Shown: positions 1 through 64,000 of the stretch, in pieces
How positions within the stretch are numbered: the stretch's first letter is position 1
Layout: each line of letters begins with the position of its first letter
Origin: Aliikangiella coralliicola
Lineage (GTDB): Bacteria; Pseudomonadota; Gammaproteobacteria; Enterobacterales; Kangiellaceae
Direction: 5' to 3'
DNA: 64,000 bases
Assembly: GCF_007004725.1 (NCBI RefSeq)
Contig: NZ_ML660170.1
Span: 62,001 to 126,000, forward strand
Translations under genes and position numbers: made by a program
The notes under the pieces: model-generated
What the model saw: only the letters and a program-made list of their open reading frames with translations
Told to the model about the DNA's origin: nothing
Databases searched by the model: none

Positions 1-326
1 TGATAACCTTTAACAAAAGTTGCGATCGTTTTATCACTTTCTTTAAAAGCACTTTCCAGAAGCTTAAGAAACTCGACGTTTGAATAGCGATCAGATTCAG
101 CATATAAATCTTTTATCATTATCTCGAAATATAAGCTGATAGATTTTGATTGAAGCAACGCTAGCGCTTTTAAGTTTTCAATCGCCGCAGTTTCAACCTC
201 ATTGCTAACATAACGATAGCCGATTCCTGATAGCATCAATAGTGGAAAGATGGCCATTGAGACCATATTGATGAGTAGCCGTCTCCCTAAACTTTTTTTA
301 CTTTTTATTTTTTCGGTTTCGCTCAT
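1..326 (-). CDS. Membrane sensor protein, N-terminal part only (cut by window edge)
   Basis: The reading frame starts at an ATG (326-324) and is still open at base 1, giving about 108 residues. A short basic cytoplasmic N-terminus (MSETEKIKSKK, then LGRR) is followed by one hydrophobic segment (LLINMVSMAIFPLLMLSGIGY) and a stretch with helix-like, charged composition that looks like the start of a periplasmic sensor domain. This is the usual N-terminal design of a membrane histidine kinase or GGDEF/EAL sensor, but the output domain lies outside the window. It begins 35 bp after the stop of the REC-GGDEF-EAL gene on the same strand, so it is probably the last visible gene of that signalling operon. 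I infer that it may be the cognate kinase for the two response regulators. The exact class cannot be seen. Confidence 0.7.
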   Translation of the reverse strand, partial: MSETEKIKSKKSLGRRLLINMVSMAIFPLLMLSGIGYRYVSNEVETAAIENLKALALLQSKSISLYFEIMIKDLYAESDRYSNVEFLKLLESAFKESDKTIATFVKGY

Positions 327-361
327 TGAAAACAACCCTGTTTACCCTATCGACAAATGTA

Positions 362-2149
362 TTAGTCATCTAAACCATTGGGGAGTCTTTCAGACTGGCT
401 AACATAGTTTTCTAACCAGATCCGTAGTTCGTTAATAGGTAGCGGTTTGCTAAAATAGTATCCCTGTGCAAAGTCACAACCTTCTTGTTTCAAGTATTCT
501 AACTGCGCCGCTGTCTCGATCCCTTCGGCAATAACTTTTAGTTCAAGGCCATGAGCCATCGCAATGATGGCTCGAATAAGTACCATGTCTTCTTTAACGT
601 CAGGAATGCCAGTAACAAAACTTTTGTCTATTTTTACTGTGCTGATTGGGCAGCGTTTCAAATAACTCAAGGCAGAATAGCCGGTGCCAAAATCATCAAC
701 TGAAAACTCAATTCCTAAATCGTTAATCGCTTTTAATTGCTCACTGACTTCTCGTGAATCGTCTAACAGCAACCTTTCAGTAATTTCAATCTCTAAGTTT
801 TCTGGCTTGATCTTCCTGGTTTTTATCGCCTTAAGGACAGTTTTGTACCAAATTGAATTCCTGAACTGTAATGTTGATGCGTTGACCGCAACCTTAAGCG
901 TTAGTGGCAATACTGAGGATAACTCTGAAATAACGTCAACAGATCGTTCAAATACCCAGGCGCCTATATTATGAATGAGCCCGGTAGATTCAGCGATGGG
1001 AATAAAGTACTCGGGAGAAACATTGCCCAACTCAGGATTATTCCAGCGTAGCAATGCTTCAACACCAACTATTTTTTCCTGTTGCGCATCGACCACCGGT
1101 TGATAATAAACGTCAAATTCGTCTCTTTCTATAGCGTGTCGAAGTAACTTTTCAACTTTAACTCGCTTATGAGCCGCCGCATCCATTTCCTCAGAGAAAA
1201 AGCTAAATGTATTTTTACCAATTTGCTTCGATTTATACATAGCAATATCAGCGTAATCCACCAATTTTGAAGGATCATCAATTTGCTCAGGATAGACGCA
1301 TACGCCGATACTCGCGCTTAATACGATTTCTTCGTTTTCGATTAACATGCACTTCTTTGATGCATGTAAAACTTGGCGAATCCTACCAATCAGGTTTTGT
1401 GAATCTTCAACGTCGGCAAATAAAATGACAAATTCATCGCCGCCAAAACGGGCTACGGTATCTGTTTTTCTGACAAGCTTGGTAAAACGATCTGCAATTT
1501 TGATTAGCACTGCGTCGCCAATTTTATGTCCCAGGCTATCGTTAACAGATTTGAATCCATCTAAATCAATAAACAACATCGCAAACTGGGTTCCATCTCT
1601 TTGCGATCTGGCTGTTGCTCTCTCAATTTCAAGAAATAACCGGCGACGATTTGGCAACCCGGTTAGAAGATCGTGATCGGCGAGAAATTTATTTTTATCC
1701 TCTAGTTCATTTCTTGTTCTGATCTCTTGTTCAAGGCCAAATTTTAAACGCCATAACTCCATGAACAAGGATATTTTCGCCGATAATATATCGGGTTGAA
1801 CAGGCTTTGTAATATAGTCAATAGCACCGGAAGAGTATCCTCTTAATACGTGTTGTTCATCACGATGCACAGCTGTAATAAATATAATGGGGATATTTTG
1901 TGTTTGCTCTTCTTCTCTTAATAATTCTGCAGTTTCATACCCATCCATAACAGGCATTTGTACATCTAACAAAATCAACCCAAGATTGTTGAGTTCGATA
2001 GCCTTGCTTAACGCTTCCTCTCCAGACTCAACATCAATCAGTTCTGCGTCAATCGATTTCAACAAATTTTTTAACGCGAAGCGGTTAGCTGCTATGTCAT
2101 CAACAATGAGAATTGATGGCCGAAAATTACTTTTAGTGTTAAGACGCAT
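362..2149 (-). CDS. Response regulator with GGDEF and EAL domains (c-di-GMP turnover)
   Basis: 595 residues. An N-terminal REC domain (about 11-130, phospho-acceptor Asp62 in LLLDVQMP) is followed by GGDEF (about 155-320) and EAL (about 333-580) domains. The diguanylate cyclase signature RFGGDEF (236-240) is intact, and an inhibitory-site RKTD sits exactly five residues before it. The EAL domain keeps its metal and catalytic motifs: VEALLRW, EITE, DDFGTGYSALSYL, KIDK, AEGIE and QGYYFSKPL. Both activities are therefore possible, and the net direction cannot be read from sequence. It is cytoplasmic, with no membrane segment. It starts 24 bp after the stop of the REC-GGDEF gene and reads toward the sensor fragment, so phosphorylation of the REC domain by a partner kinase is the likely input. 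Confidence 0.93.
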   Translation of the reverse strand: MRLNTKSNFRPSILIVDDIAANRFALKNLLKSIDAELIDVESGEEALSKAIELNNLGLILLDVQMPVMDGYETAELLREEEQTQNIPIIFITAVHRDEQHVLRGYSSGAIDYITKPVQPDILSAKISLFMELWRLKFGLEQEIRTRNELEDKNKFLADHDLLTGLPNRRRLFLEIERATARSQRDGTQFAMLFIDLDGFKSVNDSLGHKIGDAVLIKIADRFTKLVRKTDTVARFGGDEFVILFADVEDSQNLIGRIRQVLHASKKCMLIENEEIVLSASIGVCVYPEQIDDPSKLVDYADIAMYKSKQIGKNTFSFFSEEMDAAAHKRVKVEKLLRHAIERDEFDVYYQPVVDAQQEKIVGVEALLRWNNPELGNVSPEYFIPIAESTGLIHNIGAWVFERSVDVISELSSVLPLTLKVAVNASTLQFRNSIWYKTVLKAIKTRKIKPENLEIEITERLLLDDSREVSEQLKAINDLGIEFSVDDFGTGYSALSYLKRCPISTVKIDKSFVTGIPDVKEDMVLIRAIIAMAHGLELKVIAEGIETAAQLEYLKQEGCDFAQGYYFSKPLPINELRIWLENYVSQSERLPNGLDD

Positions 2150-2173
2150 GAATTAATCACTTCCCTATCTCAA

Positions 2174-3124
2174 TCATTTATAATAAGTTAATCTATTCCC
2201 GCCAGCTTTTTTGGCTGCATACATCGCATCGTCTGCATGACTGAGAATTTCATCAATCGAAGTACCATCCTCAGGAAACGACGCAATGCCAATACTCGCG
2301 CCGATATTGATCGGCTTCGAATCAAATAAAATTGGTTTTGAAATTTCAGTAATAATTTCTTCGACTTTATTTTTAATGTCGATAACGCCTTCGATATCGC
2401 TCATCAATATAACGAATTCATCTCCACCGATTCTTGCGAAAGTGTCATACTGCCTGATTATTTTACTAACTCTTGCAGCGACTTTAACCAGTGTAAAATC
2501 TCCAGCTTCGTGGCCTAAATCATCGTTAACTTGCTTAAATCCATCGAGGTCGATCATCAAAACAACCATTCTTTTTTCGAATCGAACAGAACGGTTAATT
2601 TCTTTGGCGAAGGCATCCATTAACTCGCGTCTGTTCGGCAAACCCGTCAGTTCATCATGATGAGCCAAATGCTGTAATCTGATTTCTGCCTCAGTACGCA
2701 TTTTGACTTCTTGTTCCAAAACAGATCTGAGACGCCAGAGATCGAGAAACACCCCAACCTTAGATAACAATATCTCAGGTACTATCGGTTTAGTTAAATA
2801 GTCCGCGGCTCCATATGAGTAGCCCTTGAGGATTTGAGTTTCGTCACGATGAATTGCAGTCACAAAGATTATCGGAATACTTTCAGTTTCTTCTTCGTCT
2901 TTCAATAACTCAGCAACCTCGTAGCCATCCATTTCAGGCATTTGAACATCAAGTAATATTAATGCGAGATTCTTTAATCCCACTGCTTTATGTAGCGCTT
3001 CTGCTCCAGAGGTTGCTTCAACAATATTCGCCGAAAAACTCTCCAGCAAACTTCTTAGAACCACGAGATTCATTCTCATATCATCGACTACCAGAATATC
3101 CGGCCGAATTTCTTTCACTGTCAT
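2174..3124 (-). CDS. Response regulator diguanylate cyclase (REC-GGDEF)
   Basis: 316 residues: REC domain (about 8-125, phospho-acceptor Asp59 in LILLDVQMP) and GGDEF domain (about 155-316). The active-site motif ARIGGDEF (233-237) is complete and is preceded by an RxxD inhibitory site (RQYD, 224-227) at the normal five-residue spacing, so product inhibition by c-di-GMP is expected. The REC domain resembles that of the following REC-GGDEF-EAL gene over its whole length, including the linker FLDLWRLRS...LEQE, which suggests the two genes arose by duplication. It is the first gene of the minus-strand operon; a terminator-like hairpin lies upstream of it. Predicted product: c-di-GMP from two GTP, controlled by phosphorylation. 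Confidence 0.92.
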   Translation of the reverse strand: MTVKEIRPDILVVDDMRMNLVVLRSLLESFSANIVEATSGAEALHKAVGLKNLALILLDVQMPEMDGYEVAELLKDEEETESIPIIFVTAIHRDETQILKGYSYGAADYLTKPIVPEILLSKVGVFLDLWRLRSVLEQEVKMRTEAEIRLQHLAHHDELTGLPNRRELMDAFAKEINRSVRFEKRMVVLMIDLDGFKQVNDDLGHEAGDFTLVKVAARVSKIIRQYDTFARIGGDEFVILMSDIEGVIDIKNKVEEIITEISKPILFDSKPINIGASIGIASFPEDGTSIDEILSHADDAMYAAKKAGGNRLTYYK

Positions 3125-3186
3125 AAATGGAAACTCAAATAATGATTAGATTAGAGTATAGCTCAATATGCCTATTTCGCATTGAG

Positions 3187-3222
3187 CAAAAAACAAGCAG
3201 AAACTCCCACTGTCAGCGGGAG
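3187..3222 (-). terminator. Intrinsic terminator after the DUF1697 gene
   Basis: Read on the minus strand, an arm CTCCCgCTG and its partner CAGtGGGAG (3204-3222) form a hairpin with one internal mismatch, followed by T-rich sequence including a run of six T. It lies 30 bp past the stop of the DUF1697 gene and before the start of the REC-GGDEF gene, separating two transcription units. Confidence 0.6.
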
Positions 3223-3252
3223 GCGAAGACGGGTTTACAGGATGGTTAAATT

Positions 3253-3780
3253 TTAATCCAACATTGACAAGACTTTGCTGACAGTATTCCAGTTTCTCGC
3301 GGTTACTGGAACGCCGATGGCTTTTTCAACTTTGGATGCCAACTTGGAGCGGCCTATTCCGTCTGGGGCGTATAAGTAGAAAAATCTGTCAACCAGCTTA
3401 AATTGTTCTGTCGTTGATTGAATTTTTTTCAAACTATCGAGATTGGGATTGTCCGGTCGCGTCTCTGTGAAAAAGCAATGAAGCAACTTCCCATTTGTGG
3501 CGTCAAAGGGATTATTCTGAATCGCTTGAATATAGTCAGCGCCGCTTATTAACAGGATGCTGGGCGTGAAAGCATATCTTTCATTAATAGCAGCACCTAT
3601 TTCACTCGATAACTTTTCAAAGGATAATCCTTTTCCCTCGAAAACCACGTTACCACTTTGAATATAGGTCTTAACATTTTTAAGGCCCAGGTTTTCAAGT
3701 ATCAAAGTCAGTTCGTTCATCGGCAAAATATTTTTACCACCGACGTTGATACCGCGTAAAAATAGGACATTTTTTTCCAT
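3253..3780 (-). CDS. DUF1697 family protein
   Basis: 175 residues, a typical length for DUF1697. The N-terminus has the family hallmarks: FLRGINVGGKN, then LPMNEL and later YIQSGNVVF. The C-terminus carries the usual GIGRSKLASKVEKA and TARNWNTV motifs. The protein is soluble with no signal peptide. The biochemical function of this widespread family is not established. The gene stands alone on the minus strand, with its own terminator-like hairpin just downstream. Confidence 0.88.
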   Translation of the reverse strand: MEKNVLFLRGINVGGKNILPMNELTLILENLGLKNVKTYIQSGNVVFEGKGLSFEKLSSEIGAAINERYAFTPSILLISGADYIQAIQNNPFDATNGKLLHCFFTETRPDNPNLDSLKKIQSTTEQFKLVDRFFYLYAPDGIGRSKLASKVEKAIGVPVTARNWNTVSKVLSMLD

Positions 3781-3847
3781 AAGGACTCCCAGTCAGCTAT
3801 TTTAGATCATCTATTCCTGGCCACGAAAAAACTAAAAGAGAACCAAC

Positions 3848-4411
3848 TTAATTACCCAAAAGCAATCTCACCCAGAATGCCCAGGTCAGACTAATTCCGA
3901 AAACATAACTTGCCAGGAAAGTGTGGTATCTTCTTGAGTTTGTTAGCAAACCTATAATGCCTAGTACGACAAAATGTAAAACAAAAGGTAAGTAAAATGG
4001 CGGGTTGAGCAATTGACCGCGCAATGCTGTTAACGCTATATCGCTCAGGTTTGAGGCAATAAACAGACCTAAAAACCAGGGTCTGTTTTTCTCAAATATT
4101 AAACCGTAGTCCTGAACAGTATTTTTCTCTATTGGGTATAAAACAACACTCATTAAATAGAAAAAAACGGCCCAAATCACAACCACCAGAAAAAACTCAA
4201 AGCTCCACTCAGTAAAGGTATTGAGCTGAAAGAACACCCACCAATTTAGCACTAAAACCACGAAAAGCGCGAGGCTCCACATAATGTGGACCAGATCCAA
4301 CGAAAACTCACTTCGGCGATTAATCATACGACCAATTCCGGTGAGAATGTTCGCAATACCTAAACCTAAAACTAAAGAAACCAGTACCGCAACGTATTCA
4401 AACTCAGACAT
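3848..4411 (-). CDS. Hypothetical integral membrane protein (about six helices)
   Basis: 187 residues from the ATG at 4411. The frame can be extended eight codons to a TTG at 4435, but the ATG gives MSEFEYVAVLVSLVLGLGI, which leads directly into the first membrane helix. About six hydrophobic segments cover almost the whole chain (near residues 6-26, 40-62, 68-90, 105-122, 134-152 and 160-182). Trp is frequent at helix ends. I recognise no catalytic motif and do not assign a function. It lies 67 bp upstream of the DUF1697 gene on the same strand, and the two might be co-transcribed. Confidence 0.65.
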   Translation of the reverse strand: MSEFEYVAVLVSLVLGLGIANILTGIGRMINRRSEFSLDLVHIMWSLALFVVLVLNWWVFFQLNTFTEWSFEFFLVVVIWAVFFYLMSVVLYPIEKNTVQDYGLIFEKNRPWFLGLFIASNLSDIALTALRGQLLNPPFYLPFVLHFVVLGIIGLLTNSRRYHTFLASYVFGISLTWAFWVRLLLGN

Positions 4412-4963
4412 CAACGTGTTCTCATTATCAGGCAACCAGCTAACGGTTCTGGTTTAGCGCTGTAAATTATTATTTTGTTGATTGCAGCCTAATCGAAAGA
4501 ACATACAAAATCAACAAGTTAGCCGGGAGCTTCAGAGACGCTTAACAGACCAAAGCCGAATATTGTCTGTGCAGCAATCTCTATCCTGTTATTAAACAGA
4601 ACTTCCAATGGCTTACAAACAGTGCAATGTGTTTCACATAATTTTTCGAGCACCACTGATAAAAGGGCAATTGACAATGTCAGTTTTCTGTCTACGTAAT
4701 TTTACTGAATAATACTTTTTGTCTACGTAGTTTTACGCAAGTTGGTTAGCAATAATGCCAAGTCAAATTCACCACACTCAATATTAATTAAATTTAAAAC
4801 GAGGTTACTCGAAGTTAATAATTTGTGTTACAAAAATGCTTAACTGCAAATTAAGATTTTTGTACTAAACTTTATCGTAAATCTTACTTTGGGTTTTTAG
4901 TTTCATTTCGATTCAGATAATAATCCTGTTTAAAGGCCCTCAAATTAAAGGTACATAAATTCT
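4412..4963. other. AT-rich intergenic region upstream of the TonB-dependent receptor
   Basis: About 550 bp between divergent genes with no convincing ORF. It holds the 16-bp direct repeat at 4690-4736 and a long AT-rich tract that must contain the receptor promoter. A GATAATAAT stretch near 4916-4924 resembles half a Fur box, but I could not see a full site. Confidence 0.5.
4690..4736. promoter_or_regulatory. Pair of 16-bp direct repeats, probable operator for the TonB receptor
   Basis: GTCTACGTAATTTTAC (4690-4705) recurs as GTCTACGTAGTTTTAC (4721-4736) with one mismatch. The start-to-start distance is 31 bp, three helical turns, and each copy contains the palindrome TACGTA. Same-face spacing of two near-identical sites upstream of one gene is typical of a cooperative regulator. 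I do not know which regulator it would be. Confidence 0.45.
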
Positions 4964-7006
4964 GTGAAAGATGCTTACACGGTTCTCTGCACGAGATTTG
5001 CCTTTGCCAGTTTTATTTCACTGTCCTTTCTAATCGTTATCAATTCAAATCCCGTCATAGCCGATAGTAGAGTGATGGAGGTTGAACAACTATTCGATTT
5101 GCCCTTGGAAGATCTACTCGATGTCAAAGTAAAAAGCCCTTCTCAATTGAATACAGAAATTAACATGGCACCCAGTATTATTGCAGTTATTACCGAGTCT
5201 CAAATTAAAGCCATGGGAGCAAGAACACTATCCGATGTCTTAAAAATGGCGCCGGGCATTCAACTGCTCAACCGTCGCAACGGGCGAGATATGGTTTGGA
5301 TTCGCGGTATTCCCAGCGGCCGTAACACAAAAATCATGTTGCTCATCGACGGTGTTCCCCAGCGTGAAGTTATTTTTGGCGGCTGGTCACCTGACGAGCA
5401 GGTTCAAATTAATAATATTGCCAGAATAGAAGTGATTCGCGGCCCGGGTTCTGCACTTTATGGAGGCGATGCTTATTCTGGATTGATCTCCATCTACACA
5501 AAAGAAAAAGTGCCGCAAAAGACAAATGTAACGGTTGGTGTTTCCAGCTTCGACGGCCAACAGGCAAAGATCAGCACCGGCCATGAATTTGAACAGGCAA
5601 AGTTTTTATTTTCTGCAAGAGCAATGGACCAGGAAGGTTATCAACAGCAAAGAGACAGACGGGGAAACCTCTCCACCCATGATAATAATGTGGAAGCGAC
5701 CAGTTTTACCGCCAAACTACTGAATGAAAACTGGCAAATCGCTTACATTTATGATGACTACACCACTGAATATCCACTCTATTCTTCTCCACAATATAAA
5801 TCTCAGCAATATAGAACCAACAGTTTTTATCTGAAAAACAATCATGAGTGGCGCCAGGTTTATCTGGAAAATCAGCTCTATCGTTACCAGGTAAAACGTT
5901 TTTTTGACAGAACTATCAGAAACGCTGATGAAAGTCTTAACTTCGCGTCTTTTTCACAGTTAGATACGCAACTCACGGGAATTCGTAGTCAGTTGACTTA
6001 TGCCTTTAATCAGCAACACCAAGGGGTATTTGGTGCTGTTTACGAGCGTCGTGCAGTTGACGAGTATCATGAAACGATCACCGTTCGTAATAGTTTGTCT
6101 ACATTGGAATTACAATCGATTATTTTGCGCCAGGGAGACCGAACACCTGAGGCAGATAATTATGCACTTTATGCTCAAACAGAATCGTTATTTCTTGATA
6201 ACGCGTTAGCATTGACTTTGGGCGCTCGAATTGATCACTTTGAAGAATTCGACAATGAAACCAGTCCCAGAGTCGCTCTCACCTATCAGCAAAATGATCA
6301 ATGGTCTGCAAAACTCATCTGGGGCGAAGCTTTTCGGCCACCGACGTTTCTGCAACAATATGAAATTCGCAGCGATGGAAATTCTCCCGGCAATCCATCG
6401 GTAACGCCTGAACTCATTGAAACCTGGGAAACCGAGTTTGTTTATCATTTTGATCTGAAAAATAATCTAAGTATTCGTTACTTCGAAAGTCATTTAAATA
6501 ATTTTATTCAAACGATTGGCGGAGCCGCCTATGAGAACATTGACAAGACAATGCAGGTTCCGGGATTCGAATTAGAATTTAATGGTAAAGTGAAAAAACA
6601 CTGGGAAAACTTTCATGAATTGGGGCTCAGTTTTAATTTTACGCGAGTCAATACCACTGAGGCATCAGTCGCCAAAAACAACGCCAATTTAATTCTATTT
6701 GCTCAAGACAACAATAAATCCCTCTATCTAGGTATTAACTATTTAGACAAACGGAATGCGAGTGACCTTTACCATACGCGTGTCACTATTCCCGAAGTTC
6801 GCGCACAAAATAACAAACAAAGCTATTGGATTTTAGATGCAAACATTCAATTTAAAAACTTGTGGCATTCTTCTTTTCAATTGGAGCTTGGGATCAAAAA
6901 CGTCTTAGATAAACAACACTATAATCCCACCTATGCGCCGGATAGTTATTATGACGTTCGTAAAGAACCGAGAAGCATCTCACTCAACTTAAGCTACCAG
7001 TTTTAA
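4964..7006 (+). CDS. TonB-dependent outer-membrane receptor
   Basis: 680 residues from a GTG start; an AAAGG about 12 bases upstream is a plausible ribosome site. A signal peptide (hydrophobic segment about 12-32, cleaved near VIADS) precedes a plug domain (about 60-185) with the usual features: ITESQIKAMGARTLSDVLKMAPGI, then WIRGI, LLIDGVP, RIEVIRGPGSALYGG and ISIYTKE. The rest is a beta-barrel with alternating aromatic strands and a terminal Phe (SLNLSYQF) typical of BAM substrates. It resembles the BtuB/CirA-like group. The substrate is unknown; no transport operon, TonB or siderophore gene is adjacent. It ends 44 bp from the convergent nnrS gene. Confidence 0.92.
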   Translation: MKDAYTVLCTRFAFASFISLSFLIVINSNPVIADSRVMEVEQLFDLPLEDLLDVKVKSPSQLNTEINMAPSIIAVITESQIKAMGARTLSDVLKMAPGIQLLNRRNGRDMVWIRGIPSGRNTKIMLLIDGVPQREVIFGGWSPDEQVQINNIARIEVIRGPGSALYGGDAYSGLISIYTKEKVPQKTNVTVGVSSFDGQQAKISTGHEFEQAKFLFSARAMDQEGYQQQRDRRGNLSTHDNNVEATSFTAKLLNENWQIAYIYDDYTTEYPLYSSPQYKSQQYRTNSFYLKNNHEWRQVYLENQLYRYQVKRFFDRTIRNADESLNFASFSQLDTQLTGIRSQLTYAFNQQHQGVFGAVYERRAVDEYHETITVRNSLSTLELQSIILRQGDRTPEADNYALYAQTESLFLDNALALTLGARIDHFEEFDNETSPRVALTYQQNDQWSAKLIWGEAFRPPTFLQQYEIRSDGNSPGNPSVTPELIETWETEFVYHFDLKNNLSIRYFESHLNNFIQTIGGAAYENIDKTMQVPGFELEFNGKVKKHWENFHELGLSFNFTRVNTTEASVAKNNANLILFAQDNNKSLYLGINYLDKRNASDLYHTRVTIPEVRAQNNKQSYWILDANIQFKNLWHSSFQLELGIKNVLDKQHYNPTYAPDSYYDVRKEPRSISLNLSYQF

Positions 7007-7050
7007 TCATTTGGTGCGCATTCACTTTATTGCGCGCTCCCCATTAGAAA

Positions 7051-8247
7051 CTAGCCAGGACGCCCATCAGCTCTTTTGCGAATTAGCATCATAAAATATC
7101 GGATTACAAACAATCCGTAAGCAACACTCCACAAGGCCGCTGACAGGGTCAAAATGAAAATGTAGTCATCACTTAAACTGGTGCCAAATACGCGCACAAT
7201 AAAAGCAAAAGTAACCGCCAAAAATGCCGCCGCCATGACTTTGCCGACCACAATCATACGGCCAGTATGACCTAAAGAAACTCGTGAGATCATTGCCAAG
7301 ATCATCGTCCCCATCGCCCCTACCGTCAAAACATGGAGTCCTGCAGAAAAAGTAATCTGATTAAACAGATAATGGGAAGATAACAATATCATTCCTAACG
7401 GAATACAGAAGTAGCTAATATGAAGAGACCACACCAAAGGAACTTTCGTTGTCACCCAAAAACGCCAGCGAATAAATCGAACTAAATGAATAATGCCGGC
7501 CAGCAACGTCACCAATGCCATTAATTCCGATGGCAAACTGACACCCGAAATAAAAATCAGTGCGACCAAAATCATGGAGCCTATCGATAACCGTTCAATC
7601 CACAGATTAGGGTTAACTTTTTGAGTACCGGTGCCATTGGCGGTGAACATTGGAATCACCCTGCCCGCCATAATGCACATCAACAATGTCACCAACATAA
7701 TCATCGCATAGCTGCTTTTAGCGGCAAGCAACATATCTTGATTGATTAATCCCCAGTGCATCACAAAATTAGACAAACTCATCGCAATTAATAACGGAAT
7801 AAAAATCAGGTTGCGGTACATTTTCTTTGCCAAAATAGGCATCGCCAGGAAATAAGCTGCACTCGGAATAAAAGCGAAATCAATCGCTGCAACAATCCAC
7901 GGAGACAGATCTGGATTAACTAACAATATCGCGCGGCCGGTAAGCCACAATGCGACCAGATAAAATAACCGCCAACCTTTTACGCCAGGGATACCGGTCC
8001 AGTTTTGCACTGCGGTTAATAGAAAACCAACGACAATCGCAGCAACAAATCCAAATAGCATTTCATGGGAATGCCACCAGAAACCATTACCATAAGGTTG
8101 AAAATCTAATCGACCAGACAGAACGGCAATCCAGATTAATAGCGCAAGAATACTGAATGAGGCACCCAATAAAAAGAAAGGACGAAACGCTAATGCCAGA
8201 ATCGGCGGCGGTTGTTTTTGATTCGCTGTTGCGTTATTCGTTAACAT
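7051..8247 (-). CDS. nnrS: NnrS family heme-copper membrane protein
   Basis: 398 residues, about 12 transmembrane helices, the normal size for NnrS. Family-typical motifs are present: AFRPFFLLGA near the N-terminus, NGFWWHSHEMLFGF with its His pair, GRVIPMFTANG, and HVLTVGAMGTMILAMISRVSLGHTGR. In other bacteria NnrS is an inner-membrane protein induced by NO that relieves nitrosative damage to iron metabolism. Here it is the second gene after nsrR, 18 bp apart, and diverges from norB, which fits a NO-defence regulon. The start is an ATG with an AGAGG-like site upstream. Confidence 0.92.
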   Translation of the reverse strand: MLTNNATANQKQPPPILALAFRPFFLLGASFSILALLIWIAVLSGRLDFQPYGNGFWWHSHEMLFGFVAAIVVGFLLTAVQNWTGIPGVKGWRLFYLVALWLTGRAILLVNPDLSPWIVAAIDFAFIPSAAYFLAMPILAKKMYRNLIFIPLLIAMSLSNFVMHWGLINQDMLLAAKSSYAMIMLVTLLMCIMAGRVIPMFTANGTGTQKVNPNLWIERLSIGSMILVALIFISGVSLPSELMALVTLLAGIIHLVRFIRWRFWVTTKVPLVWSLHISYFCIPLGMILLSSHYLFNQITFSAGLHVLTVGAMGTMILAMISRVSLGHTGRMIVVGKVMAAAFLAVTFAFIVRVFGTSLSDDYIFILTLSAALWSVAYGLFVIRYFMMLIRKRADGRPG

Positions 8248-8265
8248 GATTCAATAAACCTCTTT

Positions 8266-8706
8266 TCAACCTGCAATGTTAAGTAACTGGCTAATTTGAG
8301 CGCGTTTATTATCTGGAATTAAATCTGCCAGAGTGTACTCATCCAGCTTTTCGAGAAAAGCAGTTAACGCTTGATCAAAGATGACTTTTAACTGACAGCC
8401 CGGAGTAATTATGCAATTGGCACCATCTTTAAAACACTCCACCAAAGACAAATCTTGTTCAATATCACGCACTAAATCGCCAATGTTGATTTCACTGGGT
8501 TCGTTTTTCAGCTTCAGGCCACCATTTTTACCGCGTACAGCAATCACATAACCTTTGGTATTTAACTCCTGCACTATTTTCATCAGATGGTTTTTAGATA
8601 TCTGATAACTATCTGCGATTTCTTTAATCGTTGATAGTGTGTCGCCTTTTGCCGCGAGATACATCAGCACACGCAGCGAGTAATCGGTGTAACGAGTAAT
8701 ATGCAT
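8266..8706 (-). CDS. nsrR: NO-sensing Rrf2-family repressor NsrR
   Basis: 146 residues. An N-terminal winged helix begins with MHITRYTDYSLRVLMYLA, and the wing carries GKNGGLKL. Three cysteines for an Fe-S cluster are at 91, 98 and 104, in C-x6-C-x5-C. This is close to the NsrR pattern and different from IscR. NsrR represses NO-detoxification genes until NO reacts with its cluster. The operators it would use lie in front of norB (8924-8972), matching the known AAGATG-type consensus. It is co-directional with nnrS and probably co-transcribed. Confidence 0.93.
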   Translation of the reverse strand: MHITRYTDYSLRVLMYLAAKGDTLSTIKEIADSYQISKNHLMKIVQELNTKGYVIAVRGKNGGLKLKNEPSEINIGDLVRDIEQDLSLVECFKDGANCIITPGCQLKVIFDQALTAFLEKLDEYTLADLIPDNKRAQISQLLNIAG

Positions 8707-8780
8707 ATAATTTATTCTCTACTGTCCATCATTGGTATTTTTCAACGATTTAAAACTTTTTATCAGGAATTCAAGAGTAC

Positions 8781-8892
8781 GCCTAACTCCTAACTCCTAA
8801 CGCCTAACTCCTAACGCCTAACTCCTAACTCCTAACGCCTAACGCCTAACTCCTAACTCCTAACTCCTAATTCCTAATTCCTAATTCCTAAG
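8781..8892. repeat. Tandem heptamer array, 16 units
   Basis: Sixteen consecutive 7-bp units of the form [G/T]CCTAA[C/T/G]: GCCTAAC and TCCTAAC mixed, then three TCCTAAT and a final TCCTAAG, with no break in register. The complementary strand is a telomere-like GTTAGGA/GTTAGGC series. The array lies 70-180 bp upstream of nsrR and 30 bp upstream of the first NsrR site. The same heptamer in reverse orientation follows norB. Confidence 0.95.
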
Positions 8893-8923
8893 ATTTTATC
8901 GCCAGAATGATTGATCCTTTTAA

Positions 8924-8946
8924 AAGATTCATCTATTATACATCTT
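8924..8946. promoter_or_regulatory. NsrR-type operator, distal copy
   Basis: A 23-bp dyad with left arm AAGATTCATCT and right arm TTATACATCTT. Outer halves AAGAT and CATCTT match the NsrR 11-1-11 consensus (AAGATGnnTTT and its complement) with a few mismatches. It sits between the heptamer array and the proximal copy, 26 bp centre to centre from it. Confidence 0.6.
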
Positions 8947-8949
8947 TTA

Positions 8950-8972
8950 AAGATGCATGCAAAATACATCTT
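8950..8972. promoter_or_regulatory. NsrR-type operator, proximal copy
   Basis: A 23-bp dyad with arms AAGATGCATGC and AAATACATCTT. AAGATG and CATCTT are perfect outer arms and the inner AT pair is also conserved. It lies 54 bp upstream of the small ORF that leads into norB, a normal place for promoter occlusion. The nearby nsrR gene supports this reading and also suggests autoregulation. Confidence 0.78.
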
Positions 8973-9026
8973 TAAAAATCTCACTGATAACAACCGAGCA
9001 ATAACTCTCAATCATTGGAGTCAACC

Positions 9027-9173
9027 ATGAACACTGTCGAGTTAACACTCAGTCGGCAAATCGACAGAATTTCTTCGTCGCTGGCGGTGTTACACCAGCA
9101 CCAAGCAGCAAGTTGTGATGCCAAAACAACCCTTGTAACCACTGTTTTAGAAAACTACGGAGGTGTTTTATGA
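9027..9173 (+). CDS. 48-aa ORF translationally coupled to norB
   Basis: The ATG at 9027 has a good ribosome site (TTGGAG) nine bases upstream. The frame runs 48 codons (begins MNTVELTLSRQ, ends LENYGGVL) to a TGA that overlaps the norB start as ATGA. The norB ribosome site GGAGG lies inside its last codons, so ribosomes terminating here would re-initiate on norB. The peptide is mostly helical by composition, with a single Cys and two His, and no signal or membrane segment. I recognise no family. It may be a real small protein or a leader whose translation tunes NorB synthesis. It is downstream of the NsrR sites, so it would be induced with norB. Confidence 0.6.
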   Translation: MNTVELTLSRQIDRISSSLAVLHQHQAASCDAKTTLVTTVLENYGGVL

Positions 9174-11506
9174 CCAAAGATCTTGCCACTAGCAGCCAGA
9201 TAACCAATTACCGTCGGTTATGGTGGACACTAATTTGCACCCTGGCGATTACCTTTGGGATCCTGGGTTATTTCGGCCAGGAAATTTACCGAGAAGCTCC
9301 GCCTATTCCAGCCAAAGTGGTATCCGAAACAGGTCAGGTGCTGATGACTAAAGAATCGATTCTCGACGGCCAGACAGCCTGGCAGTCAGTTGGTGGTATG
9401 CAACTCGGCTCCATTTGGGGACATGGCGCGTATCAAGCGCCGGACTGGACCGCAGATTGGCTGCACCGTGAGCTAATCACCTGGTTGGATTTAGCGGCAC
9501 AAGCTGGTTTCAATAAGCCCTACGAGCAACTCAGCGGTGAACAACAAAACACACTGCAATACCAGCTTACTCAGGCATACCGCAACAACAGTTACAATTC
9601 GGATTCCGATACGCTGATACTTTCCGAACGGCGTATCGAGGCTATCAAACTCACTGCCGATTATTACAATCGCCTGTTTGGCGGCGCCAAAGAGCTGCAA
9701 ACAACTCGCCGAAGTTATGCGATGAAAGAAGTCACTTTACCCGATGACGAGAGAAGAGCGAGGCTAACCGAGTTTTTCTTCTGGACCTCATGGGCGGCGG
9801 CAACCGAGCGAACGCCTGACGGTGCCACTTATACCAATAACTGGCCGCATGAACCGCTTATTAACAATCAGCCTACCGCAGAAAATATTGTCTGGTCAGT
9901 CATCAGCGTCGTGCTATTAATCGCAGGAATTGGCGGCCTGGTTTGGGGCTGGTCTTTCTTGCAAAAACAGGACGAAGAAGAACCTGAAGCACCAGCGAAA
10001 GATCCGCTCACCAGTTTCTCATTAACCCCTTCTCAAAAAGCGCTAGGTAAATATTTATTTATTGTCGTTGCACTTTTTACACTGCAGGTTTTTCTCGGCG
10101 GTTTTGTTGCCCATTATACAGTCGAGGGTCAGGGATTTTACGGGATTCAGACTTCCGAATGGCTTCCTTACAGTCTGGTAAGAACCTGGCATATTCAAGC
10201 TGCGCTATTCTGGATTGCTACCGGCTTTTTAGCGGCAGGTCTTTTTCTGGCACCGATTATTAATGGCGGTAAAGATCCAAAATACCAAAAGCTTGGCGTC
10301 AATATTTTGTTCTATGCTCTGTTAGTGGTGGTTGCTGGCTCTTTTATCGGCAACTATCTTGCGATCGCCCAGATAATGCCAGCCGAACTCAGTTTCTGGT
10401 TTGGACATCAGGGATACGAATATGTCGACCTGGGTCGAGTCTGGCAAATTGGAAAGTTTGTCGGCGTCGTACTTTGGTTAGGGTTAATGTTGCGTGGTGT
10501 TGTCCCGGCACTGCGTCAACCCGGTGACAAAAATCTATTGGCCCTACTCACCTTATCTGTTATTGCTATCGGTCTATTTTACGGCGCTGGTTTCTTCTAC
10601 GGAGAACGCACCCATATTTCAATTATGGAGTACTGGCGTTGGTGGATTGTACATTTATGGGTTGAGGGATTCTTTGAAGTTTTTGCCACCGTTGCGTTAG
10701 CATTTATTTTCTGCAACATGGGACTAGTTTCCAAACGTGTCGCAACAGCCGCTTCGTTAGCTTCTGCATCATTGTTTATGCTGGGCGGCGTGCCGGGAAC
10801 TTTCCACCATCTCTATTTTTCAGGAACAACCACACCGGTAATGGCGGTTGGCGCAACTTTTAGCGCGCTAGAAGTCGTTCCTTTAATTGTTCTCGGTTAC
10901 GAAGCCTGGGAACATTGGCGTCTAAAAGATCGCGCCCCCTGGATGGAAAATGTGAAGTGGCCGTTGCTCTTTTTTGTTGCAGTTGCTTTCTGGAACATGT
11001 TGGGTGCAGGCGTACTTGGCTTTTTGATTAACCCACCAATTTCTCTCTACTACATTCAAGGCTTAAACACCACGGCGACTCATGCTCACGGTGCCCTGTT
11101 CGGCGTTTATGGATTCCTGGCCCTTGGGTTCACCTTATTGGTGTTACGCTACATTCGTCCGCAAATGGTGTTCGATGAAAAACTGATGAAAACCGGGTTT
11201 CAATGGTTGAACGCAGGCTTGGTACTAATGTTGTTCACCAGTTTATTGCCAATCGGTATCATTCAATTTGTCGCGAGCGCTTCAGAAGGCTTGTGGTATG
11301 CTCGCAGCGAAAGCTTCATGCAGACGGATTTGTTACGAACGCTTCGTTGGATACGTACCATCGGCGATGTGGTTTTTATCATCGGTGCCTTAGCGGTAAG
11401 CTGGCAAGTGGTGAAAGGACTGTTTTTTACTCCCTCGCAAGAAACTCAGCCTGACGTACAAGCCGGTCATTCGGTATTGACTACTGCGAGTGAAACACGG
11501 TCTTGA
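9170..11506 (+). CDS. norB: Quinol-dependent nitric oxide reductase (qNOR)
   Basis: 778 residues, the long single-subunit form in which a NorC-like N-terminal region (about 1-240, one helix then a periplasmic part) is fused to the NorB catalytic core. Histidine ligands are visible in the core: RTWHIQAALFW, IVHLWVEGFFE with its Glu, GTFHHLYFSG (the His pair for the non-heme iron site) and HAHGALFGVYGF. About 14 membrane helices. It reduces 2 NO to N2O with electrons from quinol at the inner membrane. I see no nirS/nirK or nosZ genes in the window, so the role is more likely NO detoxification than full denitrification. Start chosen by the GGAGG seven bases upstream. NsrR control is expected from the operators upstream. 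Confidence 0.96.
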   Translation: MTKDLATSSQITNYRRLWWTLICTLAITFGILGYFGQEIYREAPPIPAKVVSETGQVLMTKESILDGQTAWQSVGGMQLGSIWGHGAYQAPDWTADWLHRELITWLDLAAQAGFNKPYEQLSGEQQNTLQYQLTQAYRNNSYNSDSDTLILSERRIEAIKLTADYYNRLFGGAKELQTTRRSYAMKEVTLPDDERRARLTEFFFWTSWAAATERTPDGATYTNNWPHEPLINNQPTAENIVWSVISVVLLIAGIGGLVWGWSFLQKQDEEEPEAPAKDPLTSFSLTPSQKALGKYLFIVVALFTLQVFLGGFVAHYTVEGQGFYGIQTSEWLPYSLVRTWHIQAALFWIATGFLAAGLFLAPIINGGKDPKYQKLGVNILFYALLVVVAGSFIGNYLAIAQIMPAELSFWFGHQGYEYVDLGRVWQIGKFVGVVLWLGLMLRGVVPALRQPGDKNLLALLTLSVIAIGLFYGAGFFYGERTHISIMEYWRWWIVHLWVEGFFEVFATVALAFIFCNMGLVSKRVATAASLASASLFMLGGVPGTFHHLYFSGTTTPVMAVGATFSALEVVPLIVLGYEAWEHWRLKDRAPWMENVKWPLLFFVAVAFWNMLGAGVLGFLINPPISLYYIQGLNTTATHAHGALFGVYGFLALGFTLLVLRYIRPQMVFDEKLMKTGFQWLNAGLVLMLFTSLLPIGIIQFVASASEGLWYARSESFMQTDLLRTLRWIRTIGDVVFIIGALAVSWQVVKGLFFTPSQETQPDVQAGHSVLTTASETRS

Positions 11507-11513
11507 GTCTAAG

Positions 11514-11541
11514 TTAGGAATTAGGAATTAGGAATTAGGAA
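11514..11541. repeat. Short heptamer array, inverse of the upstream array
   Basis: Four consecutive TTAGGAA units (11514-11541). TTAGGAA is the exact reverse complement of the TTCCTAA phase of the array at 8781-8892. The two arrays therefore bracket the small ORF and norB in inverted orientation. Confidence 0.9.
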
Positions 11542-11558
11542 TTATTAGAAATTTAATT

Positions 11559-11587
11559 TGTTGGGTTAGTCTGAGACTAACCCAACA
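11559..11587. terminator. Strong hairpin after norB
   Basis: A perfect 12-bp stem, TGTTGGGTTAGT (11559-11570) with ACTAACCCAACA (11576-11587), and a five-base loop. It is 53 bp after the norB stop and before the convergent yfbR end. There is no long T tract on either side, so it may be a weak terminator or mRNA stabiliser. Confidence 0.55.
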
Positions 11588-11632
11588 GTTCAAGGAATCG
11601 TTCAGATAAACATAACCTTCGTTGACAAACCT

Positions 11633-12289
11633 TTACCGCGATTGATGCAAAGGCAACGTTCTGACTTTTTCGCCGCCATTAAGCAATTCATCCAGCGTTA
11701 GCTTATAACTGGGTGCAAAAATTTCCAGAAAAGCATTTACCTCCGGCATATTAAAACCTGAAAGTCTCGCGGCGATATCCTCTGCGGCTTTTGAAAACTC
11801 GCTGTTCCCAGCTTTTAATTCTTCCTGACATTTTAAAAAGGCTGCGACCGTATCCGCGCCTTTAATAATACGTAGAATATCGGGCGAAATTTCTGATGTT
11901 ACAACTAAGCTGGTAAAATCTTCTTTTAAATCATCCGGTAGTAATCCGATCAATTCTCGTTCTGCTTGAATCTCAACGTCTTTGAACGCTTTTTGCATTC
12001 CCGCAGAATGATATTTAATCGGTGTCGGCATGTCCCCTGTTATCACTTCTGAAACGTCGTGATACAAAGCGGTGGTTGCCACCAGGTTAGCGTCATATTG
12101 ACCGCCAAATCGTTTGTTGCTTATCAACGCCATCGCATGAGCAATTGTCGATACTTCCCAACTGTGCTCCATCACATTTTCAGGAATCGCGTTACGCTTT
12201 AAACCCCAACGAATAATCCAACGTATTTTACTGATATAGGCAAAAAAATGACTTTGCCTTGATGTTTCTTTTACCTGTTCATTCTTCAC
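11633..12289 (-). CDS. yfbR: 5'-deoxynucleotidase, YfbR-like HD domain protein
   Basis: 218 residues from a GTG start preceded by GAGGA. The HD-domain metal ligands are clear: MEHSWEVSTIAHAMALI supplies the first His, YHDVSEVITGDMPTPIKYH gives the HD pair and the YfbR-specific tail, and a later Asp is in KGADTVAAFLKCQEEL. The order and spacing follow E. coli YfbR (199 aa), with a C-terminal extension. YfbR removes phosphate from dNMPs and takes part in dUMP/dTMP pool balance in the cytoplasm. It stands alone between norB and the divergent M20 hydrolase gene. Confidence 0.9.
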   Translation of the reverse strand: MKNEQVKETSRQSHFFAYISKIRWIIRWGLKRNAIPENVMEHSWEVSTIAHAMALISNKRFGGQYDANLVATTALYHDVSEVITGDMPTPIKYHSAGMQKAFKDVEIQAERELIGLLPDDLKEDFTSLVVTSEISPDILRIIKGADTVAAFLKCQEELKAGNSEFSKAAEDIAARLSGFNMPEVNAFLEIFAPSYKLTLDELLNGGEKVRTLPLHQSR

Positions 12290-12479
12290 AGCGTGTTCCT
12301 CGTTAAACCTGTAGCAATCTCAGAAAAATCAGACTTGTTCAATTGAACCAAACCAATTTCCCTGCAGATTGTTTGGAATATTTGTCGACTGGTCCATTCT
12401 CCTATAATCTTTAACTAGTTTATCAATTAAGGCAAGTCTGTAAGACAAATGTCATTAATCATTTTCTGGAGCCAGAATC

Positions 12480-13664
12480 ATGAAAGAGTCGACGCCATCA
12501 AACAAATTAATTAACGAACTGATCGGCTTTCGCAAAGACTTGCATCAAAACCCGGAGTTAGCATTTGATGTTAATCGAACCAGCACCATAATTGCTGATC
12601 GACTTGAAGCCGCCGGCCTGACCGTTACCAGAAATATCGGTAAAACAGGATTGGTGGCGACATTGTCGCAAGGCTCAAAATCAACAAAGAGCAATAACAG
12701 AGCTGTTGGTTTTCGAGCAGATATGGATGCCTTACCGATTACCGAAGCAAATCAATTTAGTCATCGCTCAACGGCACAAGGTAAATTTCATGGTTGCGGT
12801 CATGACGGTCACTCAACCATGCTGCTTGGCGCTGCTTTACAGTTGATAGACGACTCAGATTTTGAAGGAACCATTCATTTTATTTTTCAGCCCGATGAAG
12901 AAAATGGTACTGGTGCAGATGCAATGATTAACGATGGCTTATTCGAAAAATTTCCAATGGACGCAGTATATGGCTTACATAATTTACCTGGTCTGCCCGT
13001 TGGGCATTTTGCCATTCAGTCTGGTCCTTTTTGTTCATTTGAAGATAATTTCGAGATTACTATTCAAGGACGCGGTGGGCATTCTTCAATGCCGGATAAA
13101 GTCATCGACCCAATTGTTATCGGTGCGAGCATTGTGATGAATTTGCAATCAATTGTATCGCGATTTGTTCCGGCAAGTGATCATGCAGTCGTTTCGATAA
13201 CCGATTTTCAAACCGACGGCGCGCGTAATATACTCGCTAGCAATGTTACTATCAGCGGTGATTGTCGAGGTTTTGATAAAGCGACCTCAGTTTTGATAAA
13301 AACAAAAATGGAACAAATCATCAGTCACACCTGTGCCGCATTTGGTGCGAAGTTTTGTTTCAATTATTCAACCTCTTTTGAACCCTTAGTCAATCACGCA
13401 GAACAATCCGAGATATGCGTTAAGGCTGCGGGAAATTTACCCGATGCGACAATCGACGGCAATTATGGTCGCGTAAGCTTTTCGGAAGATTTTGCAAAAA
13501 TGTTAAAACAAAAACCCGGCGCCTATATTCTGATGGGCAACGGAGATACTGGCGAGCACTACTCAAAACCATTACACAATCCGTTTTATGATTTTAACGA
13601 TACTGCGCTCGCTTATGGGATCAATTATTGGTGTTCGCTAGCGATGTTAGCGATGACTGAATAG
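12480..13664 (+). CDS. M20 family amidohydrolase (HipO/IAA-amino acid hydrolase type)
   Basis: 394 residues, standard length for the M20D group. Metal-site motifs appear in order: GFRADMDALPI, HGCGHDGHSTMLLGAA, FQPDEENGTGADAMI (catalytic and ligand Glu), GLHNLPGLPVGHF, and GRGGHSSMP of the dimerisation domain. No signal peptide, so it is cytoplasmic. These enzymes remove acyl groups from N-acyl amino acids; the exact substrate cannot be told. The ATG has GGAG nine bases upstream. The stop codon lies inside a hairpin that probably ends the transcript. Its position near protease, asparaginase and amino-acid dehydrogenase genes fits amino-acid scavenging. Confidence 0.9.
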   Translation: MKESTPSNKLINELIGFRKDLHQNPELAFDVNRTSTIIADRLEAAGLTVTRNIGKTGLVATLSQGSKSTKSNNRAVGFRADMDALPITEANQFSHRSTAQGKFHGCGHDGHSTMLLGAALQLIDDSDFEGTIHFIFQPDEENGTGADAMINDGLFEKFPMDAVYGLHNLPGLPVGHFAIQSGPFCSFEDNFEITIQGRGGHSSMPDKVIDPIVIGASIVMNLQSIVSRFVPASDHAVVSITDFQTDGARNILASNVTISGDCRGFDKATSVLIKTKMEQIISHTCAAFGAKFCFNYSTSFEPLVNHAEQSEICVKAAGNLPDATIDGNYGRVSFSEDFAKMLKQKPGAYILMGNGDTGEHYSKPLHNPFYDFNDTALAYGINYWCSLAMLAMTE

Positions 13665-13683
13665 TTATCAATAACTATTCAGT
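13656..13683 (+). terminator. Terminator hairpin overlapping the M20 hydrolase stop codon
   Basis: ACTGAATAGTTAT (13656-13668) pairs perfectly with ATAACTATTCAGT (13671-13683). In practice this is about 11 bp with a small loop, followed by TAATTTTAT. The TAG stop of the hydrolase is in the left arm. Confidence 0.65.
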
Positions 13684-13845
13684 TAATTTTATGTCCCACA
13701 ACCTTTCTATAAAACACAGATTTTTTTAATTGGCAAATTGCGAAGTAGTCAACATTTCTTAGTTGAACTCTTCAGTTTTCCTGCTTTCTAAAGAATGTAA
13801 CGAAATACGCTGGCAAAGTTGTTGTATTGCCGGCAGGAGCTAGTC

Positions 13846-14043
13846 ATGCATAAAGAATATCAAAAAGTGTTAGTTTGCAAATCTTGTTTTCATATTCTTA
13901 GTGATGCAGATGCAATGTATCAAAATACGAAAAATGGCATGCAGTATGTCCACCGACGATGTAACGCAAACTACCAACCCGGACTCATTATTACTGGTGT
14001 CGAAGCCATTGATGATTGTCTCAATATTCTGGAGGTCAATTAA
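13846..14043 (+). CDS. Small cysteine-rich hypothetical protein (zinc-ribbon-like)
   Basis: 65 residues. I use the ATG at 13846 because CAGGAG lies seven bases before it; an upstream in-frame ATG at 13819 has no such site. The N-terminal half contains VCKSCFHIL and, 22 residues later, VHRRC: a CxxC plus H-x2-C arrangement that could bind one zinc. The rest has no recognised motif. Its stop is followed one base later by the next small gene, whose GGAGG ribosome site lies inside this gene, so the two form a tight pair. Function unknown. Confidence 0.65.
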   Translation: MHKEYQKVLVCKSCFHILSDADAMYQNTKNGMQYVHRRCNANYQPGLIITGVEAIDDCLNILEVN

Positions 14044-14044
14044 T

Positions 14045-14287
14045 ATGTTATCCCCGAAAATGATGAGAAAAAACCATGAACTGTTGGTGGCAGCTAACCG
14101 ACGAATAGAAGAATTGGAAAACCAAAACAGGCAGTTAAAACTGGAAGCAAAAAACTCGGCAAGAGAAGCGAGAGAGCAAAAATTAATTGTATCAGAAATT
14201 TATCAAAACCTGGGTATTCGAAATAGTGATGATGGCGCACTGCCGGTAATTAAAAAATTTCGAGAGTTGCAATATCGTCTTAATTAG
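14045..14287 (+). CDS. Small coiled-coil hypothetical protein
   Basis: 80 residues from the ATG at 14045, with GGAGG ten bases upstream. A longer frame opening at 13901 overlaps the previous gene and has no ribosome site. The middle is a charged coiled-coil rich in Glu, Lys, Arg and Gln (AANRRIEELENQNRQLKLE, then NSAREAREQK). The C-terminus is a short helix (ALPVIKKFRELQYRL). No signal peptide or membrane segment. It is probably co-translated with the cysteine-rich gene before it, and the two products may act together. I do not recognise a family. Confidence 0.65.
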   Translation: MLSPKMMRKNHELLVAANRRIEELENQNRQLKLEAKNSAREAREQKLIVSEIYQNLGIRNSDDGALPVIKKFRELQYRLN

Positions 14288-14337
14288 GACGTGTAAACGA
14301 TGTCTCCGGTTTGTACAGAAAGTTTCCCTCCCTCTAG

Positions 14338-14358
14338 CTCCCTCCCATAGGGAGGGAG
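14338..14358. terminator. GC-rich hairpin between the small-gene pair and the collagenase gene
   Basis: CTCCCTCCC (14338-14346) and GGGAGGGAG (14350-14358) form a perfect 9-bp stem with loop ATA, between two convergent genes. CCCTCCCTC occurs again just upstream, giving a REP-like look. On the plus strand it is followed by AATTAATTTTAC, so it may terminate transcripts or be a dispersed repeat. Confidence 0.5.
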
Positions 14359-14388
14359 AATTAATTTTACCTTTTCAATTAGATTAAA

Positions 14389-17300
14389 TTAACGACATGC
14401 AGCGCTATCAAAATCAACAACGATAGAAGCACCACCGGTTGAATTGGATACTTTAATGTAACCCCAATATTGTGAGCCGCCGGTTAAATAAATACATTCT
14501 CCGTTACCTGCATTGGAAGAACTGCCATCATTATTTGAGCCGTTCGGCCATCCCTGGTTACTGTACTCTATATCGAGATTGCCCGTGCCGTTGCCGGTTG
14601 TAATCGCAATACTGTTATGGTCTCTCACGCCGGGAATACTCAACCAGATAACAGACTGACTTGCCAAACATGCGGCATCACCGGCAACCAATCGTCCACC
14701 GGTAACCGGGTTTTCATTAGCGCAAGCATCGGGGACGTTAGACCCGCCTCCACTATCGGTTACAGTAACAGCCCCAGTATCGGTTCCCGTTTCACCATCA
14801 TCATCGGTTACCGTGAGAGTTGCCGTGTAACTTCCAGCACTTGTGTAGATATGATTTGGGTTGGCGGAACTACTCGATGAGCCGTCGCCAAAATCCCAAT
14901 GGTAACTGGTGATTTGACCATCACTGTCTGATGAACCGTTACTATTAAAACTGATTGCGGAGTTAACGGCGCCAGAATATGGGCCATTGGCCTGAGAAAT
15001 TGGCGCCTGGTTAGAACCTCCCGCGATAGAAACGGTGTAATCTTCAACTTCCCCATCGCCGATATCACCGCAAGAAGAATTTGCCGCGGCGTTATATTTC
15101 ATTGCAATTCGCATGCGCGTAGTAACTCCCGAAGCCGACGCAGGAATATTTAAAGTGGCATTGATTGCAGCGTTACTACTTTGTCCATTGATAAGTTGTT
15201 CGCCGGCACCACTAAAGTCACCATCTTGATTAAAGTCGATCCATACCGACCAATATTCCGTGTAAGCACTGCTCTGGAATCCGGGTGTGAGTGTTGCACT
15301 GTTGTTTCCAACTATCAGATTAGCTGTCTGGCCAGTAAAGTCTGAATATTCGGCCGCGCCTGAGCTATTATTCAAATTGCCGACCATTACATTCGCTATC
15401 CACTCATAACTTCCGCCTCCAGTTGCCGCGCAATAATCTGGAGTACCGCCATTGGTAATCGTAGCAGTTGTCGTTGTGGTACCTGTCGCCCCATCATTGT
15501 CGGTGACAGTCAATGTAACAGTGTAGGTTCCCGCTGCAGAATAAGTATGATTAGGATTACTCGAAGTGCTGCTGGTACCGTCACCAAAATTCCAATTTCT
15601 ACTGGTGATAGTGCCATCAGGATCTGACGAGCTGTTACTACTCATCGCAATACCTTGGCCGACGTTTCCAGTGTAAGGACCATCAGTAACCGCAACCGGT
15701 GGTTTGTTATCTCCCCCGCCGCCGGCAGCTAACGCTTCAGTCCATTGGGTAAACTCACTGCTATAATTGCTTTTCCATTGATCGTACAAGGTTTGGATTG
15801 TATTCCAGTTACCCGCTCTTGCAGCATTCAAATACTTAGTCACTTCGGCAGGATGCTTTTCAAACATAAATCGAACAGCCAGATAACCCCAACGATAAAT
15901 GCGATCAACCACAAAGCCATCATAAGTGGTGTCGAGCACTTGACCTAAGGTATAAGTGGAACCGTCTTTAATGGTATCAATCGCCGCCTGGTTATCATCT
16001 TTAAGCGAAATATATTCTGCGAGACCTTCGCTCCACCAAACAACTTTCACCGTCGGCGCACTAAAGCTGCCGAACATATTAAAACGACCGTCCAGGTAGT
16101 GGACATATTCATGTTCTAAATTCCACACTTTAAATTCAGGCAACAACCAATCAGCCTCTTCCGCATAAAAAGTCGCCTGATTATCGGGATCAGAAGGATC
16201 CCCCTCAAGGTAATAACCGCCGTTGTTTGTTGGAATTCCATACAAAGGACCACCGTAATTTTTATAATCCTGATCAGAATTAAAAATAATCATTAACAAA
16301 TCTTCATTTAAGTCGCCCGCAACTGGATTATTTCCAGTGTTCAACCGATTATGAAAATAAGTTTCTTGCGTTGCCAATGTGGAACAGATCCCACTCATTT
16401 GTGCAGCAGTCATTTCCTGTACGCGCATTTTCAAAGTTGAACCACAAGAATTGGTGATTGGTAAAATCTGATTAATCGCCGCTTCTTTATATCCGCATAC
16501 ATTACTATACTCACCACACTCGCTACTGGTGTGATAATCAATTTGTGCCGCGATGTTCAACCAGACCGGAGAATATAAATCGAGTTGCGGTAACAGTTGT
16601 TTGATCAAAAACTTCGCCCGCGACTTTGTTCCTGCAATGCCAAGAAAACGACCAAATTCAGAACCAGAATTGTTATACAACCAGGCTCTGTTCGTATCCA
16701 GGATCCATTTTTTATCACGAATAAACGAAAATAAAGAATCGATGATCGAGTTATCTGCAGTGACCGCCGCTTTATATTCATCGTTAAATGAACCAAAATA
16801 TAAAACGCCCAAACCGCCGTTAACCGCTGCTGTTTGCTCGTAACTTTCCGATCGCGTTTGATTGTAGTTATCAATCAGGCGTTTTGCGATCGGCAAGCCA
16901 AGCGCTGTCTCCTTAACATTCTGGATTAAGATCATAAACTCGTACAATGATTCTCCATGTTGATCCGACGAATCATACATGTGGGAGTTTCTGGAAAAGT
17001 CGCTGATTAACGCCTTAACCAGACTTTGGTGCGCGGCGCTATATTCTGGTAAATAATTAGTCGACACGTGATAATATCCGGCACGGATATACAAAAATAA
17101 TTGCTCCATACCCTCTTCATTAGTGCCTTTATAATTAACAGCCGCACTTCTCGCTGCATTTAATACCGTCGTCATATTTGCCGGCGATAACGCATTCTTA
17201 CTGGTGGTCGTCTGCCCAAAAAAACCATAGGTACAAACAGGATCAACAGACTTAATATGATTAACCAGCGTACTACCACTTTCGAATCCAAACTGATCAA

Positions 17301-17616
17301 AATTACATTCTGCGTAATCCGGCGCAGCCGCTTTGAGCTTTGACTGAGTTGAATCATGCAAAGTGTTTTGCTTGGGTAACGGATGCTTGTGTGAATGAAG
17401 TGTCGGTGGTGTTAGTCGCGGTTGTTCAAATTGACTTTTTCGTATAATCGGAACGCCATGTTCCTGTTTTTGCAATGGCATTGTGGGCGCAGATTCTTGT
17501 TTCACTGCCTTTGGCGGGGATTTAAGTTTTTCTGCAAATAATGGTGTGGTTGCGCATGTGATACCAACCCCGATCACTGTCGCAAAAACTCCTCCTAGAG
17601 CACTCTTGAGTTTCAT
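14389..17616 (-). CDS. Secreted M9 family collagenase with PKD and GEVED domains
   Basis: 1075 residues. After a signal peptide (about 1-29, cleavage near LFAEK) and a proline-rich spacer, an M9 N-terminal domain (about 100-400) precedes the zinc protease domain. HEYVH (about residue 502) with the downstream Glu in WWSEGLAEYISL (about 527) is the metal site. Next come a PKD domain (about 640-722), a GEVED domain (about 728-866, ending GEVEDYTVSI), a second PKD domain (about 870-950) and a C-terminal beta domain resembling a collagen-binding PPC domain. Vibrio-type collagenases have the same core without the central GEVED module. It would be exported to degrade collagen-like matrix protein. 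The gene is monocistronic, with a 630-bp gap upstream. Confidence 0.92.
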   Translation of the reverse strand: MKLKSALGGVFATVIGVGITCATTPLFAEKLKSPPKAVKQESAPTMPLQKQEHGVPIIRKSQFEQPRLTPPTLHSHKHPLPKQNTLHDSTQSKLKAAAPDYAECNFDQFGFESGSTLVNHIKSVDPVCTYGFFGQTTTSKNALSPANMTTVLNAARSAAVNYKGTNEEGMEQLFLYIRAGYYHVSTNYLPEYSAAHQSLVKALISDFSRNSHMYDSSDQHGESLYEFMILIQNVKETALGLPIAKRLIDNYNQTRSESYEQTAAVNGGLGVLYFGSFNDEYKAAVTADNSIIDSLFSFIRDKKWILDTNRAWLYNNSGSEFGRFLGIAGTKSRAKFLIKQLLPQLDLYSPVWLNIAAQIDYHTSSECGEYSNVCGYKEAAINQILPITNSCGSTLKMRVQEMTAAQMSGICSTLATQETYFHNRLNTGNNPVAGDLNEDLLMIIFNSDQDYKNYGGPLYGIPTNNGGYYLEGDPSDPDNQATFYAEEADWLLPEFKVWNLEHEYVHYLDGRFNMFGSFSAPTVKVVWWSEGLAEYISLKDDNQAAIDTIKDGSTYTLGQVLDTTYDGFVVDRIYRWGYLAVRFMFEKHPAEVTKYLNAARAGNWNTIQTLYDQWKSNYSSEFTQWTEALAAGGGGDNKPPVAVTDGPYTGNVGQGIAMSSNSSSDPDGTITSRNWNFGDGTSSTSSNPNHTYSAAGTYTVTLTVTDNDGATGTTTTTATITNGGTPDYCAATGGGSYEWIANVMVGNLNNSSGAAEYSDFTGQTANLIVGNNSATLTPGFQSSAYTEYWSVWIDFNQDGDFSGAGEQLINGQSSNAAINATLNIPASASGVTTRMRIAMKYNAAANSSCGDIGDGEVEDYTVSIAGGSNQAPISQANGPYSGAVNSAISFNSNGSSDSDGQITSYHWDFGDGSSSSSANPNHIYTSAGSYTATLTVTDDDGETGTDTGAVTVTDSGGGSNVPDACANENPVTGGRLVAGDAACLASQSVIWLSIPGVRDHNSIAITTGNGTGNLDIEYSNQGWPNGSNNDGSSSNAGNGECIYLTGGSQYWGYIKVSNSTGGASIVVDFDSAACR

Positions 17617-18246
17617 TTTAATGTACCTCTATTTATATTAGTTATTGTAGGTATGTAACAGCACCTATTTTTGGTCCGCCTGTAAGACACAATCAGGCTG
17701 TCTAATAAATAACATAGAGCATACTTTGTGCACAATATACTTTTAGTTTGTATACAATATAAACTGCAATTTATGTCATATTTATACGTATTTCTTATTT
17801 ATTATCGCAAATAAGAGATGTAAAAATTGACTCATAAAAAATTTTTGAAATCAAAATAATTGATGATTAAGACGGTATAAATTAAAAGTATGGCGTAATA
17901 TTAAATAACATTAGAAAAATAGAAACATGACTTCACTTGATCGTGACTTTTACATTGGATTAAACCGAACAGGCTAAATTAAATCGGTTTTGGCTGGTGT
18001 TTAATAAGCTTGTTAACTCAGTTGTTAATCTCGTTGTTAATTCTAAAAGAGCCGTGTCTTTACTCGATAGCGCGAGTATTTCTATAAGTGCACTACCCAA
18101 CAAGACAACAACCGCTAAACCAAGTTTAAATCAGTTGTTGCCTGCGTGATAAAACATCCTTACCAAATACGGACCAATCGTTTACCAATTTTGAATTCCA
18201 ATCCATTATCAGTCGTCAGCCCTGCTTCGGTTTTGGATTTGTTTTT
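17617..18246. other. Intergenic region between the two protease genes
   Basis: 630 bp, AT-rich, with no credible ORF and no obvious terminator after the serine peptidase gene. It must hold the collagenase promoter. A threefold 12-bp tandem (TTGTTAACTCAG, TTGTTAATCTCG, TTGTTAATTCTA) runs from 18010 to 18045. Confidence 0.6.
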
Positions 18247-20442
18247 TTATTTTTCATTTTTGACAAATGAAAAGGAGTAAAAATCGAAAGGAGTGTAAAC
18301 ACCAGGAACAGAAAGTTTCGAAGTTAAGAAATAGTTCCCTGACAGCAAACCTACCTCATCAGAATCTTCAAATAGTGTATAGGTTGGAGAGCTATCAAAT
18401 CGATAAAAATATTCTGAGCCGGAAATCCCCAACCTTACGCCGTTAACACTGTCGTTATTTTTCCCGTTATTGACCAGAGCTCTCACATTAACATTAATAT
18501 CCTTTGATTGACTGGTTAAATCAATATCATCACCATCAAATAAAGTTTGTATTAAGTTACCAGAAGTTTGATCAAATAATTCAAGACGATAAACTGATGG
18601 CTTGTCATCCAGACTCGCAACCGCGGCGTCAATTTGGACAAACCCATGACCGGTGGAAAAATCAAATCCATCACTTCCCATATCAAGCGCAGTAGTAGTT
18701 AATGCATTCCACACCGTTTCTCTTGACAGCGGCCCATATTTTTCCAAAATTAACGCCGCGGCTGCAGCAACGTGCGGCGCTGCCGCAGAAGTTCCGTCGA
18801 AATTCGGGAAACCATCATTGTCCGCATCCCCATTGCCGAAAAATGAAGTATTCGCGAAATCTGGCCCCATTAAATCAGGCTTGTTTCGAAATATCGGTGC
18901 AGTGGGATTGCCTGTCGGATCAAGTAAAATTGGTGTTGCTCCACCAACAGAGGAATAACCGGCCGCGCGCAGCTGGTTACCAAATTGCGGCGTGTTCCAA
19001 TAGTTGACAGAACCAATTGTAAACGCACCTTCAGCATTTGCGTGACCAACAAGTGCGCCAGAGAAAGGAGCAAAGCCAAAGTTTTTCGCAAAATTGATAA
19101 ACTTAATTCCTCTCGGCGCATTCCCTCTCACCAAGCCGATTGCAATACTCAAATTCAAAGGTTGATTGGTCTGGTTTTGATATGAGTTGCTTTCAGCCGG
19201 AACACCACTTCTCGTATTGTCAATCACGCTCCAGGAAACAGGCATTCTTTTTCCGTTTCTATCACCGATTAAAATGATACTCATATCACCATCAGGAAAA
19301 TCTCCATTGGCGTTCGCTAAAATTGAAGGATCATCCCAATATAAATAAAGGCCAGTGGTGTCGCCTGGCTGTAATACGATAGGAATACTACTAATCGTGT
19401 GCTCAGAACCATCAAATAAAGTCACGGTTTCTTGATGACCATTTTGAAAGTCATGCATTCTTCCAAACTCTCCGCCCATATCAACACCAGAATCAACGAA
19501 CGGGCTATCGTAAGCGTTGTTGCCAAAATTACCCGCGGCCGTAAAATAGAGAACGCCATTCTCAGTTACTTCATCGATTGCCTGATTGATGATTCCATCT
19601 TGAAATGCTGGCTCGGCAAAATAAAACCAATCGTCAACAATAATGTCACACCCTGCTGCGGCTAACTGCCTGATGCCATCAGCAAAGTCTTCCAGACCAT
19701 ATCGTGCCGAATAAAAATAAATCTCAGCGTCGGGAGCAACGTCATGAATTATCTCCGCCATTGCTCGACCTTCGTCATTATTATTACTTGGACCTTCTTT
19801 TAAAACATTGACTGGCAGCGTGTAACCATTTGGATTATTTAAACCAGGTAAGTCTCCATCCTTCACACTTTTCTCGGCGTTGCCAAGACTGTTAAAGCTG
19901 TCTGACACAATACCTATTTTTATTCCTTTTCCAGTTAAGCCAAGATGCTTTCTCACATTATCGGCTAACATTGCACGATCACCTTGACTGACAACTTTTC
20001 CAGTTGGTTGTTGTGAGGTAATATATCGTTTCCAGCTTTGTGCATTTCCACTTCCAGAATCAATCGCAGTAGCATATTTTAGCGAGTCAACTTTTGCCAC
20101 ATGCCCTAGTTTTGAGACCGGCACCCAGCTCGTTAAATACTTTCCTCGTATTTTAGTTTTTGTTGCACCAACTTCTCTTAACTCAGAAACAAGCACTCCG
20201 ATATCGCCGGCTGGAAACGCTCTCACTTGAACCTTACCGTTAACAATAACCACTGAAACCTGATCACCAGACATTAGCTTAATCAATCGACTGTCAAGTT
20301 TCGAACTTTCAGACCGTAAACTCTTTACAACTGCACTCTCGGTATTTTTGTTTTTCGGCACGCTATCCTGATCGTCAAACGCAAACAGGTTAGTCGCCGT
20401 ACAAAACAGCGCTGCACAAACAGCTATTTTCTTCATCTTCAT
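18247..20442 (-). CDS. Secreted serine peptidase of the S8/S53 superfamily, atypical catalytic motif
   Basis: 731 residues with a signal peptide (about 1-22, LFAFDDQ). The peptidase domain spans about 155-615. Asp181 lies in KIGIVSDSFNS, in the place of the subtilisin Asp, and Ser552 is in FDGTSAAAPHVAAAAALIL. At the subtilisin His position (usually HGTxVA) the sequence is NDEGRAMAEIIHDVAP, so Glu224 stands where His is expected. A DEGRAM segment is known in a bacterial subgroup classed as S53-like, where Glu replaces His as in sedolisins. IIVDDW (Asp270-271) could provide the oxyanion Asp. A C-terminal beta region follows. It is probably an extracellular protease; the exact mechanism is inferred. 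Confidence 0.85.
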   Translation of the reverse strand: MKMKKIAVCAALFCTATNLFAFDDQDSVPKNKNTESAVVKSLRSESSKLDSRLIKLMSGDQVSVVIVNGKVQVRAFPAGDIGVLVSELREVGATKTKIRGKYLTSWVPVSKLGHVAKVDSLKYATAIDSGSGNAQSWKRYITSQQPTGKVVSQGDRAMLADNVRKHLGLTGKGIKIGIVSDSFNSLGNAEKSVKDGDLPGLNNPNGYTLPVNVLKEGPSNNNDEGRAMAEIIHDVAPDAEIYFYSARYGLEDFADGIRQLAAAGCDIIVDDWFYFAEPAFQDGIINQAIDEVTENGVLYFTAAGNFGNNAYDSPFVDSGVDMGGEFGRMHDFQNGHQETVTLFDGSEHTISSIPIVLQPGDTTGLYLYWDDPSILANANGDFPDGDMSIILIGDRNGKRMPVSWSVIDNTRSGVPAESNSYQNQTNQPLNLSIAIGLVRGNAPRGIKFINFAKNFGFAPFSGALVGHANAEGAFTIGSVNYWNTPQFGNQLRAAGYSSVGGATPILLDPTGNPTAPIFRNKPDLMGPDFANTSFFGNGDADNDGFPNFDGTSAAAPHVAAAAALILEKYGPLSRETVWNALTTTALDMGSDGFDFSTGHGFVQIDAAVASLDDKPSVYRLELFDQTSGNLIQTLFDGDDIDLTSQSKDINVNVRALVNNGKNNDSVNGVRLGISGSEYFYRFDSSPTYTLFEDSDEVGLLSGNYFLTSKLSVPGVYTPFDFYSFSFVKNEK

Positions 20443-20802
20443 TAGCTTTTTCTCATTTTACATTTAGTTACTATCCGGCCACTTACCAGCCGAACTTACA
20501 ACAAACTTTTTTTCAAAAAAAGTTTATCTAAATTCAGAATAATTTTTATTTTTTTCATTTTCTATAAACAAAATCACACTACAAAAGTGACTATTACCTA
20601 AGATTTTTCAAGAAACAAACATGCAGAAAAACTCCTCTTTCCCACAATGAAAAGATAAAGAAAAATAGCCTAATCAGAAAAAAAGCCGCTCAAAAGAGCG
20701 GTTAAAAATCCACCCAAAAAAGGACAGAAAGGGAGGTAATGAAAAACTTTTTCAAACTAGAAACCAATACACTCCATCATAAAATAAAATTCGGATCATT
20801 CA
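20443..20802. other. Gap between asparaginase and serine peptidase genes
   Basis: 360 bp. It contains the asparaginase terminator (20676-20701) and, nearer the peptidase gene, a very AT-rich stretch (20500-20570) that is probably the peptidase promoter. No ORF is credible. Confidence 0.6.
20676..20701 (-). terminator. Intrinsic terminator after ansA
   Basis: On the minus strand CCGCTC, loop TTTT, GAGCGG, then a run of seven T: a classical terminator about 100 bp after the ansA stop. Confidence 0.8.
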
Positions 20803-21849
20803 TCAAAAATAATTCACCTGCTCGTAAACAGGGACTTCAACTGTCATTTCTCCCGATAAAGGTTGAGTGAGTTGTTGACACACATATTTTGGAGATAAGT
20901 GGCAAGCCAACAGAAAATGTAACTTTGTTAATGCCGACTCCACGGTCATATCATGACCTGAGACAACACCGATTCTATTAAGCACCGAACCACTCCCGTA
21001 AACGTCTTGTTTTACCCTTCCATATCGGCACTGAGAGACATTGAACACAACGATACCTTTATCGATGGCTTTTTTTAAAATATCAATCAGTATAGAATTC
21101 TTATCTGAAATATTACCCATACCGAAGCTTTGTAAAACAATTCCTTTAACATTAGTTGTTTCTATCGCAGCTTCTATTAACTGAGCTGAAAAACCCGGAT
21201 AGAGTTGTAACATTACAACTTGTTGATTGCTAAATTCCGGAACAATAAAATGATTGCTGCCTCGCTTTAAAAACAATTTATCATTTAACTTAAACGGCAC
21301 AGAATACTCTCCCAGCCAGGGAAAATTTGGTGAGTCAAATGCCTCCAACCCTATGCTTGTTAACTTAGTGCTGCGATTACCACGAAGCAGTCGACCACTA
21401 AAATAAATACACACTTCAGGTACACAATGATTTCCTGCTATATCGATAGCATTAAACAAATTATTGATAGCGTCACTTCGAGGTTCAATCATTGGGATTT
21501 GTGAACCGGTTAGTATGACAGACTTATCAAGCCCTTGTAGCATATACGACAAAGCCGACGCAGTGTATGCCATAGTGTCGGTTCCGTGAAGAACAACAAA
21601 GCCGTCGTAGTCATACCAATTATTGACTAGTATTGTTGCAATTTTATACCAGTGCTCAGGCTGTAAATTTGCACTATCGATCAAAGAATTCATTTCTATC
21701 AAATCGTATTCAGGCAGAGAATGATCCTTCATTTTATCAAGGTGGCTATCAATTAAACTTTTTAATCCCTTAGCCACGACATAACCAACACAGGACTGTT
21801 GCATTCCTATGGTTCCGCCGGTATACAGAATCAAAACCTTTCGCTTCAT
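20803..21849 (-). CDS. ansA: Type I (cytoplasmic) L-asparaginase
   Basis: 348 residues against 338 in E. coli AnsA. Active-site motifs are ILYTGGTIGMQQ (nucleophile Thr and its neighbour) and VLHGTDTMAYTASALSYML (Thr-Asp pair). It lacks a signal peptide, so it is the cytoplasmic housekeeping type that hydrolyses asparagine to aspartate and ammonia. Conserved NLFNAIDIA and the C-terminal region QCRYGRVKQDVYGSG, involved in allosteric binding in type I enzymes, are present. It is monocistronic, with its own terminator, and diverges from the regulator gene at 22270. Confidence 0.93.
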   Translation of the reverse strand: MKRKVLILYTGGTIGMQQSCVGYVVAKGLKSLIDSHLDKMKDHSLPEYDLIEMNSLIDSANLQPEHWYKIATILVNNWYDYDGFVVLHGTDTMAYTASALSYMLQGLDKSVILTGSQIPMIEPRSDAINNLFNAIDIAGNHCVPEVCIYFSGRLLRGNRSTKLTSIGLEAFDSPNFPWLGEYSVPFKLNDKLFLKRGSNHFIVPEFSNQQVVMLQLYPGFSAQLIEAAIETTNVKGIVLQSFGMGNISDKNSILIDILKKAIDKGIVVFNVSQCRYGRVKQDVYGSGSVLNRIGVVSGHDMTVESALTKLHFLLACHLSPKYVCQQLTQPLSGEMTVEVPVYEQVNYF

Positions 21850-22269
21850 TTATGAATCAACGTGGTCTTAAAGATGATCAGTTTTGATTTTTTAAAAAAT
21901 CTTCCATTCATTTTTCTCAGTTTCCCAATTGCAAATTTTGAAATATTAATAGGTTCAATCATCAAAAATTATCATCAGCGATCATCGAATTTTTGAAATA
22001 GTTTGATTAGAAAAAAACCGTAAAGCGCTGATGATTTAACATTTATTAAACCAATTGCGCGGAGTTCAGTAAATTTGACAATCTATCTCTACATGACGCG
22101 ATCTGGCGCGCTATTGACGCCAATCTGCGAATGGAAGAAAATCGGCGAACTGTTGCATTCTGGCGCTATTTGGTACTATTAACGCACCATTTTGCGCCAT
22201 ATTGCCAATTTCTATTCAAGATAAGTTGTATTATGGTAAGTGGATATCATCAAAGGCTAGATAACATTA
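21850..22269. other. Divergent promoter region between ansA and the XRE-type regulator gene
   Basis: 420 bp without an ORF. The half nearest the regulator carries the TGGCG/CGCCA repeats listed separately. The half nearest ansA is AT-rich and contains CAAAAATT (21963-21970) paired with AATTTTTG (21988-21995). Confidence 0.5.
22104..22199. promoter_or_regulatory. Repeated TGGCG/CGCCA dyads upstream of the XRE-type regulator
   Basis: TGGCG (22104-22108) and CGCCA (22118-22122) form a dyad with a nine-base spacer. TGGCGC (22161-22166) and GCGCCA (22194-22199) form another, with GCACCA between. The words CTATT and ATTAACGC/ATTGACGC recur beside them. These are probably operators of the adjacent regulator, 70-165 bp before its start. 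Confidence 0.4.
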
Positions 22270-23082
22270 ATGAATGAAGATTTCGCTAAAAATTTGAGGC
22301 TGCTGTGTAGCTACTACAAATCGATTGCAGAGGTTTGTCGTCGAATCAATATTAATAGACCACAATTTAACCGCTACTTGAGCGGCCGTCATAAACCATC
22401 GCCAAACATTCTCAGGCGGATGTGTGACTTTTTCGGCCTGGAAGATTTCGAAATTCTATTACCCCATGATCAGTTCGAGCGATTATTAAGTGTTCAACGG
22501 CGGTTCGATGATTCTACCAAACCTGATACGCCGGACACGAAGATACTCAACGAACTCAGTAATAAAGGAACAAGTGAGTTAGAAAAATATTTAGGATTTT
22601 ATTTTGAATATTATATTTCGATGGCTTATCCCGGAATGATTTTGAGAACGCTCGTTTGTTTCGAAAAAAGAGACAATAGAATTTTCTATCAACGGACGGA
22701 AAGACTTAGCGAACAACCCCACAAAAAAGTATTTCATGGCGTTTACCAGGGTGTCGCCCACTTTCTAACAGACCGATTATTTTTAATCGATTATGAATCG
22801 CTCACCGGTTACGAAATGACACAGACAATTCTTTATCCATCATTTAAGAATAGAATTACACGTTTAACCGGTTTAAAACTTGGCGTATCCGGTAGTGGCG
22901 AAAGAGCACCTTGCTGCGCGAGGGTTCTGTATGAGTTTCTGGGGCGTTCAATAGAAATTAGAAAAGCACTAAAACTTTGTGGACTTATCAATCCAAAAGA
23001 TAATACGGTTGACACATCGATCGTGCAAGCGGTTAGCAATGATATGACCGAAAACGACTGGCATTTTCGGGCACGATTTTGA
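22270..23082 (+). CDS. XRE-type HTH transcriptional regulator with a large C-terminal domain
   Basis: 270 residues. Residues about 5-62 form a helix-turn-helix of the lambda-repressor type: YKSIAEVCRRININRPQFNRYLSGRHKPSPNILRRMCDFF, with the YLSGRHKPS turn typical of XRE proteins. The remaining 200 residues form an unrecognised domain (EKYLGFYFEYYISMAYPGMILRT), possibly for ligand binding. No membrane segment. It is transcribed away from ansA, and inverted repeats in the shared region suggest autoregulation. The target genes are not evident. No clear ribosome site precedes the ATG; other starts are less likely because the HTH begins almost at once. Confidence 0.82.
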   Translation: MNEDFAKNLRLLCSYYKSIAEVCRRININRPQFNRYLSGRHKPSPNILRRMCDFFGLEDFEILLPHDQFERLLSVQRRFDDSTKPDTPDTKILNELSNKGTSELEKYLGFYFEYYISMAYPGMILRTLVCFEKRDNRIFYQRTERLSEQPHKKVFHGVYQGVAHFLTDRLFLIDYESLTGYEMTQTILYPSFKNRITRLTGLKLGVSGSGERAPCCARVLYEFLGRSIEIRKALKLCGLINPKDNTVDTSIVQAVSNDMTENDWHFRARF

Positions 23083-23141
23083 GTTTTTAGGGAACCTCTA
23101 TGTCTGTGACTTGAAATTAAGTAAAGTTAAGTCAAATTTTG

Positions 23142-23528
23142 TTATAACCCAAGCAAAAAGGCTGGAATTGATAATACAATGAATAGGATACTTAACCCAT
23201 AGGCGCCGCCACTTCGAATCCTCGCTTTTTCAATTTTATCCTGATGGTACATTACTTCGACCGCCCCACCTACGGGTATAGTTTTTCCTGCGGATGAAGT
23301 ATCTGATTTAACCTGATAACTCTGACCATCCACTTCAAATTCAAAGAATGGCCGGTACATTGTCCTTTTGGTTCCATCGCTACCTTTAGAAATATAAGAT
23401 TCGTACTTTACAATTTTTCCTTGAGTAACTACCGCATATTTTCTAAAGCGGTACGTATCGATTGCGATATAAAGTCCTAATAATAGAAAAATGACTCCAG
23501 CGATTAATGGAATTATTTCAGCGTCCAT
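23142..23528 (-). CDS. DUF3592 family membrane protein
   Basis: 128 residues. One helix at the N-terminus (PLIAGVIFLLLGLYIAI) and one at the C-terminus (YGLSILFIVLSIPAFLLGL) flank a beta-rich middle: VTQGKIVKYESY, YRPFFEFEVDGQSYQV, then PVGGAVEVMYHQDKIEKARI. This matches the DUF3592 layout, including the short PVGGxVxVxYxP-like strand. Function is unknown for the family. The ATG has AAAGGGG upstream. It is convergent with the regulator gene and probably monocistronic. Confidence 0.85.
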   Translation of the reverse strand: MDAEIIPLIAGVIFLLLGLYIAIDTYRFRKYAVVTQGKIVKYESYISKGSDGTKRTMYRPFFEFEVDGQSYQVKSDTSSAGKTIPVGGAVEVMYHQDKIEKARIRSGGAYGLSILFIVLSIPAFLLGL

Positions 23529-23917
23529 AATCAGCCCCTTTGGTTGCGTTTAGAGAATACATAGTGCCAAAAAACTGCAAGTTTGTTAATAAATTATTAG
23601 CGTTTTTCGTTCGATGATAATTCAACAGACAAGACCTCGTTACAAATCAGTTAGAGAAAATGCTACAGTTTCCTTAACAACCTGCTTTTTTACATTTTTG
23701 AGATTATTACAAAATACATTTCCACTATTACAACACATAGTCAAAGTAATTCAATAGAACTTTAACGCCTTAAACCTTTTCCCATACTTTTAATACTATC
23801 TGTGTTAACCCCTTTTCTCAAAAAAATCGTTGTTGCCATACCCTATGGAATATTCAGTTTCGGTTAAGTTATCGAATTTAAAATCCTAGCTTCTCGACAA
23901 CTTACAAGGATTTAAAA
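23529..23917. other. Gap with promoters for two divergent genes
   Basis: 389 bp between the DUF3592 gene and the outer-membrane protein gene. AT-rich; I see no ORF, clear operator or RNA element. Confidence 0.5.
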
Positions 23918-24574
23918 ATGAAAAAAACAGTATTCAATGCTAACTTAATTGCCCTCTGCTTGCTAACTATTATCCCTACAGAGAGTTTCGCCGATGATGA
24001 GCAGTCAAAGGCTAATCGACACTCATTGACCTTTAGCTTAGGGAATTCGGATCATGCATTAAACGATAATAGTGTGCTACATGCGACCAATACTTCAAGC
24101 TCCTACGCGATTAATTATGACTATCAAATGACAGACAGTTTCGCTTTGAGCTTGGGACATATCGATTTAGGTGATGCGAGAGTTAATACCGATGTTTTTA
24201 ACGCGAATATATCAAATGCGTTTATCGCGAACACGGAAACTAACGGTTACACCTTTGCTGGAATACTTAATAGTGATATTGGAGATGGACCATGGAGCGG
24301 ATTTATCAGGCTTGGAATGATCGACTGGCGTTCAGAAGCAACATTAAACAGCTTACAAATGAAGACTGTCGAAAAAGGAACCGACGTGTTTGCGGGTGTT
24401 GGATTGACCTATCATTTTAATAACAATGTGAACCTGTCGCTAACTGCGGATAAATATAACATCAAATTTAATGAAGACAATGCTGTGACTGTTATTGACG
24501 GAAATTTAGTGAGAGACTTTGGTTATGACAATGGTTTTACTGTTTATTCTATCGCGCTTTCTTACTCTTTTTAA
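23918..24574 (+). CDS. Outer-membrane beta-barrel protein (OmpA/OprF-barrel-like)
   Basis: 218 residues. The signal peptide is MKKTVFNANLIALCLLTIIPTESFA, cleaved before DDEQ. The mature chain has eight or so amphipathic strands with terminal Phe (TVYSIALSYSF), a small barrel of the eight-strand porin-like family. Motifs such as YAINYDYQMTDSFALSLGHIDLGDA and DVFAGVGLTYHFNNNVNLSLTADKY resemble small barrels of the OmpW/OmpA-like type. No plug or periplasmic domain. The role is unknown. The AAGGA ribosome site is nine bases upstream. It is convergent with the acetyltransferase gene, with a long hairpin between them. Confidence 0.82.
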   Translation: MKKTVFNANLIALCLLTIIPTESFADDEQSKANRHSLTFSLGNSDHALNDNSVLHATNTSSSYAINYDYQMTDSFALSLGHIDLGDARVNTDVFNANISNAFIANTETNGYTFAGILNSDIGDGPWSGFIRLGMIDWRSEATLNSLQMKTVEKGTDVFAGVGLTYHFNNNVNLSLTADKYNIKFNEDNAVTVIDGNLVRDFGYDNGFTVYSIALSYSF

Positions 24575-24599
24575 CTCGTCGTTCGCTAACTCTGTAAAA

Positions 24600-24649
24600 T
24601 AAGAATTACAAAACCAGTACTGTTGATACGGCTAGTTTTGTGATTCTTA
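24600..24649. terminator. Bidirectional hairpin between convergent genes
   Basis: TAAGAATTACAAAAC (24600-24614) pairs with GTTTTGTGATTCTTA (24635-24649) with one mismatch, loop of 20 bases. The flanking T-rich ends suit termination from both sides. Confidence 0.6.
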
Positions 24650-24656
24650 ATGGCAT

Positions 24657-25187
24657 TTACTTTAACAAGAGCCTCATCATAATATCCGTTTGAATCGACT
24701 CACCTAACTTAAAGTCGTGCTTACCAAAAGGAACAAAACCACATTTTTCATAAAAGCGAATAGCACGAGGATTTTCCTCCCAAACGCCTAACCAAAGATA
24801 ATCTACTTTACCTTCCTTCGCTAGTGACAGGGCTTTATTAAACAAAATTTGCGCAATACCTTGGCCATAAAAATCTGAGTGGCAATATATGCGTTCAATT
24901 TCTAATGTCGCATCGTCAAGATTTTCTGACTGAGCGGCTTCCCAGTTTACCTTAAGATACCCAACCTGACGCTCTGCTATTTTTGCGGCATAAAACTCAG
25001 CCCCTTCGGTGCCAAGCTCCTTTCTTATTTGCTCTAAAGTAAATTTTTCAGCCAGATAGCTCTCCATATCTGAAGCGCTATTATATCGCGCAAAAGCTTC
25101 GATAAAAGTTTCTCTCGCAAACGTAAGTAGACTAGCAGCATCGTCTTCACGAACTCTTTCAATAATGACTTTATCACCGCTATTCAT
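24657..25187 (-). CDS. GNAT family N-acetyltransferase
   Basis: 176 residues. The acetyl-CoA binding region is IYCHSDFYGQGIAQILFNKALSLA (motif A, with Q/RxxGxA-type loop YGQGIA). Motif B is in LWLGVWEENPRAIRFYEKCGFVPFGKHDF, where RAIRFYEKxGF is characteristic. Such enzymes acetylate small amines or protein N-termini; the substrate is not evident. Cytoplasmic. It is convergent with the outer-membrane protein gene and separated from the next minus-strand gene by 87 bp. Confidence 0.88.
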   Translation of the reverse strand: MNSGDKVIIERVREDDAASLLTFARETFIEAFARYNSASDMESYLAEKFTLEQIRKELGTEGAEFYAAKIAERQVGYLKVNWEAAQSENLDDATLEIERIYCHSDFYGQGIAQILFNKALSLAKEGKVDYLWLGVWEENPRAIRFYEKCGFVPFGKHDFKLGESIQTDIMMRLLLK

Positions 25188-25274
25188 ACAAACTTTAATC
25201 CCAAGATAAGAAACACAAATACCTCACCATTGGGGTATTATTTCATATAAACCTGTAACCTGAAAGATTAATAT

Positions 25275-26006
25275 CTACCCGTCAGAATCTTCACCTTCCA
25301 TTAAACTCACCCTGACAGCGCTTCTATCCGTTCGCTGTAGTTGTTTTGATCGTGTCAATCTTTTTGACAACTCAGTGCCTACTTTCTTGATTTTGTTTTG
25401 GTAGCTATTAAGAAAGTCAATGCGCTTCCCCCTTCCGCGTAGGCCTTTCATTTTCTTTAACTGGTTCAAATCAGGCAGTTTCGGTAAGGCACTACTTAAT
25501 ACCAGACGAACATAAGTTGTATTCATTTTGCCGCACTCGATTTCTTGAACCAAATACAGCCATCGAATAAACGCTGTACTCATGTCACACTGAAGTTCAG
25601 TTTCTATTGCACTACGATTTTTGTTAACAATACCACTGCCGGCCCGTCGCAAATAATTGATTTCAATTTCGGAAAAACCAAGTAGCAACTCACTGTGAGT
25701 ACCAGCTTTTAAAAGTAATGGATGCCCGGCCCTTCCAGCTATGACGCTACTGCTTTCACCAGCAGGTCCAATGCTTTGATTAAATACTGATGTCATGTAT
25801 TTGTGTAGTCGAATTCGTTTATTCATTTCACCACGAACTAAATGCCGGAAGCTTTCTTCTGGATTGTGGCTACATAATTCACAAAGCACTTCAATAGACT
25901 CATTAATATCAACGCGACTAACATTGCTTTCAATGTGCACGTTATTAAATACGAGCGTCCCCATATGCGCATCGCAATTACCACAAGATATTTTAAATGA
26001 ATACAT
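25275..26006 (-). CDS. Hypothetical protein with N-terminal zinc-ribbon-like cysteines
   Basis: 243 residues from the ATG at 26006, which has GAGG five bases upstream; an in-frame ATG 63 bases earlier has no such site. Residues 1-50 contain SCGNCDAHMG and, 30 residues on, VLCELCSHN: two CxxC pairs, a likely zinc ribbon. The middle (about 65-170) looks helical and the C-terminal 60 residues are very basic (LKKMKGLRGRGKRIDF, LTRSKQLQRTDRSA), suggesting nucleic-acid contact. It ends with an acidic tail. I know no family that matches, so the binding role is inference. The gene is monocistronic, with 359 bp between it and the hybrid kinase end. Confidence 0.6.
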   Translation of the reverse strand: MYSFKISCGNCDAHMGTLVFNNVHIESNVSRVDINESIEVLCELCSHNPEESFRHLVRGEMNKRIRLHKYMTSVFNQSIGPAGESSSVIAGRAGHPLLLKAGTHSELLLGFSEIEINYLRRAGSGIVNKNRSAIETELQCDMSTAFIRWLYLVQEIECGKMNTTYVRLVLSSALPKLPDLNQLKKMKGLRGRGKRIDFLNSYQNKIKKVGTELSKRLTRSKQLQRTDRSAVRVSLMEGEDSDG

Positions 26007-26365
26007 GCACACCTCGCGTAATCTTAACTCATAATAATCGAGATTAATGTATTGGCAAATGAATGCCATTACACTTGATTACATGATTACTGACTTTCTC
26101 AACTCAACCGTCCAAGCCGCCCTTGATTGATAACATAAGTTTTATAGTAACGGCGTTCACACGGGCACTCCTTATCACTCTCTGGTTGTCTTGTTTTTTA
26201 GAGTCTCCCATATTTACAAAATAAAATATCAAGCCCAATATTTTTTAAAGAGAAATGCCCGATTTATCAAAATGACCGAACTGAAATGTCCGCCGAAAAG
26301 GAGAAGAATTCTTATGTATCTAAAATAACAGTGAATGCTATATGGGCTCGTTGATAGAATCTCTT

Positions 26366-29260
26366 TTATTCTCGCCCGCTATCAATAGAAAAACCCGTGT
26401 CATCAATCGCTTCAATAATTTGTTCAAACTCGAATAACTCGATAATACTGTCTAACTTTCGTGAGAGGCTTTCATTACTGTCTGCGATATTTTTACTGAG
26501 TTGCTCCAGAACTTCGATATCACCTCCAGCCGCTGCAACTCGTAATATCTCCAACTGTTTGTGTGGCAAGTTTTCAAGATCTTTAGAACTTAATGCGCTA
26601 GTTGGTTCGGGTCGCGATGACGGAACAGATTCATACCGGTAAGATACTGATAAATGTTTAGCGATGGTTTCAAACAAATGCTGGGCGCGGAATGGTTTGC
26701 GCACAAAATCATCGCACCCAGTCGACATAACTTTTGAACGTTCTTCTTCGAAGGCACTCGCGGTTAATGCGATAATAATTGTCTCCCGCCCTTCTGGTTT
26801 CCCCTTAATCCTTCGAATTGTTTCATAACCGTCGAGAATTGGCATTTGGAGATCCATCAAAATTAAATCTGGGCGCCACTCTTCCCATACTTTAATCGAC
26901 TCAAGACCATTTGCCGCGTCGCGGACATCGAAGCCCGCCTCATCCATTAGCTTCACCAACAACTCTCGCCCATCTGAACTATCGTCAACCACCAGTATCC
27001 GAAAAACTTTCTGCCCATCAGCCAACCCCACTACCCTTTGCGCTTTTGTATAAGGAATGATGTCTAGATCGTCTGATTCCTCTATGTCGATCTCAAATGC
27101 AAAATTAGTCCCCTTTCCGACTTTACTAACAATGTTAATTTTCCCTCCGAGCAACTGAGCAAATTCTTGACTAATAGCCAGCCCTAGTCCGGTTCCCTCC
27201 TTTGCCTGACGGCCAGACGCTGTTTGACCGAAAGGTTTGAAAAGCAATTTAATCTCTTCTTTGGAAATACCGGAGCCAGTGTCTTCAACTTCAAAACAGA
27301 GTCTGAGCGCTGAGTGCCTGACGCAAGCAACTCGCAATGTCACGCCACCACTAACGGTAAACTTCACCGCATTTGATAACAGGTTTATTAAGATCTGCCG
27401 CAACTTTCTCTCATCAGTTTTAATAAAGTGAGGAATGTGACTTATCCCTTTGAAGTTCAGCGCGATCCCTTTCGCCTGAGCACGCAGGCTGAACATATCT
27501 TCGATAGTGTGGAGCATTAGATGTAAATCAAAACTTTTTGGATCAAAGGTGGTTCGGCCAGCTTCGATTTTCGCCATATCCAATACATCATTAATTAAAT
27601 CGAGCAGATGTTCACCACTACGATGGATTGTATTTTGATACTTAAGCAAAATCTTCGGTAAGCTGGGAACACGCTTCGAGAGTTCTGAAAAACCAAGAAT
27701 CGCATTGAGCGGAGTGCGTAGTTCATGACTCATATTGGCGAGAAATACGCTTTTCGCCTGATTCGCTGCATCAGCTACATCTCTCGCTTTCTTGAGATCA
27801 ATATTTACCTTTTCAAGTTGAGTATTTTTACCCCCGATAATTCGATTGGCCCTGGTTTTTAGCCTAACTCGATTAATCAGTAAAAAAACTATCAATATGG
27901 ATAAAACTAACCCTCCCTGAAATGCCAGGCTAGTCGTCTTTTCCCGCTCAAGATTGGCTTCATTCATCGCCTGTTGTTGACGTAGCTTTTCAATTTCATG
28001 TTGTTTCCTGTCAACATCAAAACGGGTCTGCATTTCCGCAATCGCTTTATTATTTTCTTCATTGGTAATTTTATTTTTGATTTCAACATAAAGCTGATGT
28101 TCAACCAATGCCGTTTTAAAACGCCCCATTGATTCATAAATTTGAGAACGCAGCAAATGAATATCTCTGATATCGCTTCTTTCATTAATTTCAGTCGCTA
28201 GCTCTAGCGTGTGCTCAAGAACACTTAGTGAAGATGTTTTGTCACCTAACTCTGAGTAAATTTCTGCCAACGTGAAATAGGCATGGGAAAGGTTAACTTT
28301 ATCACCGAGTTTTTCTTTAAGCTTGAGAGATTCCAGAGTGTATTCTTTCGCTTGCTGAAGCTGCCCCATGTCTTTATAAAGTTCTGCAATATTACTCAAA
28401 CCGGACGCGACACCCCGCTCATTACCAACTTCACGCATTAGCACCAGGGATCGTTGATATTGGTCCATCGCTTTTTGAAACTTACCTTGTTCTCTAAAGA
28501 TAATCCCCATGTTGCTAATGGTCTTAGCCATATCTTCTACATTTCCATTTTTCTGGTAAATGGCGACGGCTTGTCGATAGTTTTCTAACGCTTTCTCATT
28601 CTGATCCAGCAGATGGTAGACGTTAGCAGAATTATTAAGCACTTTAGCAACTTCAACCTCATTATCAGCTTTTGTAAAGCGATCAAATGCCTGGAAATAG
28701 GCTTCAAGGGCCGGCGTATATTTATCCATCCGCCAATACGCATTTCCCATTTTGTTTAAAGCTTTCCCTTGACCGGTCAGATCACCTCGCTCTTCTTGTA
28801 ACTTCACCAATGATTTGTAAATCTCAATTGAACTATCGTAAGCCGCCAGATAATGGCGTTCAATATCACCCGTGTTTTGAATGGCTTTGGCAAGAAAAGC
28901 GGAGTTCTCGTGATTGCGCGCCAATTCTTCCGCACGAGCGCGCTGAATGAGAATTTCCTCACCAAAATTACGGCGTTTTATTTTAGCCTGAAGCAAAGCG
29001 TTGAGTAACTTAAGCTCAAGAGTTTCGTCTGGAAACTCTGCTAGTAAAGCGAGTGCTTCGTTACCGTATGAAATGGACTTGTTAGGAAATTTAACCTGGT
29101 AGGCGTGAGTTAACTCAATCAACAACTCGAGCCTTTCTTGACCCTCGCTCTGTTCCAGGCGTTTTTCAATGATTGAAGGATTCTGTTGCGCATTTGACTG
29201 CCACGTCACCCCGCTCACTGAAAGAATGATCAATAACCCGCAAATCGTTTTTGCGTTCAC
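26366..29260 (-). CDS. Hybrid sensor histidine kinase with N-terminal TPR domain
   Basis: 964 residues from a GTG start preceded by AGGA. A signal peptide ([13 protein letters not shown], cut near residue 25) leads to a periplasmic TPR region (about 60-400; repeats such as [28 protein letters not shown]). A membrane helix near 445 ([17 protein letters not shown]) follows. The dimerisation/phospho-acceptor domain has [11 protein letters not shown] (His about 511). The ATPase domain has an N box ([16 protein letters not shown]) and the G boxes ([16 protein letters not shown]). A receiver domain (about 755-870) has Asp about 803 in [15 protein letters not shown]. The last 100 residues are charged and helical. 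No response regulator gene is adjacent, so the output partner is unknown. The periplasmic TPR would sense a protein or peptide ligand by analogy to such kinases. Confidence 0.9.
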
Positions 29261-29683
29261 AATGAAAATCCTGGACGAACACTCATTAGCGTAAAAATTT
29301 CTCTGTCATAAACATCTGGGATATCAAATATAGAAATAACGTCCGTGCGCCAAGCCTACTATGATAACGAAGCTGATCTAACGCCCAAATAATACTGCTC
29401 ACGAAAACAACACGGTCAACAGCCGAACCAACTATTACGAAAAAAATCTCAATAAGAAATAATATAAAATATTATAGACAATATTTTACTTGCCGACGCT
29501 GATTAAAGACCTTCCTATAAACCACTATTCATCAAGTACGTTTAGCTCTTAACCCATACCTACAGAAATCTATCACCCGTTTCTAGAATTCTTCACTTTA
29601 ACTCATTGATTTTTATAAAACTAAATTCAGGGAGCTGACCCTAAGTTACCTCACATCGAACGAAATATTAAACAGCTCGGTTC
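29261..29683. other. Gap upstream of the hybrid kinase gene
   Basis: 423 bp, AT-rich, no credible ORF. It holds the short palindrome AGGGAGCTGACCCT at 29629-29642, 45 bp past the stop of the next minus-strand gene. Such GGGTCA/TGACCC words are often dispersed in genomes with RAYT transposases. Confidence 0.5.
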
Positions 29684-30505
29684 TTATGAGATGACCTCTA
29701 TAAATTCACCTGAGTTCCTGATTGGATCAAAGTCAGGGTCAGTTTGGGCCTTACGCTTATATTTTTCATTGATATCAATCGCGCGTTTTAAATGCGCTAA
29801 TGCTCGCTGGGTAAATTTATCTTTATCCGAATCGGCGGAAAGTAACGAGTTATAACAGGCAAGATTATATAAAAAATGTGCCTGCTCTTTTTTCGACAAG
29901 CTTTCTGACTGTACGCCGAGACTCAATACTTCAGATAATATTGATATCGCCTTTTTTACTTTACCAACTCGCCTGTAAAGCAAAGTTAGATAAGAAGCGA
30001 CTTGCGGGTCAAGGGGTTTCCTCCAGGGCAAAGATTCCAACTTTTTTATGATTGGCCCTAAATTTTCAGGGCTCAGGTTAGACTGCACGCCTAAAGTAGC
30101 GGCGCTAAGCGCGAACGAGCGCTCTACTTTATTCAGCTTTTTTCCCTGGGTGGTATTTGGTGGCGTGCTTGCCTTCTGGGCTGCTATTGTCGAGAATATG
30201 GAATTAAGATCGAGCGCTATCGGGTCAGAATTATCGGGAAAAAGAGAAAGAAAATTACTTTCATCTTTAAAATCGCCTGGAGCAAATAGTGCTTCTCTTT
30301 TACACCACAAGGTCAGAAAAAACATCACCGCAATAGCTGAAGGAAACAAGATAATAAAATAGACCAAAGCACTGACATATTCAGAATGGGTATCCGCCAA
30401 TATCTTTAAAGAAAAAGTAGAGATTGCTTCGATAAAAAACACAAATAGCGCAATGATGCCTAATGGATTTGTTGGGTAAATTCGATGTTTTCTTGATTCC
30501 ATCAT
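29684..30505 (-). CDS. Hypothetical membrane-anchored TPR-like protein
   Basis: 273 residues from the ATG at 30505, preceded by AAAGGAATTAGA, a good ribosome site; a start 72 bases earlier has none. Two hydrophobic segments (about 12-33, LGIIALFVFFIEAISTF, and about 45-65, VYFIILFPSAIAVMFFLTLW) are followed by a soluble part with TPR-like helices: SYLTLLYRRVGKVKKAISILSEVLSLG and ALAHLKRAIDINEKY. The C-terminus includes DPDFDPIRNSGEF, a common end of TPR proteins that describe distances to a set point. I see no enzyme motif. Neighbours give no functional clue; its gene faces the same way as the hybrid kinase gene but is 423 bp away. Confidence 0.65.
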   Translation of the reverse strand: MMESRKHRIYPTNPLGIIALFVFFIEAISTFSLKILADTHSEYVSALVYFIILFPSAIAVMFFLTLWCKREALFAPGDFKDESNFLSLFPDNSDPIALDLNSIFSTIAAQKASTPPNTTQGKKLNKVERSFALSAATLGVQSNLSPENLGPIIKKLESLPWRKPLDPQVASYLTLLYRRVGKVKKAISILSEVLSLGVQSESLSKKEQAHFLYNLACYNSLLSADSDKDKFTQRALAHLKRAIDINEKYKRKAQTDPDFDPIRNSGEFIEVIS

Positions 30506-30577
30506 TCTAATTCCTTTAAAGGGATTCCATTTTAGTAACACAATCTGCTTATTAGCACGCCAAGATATCGCGTACAA

Positions 30578-31003
30578 AGGATAGTATTCTTGTTCTAAAA
30601 TTACAAAAATTCGGGTAAAAATTTCAAGCCAACAGTTTTGTTTACCTTTTACTGAATGTGCAACTTTTATATTAATCTGGAAAGAAAAAATAATCGAGAT
30701 TTCGATGAGTGAAACAGTTATGTGAGAAAATTCAGCCTCGCCAAGATCTTTATAGTGACTGTCTGGATTTTTATGATCTAGTATTTTTTTGCGCTTTGAA
30801 TAGCAAATTAGACTCCCCTGCTTTCAAAGGCGCGCGTTTCGTCTCGCCTTTCTGAGTTGTCTCAAATAAACCAGACACCCCGATCATAAACAAACACCGA
30901 CAAAGTCAATCAGCAATTTCTTACAACAATTTAATCAATTATCAGTTCGAATATTTTGAATGGTCGGATAAACTACGGCCAATACTATTTTCAAGGACGA
31001 AAT
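30578..31003. other. Gap upstream of the RAYT transposase
   Basis: 426 bp without a gene. AAAGGCG (30826-30832) and CGCCTTT (30845-30851) form a hairpin with a CG-rich loop, REP-like in size and about 150 bp before the transposase gene. The remainder is AT-rich. Confidence 0.5.
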
Positions 31004-31975
31004 ATGGCAATCGCTCGAAAAGAACTCGTTGATTCAGAAACGCCTGGCTTTTACCACTGCATATCTCGATGTGTTCGACGCGCTTTTTTGTGTGGTGACG
31101 ATCCATTCACCGGTAATAATTGTGATCACCGAAAAGCGTGGCTAGAAAAACGGATGTTGGAATTGGCAGAAATTTTTGCCGTCCAACTTTATGCTTACGC
31201 AATCATGGATAATCACTACCATCTGGTGCTCTACCTCGATCCAAAAGCGCCCCTCAATTGGAGCAAAGAAAAGGTTGCTGAGAGTTGGTTACGAGCCTAT
31301 CCAGGCAAACTTGACAACCTCGAAAACCGGCATCTTCGAGAGTTGAAAAAACAAGCGATTATGGCGAACGATAAAAAGCTGAAGAAATATAGAAAAAGAC
31401 TCGGGAGCTTGTCCTGGTTTATGGCGCGACTCAACGAGCCTTTGGCCAAAAATAGCAATATTGAGGATAATGTCAAAGGTCGATTCTGGGAGTCTCGCTA
31501 TCAATCCATTGCACTTCTCGATGAAACCGCGGTCTTATCTTGCATGGCTTACGTTGATCTTAATCCCGTGCGCGCAGGAGTAGTTCAGGAACTGGAAAAA
31601 TCCCTGCATACCTCAATCAAAAAAAGAATTGATGAAGAAAGACGATTGGATGTTCCCATACAACCCGTTGCGGGAAACATCAACGGGCGCCCGATTCAAA
31701 TGAAACTGAACCATTATCTCCAACTCGTTGAATGGACAGGTAAAGCAATCGTCCATCCTGACAAAGCATCGATACCTCCCTATCTCGACAGTGTCTTTAA
31801 CAGACTTAATCTACAGCAAGACAACTGGCTCACTCAAATTCATCGACTGGGATTGAACAACCGGGCCATTGGCTCCATCGAAAAACTCAAACAAAGGGCT
31901 AGCGCATTAAAACGGAAATGGATTAAGGGTAGTAGCTTCTCCAAGCTGCTTTACGTTTCGACCAGTCAATCGTGA
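31004..31975 (+). CDS. REP-associated tyrosine transposase (RAYT, Y1_Tnp)
   Basis: 323 residues from the ATG at 31004, with AAGGA seven bases upstream; an earlier in-frame ATG at 30956 has no ribosome site. The HUH motif is DNHYHLVLY, and the catalytic Tyr lies in CMAYVDLNPVRAG. Other RAYT marks are GFYHCISRCVRRAFLCG and FWESRYQSIALLDE. These single-copy Y1 enzymes act on short palindromic REP sequences rather than on ends of their own. No IS ends, target-site duplication or passenger genes are visible, so it is a domesticated-type gene. Confidence 0.9.
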   Translation: MAIARKELVDSETPGFYHCISRCVRRAFLCGDDPFTGNNCDHRKAWLEKRMLELAEIFAVQLYAYAIMDNHYHLVLYLDPKAPLNWSKEKVAESWLRAYPGKLDNLENRHLRELKKQAIMANDKKLKKYRKRLGSLSWFMARLNEPLAKNSNIEDNVKGRFWESRYQSIALLDETAVLSCMAYVDLNPVRAGVVQELEKSLHTSIKKRIDEERRLDVPIQPVAGNINGRPIQMKLNHYLQLVEWTGKAIVHPDKASIPPYLDSVFNRLNLQQDNWLTQIHRLGLNNRAIGSIEKLKQRASALKRKWIKGSSFSKLLYVSTSQS

Positions 31976-32174
31976 GCAACAATTACTGATCCACAAGTTT
32001 ATTTATCCACTCTAAATTCACTCTCCTTTAAATCCTATTTGAGAACATTCCCACAAATAAATTAAGGAATCGAGTTATATCATGCGTTTTACGTATCTTT
32101 TCTTTTTTGCTAGCGTTTCGGCACTTGAAAATTAAATTGGGGTGTCTGTTTTAGTTTTGTGTTTTAGTTTTGGT

Positions 32175-32702
32175 TTAACCTTTCCGACCTACATTAACCC
32201 CAGTCGAAACAGCTAAACGCGGCGATGCGCCCCCGCGACGATGGTCATCATTGTTAAAACTCTGCTGAAATTTTCCCTGGTGTGAACACGACTGTGAGAT
32301 AGTCGTCGACCTGACATTGGCCTTGTTTGGTGAGTGAATTTGGGTAGTATTTACCGAATTAATTTGCCCGGAATCCTGCGAAGTATTATCGACCGTTTTA
32401 ACAAAAGATTGAATGCGAGAATTCATCGGCATCGACAATTTTGCCCTTAACTCTCTCCCATCAAAACGCCTGATTTGTACAGAAAATTTCCCTTTGTTAT
32501 TGGAATAAGAAATTCTCGCCATTCTATTATCATCTATTTTTACTTCATGATGTTTACCCGGTTCAGATTTGGCTTGTCTGATGGTATGAGAAAGGTCAAT
32601 TTCTTTCCCTTGATGTTTTATTACTGTAGGTTCGTTGCCTTTTGTCAATGAAACAGTTACTTCTCTTATGTTATGCGTATTACTTGTACCTTTATCATCC
32701 AT
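32175..32702 (-). CDS. Hypothetical protein, basic and Ser/Asn-rich
   Basis: 175 residues. The first 95 look like a small folded domain (VTVSLTKGNEPTVIKHQGKEIDL, ARISYSNNKGKFSVQIRRF). The rest is low-complexity, rich in Ser, Asn, His and Gln, probably disordered, ending in VNVGRKG. No signal peptide or membrane segment; one Cys. I recognise no family. It is transcribed in the direction of the tRNA-Arg gene, which lies 100 bp upstream, and 199 bp separate it from the RAYT gene. It could be an accessory gene at a tRNA integration site. Confidence 0.55.
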   Translation of the reverse strand: MDDKGTSNTHNIREVTVSLTKGNEPTVIKHQGKEIDLSHTIRQAKSEPGKHHEVKIDDNRMARISYSNNKGKFSVQIRRFDGRELRAKLSMPMNSRIQSFVKTVDNTSQDSGQINSVNTTQIHSPNKANVRSTTISQSCSHQGKFQQSFNNDDHRRGGASPRLAVSTGVNVGRKG

Positions 32703-32802
32703 ATCAATAACCTAGTATTAAAATAATTAGATAAAATATAGTCTCAAAATCACGCAGATTCAAAACATAAAAATTGGTTGAAAAGGCAGGAACTAAAATC
32801 AA

Positions 32803-32879
<77 letters not shown>

Positions 32880-33039
32880 ATATTAAGAAAATCAGGATTG
32901 ACCAAAAAAGAAAGATTAATAAAGACTTTATAAAATCGAGACTCTAAAATCATCTGCCCGGAAAATCCAGGCGATATTCTCGCTTAAATGAACGCTGCCA
33001 TCAAGCTAAATTAATCTAAGTTCGGGTTAAATAGTCCAC

Positions 33040-34311
33040 CTAAAAAATTCGCCAGCGAATACCAGCTGAAACACTCGTTCCTTCATACTCATAATCAGGA
33101 TTAGAACTGACAAAAGCACCAGACTCAATACCGAAATACAGGCCCAGTTTGGTGTCGTATAAAGTCGCTAAAATCCACTCATAATCAAAACTCAAGGTAA
33201 CGCCATGCCTTTCCTTAATTTCCTCATCAAGCCCTGTGGTGTCTTGATCGAGCTGATTCTCATAGGTGAACTTAGAATATTTAAGTCGTCCCTTGAGAAT
33301 ATGATAATCAGCTAAAACATACTTGGTAGAAATTGAAATAGAACTGGCGTTAGCATTCCAATAACCGCTGGAATTATCGCGGCGATTATTATATTTGAAG
33401 GAATATCTCCAACGCACACTGCTATCGGGGCGATAGACATAACCCATTTTCACGCCATAGTAGTTATATTCCAATTGAGAGTCAGCAATATCATCCCCTT
33501 GCAAGTCTTTCGCGCGGCGATCAACAAAATCACGTTGAGTCACTTCAGTATCAAGGAAAAAACGCCCGCTGTCCGATGGTCGATAATCAATATCAAAACC
33601 GATCCTGTTGTGGTCATAATCCAGGTTACTTAAACCGGCAATGGTAAACTCTTCATAGGCTTTTTGACGTTGCTGTAGTTTCAGTTTAAAGGTGGTATTT
33701 TGCTTGGTTTTATAAGACAGCTCGCCATTGTAATTGGTGGTCTCTGCATCATATCGATCGGCAATTGACTGACCACCAAATGTCGCCACCAAACCAGTTA
33801 CCTTACTGACGTAGGTTTCATCATTGACCATATGATCAGCAGATAGCTTGTAGCGAAAACGATATTTCTTAATTTTAAACTTCGACTTAAACGCAAGATC
33901 TAGCTCACCTTTAAACCAGTCTGCCCTTTCATCGTTAAAATAATGGGCTTTTTTAGCATAAGCTTTGGCGTAAAACATCCTGTCATAATTTGCGGAAAGC
34001 TTGAAATCAGCAAAGGCAAACTCTTCCTGCTTTGGCGCGCGAGCATCGGATAAATTATGCGGATTGTCATCCAGCCCGTACAGTCCGGTTAAGTATAAAT
34101 CAGCCGAAGACGCCATTGGCGCATAAAACGATAAGCCAGAAACTAGCAGACCGGAAATCAAGATGTTTCGATTTAACGATTGCTTGATAGACTGTTTAAT
34201 TCGCCGTTTAACTGGCTGAATAACGAGCTGTTTATGAGAGCTCTCGCCCATCCCTTTGCGAACATTCACAACCTGCCTGGCGAACTCTCGTTTGACGTAT
34301 TTTCTTATCAA
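33040..34311 (-). CDS. Outer-membrane beta-barrel protein of the transglutaminase/ATP-grasp operon
   Basis: 423 residues if it starts at the TTG at 34311. A signal peptide lies at about 48-72 (NILISGLLVSGLSFYAPMASSA); the basic 47 residues in front make the start uncertain and a later start is possible. The mature chain alternates polar and aromatic residues and ends in SAGIRWRIF, as outer-membrane barrels do. Strands such as FRYKLSADHMVND and RWRYSFKYNNRRD show no plug domain. Its barrel is larger than eight strands. It follows the TPR gene by 95 bp and is presumably the last gene of the operon. Role unknown. Confidence 0.7.
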   Translation of the reverse strand: MIRKYVKREFARQVVNVRKGMGESSHKQLVIQPVKRRIKQSIKQSLNRNILISGLLVSGLSFYAPMASSADLYLTGLYGLDDNPHNLSDARAPKQEEFAFADFKLSANYDRMFYAKAYAKKAHYFNDERADWFKGELDLAFKSKFKIKKYRFRYKLSADHMVNDETYVSKVTGLVATFGGQSIADRYDAETTNYNGELSYKTKQNTTFKLKLQQRQKAYEEFTIAGLSNLDYDHNRIGFDIDYRPSDSGRFFLDTEVTQRDFVDRRAKDLQGDDIADSQLEYNYYGVKMGYVYRPDSSVRWRYSFKYNNRRDNSSGYWNANASSISISTKYVLADYHILKGRLKYSKFTYENQLDQDTTGLDEEIKERHGVTLSFDYEWILATLYDTKLGLYFGIESGAFVSSNPDYEYEGTSVSAGIRWRIF

Positions 34312-34406
34312 TTTTTATCTCAACTGCAACTATTTAATTTCAAACCACCTGAAACTGACGGGCTGTTCTGAACTCAATAAACCGCATAACTCAATTTATC
34401 TTAGGC

Positions 34407-36563
34407 TTATTGGTCACTATTTGTGCCGTCAGAAATAAAAACTCGCCTTAATTCTAGCGCATCTTTGTTATTGGGAGCGAGCTTAAGGATCAATTCTATC
34501 TGTTTATCGCAAAGATTGAATTGACTAGTTTCACAAAAGCTGCGGGCGTATAGTAGCCTTGCCGCCACATCCCCTTCTTTTTGCTGCAAATACTCCTCCA
34601 GCAACACCAGCGCCTGTTGCGATTGTTTTTGGCTGGAGCGCAGGCGTGCTATGCGATACAGCGTATTACTATATTCGCGACTGACCTCAGTCAAGCTTTC
34701 AAAAGTCTGTAGTGCCAGATCTGACTTGCCGTCCTGTTCAAGGTAGTCAGCGAGACGATAAATAGCCCTTTTATAACGGGGGTTCTCCGCCAGAATCGCC
34801 TGCAACTGTTCGACCGACTGCTCGGACAGTCCGTTTCGCCATAAAATACGCGCTTTCAGCAATAAGTACTTTTTGTCTTTTGGGCGTAGCTGAATTGCCC
34901 TGTCTATCGCGGTTTCGGCAATACTTAACTTTCTTTTTGCGTATGTTTGTAACGCAACTTGATAGGCGATCTTATGGTTGTCAGGTAGTCTTTCAAACAA
35001 CTCAGCGAGCATCTCAACGCCATTATCTGACGGCTTTTTCTCTGCCTCCTCCGCCGACTGATTCACTTTTTTGTCCTTATTATTAGCACCTCGCTCAATG
35101 AGTGCTAATGCTAATCGGTAACGCCCAGGTAAATAGTAAACACTGTCCGTCGCTATCTTGCGTAAATAAATTTCTGCATTTCTTGGTTTTGCCAGTGCCA
35201 GATAAGCCCTTCCGATTAAATAATAGGCAAGGTTGTTATCCCTGTTTTTTTTCAAACTGGATTTAGCGGTCGTTAAACTTGGCCGGTATTGCTTGGAAAT
35301 ATATTGCTCCAATGCGCTCGCCAGCGTTTTTTCCTGATTACTCGAAATGTGTTTTTGTAACAGCCTTAATTGCTTACTCGCATTTAACGGTCTACCCTGT
35401 TCTAAGTAGCTCATCAATAACAAAAGCCTCGGATTGACCGATTCTTTCGACTGTTTAAGCGCCTTTCTCAAAACGCTAATCGCCTCAGAATACAACATGT
35501 TGGAAAACAGATAATCGGCGTATTCAGCCAATAAACGGAAGTTTCTTGGGTCGATCCCAACGGCTTTATCATAGGCCTGCCTGACCACCTTTGACGGACT
35601 TCCATTGGCTTGCTCTGCCCTGGCTAACTTACGCCAGGTCAAAGGATGAGAAGGTCGATATTCAATCGCTTTTTTGTAGTTGGCAATTGAAGACTGAAAC
35701 TCTCCCAGTCCGACCTCCGCATCAGCCAGACCCGCGTAGGATTTCGCTTTACGAGTGGCAGATGTATAGCTCACCGCCGATGCAAATAATGTTTTGGCTT
35801 GTTGGAATTGATTCTGTCGCAACAGTAGCAGCCCCAGATTAATCGACGCACGCTGATGAGCCGGCCGTTTGGCGAGTAATGACTGGTATTGTTCGATAGC
35901 CTGCGCTATCTCACCGGTGTTAGATAAACACTTTGCATAACTGAAAGATAACCCATATTGGTCTCTGATTGATTCTTCAAGTGGCGTTATCAACGGCAAT
36001 GCCGCTGTATAGTCTTTACGAGCAAGCAAGCTCTCAACAATATGAACGATTACCGAATAAGTCTGGTTTTGATTTTTTAACGCGACTACTTGAGGATGAG
36101 TCATAATTTTAGCGGCTTCAATCGTTCCGCCAACGTAGAGTGATTCTATTTCATCAGCTAAGTCAATGATCTTCGCACTGTAATCAACCGAGCTATTTTC
36201 AGTTTCATTGTTTAACGGGTTTTCCTCTGCCAGTTCATCGCTTTCTGTGGTGACTAAAACTTTAATCGGTGCTTCTTCCCGATTGGATAAGGCACTTTCA
36301 AATAATATTAATGCAATACCTAAAAATACAAATGAAACCGTCAAAGGAATTGCGTTGGCGAGGTGTTTAACCGGGGTAATATCGCCGCTATCATCACTAA
36401 TTTCGTCCATATATTGTTGTGGGTAATCGTTAGCTGTTTTGTTCGAAGCGGCTTTTTTCGGAGCGTTTTTTTTCGGAGCAGATATACTTGATACTGATGC
36501 CCTTGACTCAGACTCATCTGTACCCTGTTCATTGATCATATCAGGTGTTTTGGAATTGGCCAT
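34407..36563 (-). CDS. Membrane-anchored TPR protein of the same operon
   Basis: 718 residues from the ATG at 36563, which has GAGGG four bases upstream and overlaps the preceding gene by 23 bp; a start 33 bases earlier lacks a site. A Lys/Ala-rich cytoplasmic N-terminus (KKNAPKKAASNK) precedes one helix (about 70-90, IPLTVSFVFLGIALILFESAL), after which the rest should be periplasmic. It contains at least ten TPR-like repeats, e.g. ALPLITPLEESIRDQYG, AIEQYQSLLAKRPAHQRASINLG, AETAIDRAIQLRPKDKKYLLL. The TPR solenoid is likely a docking surface between the inner-membrane fusion protein and the barrel. No catalytic motif. Confidence 0.82.
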   Translation of the reverse strand: MANSKTPDMINEQGTDESESRASVSSISAPKKNAPKKAASNKTANDYPQQYMDEISDDSGDITPVKHLANAIPLTVSFVFLGIALILFESALSNREEAPIKVLVTTESDELAEENPLNNETENSSVDYSAKIIDLADEIESLYVGGTIEAAKIMTHPQVVALKNQNQTYSVIVHIVESLLARKDYTAALPLITPLEESIRDQYGLSFSYAKCLSNTGEIAQAIEQYQSLLAKRPAHQRASINLGLLLLRQNQFQQAKTLFASAVSYTSATRKAKSYAGLADAEVGLGEFQSSIANYKKAIEYRPSHPLTWRKLARAEQANGSPSKVVRQAYDKAVGIDPRNFRLLAEYADYLFSNMLYSEAISVLRKALKQSKESVNPRLLLLMSYLEQGRPLNASKQLRLLQKHISSNQEKTLASALEQYISKQYRPSLTTAKSSLKKNRDNNLAYYLIGRAYLALAKPRNAEIYLRKIATDSVYYLPGRYRLALALIERGANNKDKKVNQSAEEAEKKPSDNGVEMLAELFERLPDNHKIAYQVALQTYAKRKLSIAETAIDRAIQLRPKDKKYLLLKARILWRNGLSEQSVEQLQAILAENPRYKRAIYRLADYLEQDGKSDLALQTFESLTEVSREYSNTLYRIARLRSSQKQSQQALVLLEEYLQQKEGDVAARLLYARSFCETSQFNLCDKQIELILKLAPNNKDALELRRVFISDGTNSDQ

Positions 36564-39000
36564 AAAACCCTCTATTCTGAACATTTTGAATTTCAATTCC
36601 CGGCCTGCCGTTCACCTCCAATACCAGCGGCCCAAGTTTTTCATCAATACATATATCAACGCCAATGTAGCCTAAGCCAATCGCTTTTTCACAAGCGAGT
36701 GACATCTCAATAATTTCCTTCCAAAACGGTAACTCTACATCAACCAGCGGCTGATTGTTGTCAGGGTGATGAGACACCGTTTTTTGTTTTAATCTTGCAT
36801 TAGTCGTTTTGCCACTTATTACATCGATGGCGATACCAACTGCACCCTGGTGAAGGTTTGCTTTACCATCAGACAATTTGGTCGGCATTCTTAACATGGC
36901 ACTAATGACTTTACCTTTGCTCACGATTACTCGAATATCACTCAAACCATAAGGTGCAAGTTTTTGCAAACTATCGTGTTGTGTTAACAGTGGTTCGAAG
37001 TAAGCGCAATCGGTGTCTCCGGTTTGCGAAAAACTGCCCGCAATAATTTCAGCACAATGTTGTGAAATCATTTGCTTACTAATCTTTTTACCGCTTGCGG
37101 AAATAAACTCCCCCTCTTTTTTGTCCACGATAATCATAATCCCATTTCCCTGCGAACCCTGATTAGGCTTGAGCGCAAATTGATTCACTTGCTCGAGTAA
37201 CTTACCAACATCATTGAGATTTGCCAGGCTTTCAACGGCCAGCAAAGTTTTTGGAACAGGAATGTCATGTGCTTTTAAAACCGCTTTACTTTGCAGCTTA
37301 TCTGCCGCCAATTTGAGTAGTGATTTTTGATTGAGTTTATAAACCAGGTGCCGGTTTCTTTTATTAATTCCCAATACCGGATGGTCCTTATTACCCAATA
37401 TATTTTTAAACCGATAAAGCTCGCTGAGCCTCAATCCGGTCCAGCGTCCGATATAAATTTGCGCGACCAGAACAAGGAGATAAAACTCAGGATAAAACGA
37501 AAATAAAGCTTCCAGCATAAACGAGCCGAGAATGAGAAAACACAGCCAGATTGTCAGCAAAGTTCCTAATGAAACTTTGATCAATTCTAACCAGTTTTCA
37601 TCGCTAGACATTTGATGAATTCTTTCTGCGATAAAACTGATAATAACCACAGGAAACAGAGAAAGCATACCAAACTCAAGACGACTGCTAGTACCGATTA
37701 AACTTAAGCCGCCAATAAAAACCATGGTATTAATGGTTATAATTGCCGCTAGCCGCGGGACCTTTAATAATCGAGCACGATCTAAAATGACATGGGCTAA
37801 ATAACTAATCAATAAGATCACAACAAAGGCAATGATACCTTTATAAAAACCGGTAAAAGTACAGGCGGCAGCGACTAACATTGGCATAAATACGCCAAAA
37901 GTTTTCACGCCGAGAACATTGCGTAGAAAAGTAATGAGTAAAGTACATAACGGAAATAACAAAAATAGCCCGATGGTTTCCGGCTGTAATCCCATGACCA
38001 ATAACAAGTGGGAAATATTGATCGCCGCACTATCAATTGATCGGCCGCTTTGACTATCCGAGTCGTTAGGCTGGCCTTGATCAATCTGATACAAGCTGGA
38101 GGCAACCAGTCTTTTATCAATACTAAATAAATAATCGAAATTTATATCTGCGGTATGTCTGAACAAGACTTGGTCGGTTAAATATAAACTTAAATAATTG
38201 GCAGGTAGTCGGGCAAAATTTCCGTTCGTAGGGCCAAAAGGGATCCAGTGTCCTCTGACATAAACTTCCACCCACTGATGCGAAGTTTTCTTGCTGCCTT
38301 CATTTAAAATTACACCGCCAACCAACCGTGCCGGAATGTTATTGAGCCGCGCTAATGCGACAAATAACCGGCTTTTCCCATTGCAACTGGCTTGCTTTAA
38401 ACGAAGTGCCGTTAAAGCGTCAGTAAAACCTTTAAAAGGTGCTCCCTCAATTTGCTGATAAGTGTAATTATAAATAGAGCGGAGTACCGCTTTAACATTG
38501 CGTGTGTTTTCAGGCTGAATAAGCTGCCATAACGACTTAATTTCTGGATGACTGATCTGAATCGCATTGGTTTCACTTAAGAAAAGTGCCAGCGATTCTG
38601 GATAATTTTTAGGAATAATTAACTCGTCACCAATCTCGTACTCAACTTCCTGAGTGGCGACCAGTGCTTTGTACTGAACATTATTGGCAGTCGCCACGCC
38701 ACTCCACTGGGCCACTCTACCACTAACCTCTTCGCGCACCAGATAACCTAATCCGTTAGCAACAACGCTTTCTTTGATAACTTGCTGTCTTTCTGCATCT
38801 TGCGGAATATAAGTTTCGATATTAATCGATTCATCGTCCTGCTCAAAACTCATGTCCAGGGTCAGGGAGTAAATACTATGTGGTGTCAGATGTCGGGTAA
38901 AATCCTGCAGAGAAATCACATGCACAGCAAAGATAACTGCGAATGTGGCTAGCAGAATTGGGTTAAAATGCCTGAATAACCAGGGGAAAACTTTAAACAT
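36541..39000 (-). CDS. Fused transglutaminase-like domain, membrane block and ATP-grasp ligase domain
   Basis: 819 residues. An N-terminal helix (about 12-30) leads to a transglutaminase-like domain (about 90-290). Cys206 (QASCNGKSRLF) and His241 (SHQWVEVYV) are present, but the third residue is Gly256 in PFGPTNG where Asp is usual. About six or seven helices follow (about 330-530, e.g. TIGLFLLFPLCTLLITFL, IIAFVVILLISYLAHVIL). A RimK-type ATP-grasp domain ends the chain (about 545-819): KPNQGSQGNGIMII for ATP and LEVNGRPGIEIQNV for metal. In other Gammaproteobacteria these parts are usually two adjacent genes (inactive transglutaminase with 7TM; alpha-L-glutamate ligase-like). Here they form one frame without an interrupting stop. 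The substrate is unknown; a peptide-ligase activity at the membrane is inference. Confidence 0.88.
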   Translation of the reverse strand: MFKVFPWLFRHFNPILLATFAVIFAVHVISLQDFTRHLTPHSIYSLTLDMSFEQDDESINIETYIPQDAERQQVIKESVVANGLGYLVREEVSGRVAQWSGVATANNVQYKALVATQEVEYEIGDELIIPKNYPESLALFLSETNAIQISHPEIKSLWQLIQPENTRNVKAVLRSIYNYTYQQIEGAPFKGFTDALTALRLKQASCNGKSRLFVALARLNNIPARLVGGVILNEGSKKTSHQWVEVYVRGHWIPFGPTNGNFARLPANYLSLYLTDQVLFRHTADINFDYLFSIDKRLVASSLYQIDQGQPNDSDSQSGRSIDSAAINISHLLLVMGLQPETIGLFLLFPLCTLLITFLRNVLGVKTFGVFMPMLVAAACTFTGFYKGIIAFVVILLISYLAHVILDRARLLKVPRLAAIITINTMVFIGGLSLIGTSSRLEFGMLSLFPVVIISFIAERIHQMSSDENWLELIKVSLGTLLTIWLCFLILGSFMLEALFSFYPEFYLLVLVAQIYIGRWTGLRLSELYRFKNILGNKDHPVLGINKRNRHLVYKLNQKSLLKLAADKLQSKAVLKAHDIPVPKTLLAVESLANLNDVGKLLEQVNQFALKPNQGSQGNGIMIIVDKKEGEFISASGKKISKQMISQHCAEIIAGSFSQTGDTDCAYFEPLLTQHDSLQKLAPYGLSDIRVIVSKGKVISAMLRMPTKLSDGKANLHQGAVGIAIDVISGKTTNARLKQKTVSHHPDNNQPLVDVELPFWKEIIEMSLACEKAIGLGYIGVDICIDEKLGPLVLEVNGRPGIEIQNVQNRGFYGQFQNT

Positions 39001-39356
39001 TGACTGGACTTAGTGTAAAAAACCGGAACATCGTATACTTCTCGATATTAAATGCCTGACAAACCAAAAATCTACCTTTCATACTAGCATCAGCAGCAGT
39101 TAATTGTAGTAATTAGCGCTCAAGTGGAAATTTTCACATTTAAACCATGACAGAGTTATCAATAATAGCACTCAGTTCACCGCTTCCTTTAAATTTTATT
39201 TAGGGCAAATGGCGAGAATAACTCGTTTAAACTGATATATCCTCCCGTTTTTGGAAATGTTCGCTAGATTAATAACAACTATTTGGTCCCTTAATTTGGC
39301 TGAGGTATAATCCGCGCCTCATTCGCTCTAACCCACTATTCACCGCCAGAATCGAA
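39001..39356. other. Divergent promoter region between the fusion gene and mfd
   Basis: 356 bp. The mfd promoter is at 39283-39311. The rest is AT-rich with no ORF or clear operator. Confidence 0.6.
39283..39311 (+). promoter_or_regulatory. Sigma-70 promoter for mfd
   Basis: A perfect -10 box TATAAT (39306-39311) with TTGGTC (39284-39289) 16 bp upstream as a weak -35. The likely transcription start is about 40 bp before the mfd ATG. Confidence 0.5.
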
Positions 39357-42300
39357 ATGACCATGATTCCTTCAGACAATTTGCTCCAGGACCTGAACCA
39401 CAAACCAGGGTTCACTAATCGATTTAGTCAGGTTCATGGAAGCGCATTTGCTTTGACCATCGCACAGGTTGCGGCTGAATATGACGGATTGTTGATGGTG
39501 TTACTGCCCGATGCAGCCAGCACCTTTCCGCTAAAACGAGAAATTGAATATTTTTTAGGCGATAGCCAAGTGCCAGTCATGACGTTGCCGGACTGGGAAA
39601 CTTTACCCTATGATTATTTTTCACCGCATCAGGATATCATTTCGGAGCGCTTACAGACGCTTTACCAGCTTCCCCGGTTAAACAAAGGCATTTTATTATT
39701 ACCTGTGTCATCCGCGTTACAAAAACTACCATCTCGAAATTATATCGAACAGCAATGCCTGCTACTTAAAACCGGCCAGACCATCAATTTTGAAACCCTT
39801 CGAATTCAACTCGATAATAATGGTTACACCTGCGTTGCAAACGTGATGGAGCACGGAGAGTTTGCGGTAAGAGGATCAATTCTGGACCTTTTCCCAATGG
39901 GCGCCTCATCGCCGATTCGAATCGAATTATTCGACGATGAAATCGATTCACTCCGTTACTTTGAGCCTGAATCACAACTAACCACTGAGAAAGTCTCTGA
40001 AATAAACTTGTTGCCCGCCAGAGAATATCCAACCAATGAAAATGCAGTAGCGACATTTCGCCAAAACTGGCGTGCTGCCTTTGATAGCAATATTAAGGAA
40101 TCTTCAATTTACCGTGATGTGAGTAACGGTATTTTTCCTGCTGGCATCGAGTATTATCTGCCCTTATTTTTTGATCAACTCTCAACCATATTTGACTTTA
40201 TTGATAACGATAAACTACTCATCGTTCGCCGAGGCGATCTGACTAAACCGATTAATTCATTTTGGAATGAATTGAATGAAAGGTATGAACAATATCGGTA
40301 CGATATTGAGCGCCCGATTGTTGAACCACATAGCCTGTTTTTAAATGATAGCGAGCTATTTTCTCAGCTGAACCAGTTTGCATCGCTTTCTCTACAAAAA
40401 TCGACAAAAGAAAAAACAGAGAACGCCATTTCTCTCAATTATTCCAAATGTCCGTCGGTGCAAATTGAGCATCGTTCAACCAGCCCTTTCAACCATCTGA
40501 AAGAAGTACTCGATGACTATCAGAAAATATTAATTTGCGCAGAATCATCCGGCCGGCAGGAAGTGTTGCGAGAGCTTCTGGTAAAGAATGATATTCAACC
40601 GGAAAATGTCACCAGCTGGCAGTCATTTAAAGAAATTTCCGATGGTGTCGCGTTAACCACCGCTGCCCCCCAACAAGGATTTGGTTCAGACGATTTTCTG
40701 GTAATTTGTGAAAGTGACTTATTCGGCAGCCAGGTTTTACAATCTCGTCGTCGCAGTGACAAAGGTGTTTCGCCCGATTTACTGATCCACAGTTTGGCAG
40801 AGCTTAAACCGGGTGATCCAGTCGTGCATGTTGATCAGGGTGTCGGTCGATACCTTGGGTTACAAACATTGGAAGCAGGTGGTGTTACCAGCGAATTTCT
40901 GACGCTGGAATATTCCGGCGGCGACAAGCTTTATGTACCAGTTCAGTCGCTTCATCTGATCCATCGCTTTTCTGGCAGCAATCCTGAAACGGCTCCATGG
41001 CACAAGCTGGGTAGCGAATCGTGGAGTAAGGCGAAACGCAAGGCCATTGAAAAAGCCAGAGACACAGCCGCAGAGTTACTCGACCTTTACGCACGCCGTG
41101 CGGCGGAAAAAGGCATTCGCCATAAACTCGATTTGAGTGATTATGAAAAATTCGCCAGTGAGTTTGAATTTGAAGTAACCCCCGATCAAGCTCAGTCGAT
41201 TGAAGCAGTGGTCAAAGACATGCAAGCTTCTACGCCAATGGACAGGTTAGTCTGTGGAGACGTTGGGTTCGGCAAAACCGAAGTCGCTATGCGAGCCGCC
41301 TTTGTCGCCATTCAAAGTGGTATGCAGGTAGCCATGTTGGTGCCCACCACCCTGCTCGCGCAACAACATTTTAATTCATTTCAAGATCGGTTTGCCCAAT
41401 GGCCGGTGAACATCGGCGTGTTGTCACGATTCCAAACCAAAAAAGAACAGGAAGAGTTATTAGCAAACGTAGAGTCCGGCAAAATAGACATTGTGATTGG
41501 CACCCACCGCTTATTGACCGGAAAGCCTAAATTTAAAGAATTAGGCTTGTTGCTAATCGATGAAGAACACCGCTTCGGTGTACGCCAAAAAGAAATTCTT
41601 AAATCGTATCGTGCCAAAGTTGATATTCTCACTCTCACCGCGACCCCTATTCCGCGAACGCTGAACATGTCGATGTCGGGAATGCGTGACCTGTCAATTA
41701 TCGCCACACCACCGGCAAAACGCCTGGCGATTAAAACCTTTGTACGTCAGCATAACCTGCCACTCATTAAAGAAGCGATTCAACGAGAAATTCGCCGTGG
41801 TGGGCAAGTCTATTTTCTACATAACTCGGTAGACTCAATCGAACGCGTGGCTCGCGAAATAAAAGAATTATTACCGGAAATCGAAGTTGCCACCGCCCAT
41901 GGACAAATGCGCGAAAGAAATCTGGAAGAAGTGATGAAGCAGTTTTATCATCAGAAATACCATGTATTGGTATGTACAACCATTATCGAAACAGGCATTG
42001 ATGTCCCCACCGCTAACACCATTATTATGGATCGCGCCGATAAACTTGGATTGGCCCAACTACACCAGTTGCGTGGCCGAGTCGGCCGTTCACATCATCA
42101 GGCCTATGCTTATTTGTTAACACCGAATCCGAAAACCATTACCAAAGATGCGAAAAAACGTCTGGAAGCAATAGGCAATCTTGAGGACCTCGGCGCCGGG
42201 TTTATCCTCGCCACGCACGACCTGGAAATTCGTGGCGCCGGCGAATTGCTGGGCGATGAGCAAAGCGGACACATGCAAACCATCGGTTTTACGCTGTATA

Positions 42301-42809
42301 TGGATTTACTCGACCGCGCGGTTAACGCTTTGAAGAGTGGCCTGGAACCTTCGCTGAAAATGACGCAGGACAACCAGACAGAAATTAGTCTGGGCGAGTC
42401 GGCATTGTTACCGGAATCTTTCGTACCGGATGTTGGTTTACGCCTGTCTTTGTATAAACGAATCGCCAGCGCAAAAGACGCTGAGGCGCTACGCCAGCTG
42501 CAAGTTGAGTTGATTGACCGATTTGGCTTGCTGCCTGATGCAACAAAAGCGTTATTCCACGCCACCGAACTGAAACAACGACTGTCTAAACTCGGCATTA
42601 CTAAGTTAGACGCGAATCAATCCAGCATAACCCTGGAATTTACCGCAGAGCCCAATATTGATACGGCCAAATTGATCCAGCTTATTCAGACTAATCCGAC
42701 TAAATATAAGCTTATTCAGGGAACAGTGTTAAAAGTGAGCAGTCCAAACGAATCGGTAGAACAACGTAAGCAACAGATAGATTCTTTGATTGCAACGCTG
42801 GGCGGCTAA
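39357..42809 (+). CDS. mfd: Transcription-repair coupling factor
   Basis: 1150 residues (E. coli 1148). UvrB-like N-terminus, then the RNA-polymerase interaction region VDQGVGRYLGLQTLEAGG (about 495) and a RecG-like helicase with Walker A GDVGFGKTEVAMRAAF, DEEHRFGVRQKE (motif II), LTATPIPRTLNMS (III) and LHQLRGRVGRSHHQAYAYLL (VI). The C-terminal TRCF domain is complete. Mfd removes stalled RNA polymerase and recruits UvrA. The gene precedes a csiV gene, as in Vibrio, separated by 235 bp. The ATG is preceded by CGCCAGAATCGAA, with no strong ribosome site. Confidence 0.97.
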   Translation: MTMIPSDNLLQDLNHKPGFTNRFSQVHGSAFALTIAQVAAEYDGLLMVLLPDAASTFPLKREIEYFLGDSQVPVMTLPDWETLPYDYFSPHQDIISERLQTLYQLPRLNKGILLLPVSSALQKLPSRNYIEQQCLLLKTGQTINFETLRIQLDNNGYTCVANVMEHGEFAVRGSILDLFPMGASSPIRIELFDDEIDSLRYFEPESQLTTEKVSEINLLPAREYPTNENAVATFRQNWRAAFDSNIKESSIYRDVSNGIFPAGIEYYLPLFFDQLSTIFDFIDNDKLLIVRRGDLTKPINSFWNELNERYEQYRYDIERPIVEPHSLFLNDSELFSQLNQFASLSLQKSTKEKTENAISLNYSKCPSVQIEHRSTSPFNHLKEVLDDYQKILICAESSGRQEVLRELLVKNDIQPENVTSWQSFKEISDGVALTTAAPQQGFGSDDFLVICESDLFGSQVLQSRRRSDKGVSPDLLIHSLAELKPGDPVVHVDQGVGRYLGLQTLEAGGVTSEFLTLEYSGGDKLYVPVQSLHLIHRFSGSNPETAPWHKLGSESWSKAKRKAIEKARDTAAELLDLYARRAAEKGIRHKLDLSDYEKFASEFEFEVTPDQAQSIEAVVKDMQASTPMDRLVCGDVGFGKTEVAMRAAFVAIQSGMQVAMLVPTTLLAQQHFNSFQDRFAQWPVNIGVLSRFQTKKEQEELLANVESGKIDIVIGTHRLLTGKPKFKELGLLLIDEEHRFGVRQKEILKSYRAKVDILTLTATPIPRTLNMSMSGMRDLSIIATPPAKRLAIKTFVRQHNLPLIKEAIQREIRRGGQVYFLHNSVDSIERVAREIKELLPEIEVATAHGQMRERNLEEVMKQFYHQKYHVLVCTTIIETGIDVPTANTIIMDRADKLGLAQLHQLRGRVGRSHHQAYAYLLTPNPKTITKDAKKRLEAIGNLEDLGAGFILATHDLEIRGAGELLGDEQSGHMQTIGFTLYMDLLDRAVNALKSGLEPSLKMTQDNQTEISLGESALLPESFVPDVGLRLSLYKRIASAKDAEALRQLQVELIDRFGLLPDATKALFHATELKQRLSKLGITKLDANQSSITLEFTAEPNIDTAKLIQLIQTNPTKYKLIQGTVLKVSSPNESVEQRKQQIDSLIATLGG

Positions 42810-43044
42810 AGGTTAGTATTCCAACTATCGGACCCAATGTCACCGGTTTGTGCGACACATTAATAATTTTGGTGAAAACAGACACAGCGCGGCGCCCCTG
42901 TTACCACTTATCATAGGCACCAAATCAGGCGTCAGGGCGAAAATTAAAACGCCTGTGAAGTATTTTGAAAAGAAGCCTGTTGAAAAATTGATGGCGCCGA
43001 CTATCAGCCGACAGAAACATTGAAATGACAGATATCGCAAAATT

Positions 43045-44514
43045 ATGATTTATATTAAAAAACTATCGCAATTTATTGTTGCTTTTCTAATTAGCTACAG
43101 CGGCTTAAACTTAGCTGCGGAAACCAGTTCGACGAAAAATTTAAGTAAAAAACACCTTGCAAGTATTACAGAAGAAGAACCACGCTGGTTTGAGGTAGAG
43201 ATTATATTGTTTAAGCCCACCAGCACTCAGGGATTACTGGAAGAATCCTGGAACAGTAAAGTCGATTTAACCAAATCAGAAAATCTGATCGACTTCTTAC
43301 AACCCCACAGATTAATTCCCGGCGATATTCAAAATTTACCCGATGATGCACTGCCGCCAGTTGAAGAAGAAATCACTCAGGAAACAACCAATAACACTCC
43401 TCAGGAAACAGATACGACACTGGTTAACAATTTGGTCGATGGCATTCAGCAAGGGCTGGATATTGAATTGACGGCCGATGCCAAACCTGAAGAAAAACCA
43501 TTTCAGTTGTTAGCAGATGAGCTTCTTCAACTGAAAAATGAAGCCGCTAGTTTAAAGCGTCACCCTGACTATAAACTGTTGACTCATCTGGCGTGGCGAC
43601 AACCCGTGCTAGGTCAGAGAGAAGCCCCCCACATTCGCATTGCCGCCGGTCAGGATTTCGGTTTGGAGTATGATTACCAAGGTAACAAGCTCATGACCAA
43701 TCCTAATTTTGGAGATGATTCGCAACCGGGAATGCAAGACGGCTTTCAAGGGATAAACAGTGGTGACGATTACCAGCCAAATGCCCCAACAACAACGCAA
43801 CAAGTAGAAACCTATGCGATTAATCAGCCGGGTGTTTTACACGAGCAAAAAATGTCGGAAGATTCAGCGGCAGATGATCAAAATAAAATGGGCCATATTG
43901 ATCAGATTGTACCGACAATCTGGGTTCCTGAGCTCGATGGGGATATTAAAATTTACCTGGGGCGTTATCTGCATATTAAAACCAATTTATTTTTACGCCG
44001 TCCTGATAAGGAAGAAATAGAAGCAATCGATCTCGATGTATTTGATTTAGATCGATTATCAACGCTGAAAAATTCGACAGAATTATTAGGCCAATCTGAA
44101 TTGGGCAATTCAATCATTAATAGTAGTGAGATAAGCGACGCTTCGCAGTCTGCAAACAGTGGTTTTATCGATTCAGATATTCTTAAAAGTGAAGATTCTT
44201 CTGGCAAAAACCATGTGGCGGGTTTTCCAACGAATCCACAATCAGAATCAAATGCAAGTGACCCATTTAACTTCTCACAGCCAGACGATCATCAATTCTC
44301 ATGGGAAATTGATGATAATTTTCTTGAGGCCGAGTCTGAAAAAATGTATATAGAAAGACTGTTTAATTATCGGCTGAAGCAATCTCGTCGAGTGCGTAGT
44401 GGAGAACTCCACTATTTTGACCACCCGTTGATTGGAATGCTGGTCATCATAAGGCCTTATGAAATGGAAGAGCAGCAGCCTCCAGACGCTCTTGGATTAC
44501 CGCCTTCAATTTAA
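43045..44514 (+). CDS. csiV: CsiV family peptidoglycan-associated protein, long form
   Basis: 489 residues with a signal peptide (LIVAFLISYSGLNLAAE; cleavage near residue 25). The CsiV hallmarks are EPRWFEVEIILFKP at the N-terminus, VPELDGDIKIYLGRYLHIKTNL in the centre, and KQSRRVRSGELHYFDHPLIGMLVIIRPYE at the C-terminus. Vibrio cholerae CsiV is much shorter. Here there are inserted acidic, Asn/Gln/Ser-rich segments (about 100-140, 215-280, 330-420) that look disordered. CsiV acts in the periplasm in D-amino-acid-linked cell-shape control in Vibrio. Downstream of mfd as in Vibrio; the next gene starts 25 bp later. Confidence 0.85.
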   Translation: MIYIKKLSQFIVAFLISYSGLNLAAETSSTKNLSKKHLASITEEEPRWFEVEIILFKPTSTQGLLEESWNSKVDLTKSENLIDFLQPHRLIPGDIQNLPDDALPPVEEEITQETTNNTPQETDTTLVNNLVDGIQQGLDIELTADAKPEEKPFQLLADELLQLKNEAASLKRHPDYKLLTHLAWRQPVLGQREAPHIRIAAGQDFGLEYDYQGNKLMTNPNFGDDSQPGMQDGFQGINSGDDYQPNAPTTTQQVETYAINQPGVLHEQKMSEDSAADDQNKMGHIDQIVPTIWVPELDGDIKIYLGRYLHIKTNLFLRRPDKEEIEAIDLDVFDLDRLSTLKNSTELLGQSELGNSIINSSEISDASQSANSGFIDSDILKSEDSSGKNHVAGFPTNPQSESNASDPFNFSQPDDHQFSWEIDDNFLEAESEKMYIERLFNYRLKQSRRVRSGELHYFDHPLIGMLVIIRPYEMEEQQPPDALGLPPSI

Positions 44515-44538
44515 ATATATAGAAAAACGGAGAGCCTA

Positions 44539-45675
44539 ATGGCTAAACTTGTTGTTTTAGGTGCTGGCATGATTGGTAATGCGATGGCGTTAGATCTGGC
44601 AAATGACCATGATATAACCGCGATCGATATCGATAAGAGAGCTTTATCGCGCCTGTCAAAACAAAATGAAAAAATAAAAACCACCGTTGCAGACTTAAAA
44701 GAGACCGAAGATCTCACCGAACTACTGGCGCCTTATGATCTGGTGATTTGTGCAGTACCCGGTTTTATGGGCTTTGAGACACTTAAGAAAATTCTGCAAG
44801 CTAAAAAAAATGTGGTGGATATTTCTTTTTTCCCTGAAAATTGTTTTGATCTGGATTACCTTGCGAAAAAGAACGACGTATGGGCCATCACTGACTGCGG
44901 CGTCGCACCGGGAATGTCAAATGTCATTCTTGGCTATCTCGACAGCAAAATGGAAGTTAAAGATTATGAATGTTTAGTCGGCGGATTACCCTCTAAACGC
45001 GAATGGCCTTTTAACTACAAAGCACCCTTTTCACCCATTGATGTGATCGAAGAATATACACGCCCTGCCCGTTATGTCGAAAATGGAGAGGTTGTTATTC
45101 GCGAAGCACTTTCCGATTGCGAGCTAATGGACATTCAGCGAGTGGGAACCCTGGAAGCTTTTAATACCGATGGCTTACGAACATTGATTTATACCATGGA
45201 TCATATTCCGAATATGAAAGAAAAAACCTTGCGTTACCCAGGACACGCGGAATATGTCCAGGTGTTGCAAAAGTCTGGTTTTTTCTCAGAAACCGAGATG
45301 GAAGTTGACGGTATCGCATTTCGCCCTATAGACGTGACAGCACGTATTTTGCGCGATAATTGGCGGCTAAAAAATTCTGATGAAGAGTTCACTGTGATGC
45401 GAATTAGTATTGAAGGCGATGAAAATGGTAAGTCTCGCCGCTATATTTATCGGCTGCTGGATAAAGGCTGTGAGAATACTAAGACGACCTCAATGGCACG
45501 CACTACCGGTTACACCGCAACGGCGATTGCCAACTACCTGCTTCAACACAAACCTGAATCGGGCGTTTTTGCGCCAGAAACATTAGGCGTGCAAAAAGAA
45601 GCTTATCAATATATTCTTAAGTACCTTAAAGACCGCAACGTCGATTATCGAATTGAAGAATTTACGCTTAACTAG
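44539..45675 (+). CDS. Saccharopine dehydrogenase family protein, probably lysine 6-dehydrogenase type
   Basis: 378 residues, with an N-terminal dinucleotide-binding fold (VVLGAGMIGNAMALDLA) and the C-terminal saccharopine dehydrogenase fold. Key stretches are DCGVAPGMSNVILG and YECLVGGLPSKREWPFNYKAPFSPIDVIEEYTRPAR. Length and layout match the single-domain lysine 6-dehydrogenase of Bacillus-type bacteria, which oxidises lysine to allysine/piperideine-6-carboxylate; bifunctional eukaryotic enzymes are far larger. An AASADH gene 1.5 kb downstream uses exactly that product, so the lysine role is a context inference. AGAG precedes the ATG. csiV ends 24 bp upstream. Confidence 0.8.
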   Translation: MAKLVVLGAGMIGNAMALDLANDHDITAIDIDKRALSRLSKQNEKIKTTVADLKETEDLTELLAPYDLVICAVPGFMGFETLKKILQAKKNVVDISFFPENCFDLDYLAKKNDVWAITDCGVAPGMSNVILGYLDSKMEVKDYECLVGGLPSKREWPFNYKAPFSPIDVIEEYTRPARYVENGEVVIREALSDCELMDIQRVGTLEAFNTDGLRTLIYTMDHIPNMKEKTLRYPGHAEYVQVLQKSGFFSETEMEVDGIAFRPIDVTARILRDNWRLKNSDEEFTVMRISIEGDENGKSRRYIYRLLDKGCENTKTTSMARTTGYTATAIANYLLQHKPESGVFAPETLGVQKEAYQYILKYLKDRNVDYRIEEFTLN

Positions 45676-45719
45676 AAAAAAAATATTGGCAGATTTTAAA
45701 TTATAAAAAGGCTTTTGTT

Positions 45720-45968
45720 ATGACAGAAATACGAGAAATTTCGCAAGAAAAATTGGCAGAAATTAAAGAGAGCTTCGCTTTTTTCGATCGCGACGATAAT
45801 AATGAAATCGATATTGACGAATTCGCAAAACTATTAAAAGTGATTTCTCCTCAAGCCACCCGGGAACAAGCGGAAAAAGGCTTTGCTTTTATTGACGAAA
45901 ATAACGATGGACATATCGATTTCGAAGAGTTTATCGGTTGGTGGCAAACTTGTTGGTGGGAATACTAG
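45720..45968 (+). CDS. Two-EF-hand calcium-binding protein
   Basis: 82 residues. Two canonical 12-residue loops with all ligand positions: DRDDNNEIDIDE (residues 19-30) and DENNDGHIDFEE (about 55-66), each preceded and followed by helices, so both should bind Ca2+. It looks like a half-calmodulin. No signal peptide is visible, so it is probably cytoplasmic. It lies 44 bp after the lysine-dehydrogenase-like gene with AAAGG before the ATG and a terminator 54 bp after the stop. Its function is unknown. The tight linkage suggests calcium control of the dehydrogenase, which I cannot show. Confidence 0.85.
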   Translation: MTEIREISQEKLAEIKESFAFFDRDDNNEIDIDEFAKLLKVISPQATREQAEKGFAFIDENNDGHIDFEEFIGWWQTCWWEY

Positions 45969-46021
45969 CTACGAATTATTTGGCGCTCAAATCAATTTAA
46001 GATTTTGTCGCTGCGAAAAAA

Positions 46022-46048
46022 AACCTGCTTTTAAAAGCAGGTTTTTTT
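46022..46048. terminator. Bidirectional intrinsic terminator
   Basis: A perfect palindrome AACCTGCTTTT/AAAAGCAGGTT (46022-46043) flanked by A8 upstream and T7 downstream. It ends the EF-hand transcript and the convergent DUF4826 transcript. Confidence 0.92.
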
Positions 46049-46098
46049 ATGAATAAAATAACTTTTACCAAGTTACCTCAGCCTATCAGCAAAAGTCA

Positions 46099-46572
46099 CT
46101 AGCTTAACTTCAATCCAACTTGTGCCCATAGTTTTTCATCGTGAGAAATTACATAGAGTTTCTCAGCCTTTTCAACCAAATCTTTAGCAAACTTTTGCTG
46201 GGTCTCTTTATCGTTTAATTGAATCTTTCCTTCTGCTAATGCATCTTCAAGATTTGCTGCTTTAATCTGCCAGCTCATTGAAAAGTAACGTAGCGCCTCT
46301 CTCGCGTTTTTCGCCACAGAAGCATTCGCTAAATCGGTGGGGAAATCGCCACTAATCACCCAGTAATCTTCCCCTTTAGTAGCGGACTGAATGTACCAAA
46401 CCCCTATGACAGGTGGCAAACATTGGCACATATTCTGTTTGAGTCCTTTTATCTGAACACCCTGAGATTGGCAAAACTTTTGGATCTTGACGAATTCTTC
46501 CTGATTCCAGCGTTTAATTTTAGCTTCGGCTTCTTCTTGAGATAGCGCCTCTGCTTGGGCTTGTTGAGACAT
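46099..46572 (-). CDS. Hypothetical protein, DUF4826-like
   Basis: 157 residues. A Glu/Gln-rich N-terminus (LSQEEAEAKIKRWNQEEFVKIQKF) is followed by a compact domain with LPPVIGVWYIQS and YWVISGDFPTDL and a helical C-terminus. The WYIQS and WVISGD segments and the overall length resemble the DUF4826 family, which has no known function. Cys at 34, 49 and 51 (NMCQCLPP). No signal peptide. Monocistronic and convergent with the EF-hand gene; the terminator between them serves both. Confidence 0.6.
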   Translation of the reverse strand: MSQQAQAEALSQEEAEAKIKRWNQEEFVKIQKFCQSQGVQIKGLKQNMCQCLPPVIGVWYIQSATKGEDYWVISGDFPTDLANASVAKNAREALRYFSMSWQIKAANLEDALAEGKIQLNDKETQQKFAKDLVEKAEKLYVISHDEKLWAQVGLKLS

Positions 46573-47198
46573 ATTTTAACCTTCCTATTATTAAGCTGCC
46601 GCTTGAAAATGCCATCGACAATAAAATCGACCAGCAAGCTTTCGCTTAGAGTAAGTTACTACAGATGCCAGTTATAAATCTCCAGAACACGGCATCAATC
46701 TGCGGCATAACCTAAAATATTTGCTCCATTAGTTCAAGGTAAAATCGATAAGAAAGTGTTTCTGGTCGACAAAATTAACCGAAACAGACTAGTCATCAGC
46801 ATGTAACCTTTTGATATATAAATTAAAAATGCGGTTTTGATCAAAATCAGAGAAAACAGGGTGTCCTGTGTTTTGCATTACGTTTACGACAACGTAACTG
46901 GTCGGATGTGCCTTAAAGCCTCTAAATGCGCCGATTGTGAAGGCTTTTGAGTTAATATCCAAGGCATTTGTATCGATTAAAACTGGCTATTCTCGGGGAG
47001 CGGTGGTATCTTTGCGCCACATTTTCCAGCTGCTACTCGTTATGGCGAACACGAGCTCCCTGGTTACACATTGGTATCCGACTGATATTCATCATTTCTG
47101 AGGAATATGTTCGCTAAACCAGGGCCTGTAAATCTTTGGTGAATAAGTCACCGCCACTAAACGATGCTTCGAGTAACGAACACAATTAGAGGAATCCA
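46573..47198. other. Long intergenic region upstream of the AASADH gene
   Basis: 626 bp. An AAAACAGG/CCTG(TG)TTTT hairpin is at 46853-46874. From 46995 to 47060 GGGAGC and GCTCCC, GTGG and CCAC, and CTCGT and ACGAG could fold into a structured leader about 140 nt before the ATG. It does not match the lysine riboswitch consensus as I know it. A 14-codon frame (46916, MCLKASKCADCEGF) is present but not convincing as a gene. Confidence 0.4.
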
Positions 47199-48719
47199 AT
47201 GAATATTTTAGCCGAACTAGGAATTAACCCCACTAACCCAGGTGCCTGCTGGGGCGTTGATCAATGGTCTGAATCTCAATCTGAAGTAATTACCTCTTAT
47301 AGCCCGGCCAACGGCGAAGAAATCGCCAAGGTTTACGCGGCTTCTGAAAGCGACTATGAAACTATCGTCGAGAATGCTGAGCAAGCATTCACCGAATGGC
47401 GCACAATTCCAGCCCCTATTCGCGGTGAGCTAGTCCGTAAAATGGGCGACGCATTAAGAGCGAAAAAAGATGCACTAGGTAGCCTGGTTTCTTTAGAGAT
47501 GGGAAAAAGCAAAGCCGAAGGTGACGGTGAAGTACAAGAAATGATCGATATGGCCGATTTTGCTGTTGGTCAATCGCGTATGCTTTACGGCAAAATGATG
47601 CACTCAGAGCGTCCACAACATCGCATGTACGAGCAATGGCAGCCACTCGGTCTGGTTGGCGTTATCTCGGCATTTAACTTTCCGGTTGCAGTTTGGTCAT
47701 GGAACGCATTTATCGCTGCCATATGTGGCAACGTGACCATCTGGAAACCAAGTCCTAAGACACCATTAACAGCAGTTGCAGTACAAAATATCTGTAATGA
47801 AGTATTAGCCGAGTCAGGCTATAAGCCGATTTTCTATATGTTTGTTGACGGCGAAAGCAATGAACTTGCACAACGCTTCATCGGTGATAAGCGAGTGAAA
47901 AAAATGTCTTTCACCGGCTCTTCAGTCGTTGGAAAAATGGTTGGCGTTAAAGTGGCAGAGCGTATGGGTAAATGTTTACTTGAACTTGCCGGTAACAACG
48001 CTCTTATCATTGATGAAACCGCTAACCTGGAACATGCTATCCCTGCTGTTGCTTTCGGCGCAGTTGGTACTGCTGGTCAGCGCTGTACTACGACCCGTCG
48101 CTTGTTTGTCCATGAGTCTATCGTCGATAAAGTAACAGAAGTTTTGATTAACGCTTATAAGCAAGTCACTATTGGTGATCCACTTGACACTAATAACTTA
48201 ATGGGTCCGTTAATCGATGAAACGGCTGTTGCCAACTTTGAAACCACGATTGCTAAAGCGAAAGAACAAGGCGGTGAAATTTTGTTTGGCGGCTCTCGAA
48301 TTGGCCGCCCTGGCCACTACGTTGAGCCAACCATTATTCGCGCAGAAAATCACTGGGAAGTCGTGCAAAATGAAACATTCGCACCAATTTTGTACATTAT
48401 GACTTTCAAAACAATTGAAGAAGCCATCGAACTCAACAACGGCGTGCGTCAGGGACTTTCTTCTGCTATGTTTACTCAAAACCTGAGTAATGCAGAGAAA
48501 TTCTTGTCCTATGCCGGTAGTGACTGCGGTATCGCCAACGTTAACATCGGTACTTCCGGTGCAGAAATCGGCGGTGCATTTGGCGGTGAGAAAGATACCG
48601 GTGGTGGCCGTGAAGCTGGTTCTGATTCTTGGAAAGCTTACATGCGACGTCAAACCAATACTATTTTCTGGGGTGACACCCCAACTTTGGCTCAGGGAAT
48701 CACCTTTAACATTGGTTAA
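47199..48719 (+). CDS. amaB: Alpha-aminoadipic semialdehyde dehydrogenase (ALDH7/antiquitin type)
   Basis: 506 residues, start at an ATG with GAGGA seven bases upstream. It shows the ALDH7A1 signature over the full length: [37 protein letters not shown] (catalytic Cys about residue 296) and [41 protein letters not shown]7 oxidises alpha-aminoadipic semialdehyde, or its cyclic form, to 2-aminoadipate with NAD+, the second step of lysine breakdown after a lysine 6-dehydrogenase. The lysine-dehydrogenase-like gene upstream fits this; the two are 1.5 kb apart and not in one operon. Bacterial gene names vary (amaB, pcd); I use amaB. Confidence 0.92.
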
Positions 48720-48770
48720 TAACCCATTGAATTCCTTTGAGCAATTCCGTTCTGGAAATGTCCAATATAA

Positions 48771-48800
48771 CGCAATCCAATTTTTTCAGATTGGATTGCG
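48771..48800 (+). terminator. 11-bp hairpin between AASADH and leucine dehydrogenase genes
   Basis: CGCAATCCAAT (48771-48781) pairs perfectly with ATTGGATTGCG (48790-48800), loop TTTTTCAG. No T tract follows directly, so it may be a partial terminator or processing site; 31 bp later the leucine dehydrogenase gene starts. Confidence 0.55.
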
Positions 48801-48831
48801 TGTTCCAATTTAATCTCATCAGGAGAAAAGT

Positions 48832-49875
48832 ATGGCTGTATTTAATCTACGTGCATATGACGATCATGAACAGGTCGTTTTTTGTCGTGACAAGGAGTCT
48901 GGCCTAAGTGCTATTATTTGTGTTCACTCAACGGCACTTGGACCGGCGGTTGGCGGTTGTCGTATGTGGGAATACAACTCAGACGAAGGCGCGCTAATTG
49001 ATGCTTTACGACTATCCCGAGGAATGAGCTACAAAAACGCCCTTGCCGGCCTGAAGATGGGTGGCGGTAAGTCAGTAATTATCGGTAATTCAAAAACACA
49101 AAAATCAGAAGCTTTGTTTGAAGCATTTGGTACTTTTGTAAACAACTTGAATGGTCAGTATTTCACTGCCGAAGATGTCGGTATCACGCCGGCTGACATG
49201 GCAATTGTTCACCGCAAAACTGACTATGTTTTAGGTCTTGAAGGCCGCAGTGGTGATCCTTCACCAGTGACTGCTTACGGTGTTTATAAGGGCATGAAAG
49301 CAGCGGTTAAACATCGTCTGGGTCGTGATAGCCTTGATGGTGTAAAAGTTGCGGTACAAGGTCTTGGCCATGTTGGTTATTACCTGTGTGAGCACTTAAA
49401 AAGTGAAGGTGCGCAACTTTTTGTCACCGACATTAACAAAGAATCCATTGACCGGGTTGTCAGTAATCTTGGCGCAACCGCAGTAGATAAAGATGAAATT
49501 TACTCGCAAGAAGTAGATGTTTACGCACCTTGTGCATTAGGTGCAACCATCAACGACGTGACACTGCCACAACTACAATGCTCTGTTGTTGCCGGCGCGG
49601 CTAACAACCAGCTTGCTGAAGATCGTCACGGCGATATCCTCAAGCAAAAAGGCATTCTCTACACGCCAGATTACGTGATAAATGCTGGTGGTATCATCAA
49701 CGTATCTTTTGAACAAAATGGCGCGACTTATAACAAACAAAATGCTTTAGACAAAGTTGACGAAATTTACGGTACGTTACTGGAAATTTTTGAAGCTGCG
49801 GAAAAAGAAAGCAAAACTACTAATGTGGTTGCTGATGAACTGGCACGTAAGCGAATTGCTAACGCGAAGTCTTAA
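48832..49875 (+). CDS. ldh: Leucine dehydrogenase
   Basis: 347 residues with AGGAGA seven bases before the ATG. The amino-acid dehydrogenase signature [12 protein letters not shown] (Lys about 80) and the NAD-binding fold [17 protein letters not shown] (about residue 180) are clear. [34 protein letters not shown] and [15 protein letters not shown] complete the family pattern. It reversibly deaminates branched-chain amino acids (leucine to 2-ketoisocaproate) with NAD+. Glutamate/phenylalanine dehydrogenases are related, but this short length with [12 protein letters not shown] matches leucine dehydrogenase best. It follows the AASADH gene on the same strand and fits protein catabolism. Confidence 0.92.
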
Positions 49876-49911
49876 TCGGCGAATTATAAGCTCTGAATTA
49901 TCACTCTTTTG

Positions 49912-49958
49912 TCGCTAACAAACCTCAACTTCCTTAGATTATTGAGGCTTGTTAGCGA
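49912..49958. terminator. Bidirectional terminator between ldh and the SYLF lipoprotein gene
   Basis: TCGCTAACAA (49912-49921) plus CCTCAA (49923-49928) pair with TTGAGG (49942-49947) and TTGTTAGCGA (49949-49958), with one bulge, then TAAAAA. Confidence 0.75.
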
Positions 49959-49997
49959 TAAAAATACCTGCCATCGCCGTCACGCTAATAAAGTTAA

Positions 49998-50561
49998 TTA
50001 ATTTAACTCACCGTCCAACCAATACTTAGTCCCTTTTAATGTTGCCTGAAGCGCTAATCCACTTTGTGTTAATTGGTAGACAGTCACATTATCAATGACG
50101 GCTTCGCCACCAACGGCTCCACCTTTATCACTGGCCTTCGCGGCTGCATCAGCCTGTCCGCCAAAAGACCACCCATGTTCAATAAATCGGTTATAGGCTT
50201 CTTTGGTGTGAAACACAAATACCGCTCTAAAGTCTTTAACGCCGGCGCCCAAACCAAGACCAACTTCTCCCATTTTCATGTAGGTTTGCTTGCCGGTGGC
50301 GTTATTTTTAGCCACGCCATAACCACCACCAAAACTGGCGAAAATAATATTCACATTTACATTGCTGAACACGGCATAGCCAGGTGCGCTACTGACCTGG
50401 GTGCGAGTATCCGGCTTTAATTTAAACAATTCAGTAAGCACTTCGTTTTTCATGTTAAGAACCGACTGACGTTTTTGTGCTGGCGTATCTCCAGACATGG
50501 TTGTGCAGCCGGATAAAACCAGCGAAACCAGCACAACCATGAATATTAGTAATCTTTGCAT
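49998..50561 (-). CDS. SYLF (Ysc84) domain lipoprotein
   Basis: 187 residues. A lipoprotein signal (LLIFMVVLVSLVLSGC, lipidated Cys19) precedes a SYLF-type domain: LKPDTRTQVSSAPGYAVFSNVNVNIIFASFGGGYGVAKNN, GLGAGVKDFRAVFVF, YQLTQSGLALQATLKGTKYW. SYLF domains bind phosphoinositides in eukaryotes; bacterial members are annotated as lipid-binding lipoproteins. It would sit on the periplasmic face, probably of the outer membrane, since residue +2 after Cys is Thr rather than Asp. The gene is alone and convergent with the leucine dehydrogenase gene. The ATG has GGGGAGAAG upstream. Confidence 0.9.
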   Translation of the reverse strand: MQRLLIFMVVLVSLVLSGCTTMSGDTPAQKRQSVLNMKNEVLTELFKLKPDTRTQVSSAPGYAVFSNVNVNIIFASFGGGYGVAKNNATGKQTYMKMGEVGLGLGAGVKDFRAVFVFHTKEAYNRFIEHGWSFGGQADAAAKASDKGGAVGGEAVIDNVTVYQLTQSGLALQATLKGTKYWLDGELN

Positions 50562-50614
50562 AAAGCTTCTCCCCTAATTAATAATTAGTTACTTTGCAGC
50601 ACTAGAACTTCCAA

Positions 50615-51085
50615 TTAGTTAAGTGCATCTAACACCATTTGCAGTGCTTGCTTAACCGTCTCTCTTCTCACCTGATTTCGATCGCCATCAAACTGATAAC
50701 GTCTGGCGTTGTTAACACCGTTCAAGCTGGTTGCGATGCAAACAGTTCCAACAGGTTTATCCTTGCTCCCTCCCCCTGGTCCGGCAACGCCGCTTACCGC
50801 AACCGAAACACAATCAGGAAAATGCTTTTGCGCGCCAGCTGCCATGGCTTCGGCCACCTCAACCGAAACAGCGCCATACTTATCTAACAAGGCAGTCGGG
50901 ACATCAGCCAGCTGTGATTTGCTTTCGTTGGTGTAGGTAATTAATCCGCCGGCAAACCACTCGGAACTTCCTGCCTGGTCGGTAAGTATTTTCCCAATCC
51001 AGCCGCCGGTGCAGGATTCAACCGTCGCCACTTTTAATTGTTTAAAAATCAGCCTGACAGATAATTGTGATACCAATTTTTGCAT
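50615..51085 (-). CDS. pncC: Nicotinamide-nucleotide amidohydrolase (CinA C-terminal domain)
   Basis: 156 residues from the ATG at 51085, with AAGGCGAG seven bases upstream; an ATG 33 bases earlier has a poorer site, so the start is uncertain by 11 codons. Family motifs: ATVESCTGGWIGKILTDQAGSSEWF, FAGGLITYTNESK, GVAGPGGGSKDKPVGTVCIA and GDRNQVRRETVKQA. It is the stand-alone short form (E. coli PncC 165 aa) without the CinA N-terminal domain. It deamidates nicotinamide mononucleotide to the acid in NAD recycling. The divergent neighbour is mutS. In many Gammaproteobacteria it is next to recA, which is not seen here. Confidence 0.9.
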   Translation of the reverse strand: MQKLVSQLSVRLIFKQLKVATVESCTGGWIGKILTDQAGSSEWFAGGLITYTNESKSQLADVPTALLDKYGAVSVEVAEAMAAGAQKHFPDCVSVAVSGVAGPGGGSKDKPVGTVCIATSLNGVNNARRYQFDGDRNQVRRETVKQALQMVLDALN

Positions 51086-51280
51086 GAGTTTGCTCGCCTT
51101 ATTTACGTGCCATTTCAATAGTGTGAACTATACCTGATTTTATACTTGAGCTCGCAACCAGCTTATAACTGAATAGAAATCACTCAATGATCTCAATACG
51201 ATTTTGCTCGACAGATAGTCAGTTATTAACATTGATAATTCTATTTGGTTTAGCCCATATTTCTTGTAAAATCCACGCTT

Positions 51281-53929
51281 ATGAAACCTCAGGCGAATTT
51301 ATCATTGAAAAATAATCAACCGGCCAAAAATCAGGCTAGCCAAAACACGCCAATGATGCGGCAATACCTGGAAATAAAACAACAACATCCAGATATTCTA
51401 TTGTTCTATAGAATGGGGGATTTTTATGAGCTCTTCTTTGACGATGCTCACAAAGCTGCCGATTGGTTAGGCATTACACTAACCCACCGTGGAAAATCCA
51501 ACGGTGAACCCATACCGATGGCCGGTGTCCCCTTCCATGCCGTAGATAACTACCTGGCTCGCCTGGTTAAACAGGGAAAATCTGTTGCTATTTGCGAACA
51601 GGTCGGAGACCCGGCGACAAGTAAAGGCCCGGTAGAACGAAAAGTCGTGAGGGTCATCACGCCCGGTACGTTGAGTGAAGATAGTTTACTTGAGGCTGAT
51701 AAAGAAAACTTACTCGCTGCTATTTATCATTTTAAAAAAAGTAAGCAAGACAAACCTTACGGCCTGGCATGGATAGACTTGGCAGGTGGTCAGTTTTTCT
51801 GCAACCAGTTTGCAGAAGAATCACAACTGTTCAGTGAGCTGGCGCGTCTAAAGCCAGCAGAAATTCTCACTGATGAAGCCTATGCCGATAGCCTTGAGAA
51901 GCTCGGAATGACGATTAAGTTGCAAGAAGATTGGCAATTTGATTTTCAGCAAAACTATTCCGCGCTACTACAACATTTTGCGGTCAAAAACCTCGACGGG
52001 TTTGGTTGTGACAAGTTGCATGCGGCAATTTGTGCTGCAGGTGCCGCGCTGAACTACGCCAAATTGACCCAGCAAAGTTTGCTCAATCACTTAAACCAGC
52101 TCAAGCCCTTTGATAATCAACAAATACTCTACCTGAATTCTCATACTCGTAAACATCTTGAAATTACAGAAAATCTTTACGGTGAGCAGGATAAATCGCT
52201 GTTTAACGTGATTAATCGGACTAAGACTGCGATGGGTTGCCGTTTATTAAGTAACTGGTTACACGCGCCACTGATCGACGCAAAGCTGATTGAAGCGCGA
52301 TTTGATCAAACTGACGCTCTTATCGCTAGCGGCGATCTCGACACATTACGCCAAATCCTTACCCCCGTGCGCGACATGCAACGAATTCTCACTCGAATTG
52401 CATTACAAACTTGTCGTCCGAGGGATCTCACTGGTTTACGCGAAAGCCTGGCAGTCATGCCCGACCTGATCAATTGGTTAAAACAACAGGACACCCCGCT
52501 TTTGCGTGAACAAGGCGAAGCACTATGCGCTCACTCAGACATTCATGATTTACTCACACAGGCCATTTTTGATAATCCGCCAGTTGTGCTGCGCGACGGC
52601 AATGTCATTCGAGATGGATTTAGTAAAGAACTCGATGATCTGCGCTATCTTTCCACCAACGCGAGCGATTTACTCGCAGATATGGAAGAGCGCGAAAAAG
52701 AAGCGACTGGCATTTCTACCCTGAAGGTCGGCTACAATCGAGTTCATGGTTTTTACATCGAAATTTCCAAAGCACAATCTGACTCGGCCCCCATTAGTTA
52801 TACTCGGCGGCAAACCCTTAAAAATGCCGAGCGATTTATTACGCCCGAATTAAAGGAGTTAGAGGAAAAGGTGCTTTCCAGTCAGGCCAAAGCCCTGGCA
52901 CTCGAAAAACAGCTTTATCAACAGCTAATCGAATCTTTAGAACCACAGATCAACGATTTGCAATTCACTGCCGGGCAAATTGCTACCTTAGACGTTATCC
53001 AGAGTTATGCTGAAGTTGCCTGCCAGCTTAATTTTGTCAGACCCAGCTTGAACACGAACCACGATATTGAAATTAAAGGCGGTCGTCACCCTGTGGTTGA
53101 AGCGTTTCAAGCAGAACCATTTATTCCAAATGATGTGGTTATCAAACAACGGGAAAAAGCGCTAATCATTACCGGCCCGAATATGGGTGGTAAATCGACC
53201 TACATGAGAATGACGGCCATTATCGCCCTGCTCGGCCACTGCGGCTGCTTTGTTCCTGCAGAGAGCGCAAGTCTTGGCATTCTCGATGCCATTTATACTC
53301 GAATTGGCGCGTCCGATGACCTTTCCAGCGGGCGTTCTACCTTCATGGTTGAGATGAGCGAGGCTGCTAATATTTTGAATAATGCGAGTAGTAATAGTCT
53401 GGTTATTCTCGATGAAATTGGGCGCGGCACAAGTACCTATGACGGATTAGCTTTGGCCTGGGCTACCCTCGACTACCTGAACAATCGAATCGACCCACTA
53501 ATACTTTTTGCGACACATTATTTCGAACTAACCCAGATCACTCAAACAAATTCACGCATTAAAAATATGCATTTTGGCGCCATCCAGCACGGCCATAAAC
53601 TCATTCTTGATCACCAGATACATCCGGGTCCAACCAGCAAGAGTTACGGTATTCATGTGGCGAAACTTGCCGGTGTTCCAGACAGTGTTCTGCAAATGGC
53701 CCGTGACTATCAAATGCATCTTGAACAGGGAAAACACCACGGCGAAAACGAAACAACACAGTTGTCTATGCCGTTAGACTCTATTCCCTCAGACCCCGAG
53801 CCGGAAATAACGATAGCGAAGGCGATTGCAGCCGATCCGAGAATAACTCTACTCGAATCAATCAACGCCGATGATGTTTCTCCCAGGGAAGCTTTAGAGC
53901 TTATTTACCAACTGACTCGGCAATCTTAA
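51281..53929 (+). CDS. mutS: DNA mismatch recognition ATPase MutS
   Basis: 882 residues. Mismatch-binding motif [15 protein letters not shown] (Phe-x-Glu in the N-terminal domain), connector and core, clamp (IDLAGGQFF onward), and the ATPase with Walker [44 protein letters not shown] and [15 protein letters not shown] near residue 830 resembles a beta-clamp-binding peptide, and the C-terminal helix region follows. It starts the methyl-directed repair pathway. No mutL is present nearby. fdxA lies 168 bp downstream. Confidence 0.97.
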
Positions 53930-54096
53930 TCGAGCATGTTGGTTTTAATTGGTGTTGAATATCCATTTGCCTGAATTCCCTTATCCGAATCTCAGGTTAA
54001 TTAGCTCAATAGCGACTGGACAATTTTGGCTAACTGGGTAGAATAGCGCCAAAATTGCTATTTTGTTAATATGCAGCAATATCCGGGAGAATTGCG

Positions 54097-54420
54097 ATGG
54101 CGTTTGTTGTAACTGACAACTGTATTTTATGTAAGTATACCGATTGTGTGGAAGTATGCCCTGTCGATTGTTTCTATGAAGGTCCAAACTTTCTCGTTAT
54201 CGACCCTGATGAGTGTATTGATTGCGCGCTGTGCGAACCAGAGTGTCCAGCAGAAGCCATCTTTGAAGAAGATGATGTGCCAGCAGATCAAAAGCACTTT
54301 ATTGAACTCAATGCTGAATTGGCGCAAAAGTGGGATAACATTGTTGAACAAAAAGACCCGCTTCCCGAAGCAGCCAAGTGGGACGGTGTGAAAGATAAGT
54401 TAAAACACCTGGAAAAATAA
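54097..54420 (+). CDS. fdxA: Ferredoxin, seven-iron (3Fe-4S/4Fe-4S) type
   Basis: 107 residues with GGGAGA before the ATG. It is the classic Fdx[19 protein letters not shown] (one cluster lacks one Cys and so is 3Fe-4S) and [21 protein letters not shown] (4Fe-4S), followed by the usual long tail with KLKHLEK at the end. Cytoplasmic low-potential electron carrier of the Azotobacter FdI family. It follows mutS as in many Gammaproteobacteria, but is separated by 168 bp and has its own terminator downstream. Confidence 0.96.
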
Positions 54421-54461
54421 TTCGGACAATTTAGAAACTACATTTTCAAAATCGAATGAGT

Positions 54462-54490
54462 GGGCGCTAGTTAAGCGCCCTTTTTTATTT
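54462..54490 (+). terminator. Intrinsic terminator after fdxA
   Basis: GGGCGCT (54462-54468) and AGCGCCC (54474-54480) with a five-base loop, then T6ATTTT. A textbook terminator 42 bp after the stop. Confidence 0.9.
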
Positions 54491-54634
54491 TCAGGTGGAT
54501 TATTTTCAAACGTATTATTTTCAATAAGTATTATGTTCAAGCGGGCTACGCTCAAACCTTCAACTAAATTATCTACAGCCCCTTTATTTTAACCTGCCGC
54601 TCACTTAGTAATCCTAGTGTAAGAATCACTCAGA

Positions 54635-55945
54635 TTATTGCGCGAAAATAAATTCACCGACCACCGGAAAATGATCAGAAAGGTCCCAACTGGTCCAATG
54701 CTCGGGCTCAATACTGCGCGGTACCAGTAACTTGTTATGTGAATAAAAAGGCTGTAAATGCTCGTTAGAATAAAGCACATAGTCGAGGTACTCAGTGTAC
54801 TGATCATCGGCATAGACATTAACCGGACCGGCATAAGAATGTGGATATTCGCCAATTCCCATAGGTTCACTGGCATTCATCAAGTTAAGAAAATCATAAT
54901 GCTCCTGCGGAAAATGAACCTTATCGACATTAAAATCACCGGCCATCAAAACCGGCTCGTCAGAAGAAATATATTTACTATCAATAAAAGTTTTTAACTC
55001 AGCTAGTTGTTTAAAACGAACGGCAATATCTTCAGCTGTTGCATAAGCATGAGTGTGAGTGCCGAACAAATGATAAATATTGCCGTTTTTGTTGATCTTC
55101 GCGTAATTCATTCCTTTTGAAGCTAAGCAACCGTCGTTGCGACAAGCTTCATACACTTTACTATCGTGTTTAATAATCGGATAACGGCTGGCAATAAATG
55201 ATCCACCGGTTAACAACTTACCAACTTTAAAAGGAATTTCTGTCAGATAAGGATACTCATGGCTAATTTTATTTCGAAAATGCGCGGTTAAAACCGGATC
55301 AAATAATTCTTGAAACACTACTGCATCATAGCCTTTTACATATTCTGCGATAGTGTCCAGACGATTATGAGAATTTTTTGATTCGATGCCAGGAAGCAAA
55401 GTCCAGACATTGTAGGTCAAAACCTTAAAATGATTGCCGGCTAATTCTCGTTTTTGTTGTGACCAATCATTATTAATCACGTAATAAATATCATCTCCCG
55501 ATACGCGAGCAAACTGTGAACGAAACGCGAGTGTGGAGTCTTTACCGTCAAAACTCATCGGAATTTCGTGGATATTGCGGTCGTAATACCAGGGTTCGTT
55601 TTCTGCTGATAACCACATTTTACTAAAAGTTATAGTACCGGTTAATTTTTGTTTCAGCTGTACAGAATTACTCACCCCTTCTATCGTCGTCGTGAAGTAA
55701 TAATCTTTGCCCCATTTAATTCCCTGGTCCCGGTTGTAGCGTAAAAATTTCACTGTCGCCAGCGGCGGCACAGTAGTTTCCAACTGCTCCCAATGGTTAC
55801 CTTGTCTGATATTATTGTGACCCGTTTGCACTGTAGAAACAGACAATGTTTCCATTGTACTGTTAGTTAAATAAACATAGGTGTCAGCCAACGCCGGTGA
55901 GACGGTTAAGAAGATGAATAAAAACGACGCGATAAATCTGTACAT
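54635..55945 (-). CDS. Secreted sphingomyelinase/phospholipase C-like protein (EEP family)
   Basis: 436 residues with a signal peptide (FIASFLFIFLTVSPALA, cleaved before DTYV). A beta-rich N-terminal domain (about 20-165) precedes an endonuclease/exonuclease/phosphatase fold with the bacterial neutral sphingomyelinase motifs: VLTYNVWTLLPGI, VVFQELFD (metal Glu), GTHTHA, MAGDFNVD, and the final SDHFPVVGE (catalytic His). The family hydrolyses sphingomyelin to ceramide and phosphocholine and includes haemolysins. The substrate is inferred from family likeness. GAGGAG precedes the ATG. A CRP-type palindrome 92-117 bp upstream suggests catabolite control. Confidence 0.85.
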   Translation of the reverse strand: MYRFIASFLFIFLTVSPALADTYVYLTNSTMETLSVSTVQTGHNNIRQGNHWEQLETTVPPLATVKFLRYNRDQGIKWGKDYYFTTTIEGVSNSVQLKQKLTGTITFSKMWLSAENEPWYYDRNIHEIPMSFDGKDSTLAFRSQFARVSGDDIYYVINNDWSQQKRELAGNHFKVLTYNVWTLLPGIESKNSHNRLDTIAEYVKGYDAVVFQELFDPVLTAHFRNKISHEYPYLTEIPFKVGKLLTGGSFIASRYPIIKHDSKVYEACRNDGCLASKGMNYAKINKNGNIYHLFGTHTHAYATAEDIAVRFKQLAELKTFIDSKYISSDEPVLMAGDFNVDKVHFPQEHYDFLNLMNASEPMGIGEYPHSYAGPVNVYADDQYTEYLDYVLYSNEHLQPFYSHNKLLVPRSIEPEHWTSWDLSDHFPVVGEFIFAQ

Positions 55946-56036
55946 AAAAAACTCCTCGTTATTATTAATATTTGTTTTGAGAAGATACTAAATTTGTTTT
56001 ATTTCTTTTTAATGTCAGTATTGTTCTTGGGGAATA

Positions 56037-56062
56037 TTGATTGTGATATCAATCACAATCAA
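56037..56062. promoter_or_regulatory. CRP-type palindrome upstream of the sphingomyelinase gene
   Basis: An 11-bp perfect inverted repeat, TTGATTGTGAT and ATCACAATCAA with spacer ATCA. Inside it TGTGA-N6-TCACA (56042-56057) equals the CRP/Vfr consensus. It lies about 100 bp upstream of the sphingomyelinase ATG and 18 bp past the ridA stop; it might also act as a ridA terminator. Confidence 0.65.
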
Positions 56063-56079
56063 TAATAAAACCCACTTAG

Positions 56080-56562
56080 CTAATCACCTACCGCGGCAAT
56101 ACACTCAACTTCTACTCGCGCATTCAACGCCAGACCGTTGGCACCAAATGCACTTCTCGCAGGATAAGGTTTGGTAAAAAACGTAACATAAACACTGTTA
56201 AATAATTTCCATTCAGAGATATCTGCAAGCATTACTGTACACTTAACCAGATTACTCATTTGATATCCGTGAGCTTCAAGCGTGCTTTTAATATTACGCA
56301 TTGTTTGCCTGGCTTCCGCTTTTATACCACCGGAAACAAGTTTGCCTGTAGACGGATCAGTTCCGATTTTTCCCGATAAATACAGGGTATTACCAACTCT
56401 GACGGCCTCTGAAAAAGGTAAGTCAGATAGACCCGAGCGTTCGGAATTCAAAAACTGGACAGTCTTATTAGATTTTTCTTTTGCAACAACAGTGCTGTTA
56501 AAATCCAGTACCGAAAAAGCCGAAATCACTACAATTGAAATAGTTAGAATGATAGTTTTCAT
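56080..56562 (-). CDS. RidA family protein with signal peptide (periplasmic)
   Basis: 160 residues. Unlike most RidA proteins (about 130 aa, cytoplasmic) it begins with an export signal (TIILTISIVVISAFSVLDF, cleaved near VVAKE). The RidA domain (about 33-158) has EAVRVGNTLYLSGKIG, GIKAEARQTMRNIKSTLEAHG, and PARSAFGANGLALNARVEVECIAAVG with the substrate-binding Arg. Classic RidA removes reactive enamines made by PLP enzymes, whereas exported members have other or unknown roles. It is monocistronic, upstream of the CRP palindrome. Confidence 0.88.
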   Translation of the reverse strand: MKTIILTISIVVISAFSVLDFNSTVVAKEKSNKTVQFLNSERSGLSDLPFSEAVRVGNTLYLSGKIGTDPSTGKLVSGGIKAEARQTMRNIKSTLEAHGYQMSNLVKCTVMLADISEWKLFNSVYVTFFTKPYPARSAFGANGLALNARVEVECIAAVGD

Positions 56563-56697
56563 TTTTTTCCTCGCATTAATATGGTTTATTAATCTGTAAT
56601 CAACGCTCGTTATTCTGAATTACGGACCTAATTGAAATAGATATCTATAGTGGCCAAATGAAGCATAGTGTTGATGTTAAATAATCGCCATTCAAAT

Positions 56698-56711
56698 TTG
56701 ACTCGGATCAA
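56698..56711. promoter_or_regulatory. FNR/Anr-like box upstream of ubiT
   Basis: TTGAC-TCGG-ATCAA: FNR consensus (TTGAT-N4-ATCAA) with one mismatch. The centre is about 68 bp upstream of the ubiT ATG. Confidence 0.65.
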
Positions 56712-56772
56712 AGCTTTTCCCTCACCACAGCTTATACTCCCTAGTATTCACTAAAACAATAACACCAAACTA

Positions 56773-57312
56773 ATGACAACACACCCGGTAAAATTCCCAA
56801 CCTCTCTCTTCAGCAAAAATATTCATCAATCGCTTAGTTCCATAGCTCAGTGTCTTTTCCAGCCCAAAAAACTGGTTAAAATGGTCACGCGTTTTCCAAT
56901 GGCGCTCAATACGAACCTGGTAAGCAAACTTTGTAATCGTATTTTTGATGAACAAATTCATGAAGGAGATTTTGATATTTTAAAAAATAGAACGGTACAA
57001 ATTAGTTTTTCAGATGCAAATTTGTCTATCGCATTTAGTTTCGACAACAATAAAATACACTGTAAACATTTTAGTGAGATAAAAAACTCTGCAGACGCAG
57101 ATCTATCAATAATCACAGCGGACGCAATTCGTCTTATCAAACAGGAAGTTGATCCTGATACATTATTTTTTCAACGTCGATTAAAAATTAGTGGTGACAC
57201 AGAGCTTGCCCACCATATTAAAAATACAGTTGATACATTAAACCCAGAGTTAATTCCGCCTGTAATAATGAAATTAATATCAGACTATCAATCGCGCATA
57301 TTAGTCGACTAA
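56773..57312 (+). CDS. ubiT: UbiT-like SCP2 domain protein (oxygen-independent ubiquinone synthesis)
   Basis: 179 residues, close to E. coli UbiT (YhbT, 174 aa). An SCP2 lipid-binding domain covers most of the chain. The family motif is in DPDTLFFQRRLKISGDTELAHHIK, which is diagnostic for UbiT. UbiT is an accessory factor that holds the isoprenoid quinone intermediates in the oxygen-independent pathway together with UbiU and UbiV. It is transcribed convergently to the ubiV/ubiU operon, ending 89 bp from the end of ubiV. No clear ribosome site before the ATG. An FNR-like box upstream matches the low-oxygen role. Confidence 0.9.
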   Translation: MTTHPVKFPTSLFSKNIHQSLSSIAQCLFQPKKLVKMVTRFPMALNTNLVSKLCNRIFDEQIHEGDFDILKNRTVQISFSDANLSIAFSFDNNKIHCKHFSEIKNSADADLSIITADAIRLIKQEVDPDTLFFQRRLKISGDTELAHHIKNTVDTLNPELIPPVIMKLISDYQSRILVD

Positions 57313-57400
57313 GCAATTAAAGATTAGTCACTCACAATTGGCGAAAACGGAGTGAATGACTGTAAGTTACGGCTAAAAAGATAAGCTAAGATAGGTAAGT

Positions 57401-58285
57401 TTAAGAGACGAATTTCATTCCCTCTATTTGCAACCAGTAACCATTGCAGAACTCGTAATCCTGTGCCAAATATGTAGAACTGCTTTGAGTCTTTTTATTG
57501 ATTGAATTGCTTAAGACATCCACAGCCTGTAACGTGTCCTCTGCGCTAACAGGAACGATTCTCGCAATATCAATCTTCGCTTCCTTGAGTTCAGACCAAC
57601 GATTAATCAAGTTACTCACTTTCGCAGACTGAGTTTGAATGCCGTTTATTTGAGCAAAGCTGTCGCCATCTTGCGTTTTTACCAGAATCCCCTGCTCGTC
57701 ATTCAAGCATTTAAACTGACAATTATCTTTATCAAGTTGATGATGTCTGGCAGTAAAGCAACGCGCAGAATAAGCTAACGGCATCCGACCGAAAACCTGG
57801 TATTCAACTTCAACTCCAAGCTTGTCGGCCAATGAAACCATAGGGATGATATCTCGCTGCCCAAGTTCTACCGGGACACACCACCGTTTCATACCAAGCC
57901 GACTTAGCCTTGAAAAACTCTGGTTGTTATAGACATTGATCGCACAACCAGTCACAAATGAGTTGCCATTTTCTGAGGCAACCTGAACCGCCGCCATGTC
58001 GTTAGCTTCGATTAGAAAATCCTTTTGTCTGGCAATTTTTGTCAGGTATTTCAGTTCAGACTCCGCTTCAAGCAAAGTCAAAGTCGATAAAACGACTTGT
58101 TTACCGGAATCACGTAAAACCTCCGCGATTTCTATCCAGTCAGAAAATTTCATTGAACGTCGCTTGGAACAAACCGTTTCCCCCAAATAAACAATATCAA
58201 CTGGCGTTTGAGAGAGCGCAGAATAAAATGCACCGTAAGCTTCTTTTGACCAGAAATAAGGGACGCTGGCTACCGATATTTTCAT
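57401..58285 (-). CDS. ubiV: UbiV, U32-family [4Fe-4S] protein for oxygen-independent ubiquinone hydroxylation
   Basis: 294 residues. A 364-residue frame opens far upstream inside ubiU, but the right start is the ATG at 58285: AAGGAG is six bases upstream and the protein then begins MKISVASVPYFW like E. coli UbiV. Cysteines at 39, 176, 189 and 193 have the E. coli UbiV pattern for a [4Fe-4S] cluster (39, 180, 193, 197). It contains YLGETVCSKRR. With UbiU it hydroxylates the quinone ring without oxygen, using prephenate as oxygen donor. It is 10 bp after ubiU in the same operon. The C-terminus NGYWLQIEGMKFV is typical. Confidence 0.95.
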   Translation of the reverse strand: MKISVASVPYFWSKEAYGAFYSALSQTPVDIVYLGETVCSKRRSMKFSDWIEIAEVLRDSGKQVVLSTLTLLEAESELKYLTKIARQKDFLIEANDMAAVQVASENGNSFVTGCAINVYNNQSFSRLSRLGMKRWCVPVELGQRDIIPMVSLADKLGVEVEYQVFGRMPLAYSARCFTARHHQLDKDNCQFKCLNDEQGILVKTQDGDSFAQINGIQTQSAKVSNLINRWSELKEAKIDIARIVPVSAEDTLQAVDVLSNSINKKTQSSSTYLAQDYEFCNGYWLQIEGMKFVS

Positions 58286-58295
58286 CATCAACTCC

Positions 58296-59291
58296 TTATT
58301 GCCAACTTCTTTCGTAGGCACCAATGGTTGTTTGCTTGCCCTCAGCCAGGTCAGCCAAATCCTCAGTGACAATTTGCCGAGTTTTTCCGTCAGCATCTTT
58401 ATTACTGAGGCTATCAATTGCCTGCCGCCAAGCGCGTGTGACCTGAGTGACGTAGGCAGGGCTTCGTTGACGTCCTTCAATTTTAATCGCAGCAACGCCG
58501 GCAGATTCTAACTGGGGAAGAATATCCATGGTGTTTAAACTAGTCGGCTCTTCTAGCGCATGTTCAACCTGCCCATGAACTTCAAATCGCCCTTTGCACA
58601 GCGTAGGATAACCAGCATTTTCATTTTCACGAAAACGATCAATCAGTAAGCCGTTCAATCGCGATTCAAGTTGCGCCCCCTTATCCTCCCACTCAACATA
58701 AGCGGCTGGAGAACACACCCCCTGTGTATTTGGAGATTCGCCCGTCATATAAGATGACAGGTAACAGCGTCCTTCTGCCATAATGCAAAGGCTGCCAAAA
58801 CCAAATACCTCGATTTCCACCGGCGCGTTTTTAGCTAGTTTTTCGACTTGAGCTAATGATAAAACCCGCGGTAATACGGCTCGCCGAATGGCAAATTGTT
58901 GATGATAAAAATTTAGCGACTCCAGGTTTGTGGATGATGCCTGAACTGACAAATGAATAGGAAAATCGCTAGAGCGGGATCGAATGTAATCCATCACACC
59001 AATGTCAGCAACAATTAACGTATCAATACCAGAACCCATTGCCTGATCAACAGCATTAGTCCAGCGACTCCACTTTTGTTCTCTGGGAAAAGTATTAATC
59101 GCGCAGTAAACTTTGCAACCTTGTTGGTGTGCGTAATCGATAGCCTTGGAGATCTGTTTTTCAGAAAAGTTTAAACCGGAAAAATGACGAGCGTTGGTTT
59201 CATTCTTAAGGCCGATGTAAACCGCATTGGCCCCGTGATCAACCGCCTTAATTAGCGATTGATAATTCCCTGCCGGACAAATCAGCTCCAT
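58296..59291 (-). CDS. ubiU: UbiU, U32-family [4Fe-4S] protein for oxygen-independent ubiquinone hydroxylation
   Basis: 331 residues, the same length as E. coli UbiU (YhbU). Four cluster cysteines are at 169, 176, 193 and 232, exactly the E. coli numbers: FGSLCIMAEGRCYLSS, GVCSPAA, YPTLCKGRFEV. The N-terminus MELICPAGNYQSLIKAVDHGANAVYIGLK is typical of U32 proteins. It forms a heterodimer with UbiV. It begins 2 bp after the stop of the chorismate mutase gene and is followed by ubiV after 10 bp, so the three form one transcript. Prephenate, the reported oxygen donor for UbiUV, is the product of chorismate mutase. Confidence 0.96.
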   Translation of the reverse strand: MELICPAGNYQSLIKAVDHGANAVYIGLKNETNARHFSGLNFSEKQISKAIDYAHQQGCKVYCAINTFPREQKWSRWTNAVDQAMGSGIDTLIVADIGVMDYIRSRSSDFPIHLSVQASSTNLESLNFYHQQFAIRRAVLPRVLSLAQVEKLAKNAPVEIEVFGFGSLCIMAEGRCYLSSYMTGESPNTQGVCSPAAYVEWEDKGAQLESRLNGLLIDRFRENENAGYPTLCKGRFEVHGQVEHALEEPTSLNTMDILPQLESAGVAAIKIEGRQRSPAYVTQVTRAWRQAIDSLSNKDADGKTRQIVTEDLADLAEGKQTTIGAYERSWQ

Positions 59292-59293
59292 AG

Positions 59294-59599
59294 CTAACCC
59301 TCATGTTCAGCTCGGTATAAAAGTTGCTGATTAAGTCCTGCACGAAGTATCGCGTGAAAAATATTGGCCATATCCACTGACTGATAATGAGTCGGATTAT
59401 CCCGAGTAAACTTTTCGATAATGTTATTTTCTCGGCTACTATCGTAGATGGATAAATTTTGACGGCATTTTATTTCAGCGATTTGCTCGACACATTTTGA
59501 TCGTAACGTCAGCAATTGGATAATTTTCTCATCAATCTGATCGATTTCCCTTCTGACATCGAATAATTCGCTATCGTTCGAAGACTCAACTTGAGACAT
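59294..59599 (-). CDS. AroQ-type chorismate mutase, first gene of the ubiU-ubiV operon
   Basis: 101 residues, a stand-alone AroQ fold. All active-site residues of E. coli chorismate mutase have counterparts: Arg in VRREIDQID, Arg in LRSKCVEQIAEIK with the following Lys, Asp-x2-Arg-Glu in YDSSREN, and Gln in LNQQLLY. It should convert chorismate to prephenate; a related lyase role (isochorismate pyruvate lyase) is less likely because the catalytic set is complete. There is no fused dehydratase or dehydrogenase and no aro/phe/tyr gene is near. It stops 2 bp before ubiU and its promoter has an FNR-like box. Its likely job is to supply prephenate to UbiUV. Confidence 0.88.
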   Translation of the reverse strand: MSQVESSNDSELFDVRREIDQIDEKIIQLLTLRSKCVEQIAEIKCRQNLSIYDSSRENNIIEKFTRDNPTHYQSVDMANIFHAILRAGLNQQLLYRAEHEG

Positions 59600-59653
59600 A
59601 TTTACACCTGATTAAAAGTGAGTTTATTCTAATGATACCAGATGGTATCAAAT

Positions 59654-59667
59654 TGATTTGGGTCAAG
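59654..59667. promoter_or_regulatory. FNR/Anr-like box upstream of the chorismate mutase-ubiU-ubiV operon
   Basis: TTGAT-TTGG-GTCAA, one mismatch from TTGAT-N4-ATCAA and the mirror image of the ubiT box class. The centre is about 61 bp before the chorismate mutase ATG. Confidence 0.65.
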
Positions 59668-59739
59668 CTCTTGTTCTAAAGAAACTGAACTCGTGATAAA
59701 TGAACAAGCTTTAGTCGAATTAGATCTCAATCAATTGAG

Positions 59740-60342
59740 TCACGACTGATAATTCTGTTTCATCTTGTGGGTTAAATGATTTTTAATCGCAGGCCACTCC
59801 GAATTGATAATCGAAAAAACCACGGTATCTCGATAAGAGCCATCAGCCAATTTGACATGATTTCTTAAAACACCGTCTTGTTTTGCTCCCAATCTTAAAA
59901 TCGCATTTCTCGACGCCTGATTAAGCCAATGGGTTCTAAATTCCACGGCAATTGCTTCCAGTTCTTCGAAAGCGTGTTTTAACAACAAAAATTTACACTC
60001 GGTGTTAGCGCCTGTTTTTTGAAAGCTCTTACCATACCAGGTATAACCGATTTCCAGTCGTTGATTATCGTTATCAATATTACAATACCTGGTACTACCG
60101 ATTATTTTGCCACTCTGATTGTGTCGAATAACAAAAGGCAATTCTCGCTTTTCTCTCTGCTTGGCCAAGGCTGATTTGATGTAATTATCTAAATCGTTTT
60201 CATGAGGCACATGGGTATACCACAAATTCCATAAATCGCCATCTTTGGTTGCAATCCACAGTTCCTCTTTGTGCTTAATTGTCATGGGCTCAAGAGAAAC
60301 CTGTCGGCCTTTCAGTTCAGTTGAATTTACCCAAAATGACAT
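59740..60342 (-). CDS. GNAT family N-acetyltransferase (RimJ/RimL type)
   Basis: 200 residues. The fold and motifs are of the RimJ/RimL-like group: GRQVSLEPMTIKHKEELW at the N-terminus, IGSTRYCNIDNDNQRLEIGYTWYGKSFQKTGANTECKFLLLKHAFEEL in the centre, and VEFRTHWLNQASRNAILRLGAKQDGVLRNH at the C-terminus. It should acetylate a protein N-terminus or small molecule with acetyl-CoA in the cytoplasm; the target is unknown. It lies between the ubi operon and sucCD on the same strand, apparently with its own promoter; the sucCD terminator is upstream of it. Confidence 0.88.
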   Translation of the reverse strand: MSFWVNSTELKGRQVSLEPMTIKHKEELWIATKDGDLWNLWYTHVPHENDLDNYIKSALAKQREKRELPFVIRHNQSGKIIGSTRYCNIDNDNQRLEIGYTWYGKSFQKTGANTECKFLLLKHAFEELEAIAVEFRTHWLNQASRNAILRLGAKQDGVLRNHVKLADGSYRDTVVFSIINSEWPAIKNHLTHKMKQNYQS

Positions 60343-60430
60343 ATTTCGCCTCTCTTATCGATGAATGAATAATAGTCCTAAATGCTTATCATGAAAAAAC
60401 AATCGCGTTAGAGCAAACAACGCAGGTACA

Positions 60431-60458
60431 AAAAAGCCGACATTATTGTCGGCTTTTT
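60431..60458. terminator. Bidirectional terminator after sucD
   Basis: AAAAAGCCGACA and TGTCGGCTTTTT (60431-60458), 12-bp perfect stem, four-base loop. On the minus strand it ends the sucCD transcript about 60 bp after the stop. Confidence 0.9.
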
Positions 60459-60520
60459 CTCTGTGATTGAACAGATAATATTTAATCCAGAATTACATTT
60501 CTGAACAAAATATCACTGGC

Positions 60521-61393
60521 TTACCACCCAGTAATTTCTTGCAATGCACTACCAATGTCAGCCAGGCTGCGAACTGTTTTTACACCCGCATCTTCTAAAG
60601 CTGCGAATTTTTCATCAGCAGTTCCTTTACCGCCAGAAATAATTGCGCCGGCATGGCCCATGCGCTTTCCTGGAGGAGCAGTAACACCAGCAATATATGA
60701 AACAACTGGCTTGGTCACATTCGCCTTGATAAAAGCAGCCGCTTCTTCTTCAGCAGTACCACCAATTTCGCCAATCATCACAATCGCTTCGGTCTTAGGA
60801 TCGTTTTGGAACATTTCCAATACGTCGATAAAGTTAGTGCCAGGAATTGGATCGCCACCGATACCCACACAAGTTGATTGACCAAAACCAGCGTCAGTAG
60901 TTTGCTTAACAGCTTCATAAGTCAAAGTACCAGAACGAGAAACGATTCCAACTCTTCCGGGCTTATGAATATGACCAGGCATAATACCAATTTTACATTC
61001 ACCGGGAGTAATAACACCTGGGCAGTTAGGTCCGATTAATCGAACACCAAGCTCATCACACCTGACTTTTGCGTCAAGCATATCAAGCGTCGGAATACCT
61101 TCAGTAATACAAACGATTAATTTAATTCCTGCATTAGCCGCTTCTAAAATTGAATCTTTACAAAAAGGTGCTGGTACATAAATTACTGATGCATCAGCGC
61201 CAGTTGTTTCAACAGCTTCTGCAACAGTATTAAATACTGGTAATCCCAAATGGGTCTGCCCACCTTTTCCAGGGGTAACACCACCGACCATTTGCGTACC
61301 ATACTCGATAGCTTGCTCTGAGTGGAAAGTTCCCTGAGAACCAGTGAAGCCCTGACAAATAACTTTGGTGTTTTTATCAATTAAGACGCTCAT
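60521..61393 (-). CDS. sucD: Succinyl-CoA synthetase alpha subunit
   Basis: 290 residues (E. coli 289). CoA-binding [31 protein letters not shown] at the N-terminus, [20 protein letters not shown] in the middle, and the phospho-His in [18 protein letters not shown] near residue 247. It makes the phosphorylated intermediate in succinyl-CoA to succinate with substrate-level NTP. sucD follows the sucC stop directly with no gap, so the pair is a tight operon. It ends at a strong terminator. Confidence 0.97.
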
Positions 61394-62560
61394 TTATTTG
61401 CCCTCCGCTGCTGCAACAACTTTTTGTGCTGCATCTGCCAAACCGCTCGCAGCGATAATATTTAATCCACTTTCTGCAAGAACTTTACGACCTAATTCCG
61501 CGTTGTTCCCTTCAAGACGAACAACAACCGGGACTTTTACGCCGACTTCTTCAACAGCGCCGATGATACCTTCCGCAATCAGATCACAACGTACGATACC
61601 GCCAAAGATATTCACTAATACCGCTTTAACATTTTCATCAGTCAAAATAATTTTGAACGCTTCAACAACGCGCTCTTTCGTCGCGCCGCCGCCAACGTCA
61701 AGGAAGTTAGCCGGTGATCCACCGTGTAAATTAACGATGTCCATGGTTCCCATCGCTAATCCAGCGCCGTTAACCATGCAACCGATGTTGCCATCAAGTG
61801 CAACATAGTTCAGGTCGAAAGATGCAGCGTGAGCTTCTCGCTCGTCTTCCTGACTTGGATCGTGCATATCACGAAGTTGTGGGTGACGGTACATTGCATT
61901 ACCGTCGATATTGATTTTTGCATCAAGACAATGAAGGTCGCCGTCTTCTTTAATCACCAGTGGGTTGATTTCAAGTAGCGCTAAGTCAAGGTCGTGGAAT
62001 AATTTAGAAAGCTGCAGGAAAATATGAGTAAACTGCTTAATATTTTTACCTTCAAGTCCCATCTTGAACGCTAAATCACGACCTTGATAAGGTTGCGCAC
62101 CAACCAATGGGTCAATAATGGCTTTGTGAATCTTTTCAGGAGTTTCTTCAGCTACTTTTTCGATTTCTACACCACCTTCGGTAGAAGCCATAAAAACTAC
62201 TTTGCGGCTAGAACGATCAACTACAGCACCGAGGTAAAGTTCTTGTGCGATATCGGTACAATCTTCAACCAGAATTTTAGTGACCGGTTGACCATTAGCG
62301 TCTGTTTGATAAGTAACCAGGTTTTTACCTAACCACTGTTTTGCAAACTCTTTAACATCTTCCTTGTTGTCGACCAGTTTTACACCGCCTGCTTTACCAC
62401 GACCGCCGGCATGCACCTGTGCTTTAACGACCCATTTATCGCCGCCAATTTGACCAGCCGCTTCAAAAGCCGCTTTCGGAGAATCAACTGCGATTCCATT
62501 AGAAACAGGTAAACCGTATTCTTTGAATAACTGTTTACCCTGATACTCGTGTAAGTTCAT
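61394..62560 (-). CDS. sucC: Succinyl-CoA synthetase beta subunit
   Basis: 388 residues, the same as E. coli SucC. It has an ATP-grasp N-terminal half ([39 protein letters not shown]) and a C-terminal CoA-ligase domain with [18 protein letters not shown] and [16 protein letters not shown]. Subunit partner of SucD, cytoplasmic. It is the first gene of the sucCD pair. sucA and sucB, which lie between sdhB and sucC in E. coli, are absent here. Confidence 0.97.
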
Positions 62561-63075
62561 GATTTACTTTCCACTTTTGGTTGAAATTAAAGAGTTCTCA
62601 AAAATAATTTTATTAAGGAATTGATCGGTTGAGTTTTTATCGATTAGCGACTTCAATTAACTTTTTTCGATTAAGACTAATACCAAGCCATCTAAGGTCT
62701 TTATCAAGTCTATCAATCACCTTAAAATTTGCGCGTATTATAGTGGCTTACGCGCCAATTGACCACCGCTTTGATCAATGTTTATAGACCGGATCTGACT
62801 AAGTTAAACCAATGATTTAAATGAACTTAGATCAACCACCACCTAAACTAAATTTAATGCCCCGCCAACTCCCAAACAAGCTGACGATTTCAGCCAGTCG
62901 TACGCGGTATACGCAACAATTAGCATTCAAATAATTCTACTTACTAGATAATAGACTATTTAGCCTAAATGCGGGGTAAAATTAGCGATGAGAAAACAGC
63001 AGAAATGCCTATTAGATAAGTCATTTTGCGGGCTAACCATAATTGTAAAAATGGTTAGCCCGCCAAAGGAGTCGA
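62561..63075. other. Gap between sdhB and sucC, with a 13-bp hairpin
   Basis: 515 bp with no gene. GCGGGCTAACCAT (63028-63040) pairs perfectly with ATGGTTAGCCCGC (63051-63063) just after the sdhB stop. It lacks a T tract, so it may stabilise the sdh mRNA end or terminate weakly. The AT-rich part near 62580-62740 should contain the sucC promoter. Confidence 0.65.
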
Positions 63076-63783
63076 TTACAAACCTTGTTGCAACATCATT
63101 GAGCGAATGTGACCGATAGCCCGAGTTGGGTTTAACCCTTTTGGACAAACATCAACACAATTCATAATGCCACGGCAGCGGAAAAGGCTGTAAGCGTCGT
63201 CTAAATCTGCTAGACGCGAGCTCGTTTCCGTATCACGACTGTCAATTAAAAAGCGGTAAGCTTGCAGCAAACCAGACGGTCCAACGAACTTGTCCGGGTT
63301 CCACCAGAATGAAGGACATGCGGTGCTACAGCATGCACACAAGATACATTCGTACAATCCATCAAGCTTGGCTCTGTCTTCCGGCGACTGTAAATGTTCG
63401 CGTGCTGGCGGCTCGTCATTGTTAATCAAATAAGGGCGTATTTTTTCGTATTGACGATAAAACTGCGCCATATCAACAACCAGGTCGCGAATAACAGGTA
63501 ATCCTGGCAGTGGTCTCACAATCACTTTTTTACCTTTTAGCGCGCTGACAGGCGTAATACAGGCCAAGCCATTCTTTCCATTAATATTGAGTCCGTCTGA
63601 ACCACAAACCCCTTCGCGACAGCTACGGCGAAAAGCTAATGTTGGATCTTGCTCTTTCAGCGCAATTAGAGCGTCGAGCAACATCATATCTGAACCGGCC
63701 TCAATCTCAAGCTCGTAGTCTTGCATACGTGGCTTTTTGTCTGTTTCCGGGTTATAGCGATAAATCGAAAATTGCATAGTCAT
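63076..63783 (-). CDS. sdhB: Succinate dehydrogenase iron-sulfur subunit
   Basis: 235 residues (E. coli 238). The [2Fe-2S] ligands are in CREGVCGSDGLNINGKNGLAC, the [4Fe-4S] ligands in CILCACCSTACPSFWW, and the [3Fe-4S] ligands in CRGIMNCVDVCPKGLNP. The SdhA-binding and membrane-anchor contacts follow the family. Transfers electrons from the flavoprotein to ubiquinone at the inner membrane. It follows sdhA by 12 bp, and a hairpin follows its stop. The start may be the first or third residue (MTMQF). Confidence 0.97.
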   Translation of the reverse strand: MTMQFSIYRYNPETDKKPRMQDYELEIEAGSDMMLLDALIALKEQDPTLAFRRSCREGVCGSDGLNINGKNGLACITPVSALKGKKVIVRPLPGLPVIRDLVVDMAQFYRQYEKIRPYLINNDEPPAREHLQSPEDRAKLDGLYECILCACCSTACPSFWWNPDKFVGPSGLLQAYRFLIDSRDTETSSRLADLDDAYSLFRCRGIMNCVDVCPKGLNPTRAIGHIRSMMLQQGL

Positions 63784-63795
63784 CTCTCACTTGCA

Positions 63796-64000
63796 CTAAT
63801 AAGTTCTAGCTTTAGGCGGGAAAGCCTCGACAGTAACCGGTGACATATTCACCGGACGCTTATCCATTTCATGAGTCTCTGGATAATACAAACTATGGGT
63901 TAACCAGTTCTCATCATCACGGTCTGGAAAATCTTCGCGGCTGTGTGCACCACGGCTTTCCTCACGGAAATTGGCTGCTTTAGCAGTTGCACGGGCTGTA
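63796..64000 (-). CDS. sdhA: Succinate dehydrogenase flavoprotein subunit, C-terminal end (cut by window edge)
   Basis: The last 67 codons are visible, ending in FPPKARTY and a TAG at 63798-63796. [26 protein letters not shown] is the diagnostic C-terminal stretch of the flavoprotein, including the conserved RGAHSR. The frame is open to the window end. It is the gene before sdhB in the sdh operon. Confidence 0.96.

Follow-up and report, generated by a model that had tools for sequence, protein, structure and literature searches.

The window, by which we mean the whole 64-kb stretch of DNA analysed here (from a genome of 7.04 Mb, G000), carries three genes on its minus strand in the order aroQ-ubiU-ubiV, with aroQ as the first gene of the operon, and a convergent ubiT on the plus strand (Table 1). 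The ubiU, ubiV and ubiT genes are all present at the locus and each scores above the cut-off of its NCBIfam equivalog model, ubiV having been scored as a longer frame (57401-58495). The first-pass annotation had placed a stand-alone chorismate mutase (CM) of 101 aa in a ubiU-ubiV operon, stopping 2 bp before ubiU, and both observations hold: aroQ has an ATG start, its stop codon occupies 59294-59296, and two nucleotides separate this codon from the ubiU ATG at 59291.

Table 1. Genes of the aroQ-ubiU-ubiV and ubiT region and the control elements predicted for them.
Feature	Position	Strand	Description and basis
ubiT box, FNR/Anr-type, TTGACTCGGATCAA (predicted)	56698..56711	+	upstream of ubiT; exact TTGATNNNNRTCAA on - strand
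ubiT -10 hexamer TATACT (predicted)	56733..56738	+	21 nt downstream of ubiT box
ubiT	56773..57312	+	179 aa, SCP2-domain accessory factor; NCBIfam NF047962, 111 bits (cut-off 46.9)
ubiV	57401..58285	-	294 aa; NCBIfam NF047965, 352 bits (cut-off 275)
ubiU	58296..59291	-	331 aa, U32 Fe-S hydroxylase subunit; NCBIfam NF047963, 541 bits (cut-off 440)
aroQ	59294..59599	-	stand-alone AroQ-type CM, 101 aa; CM_2 profile, catalytic residues, gap to ubiU
Shine-Dalgarno-like AGGTG (putative)	59605..59609	-	ahead of aroQ ATG; sequence reading
aroQ -10 hexamer TAGAAT (predicted)	59626..59631	-	21 nt downstream of box
aroQ box, FNR/Anr-type, TTGACCCAAATCAA (predicted)	59653..59666	-	exact TTGATNNNNRTCAA on + strand; 53 nt upstream of aroQ ATG

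The aroQ product matches the Pfam CM_2 profile (E 1.8e-17; 63.7 bits, cut-off 27), scores under the cut-off of each NCBIfam CM model that it matched, and has as its nearest PDB chain by sequence 2d8d, the mutase portion of a DAHP synthase-CM protein (E 1.2e-8). The catalytic positions, which we take to be R11, R28, K39, D48, R51, E52, S84 and Q88 in E. coli PheA numbering, are kept at seven of eight places in the alignment: R16, R33, K44, D53, R56, E57 and Q92 correspond to PheA R11, R28, K39, D48, R51, E52 and Q88, and Gly replaces S84, which amends the earlier description of all active-site residues as retained. Among all 11 CMs encoded directly before ubiU (see below) the catalytic residues are likewise kept, except that S84 is Ser or Gly and D48 is Cys in four. 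These matches point to a cytosolic AroQ-type chorismate mutase with presumed mutase activity.

Assignment as a secreted AroQ-gamma enzyme was rejected, as AroQ is 101 aa long and has no apparent signal when read by eye; the AroQ-gamma-looking frame of 251 aa in the same genome is a separate gene (C2:168762). Isochorismate lyase was rejected as well, its model giving AroQ 30 bits, less than most CM models.

Predicted FNR-type control of aroQ

The FNR/Anr consensus TTGATNNNNRTCAA has only two exact matches in the window, one upstream of aroQ and one upstream of ubiT. Shuffled windows hold a mean of 0.62 exact matches and reach two in 19 of 100 shuffles, so it is the placing of the boxes, rather than their number, that counts. 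A TTGAYNNNNRTCAA box lies upstream of aroQ in the window and in all ten relatives with the aroQ-ubiU pair, and a TATAAT-like hexamer with one mismatch follows 21 or 22 nt past the box in 11/11 of these loci, spacings of 18-25 nt having been tried with the best taken per locus and the boxes themselves chosen among the best candidates of the box search. By chance alone, a locus would show a hexamer with no more than two mismatches at either of two given spacings with a probability of 0.12. The boxes of G001 and G018 have two mismatches from TTGATNNNNATCAA and are, taken alone, indistinguishable from those of shuffled sequence.

Together these elements predict an FNR-type promoter upstream of aroQ, to which FNR would bind. 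Chobert 2024, in the sections available to us, describes an FNR site upstream of ubiU (PMC11707229); with aroQ at the head of the operon in the window, the predicted site of that kind here sits upstream of aroQ.

aroQ, ubiU and tyrosine synthesis in the Kangiellaceae

UbiU was found in 14 of the 37 Kangiellaceae genomes, and in 11 of the 14 aroQ lies directly upstream of ubiU (G000, G001, G005, G018, G026, G029-G032, G034 and G036). A family-wide search for AroQ with one protein query (E 1e-3) divides the 37 genomes into 12 with both UbiU and AroQ, two with UbiU only, one with AroQ only and 22 with neither (Fisher 6e-7, relatedness ignored); this search missed the CM domain of the G019 TyrA, which a profile found, so divergent AroQ proteins may escape it in genomes that lack UbiU. 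Within genus g5 the aroQ-ubiU pair is present in 7/7 UbiU-positive genomes and the same AroQ in 0/10 UbiU-negative ones (Fisher 5e-5, relatedness again ignored), and a second stand-alone CM of ~92-116 aa occurs in all seven of the former and four of the latter.

The exceptions are of three kinds. G002 and G019 carry ubiUVT but no AroQ of this kind, and G019 has a divergent UbiU (439 bits to the window's UbiU); in G003 AroQ and UbiU are both present, unlinked, on separate contigs; and G004 has an intact AroQ with UbiU absent and with ubiV and ubiT also missing at the locus. A profile scan of the UbiU surroundings in G002, G003 and G019 gave no CM. The link within the family is strong but imperfect, and AroQ is not an obligatory partner of UbiU. 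The one-protein search, which may miss distant CMs, gave no AroQ match beside UbiU in 15 UbiU-positive genomes of the order that belong to other families. The UbiU of G213, from another family, scores 619 bits to that of the window, as close as the UbiUs of the window's own genus; it has no CM beside it and is possibly a transfer.

The window's genome holds three CM_2 genes: aroQ, the 251-aa AroQ-gamma-like frame, and a PheA-DAHP synthase fusion in which PheA (CM-prephenate dehydratase) and a DAHP synthase domain share one 716-aa frame (G000:C7 2515-4662). TyrA is without a CM domain in four AroQ-positive genomes (G000, G001, G004 and G005) and in G006, a genome 82% complete in which no AroQ was found. 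These five CM-less TyrAs of the window's genus keep a short helical-looking N-terminal remnant. The TyrA of G002 (UbiU-positive, no AroQ) has its CM domain, as does that of G018, from a neighbouring genus, in which AroQ also precedes ubiU; there was no TyrA match in G003 and no PDH_N (TyrA) match in the 14 genomes of genus g5 that were searched.

Such a distribution raises the possibility that AroQ is the general or tyrosine-branch CM of the lineage, replacing the lost TyrA CM, and that its place next to ubiU is incidental or a convenience of the promoter. The five TyrAs without a CM, set against the CM-bearing TyrA of AroQ-less G002, agree with this, and with the window's own TyrA in that state aromatic synthesis alone could account for the retention of AroQ. 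G004, moreover, has lost both UbiU and the FNR box and still retains its AroQ: the protein is 66% identical to that of G005, against 62% for G000, which indicates no faster change despite the loss of UbiU. G018, however, speaks against the replacement account by having both AroQ before ubiU and a CM-bearing TyrA, and in genus g5 AroQ tracks UbiU despite the second stand-alone CM in all seven genomes. A strictly FNR-driven gene would also be off in air, yet tyrosine is needed then too, and replacement leaves the CM-UbiT fusions and other arrangements described below unexplained. We consider it improbable that AroQ is nothing but a general or tyrosine-branch CM.

The loss of the TyrA CM in the genus and the persistence of AroQ without UbiU in G004 do suggest that AroQ of the window's genus probably also serves tyrosine synthesis; AroQ would first have been tied to ubiUV and later have taken over the tyrosine branch. 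The first-pass annotation had proposed a dedicated local source of prephenate. Local it appears to be, and ties between CM and ubi genes recur, but "dedicated" is too strong a word for a gene whose genus has lost the TyrA CM and which G004 keeps without UbiU.

Chorismate mutases at ubi loci outside the family

UbiU was present in 92 of 369 genomes sampled from the class. The surroundings of ubiU were scanned for 4 kb on each side (1.5 kb for twelve genomes, and some ended at contig ends), and a CM was found beside ubiT or ubiV in six other genomes belonging to six further families. Four of these CMs are head-to-head with ubiT (G100, G346, G240 and G293); G207 has ubiT and the CM codirectional with ubiU divergent, and G097 has a CM beside ubiV that is without its first helix. 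The UbiT proteins that neighbour such a CM, and likewise that of G097, score above the NCBIfam UbiT cut-off. All four head-to-head loci have an FNR-type box upstream of the CM, on its ubiT side; that of G346 has two mismatches and is matched by 6% of shuffles. The box of G207 is exact and lies ahead of ubiU. The G097 CM is the only CM_2 found in that 1.5-Mb genome; a helix similar to the missing first one appears at the C-terminal end of that frame (2503-3030 / 5543-6070), and we read the protein as rearranged or broken.

CM_2 was searched genome-wide in 79 of the 91 other UbiU-positive class genomes, 12 having been dropped for completeness <90% or contamination >=5%; the UbiU surroundings of these 12, some with 1.5-kb flanks or cut by contig ends, held no CM. 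Of the 82 matches in the 79 genomes, 72 fall in frames at least the size of PheA. Eight are in short frames (<=200 aa), and six of these, the CMs just described, are at ubiUVT. Fusions of CM and UbiT of ~305 aa are encoded ~4 kb from ubiU in G072 and G224. UbiU was present in 122 of the 398 genomes of a phylum sample, and CM_2 was searched in 80 of these (11 were covered separately, 16 dropped for quality and 15 of the same order omitted). In genus g376, outside the class, a CM directly follows ubiV in all three genomes sampled, and a box search of these ubiUV-CM loci found no FNR box; G686 has a CM-UbiT fusion that is not on the ubiU contig. The UbiU frame of G695 (2403-4037) is 544 aa long, with ~217 residues ahead of UbiU in which neither UbiT nor any other NCBIfam domain was found.

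In total, 11/159 UbiU-positive genomes outside the family, representing eight families, have a CM no more than 5 kb from ubiU. Random spread of the 193 CM matches would give 0.59 such genomes, a figure that depends on a 5-kb limit and a mean genome size of 3.6 Mb, both picked after the places were known. Chance adjacency of CM and ubi genes is unlikely because the link recurs. In the majority of the UbiU-positive genomes sampled the locus lacks a CM, and there general CMs would suffice. The proposition that short stand-alone CMs are commoner in UbiU-positive genomes was rejected: there are eight in 7/79 of these (plus the two fusions) and eight in 6/80 UbiU-negative controls, the latter counted as negative by absence from the class positives (17 listed negative, the rest by exclusion) and without a quality filter.

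The Xanthomonadaceae, the family of G072, were searched with a CM-UbiT fusion query, scoring up to 20 first-look candidates per genome. Matches were found in 30 of 119 genomes, and 29 of the 30 have both domains; G897 has the SCP2 part only, and in G893 the CM part scores a marginal 11.6 bits. Named carriers of the fusion are Pseudoxanthomonas daejeonensis, P. jiangsuensis, P. koreensis, Xanthomonas sp. XNM01 and Stenotrophomonas sp. SY1. Residues R11, R28, D48, R51 and E52 are present in 29/29 fusions, K39 in 28/29 and Q88 in 27/29. The SCP2 part is UbiT by NCBIfam in the two fusions tested (116 and 118 bits, cut-off 46.9). An FNR-type box with no more than two mismatches was found upstream of only 11/29 fusions. 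The G850 match has one internal TGA, yet a stop-free frame of 305 aa covers most of it.

The CMs next to ubiT in five families keep the Arg, Lys and Glu residues and have, by eye, no Gln at the position of Q88, short of which the profile alignment stops; their activity is for this reason doubtful. AroQ-delta enzymes need a partner for activity, and by analogy these CMs may need one also. The missing Gln, and the recurrence of UbiT, an SCP2 accessory factor, as the partner of the CM in several families, would suit a second account in which ubi-linked CMs mainly bind, as a scaffold or a sensor of chorismate or prephenate in an anaerobic Ubi complex, and are not catalysts. Retention of the catalytic residues in 11/11 CMs of aroQ-ubiU loci (S84 and D48 apart) and in nearly all 29 fusions speaks against this, and we regard a purely binding role as very unlikely.

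A CM is thus tied to the ubi genes in four ways: as a gene before ubiU, beside ubiT or after ubiV, or as a domain fused to UbiT. A CM tree keeps the CMs of aroQ-ubiU loci apart from the fusions (support 0.96) and from the ubiUV-CM group (0.95), which are also distinct from each other; with 82 columns the tree is too short for dating events and was used for group separation alone. The spread of the four arrangements across different families and classes makes at least three independent recruitments of CM likely.

Proposed prephenate supply to UbiUV, and known systems

Prephenate is given as the oxygen donor of UbiUV, after a 2024 PNAS paper, in the available sections of PMC11574389, which add that direct evidence of catalysis by U32 proteins is still wanting; it had been proposed earlier as a candidate donor in PMC10470549, also available in part. 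The sections available of PMC6747719 and PMC11707229 deal with the architecture of ubiTUV loci, with FNR sites and with a fusion of UbiT to UbiU (Zymomonas), and hold no mention of CM. The term chorismate mutase is absent from the main text of PMC11707229 and PMC13386864, and the part of PMC12783734 at hand contains nothing on CM. A literature search, outside of which lay supplementary tables and the 2024 PNAS paper, found no paper joining CM with ubiUVT.

We favour, with a probability of about three in four, the reading that AroQ under FNR control supplies prephenate to UbiUV locally and is dual-purpose in the window's genus. AroQ would be switched on by FNR without oxygen, jointly with ubiU and ubiV, and would turn chorismate into prephenate beside UbiUV, which would in turn take from prephenate the oxygen with which the ring is hydroxylated when ubiquinone is made anaerobically; that AroQ prephenate flows to UbiUV is presumed. 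Several lineages would have linked a CM to the pathway by different routes, a pattern to be expected if the pathway can run short of locally made prephenate, and in the window's genus the TyrA CM domain would have decayed with aroQ present, AroQ probably becoming dual-purpose. The sequences themselves show the order of the genes, the promoter-like elements, the fused domains, the conservation of catalytic residues and the decay of TyrA, while the donor role of prephenate is taken from the literature; the repeated recruitment of CM is what favours prephenate supply for UbiUV.

The proposal of the first-pass annotation depended on co-occurrence outside this strain, which is found in 11/14 UbiU-positive genomes of the family, in 11/159 outside it and, as complete fusions, in 29/30 UbiT matches of the Xanthomonadaceae. 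This comparative evidence largely bears out the guess of prephenate supply, with recurrence wider than had been proposed. The idea that CM extends the pathway finds support in its recurrence in several lineages, but not as a general rule, most sampled UbiU loci being without a CM.

A bolder form of local supply makes CM a working part of an anaerobic ubiquinone metabolon: AroQ docked to UbiUV, or the CM domain of a quinone-holding UbiT, would hand prephenate to the UbiUV Fe-S centres, and several independent recruitments would have been followed, in the window's genus, by the TyrA CM becoming dispensable. We put this forward tentatively, with the odds somewhat against it. It is, by comparison, hardly credible that an anaerobic CM serves to drain chorismate or to feed other prephenate users at low oxygen, such as TrhP and CmoA: TrhP-mediated hydroxylation does depend on prephenate, which both proteins require (PMC6599085, in the part available), and second U32 frames of 440-464 aa that score below the UbiU cut-off, presumably TrhP, occur in the window's genome and its relatives, but the CMs found sit at ubiU, ubiV or ubiT in this survey centred on ubi loci.

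The claim that prephenate acts as an organic oxygen donor is recent and surprising. Repeated ties of CM to ubiU, ubiV or ubiT, fusion included, are genomic evidence for prephenate chemistry beyond E. coli, and hint at CM as an optional fourth component of the anaerobic ubiquinone pathway; the CM-UbiT fusions are ready-made proteins for testing substrate hand-over.

Three known systems are comparable. The locus shares with the E. coli UbiT-UbiU-UbiV pathway, as described in the available sections of Pelosi 2019 (PMC6747719) and Chobert 2024 (PMC11707229), the ubiU-ubiV pair, a nearby ubiT on the opposite strand and FNR-type boxes; it differs in that a CM gene heads the ubiUV operon here, and elsewhere CM lies beside or is fused to UbiT. 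The aroQ product has the family and the catalytic residues of AroQ-type CMs (PF01817), which include the PheA and TyrA CM domains, stand-alone AroQ and DAHP synthase-CM; unlike those linked to aromatic amino acid genes, this aroQ has a predicted FNR-type promoter and is linked to ubiUV. In the E. coli CM-prephenate dehydrogenase TyrA and CM-prephenate dehydratase PheA a CM is likewise tied to a consumer of prephenate, whereas the presumed consumer here is UbiUV, and the fusion partner in the Xanthomonadaceae is the lipid-binding UbiT.
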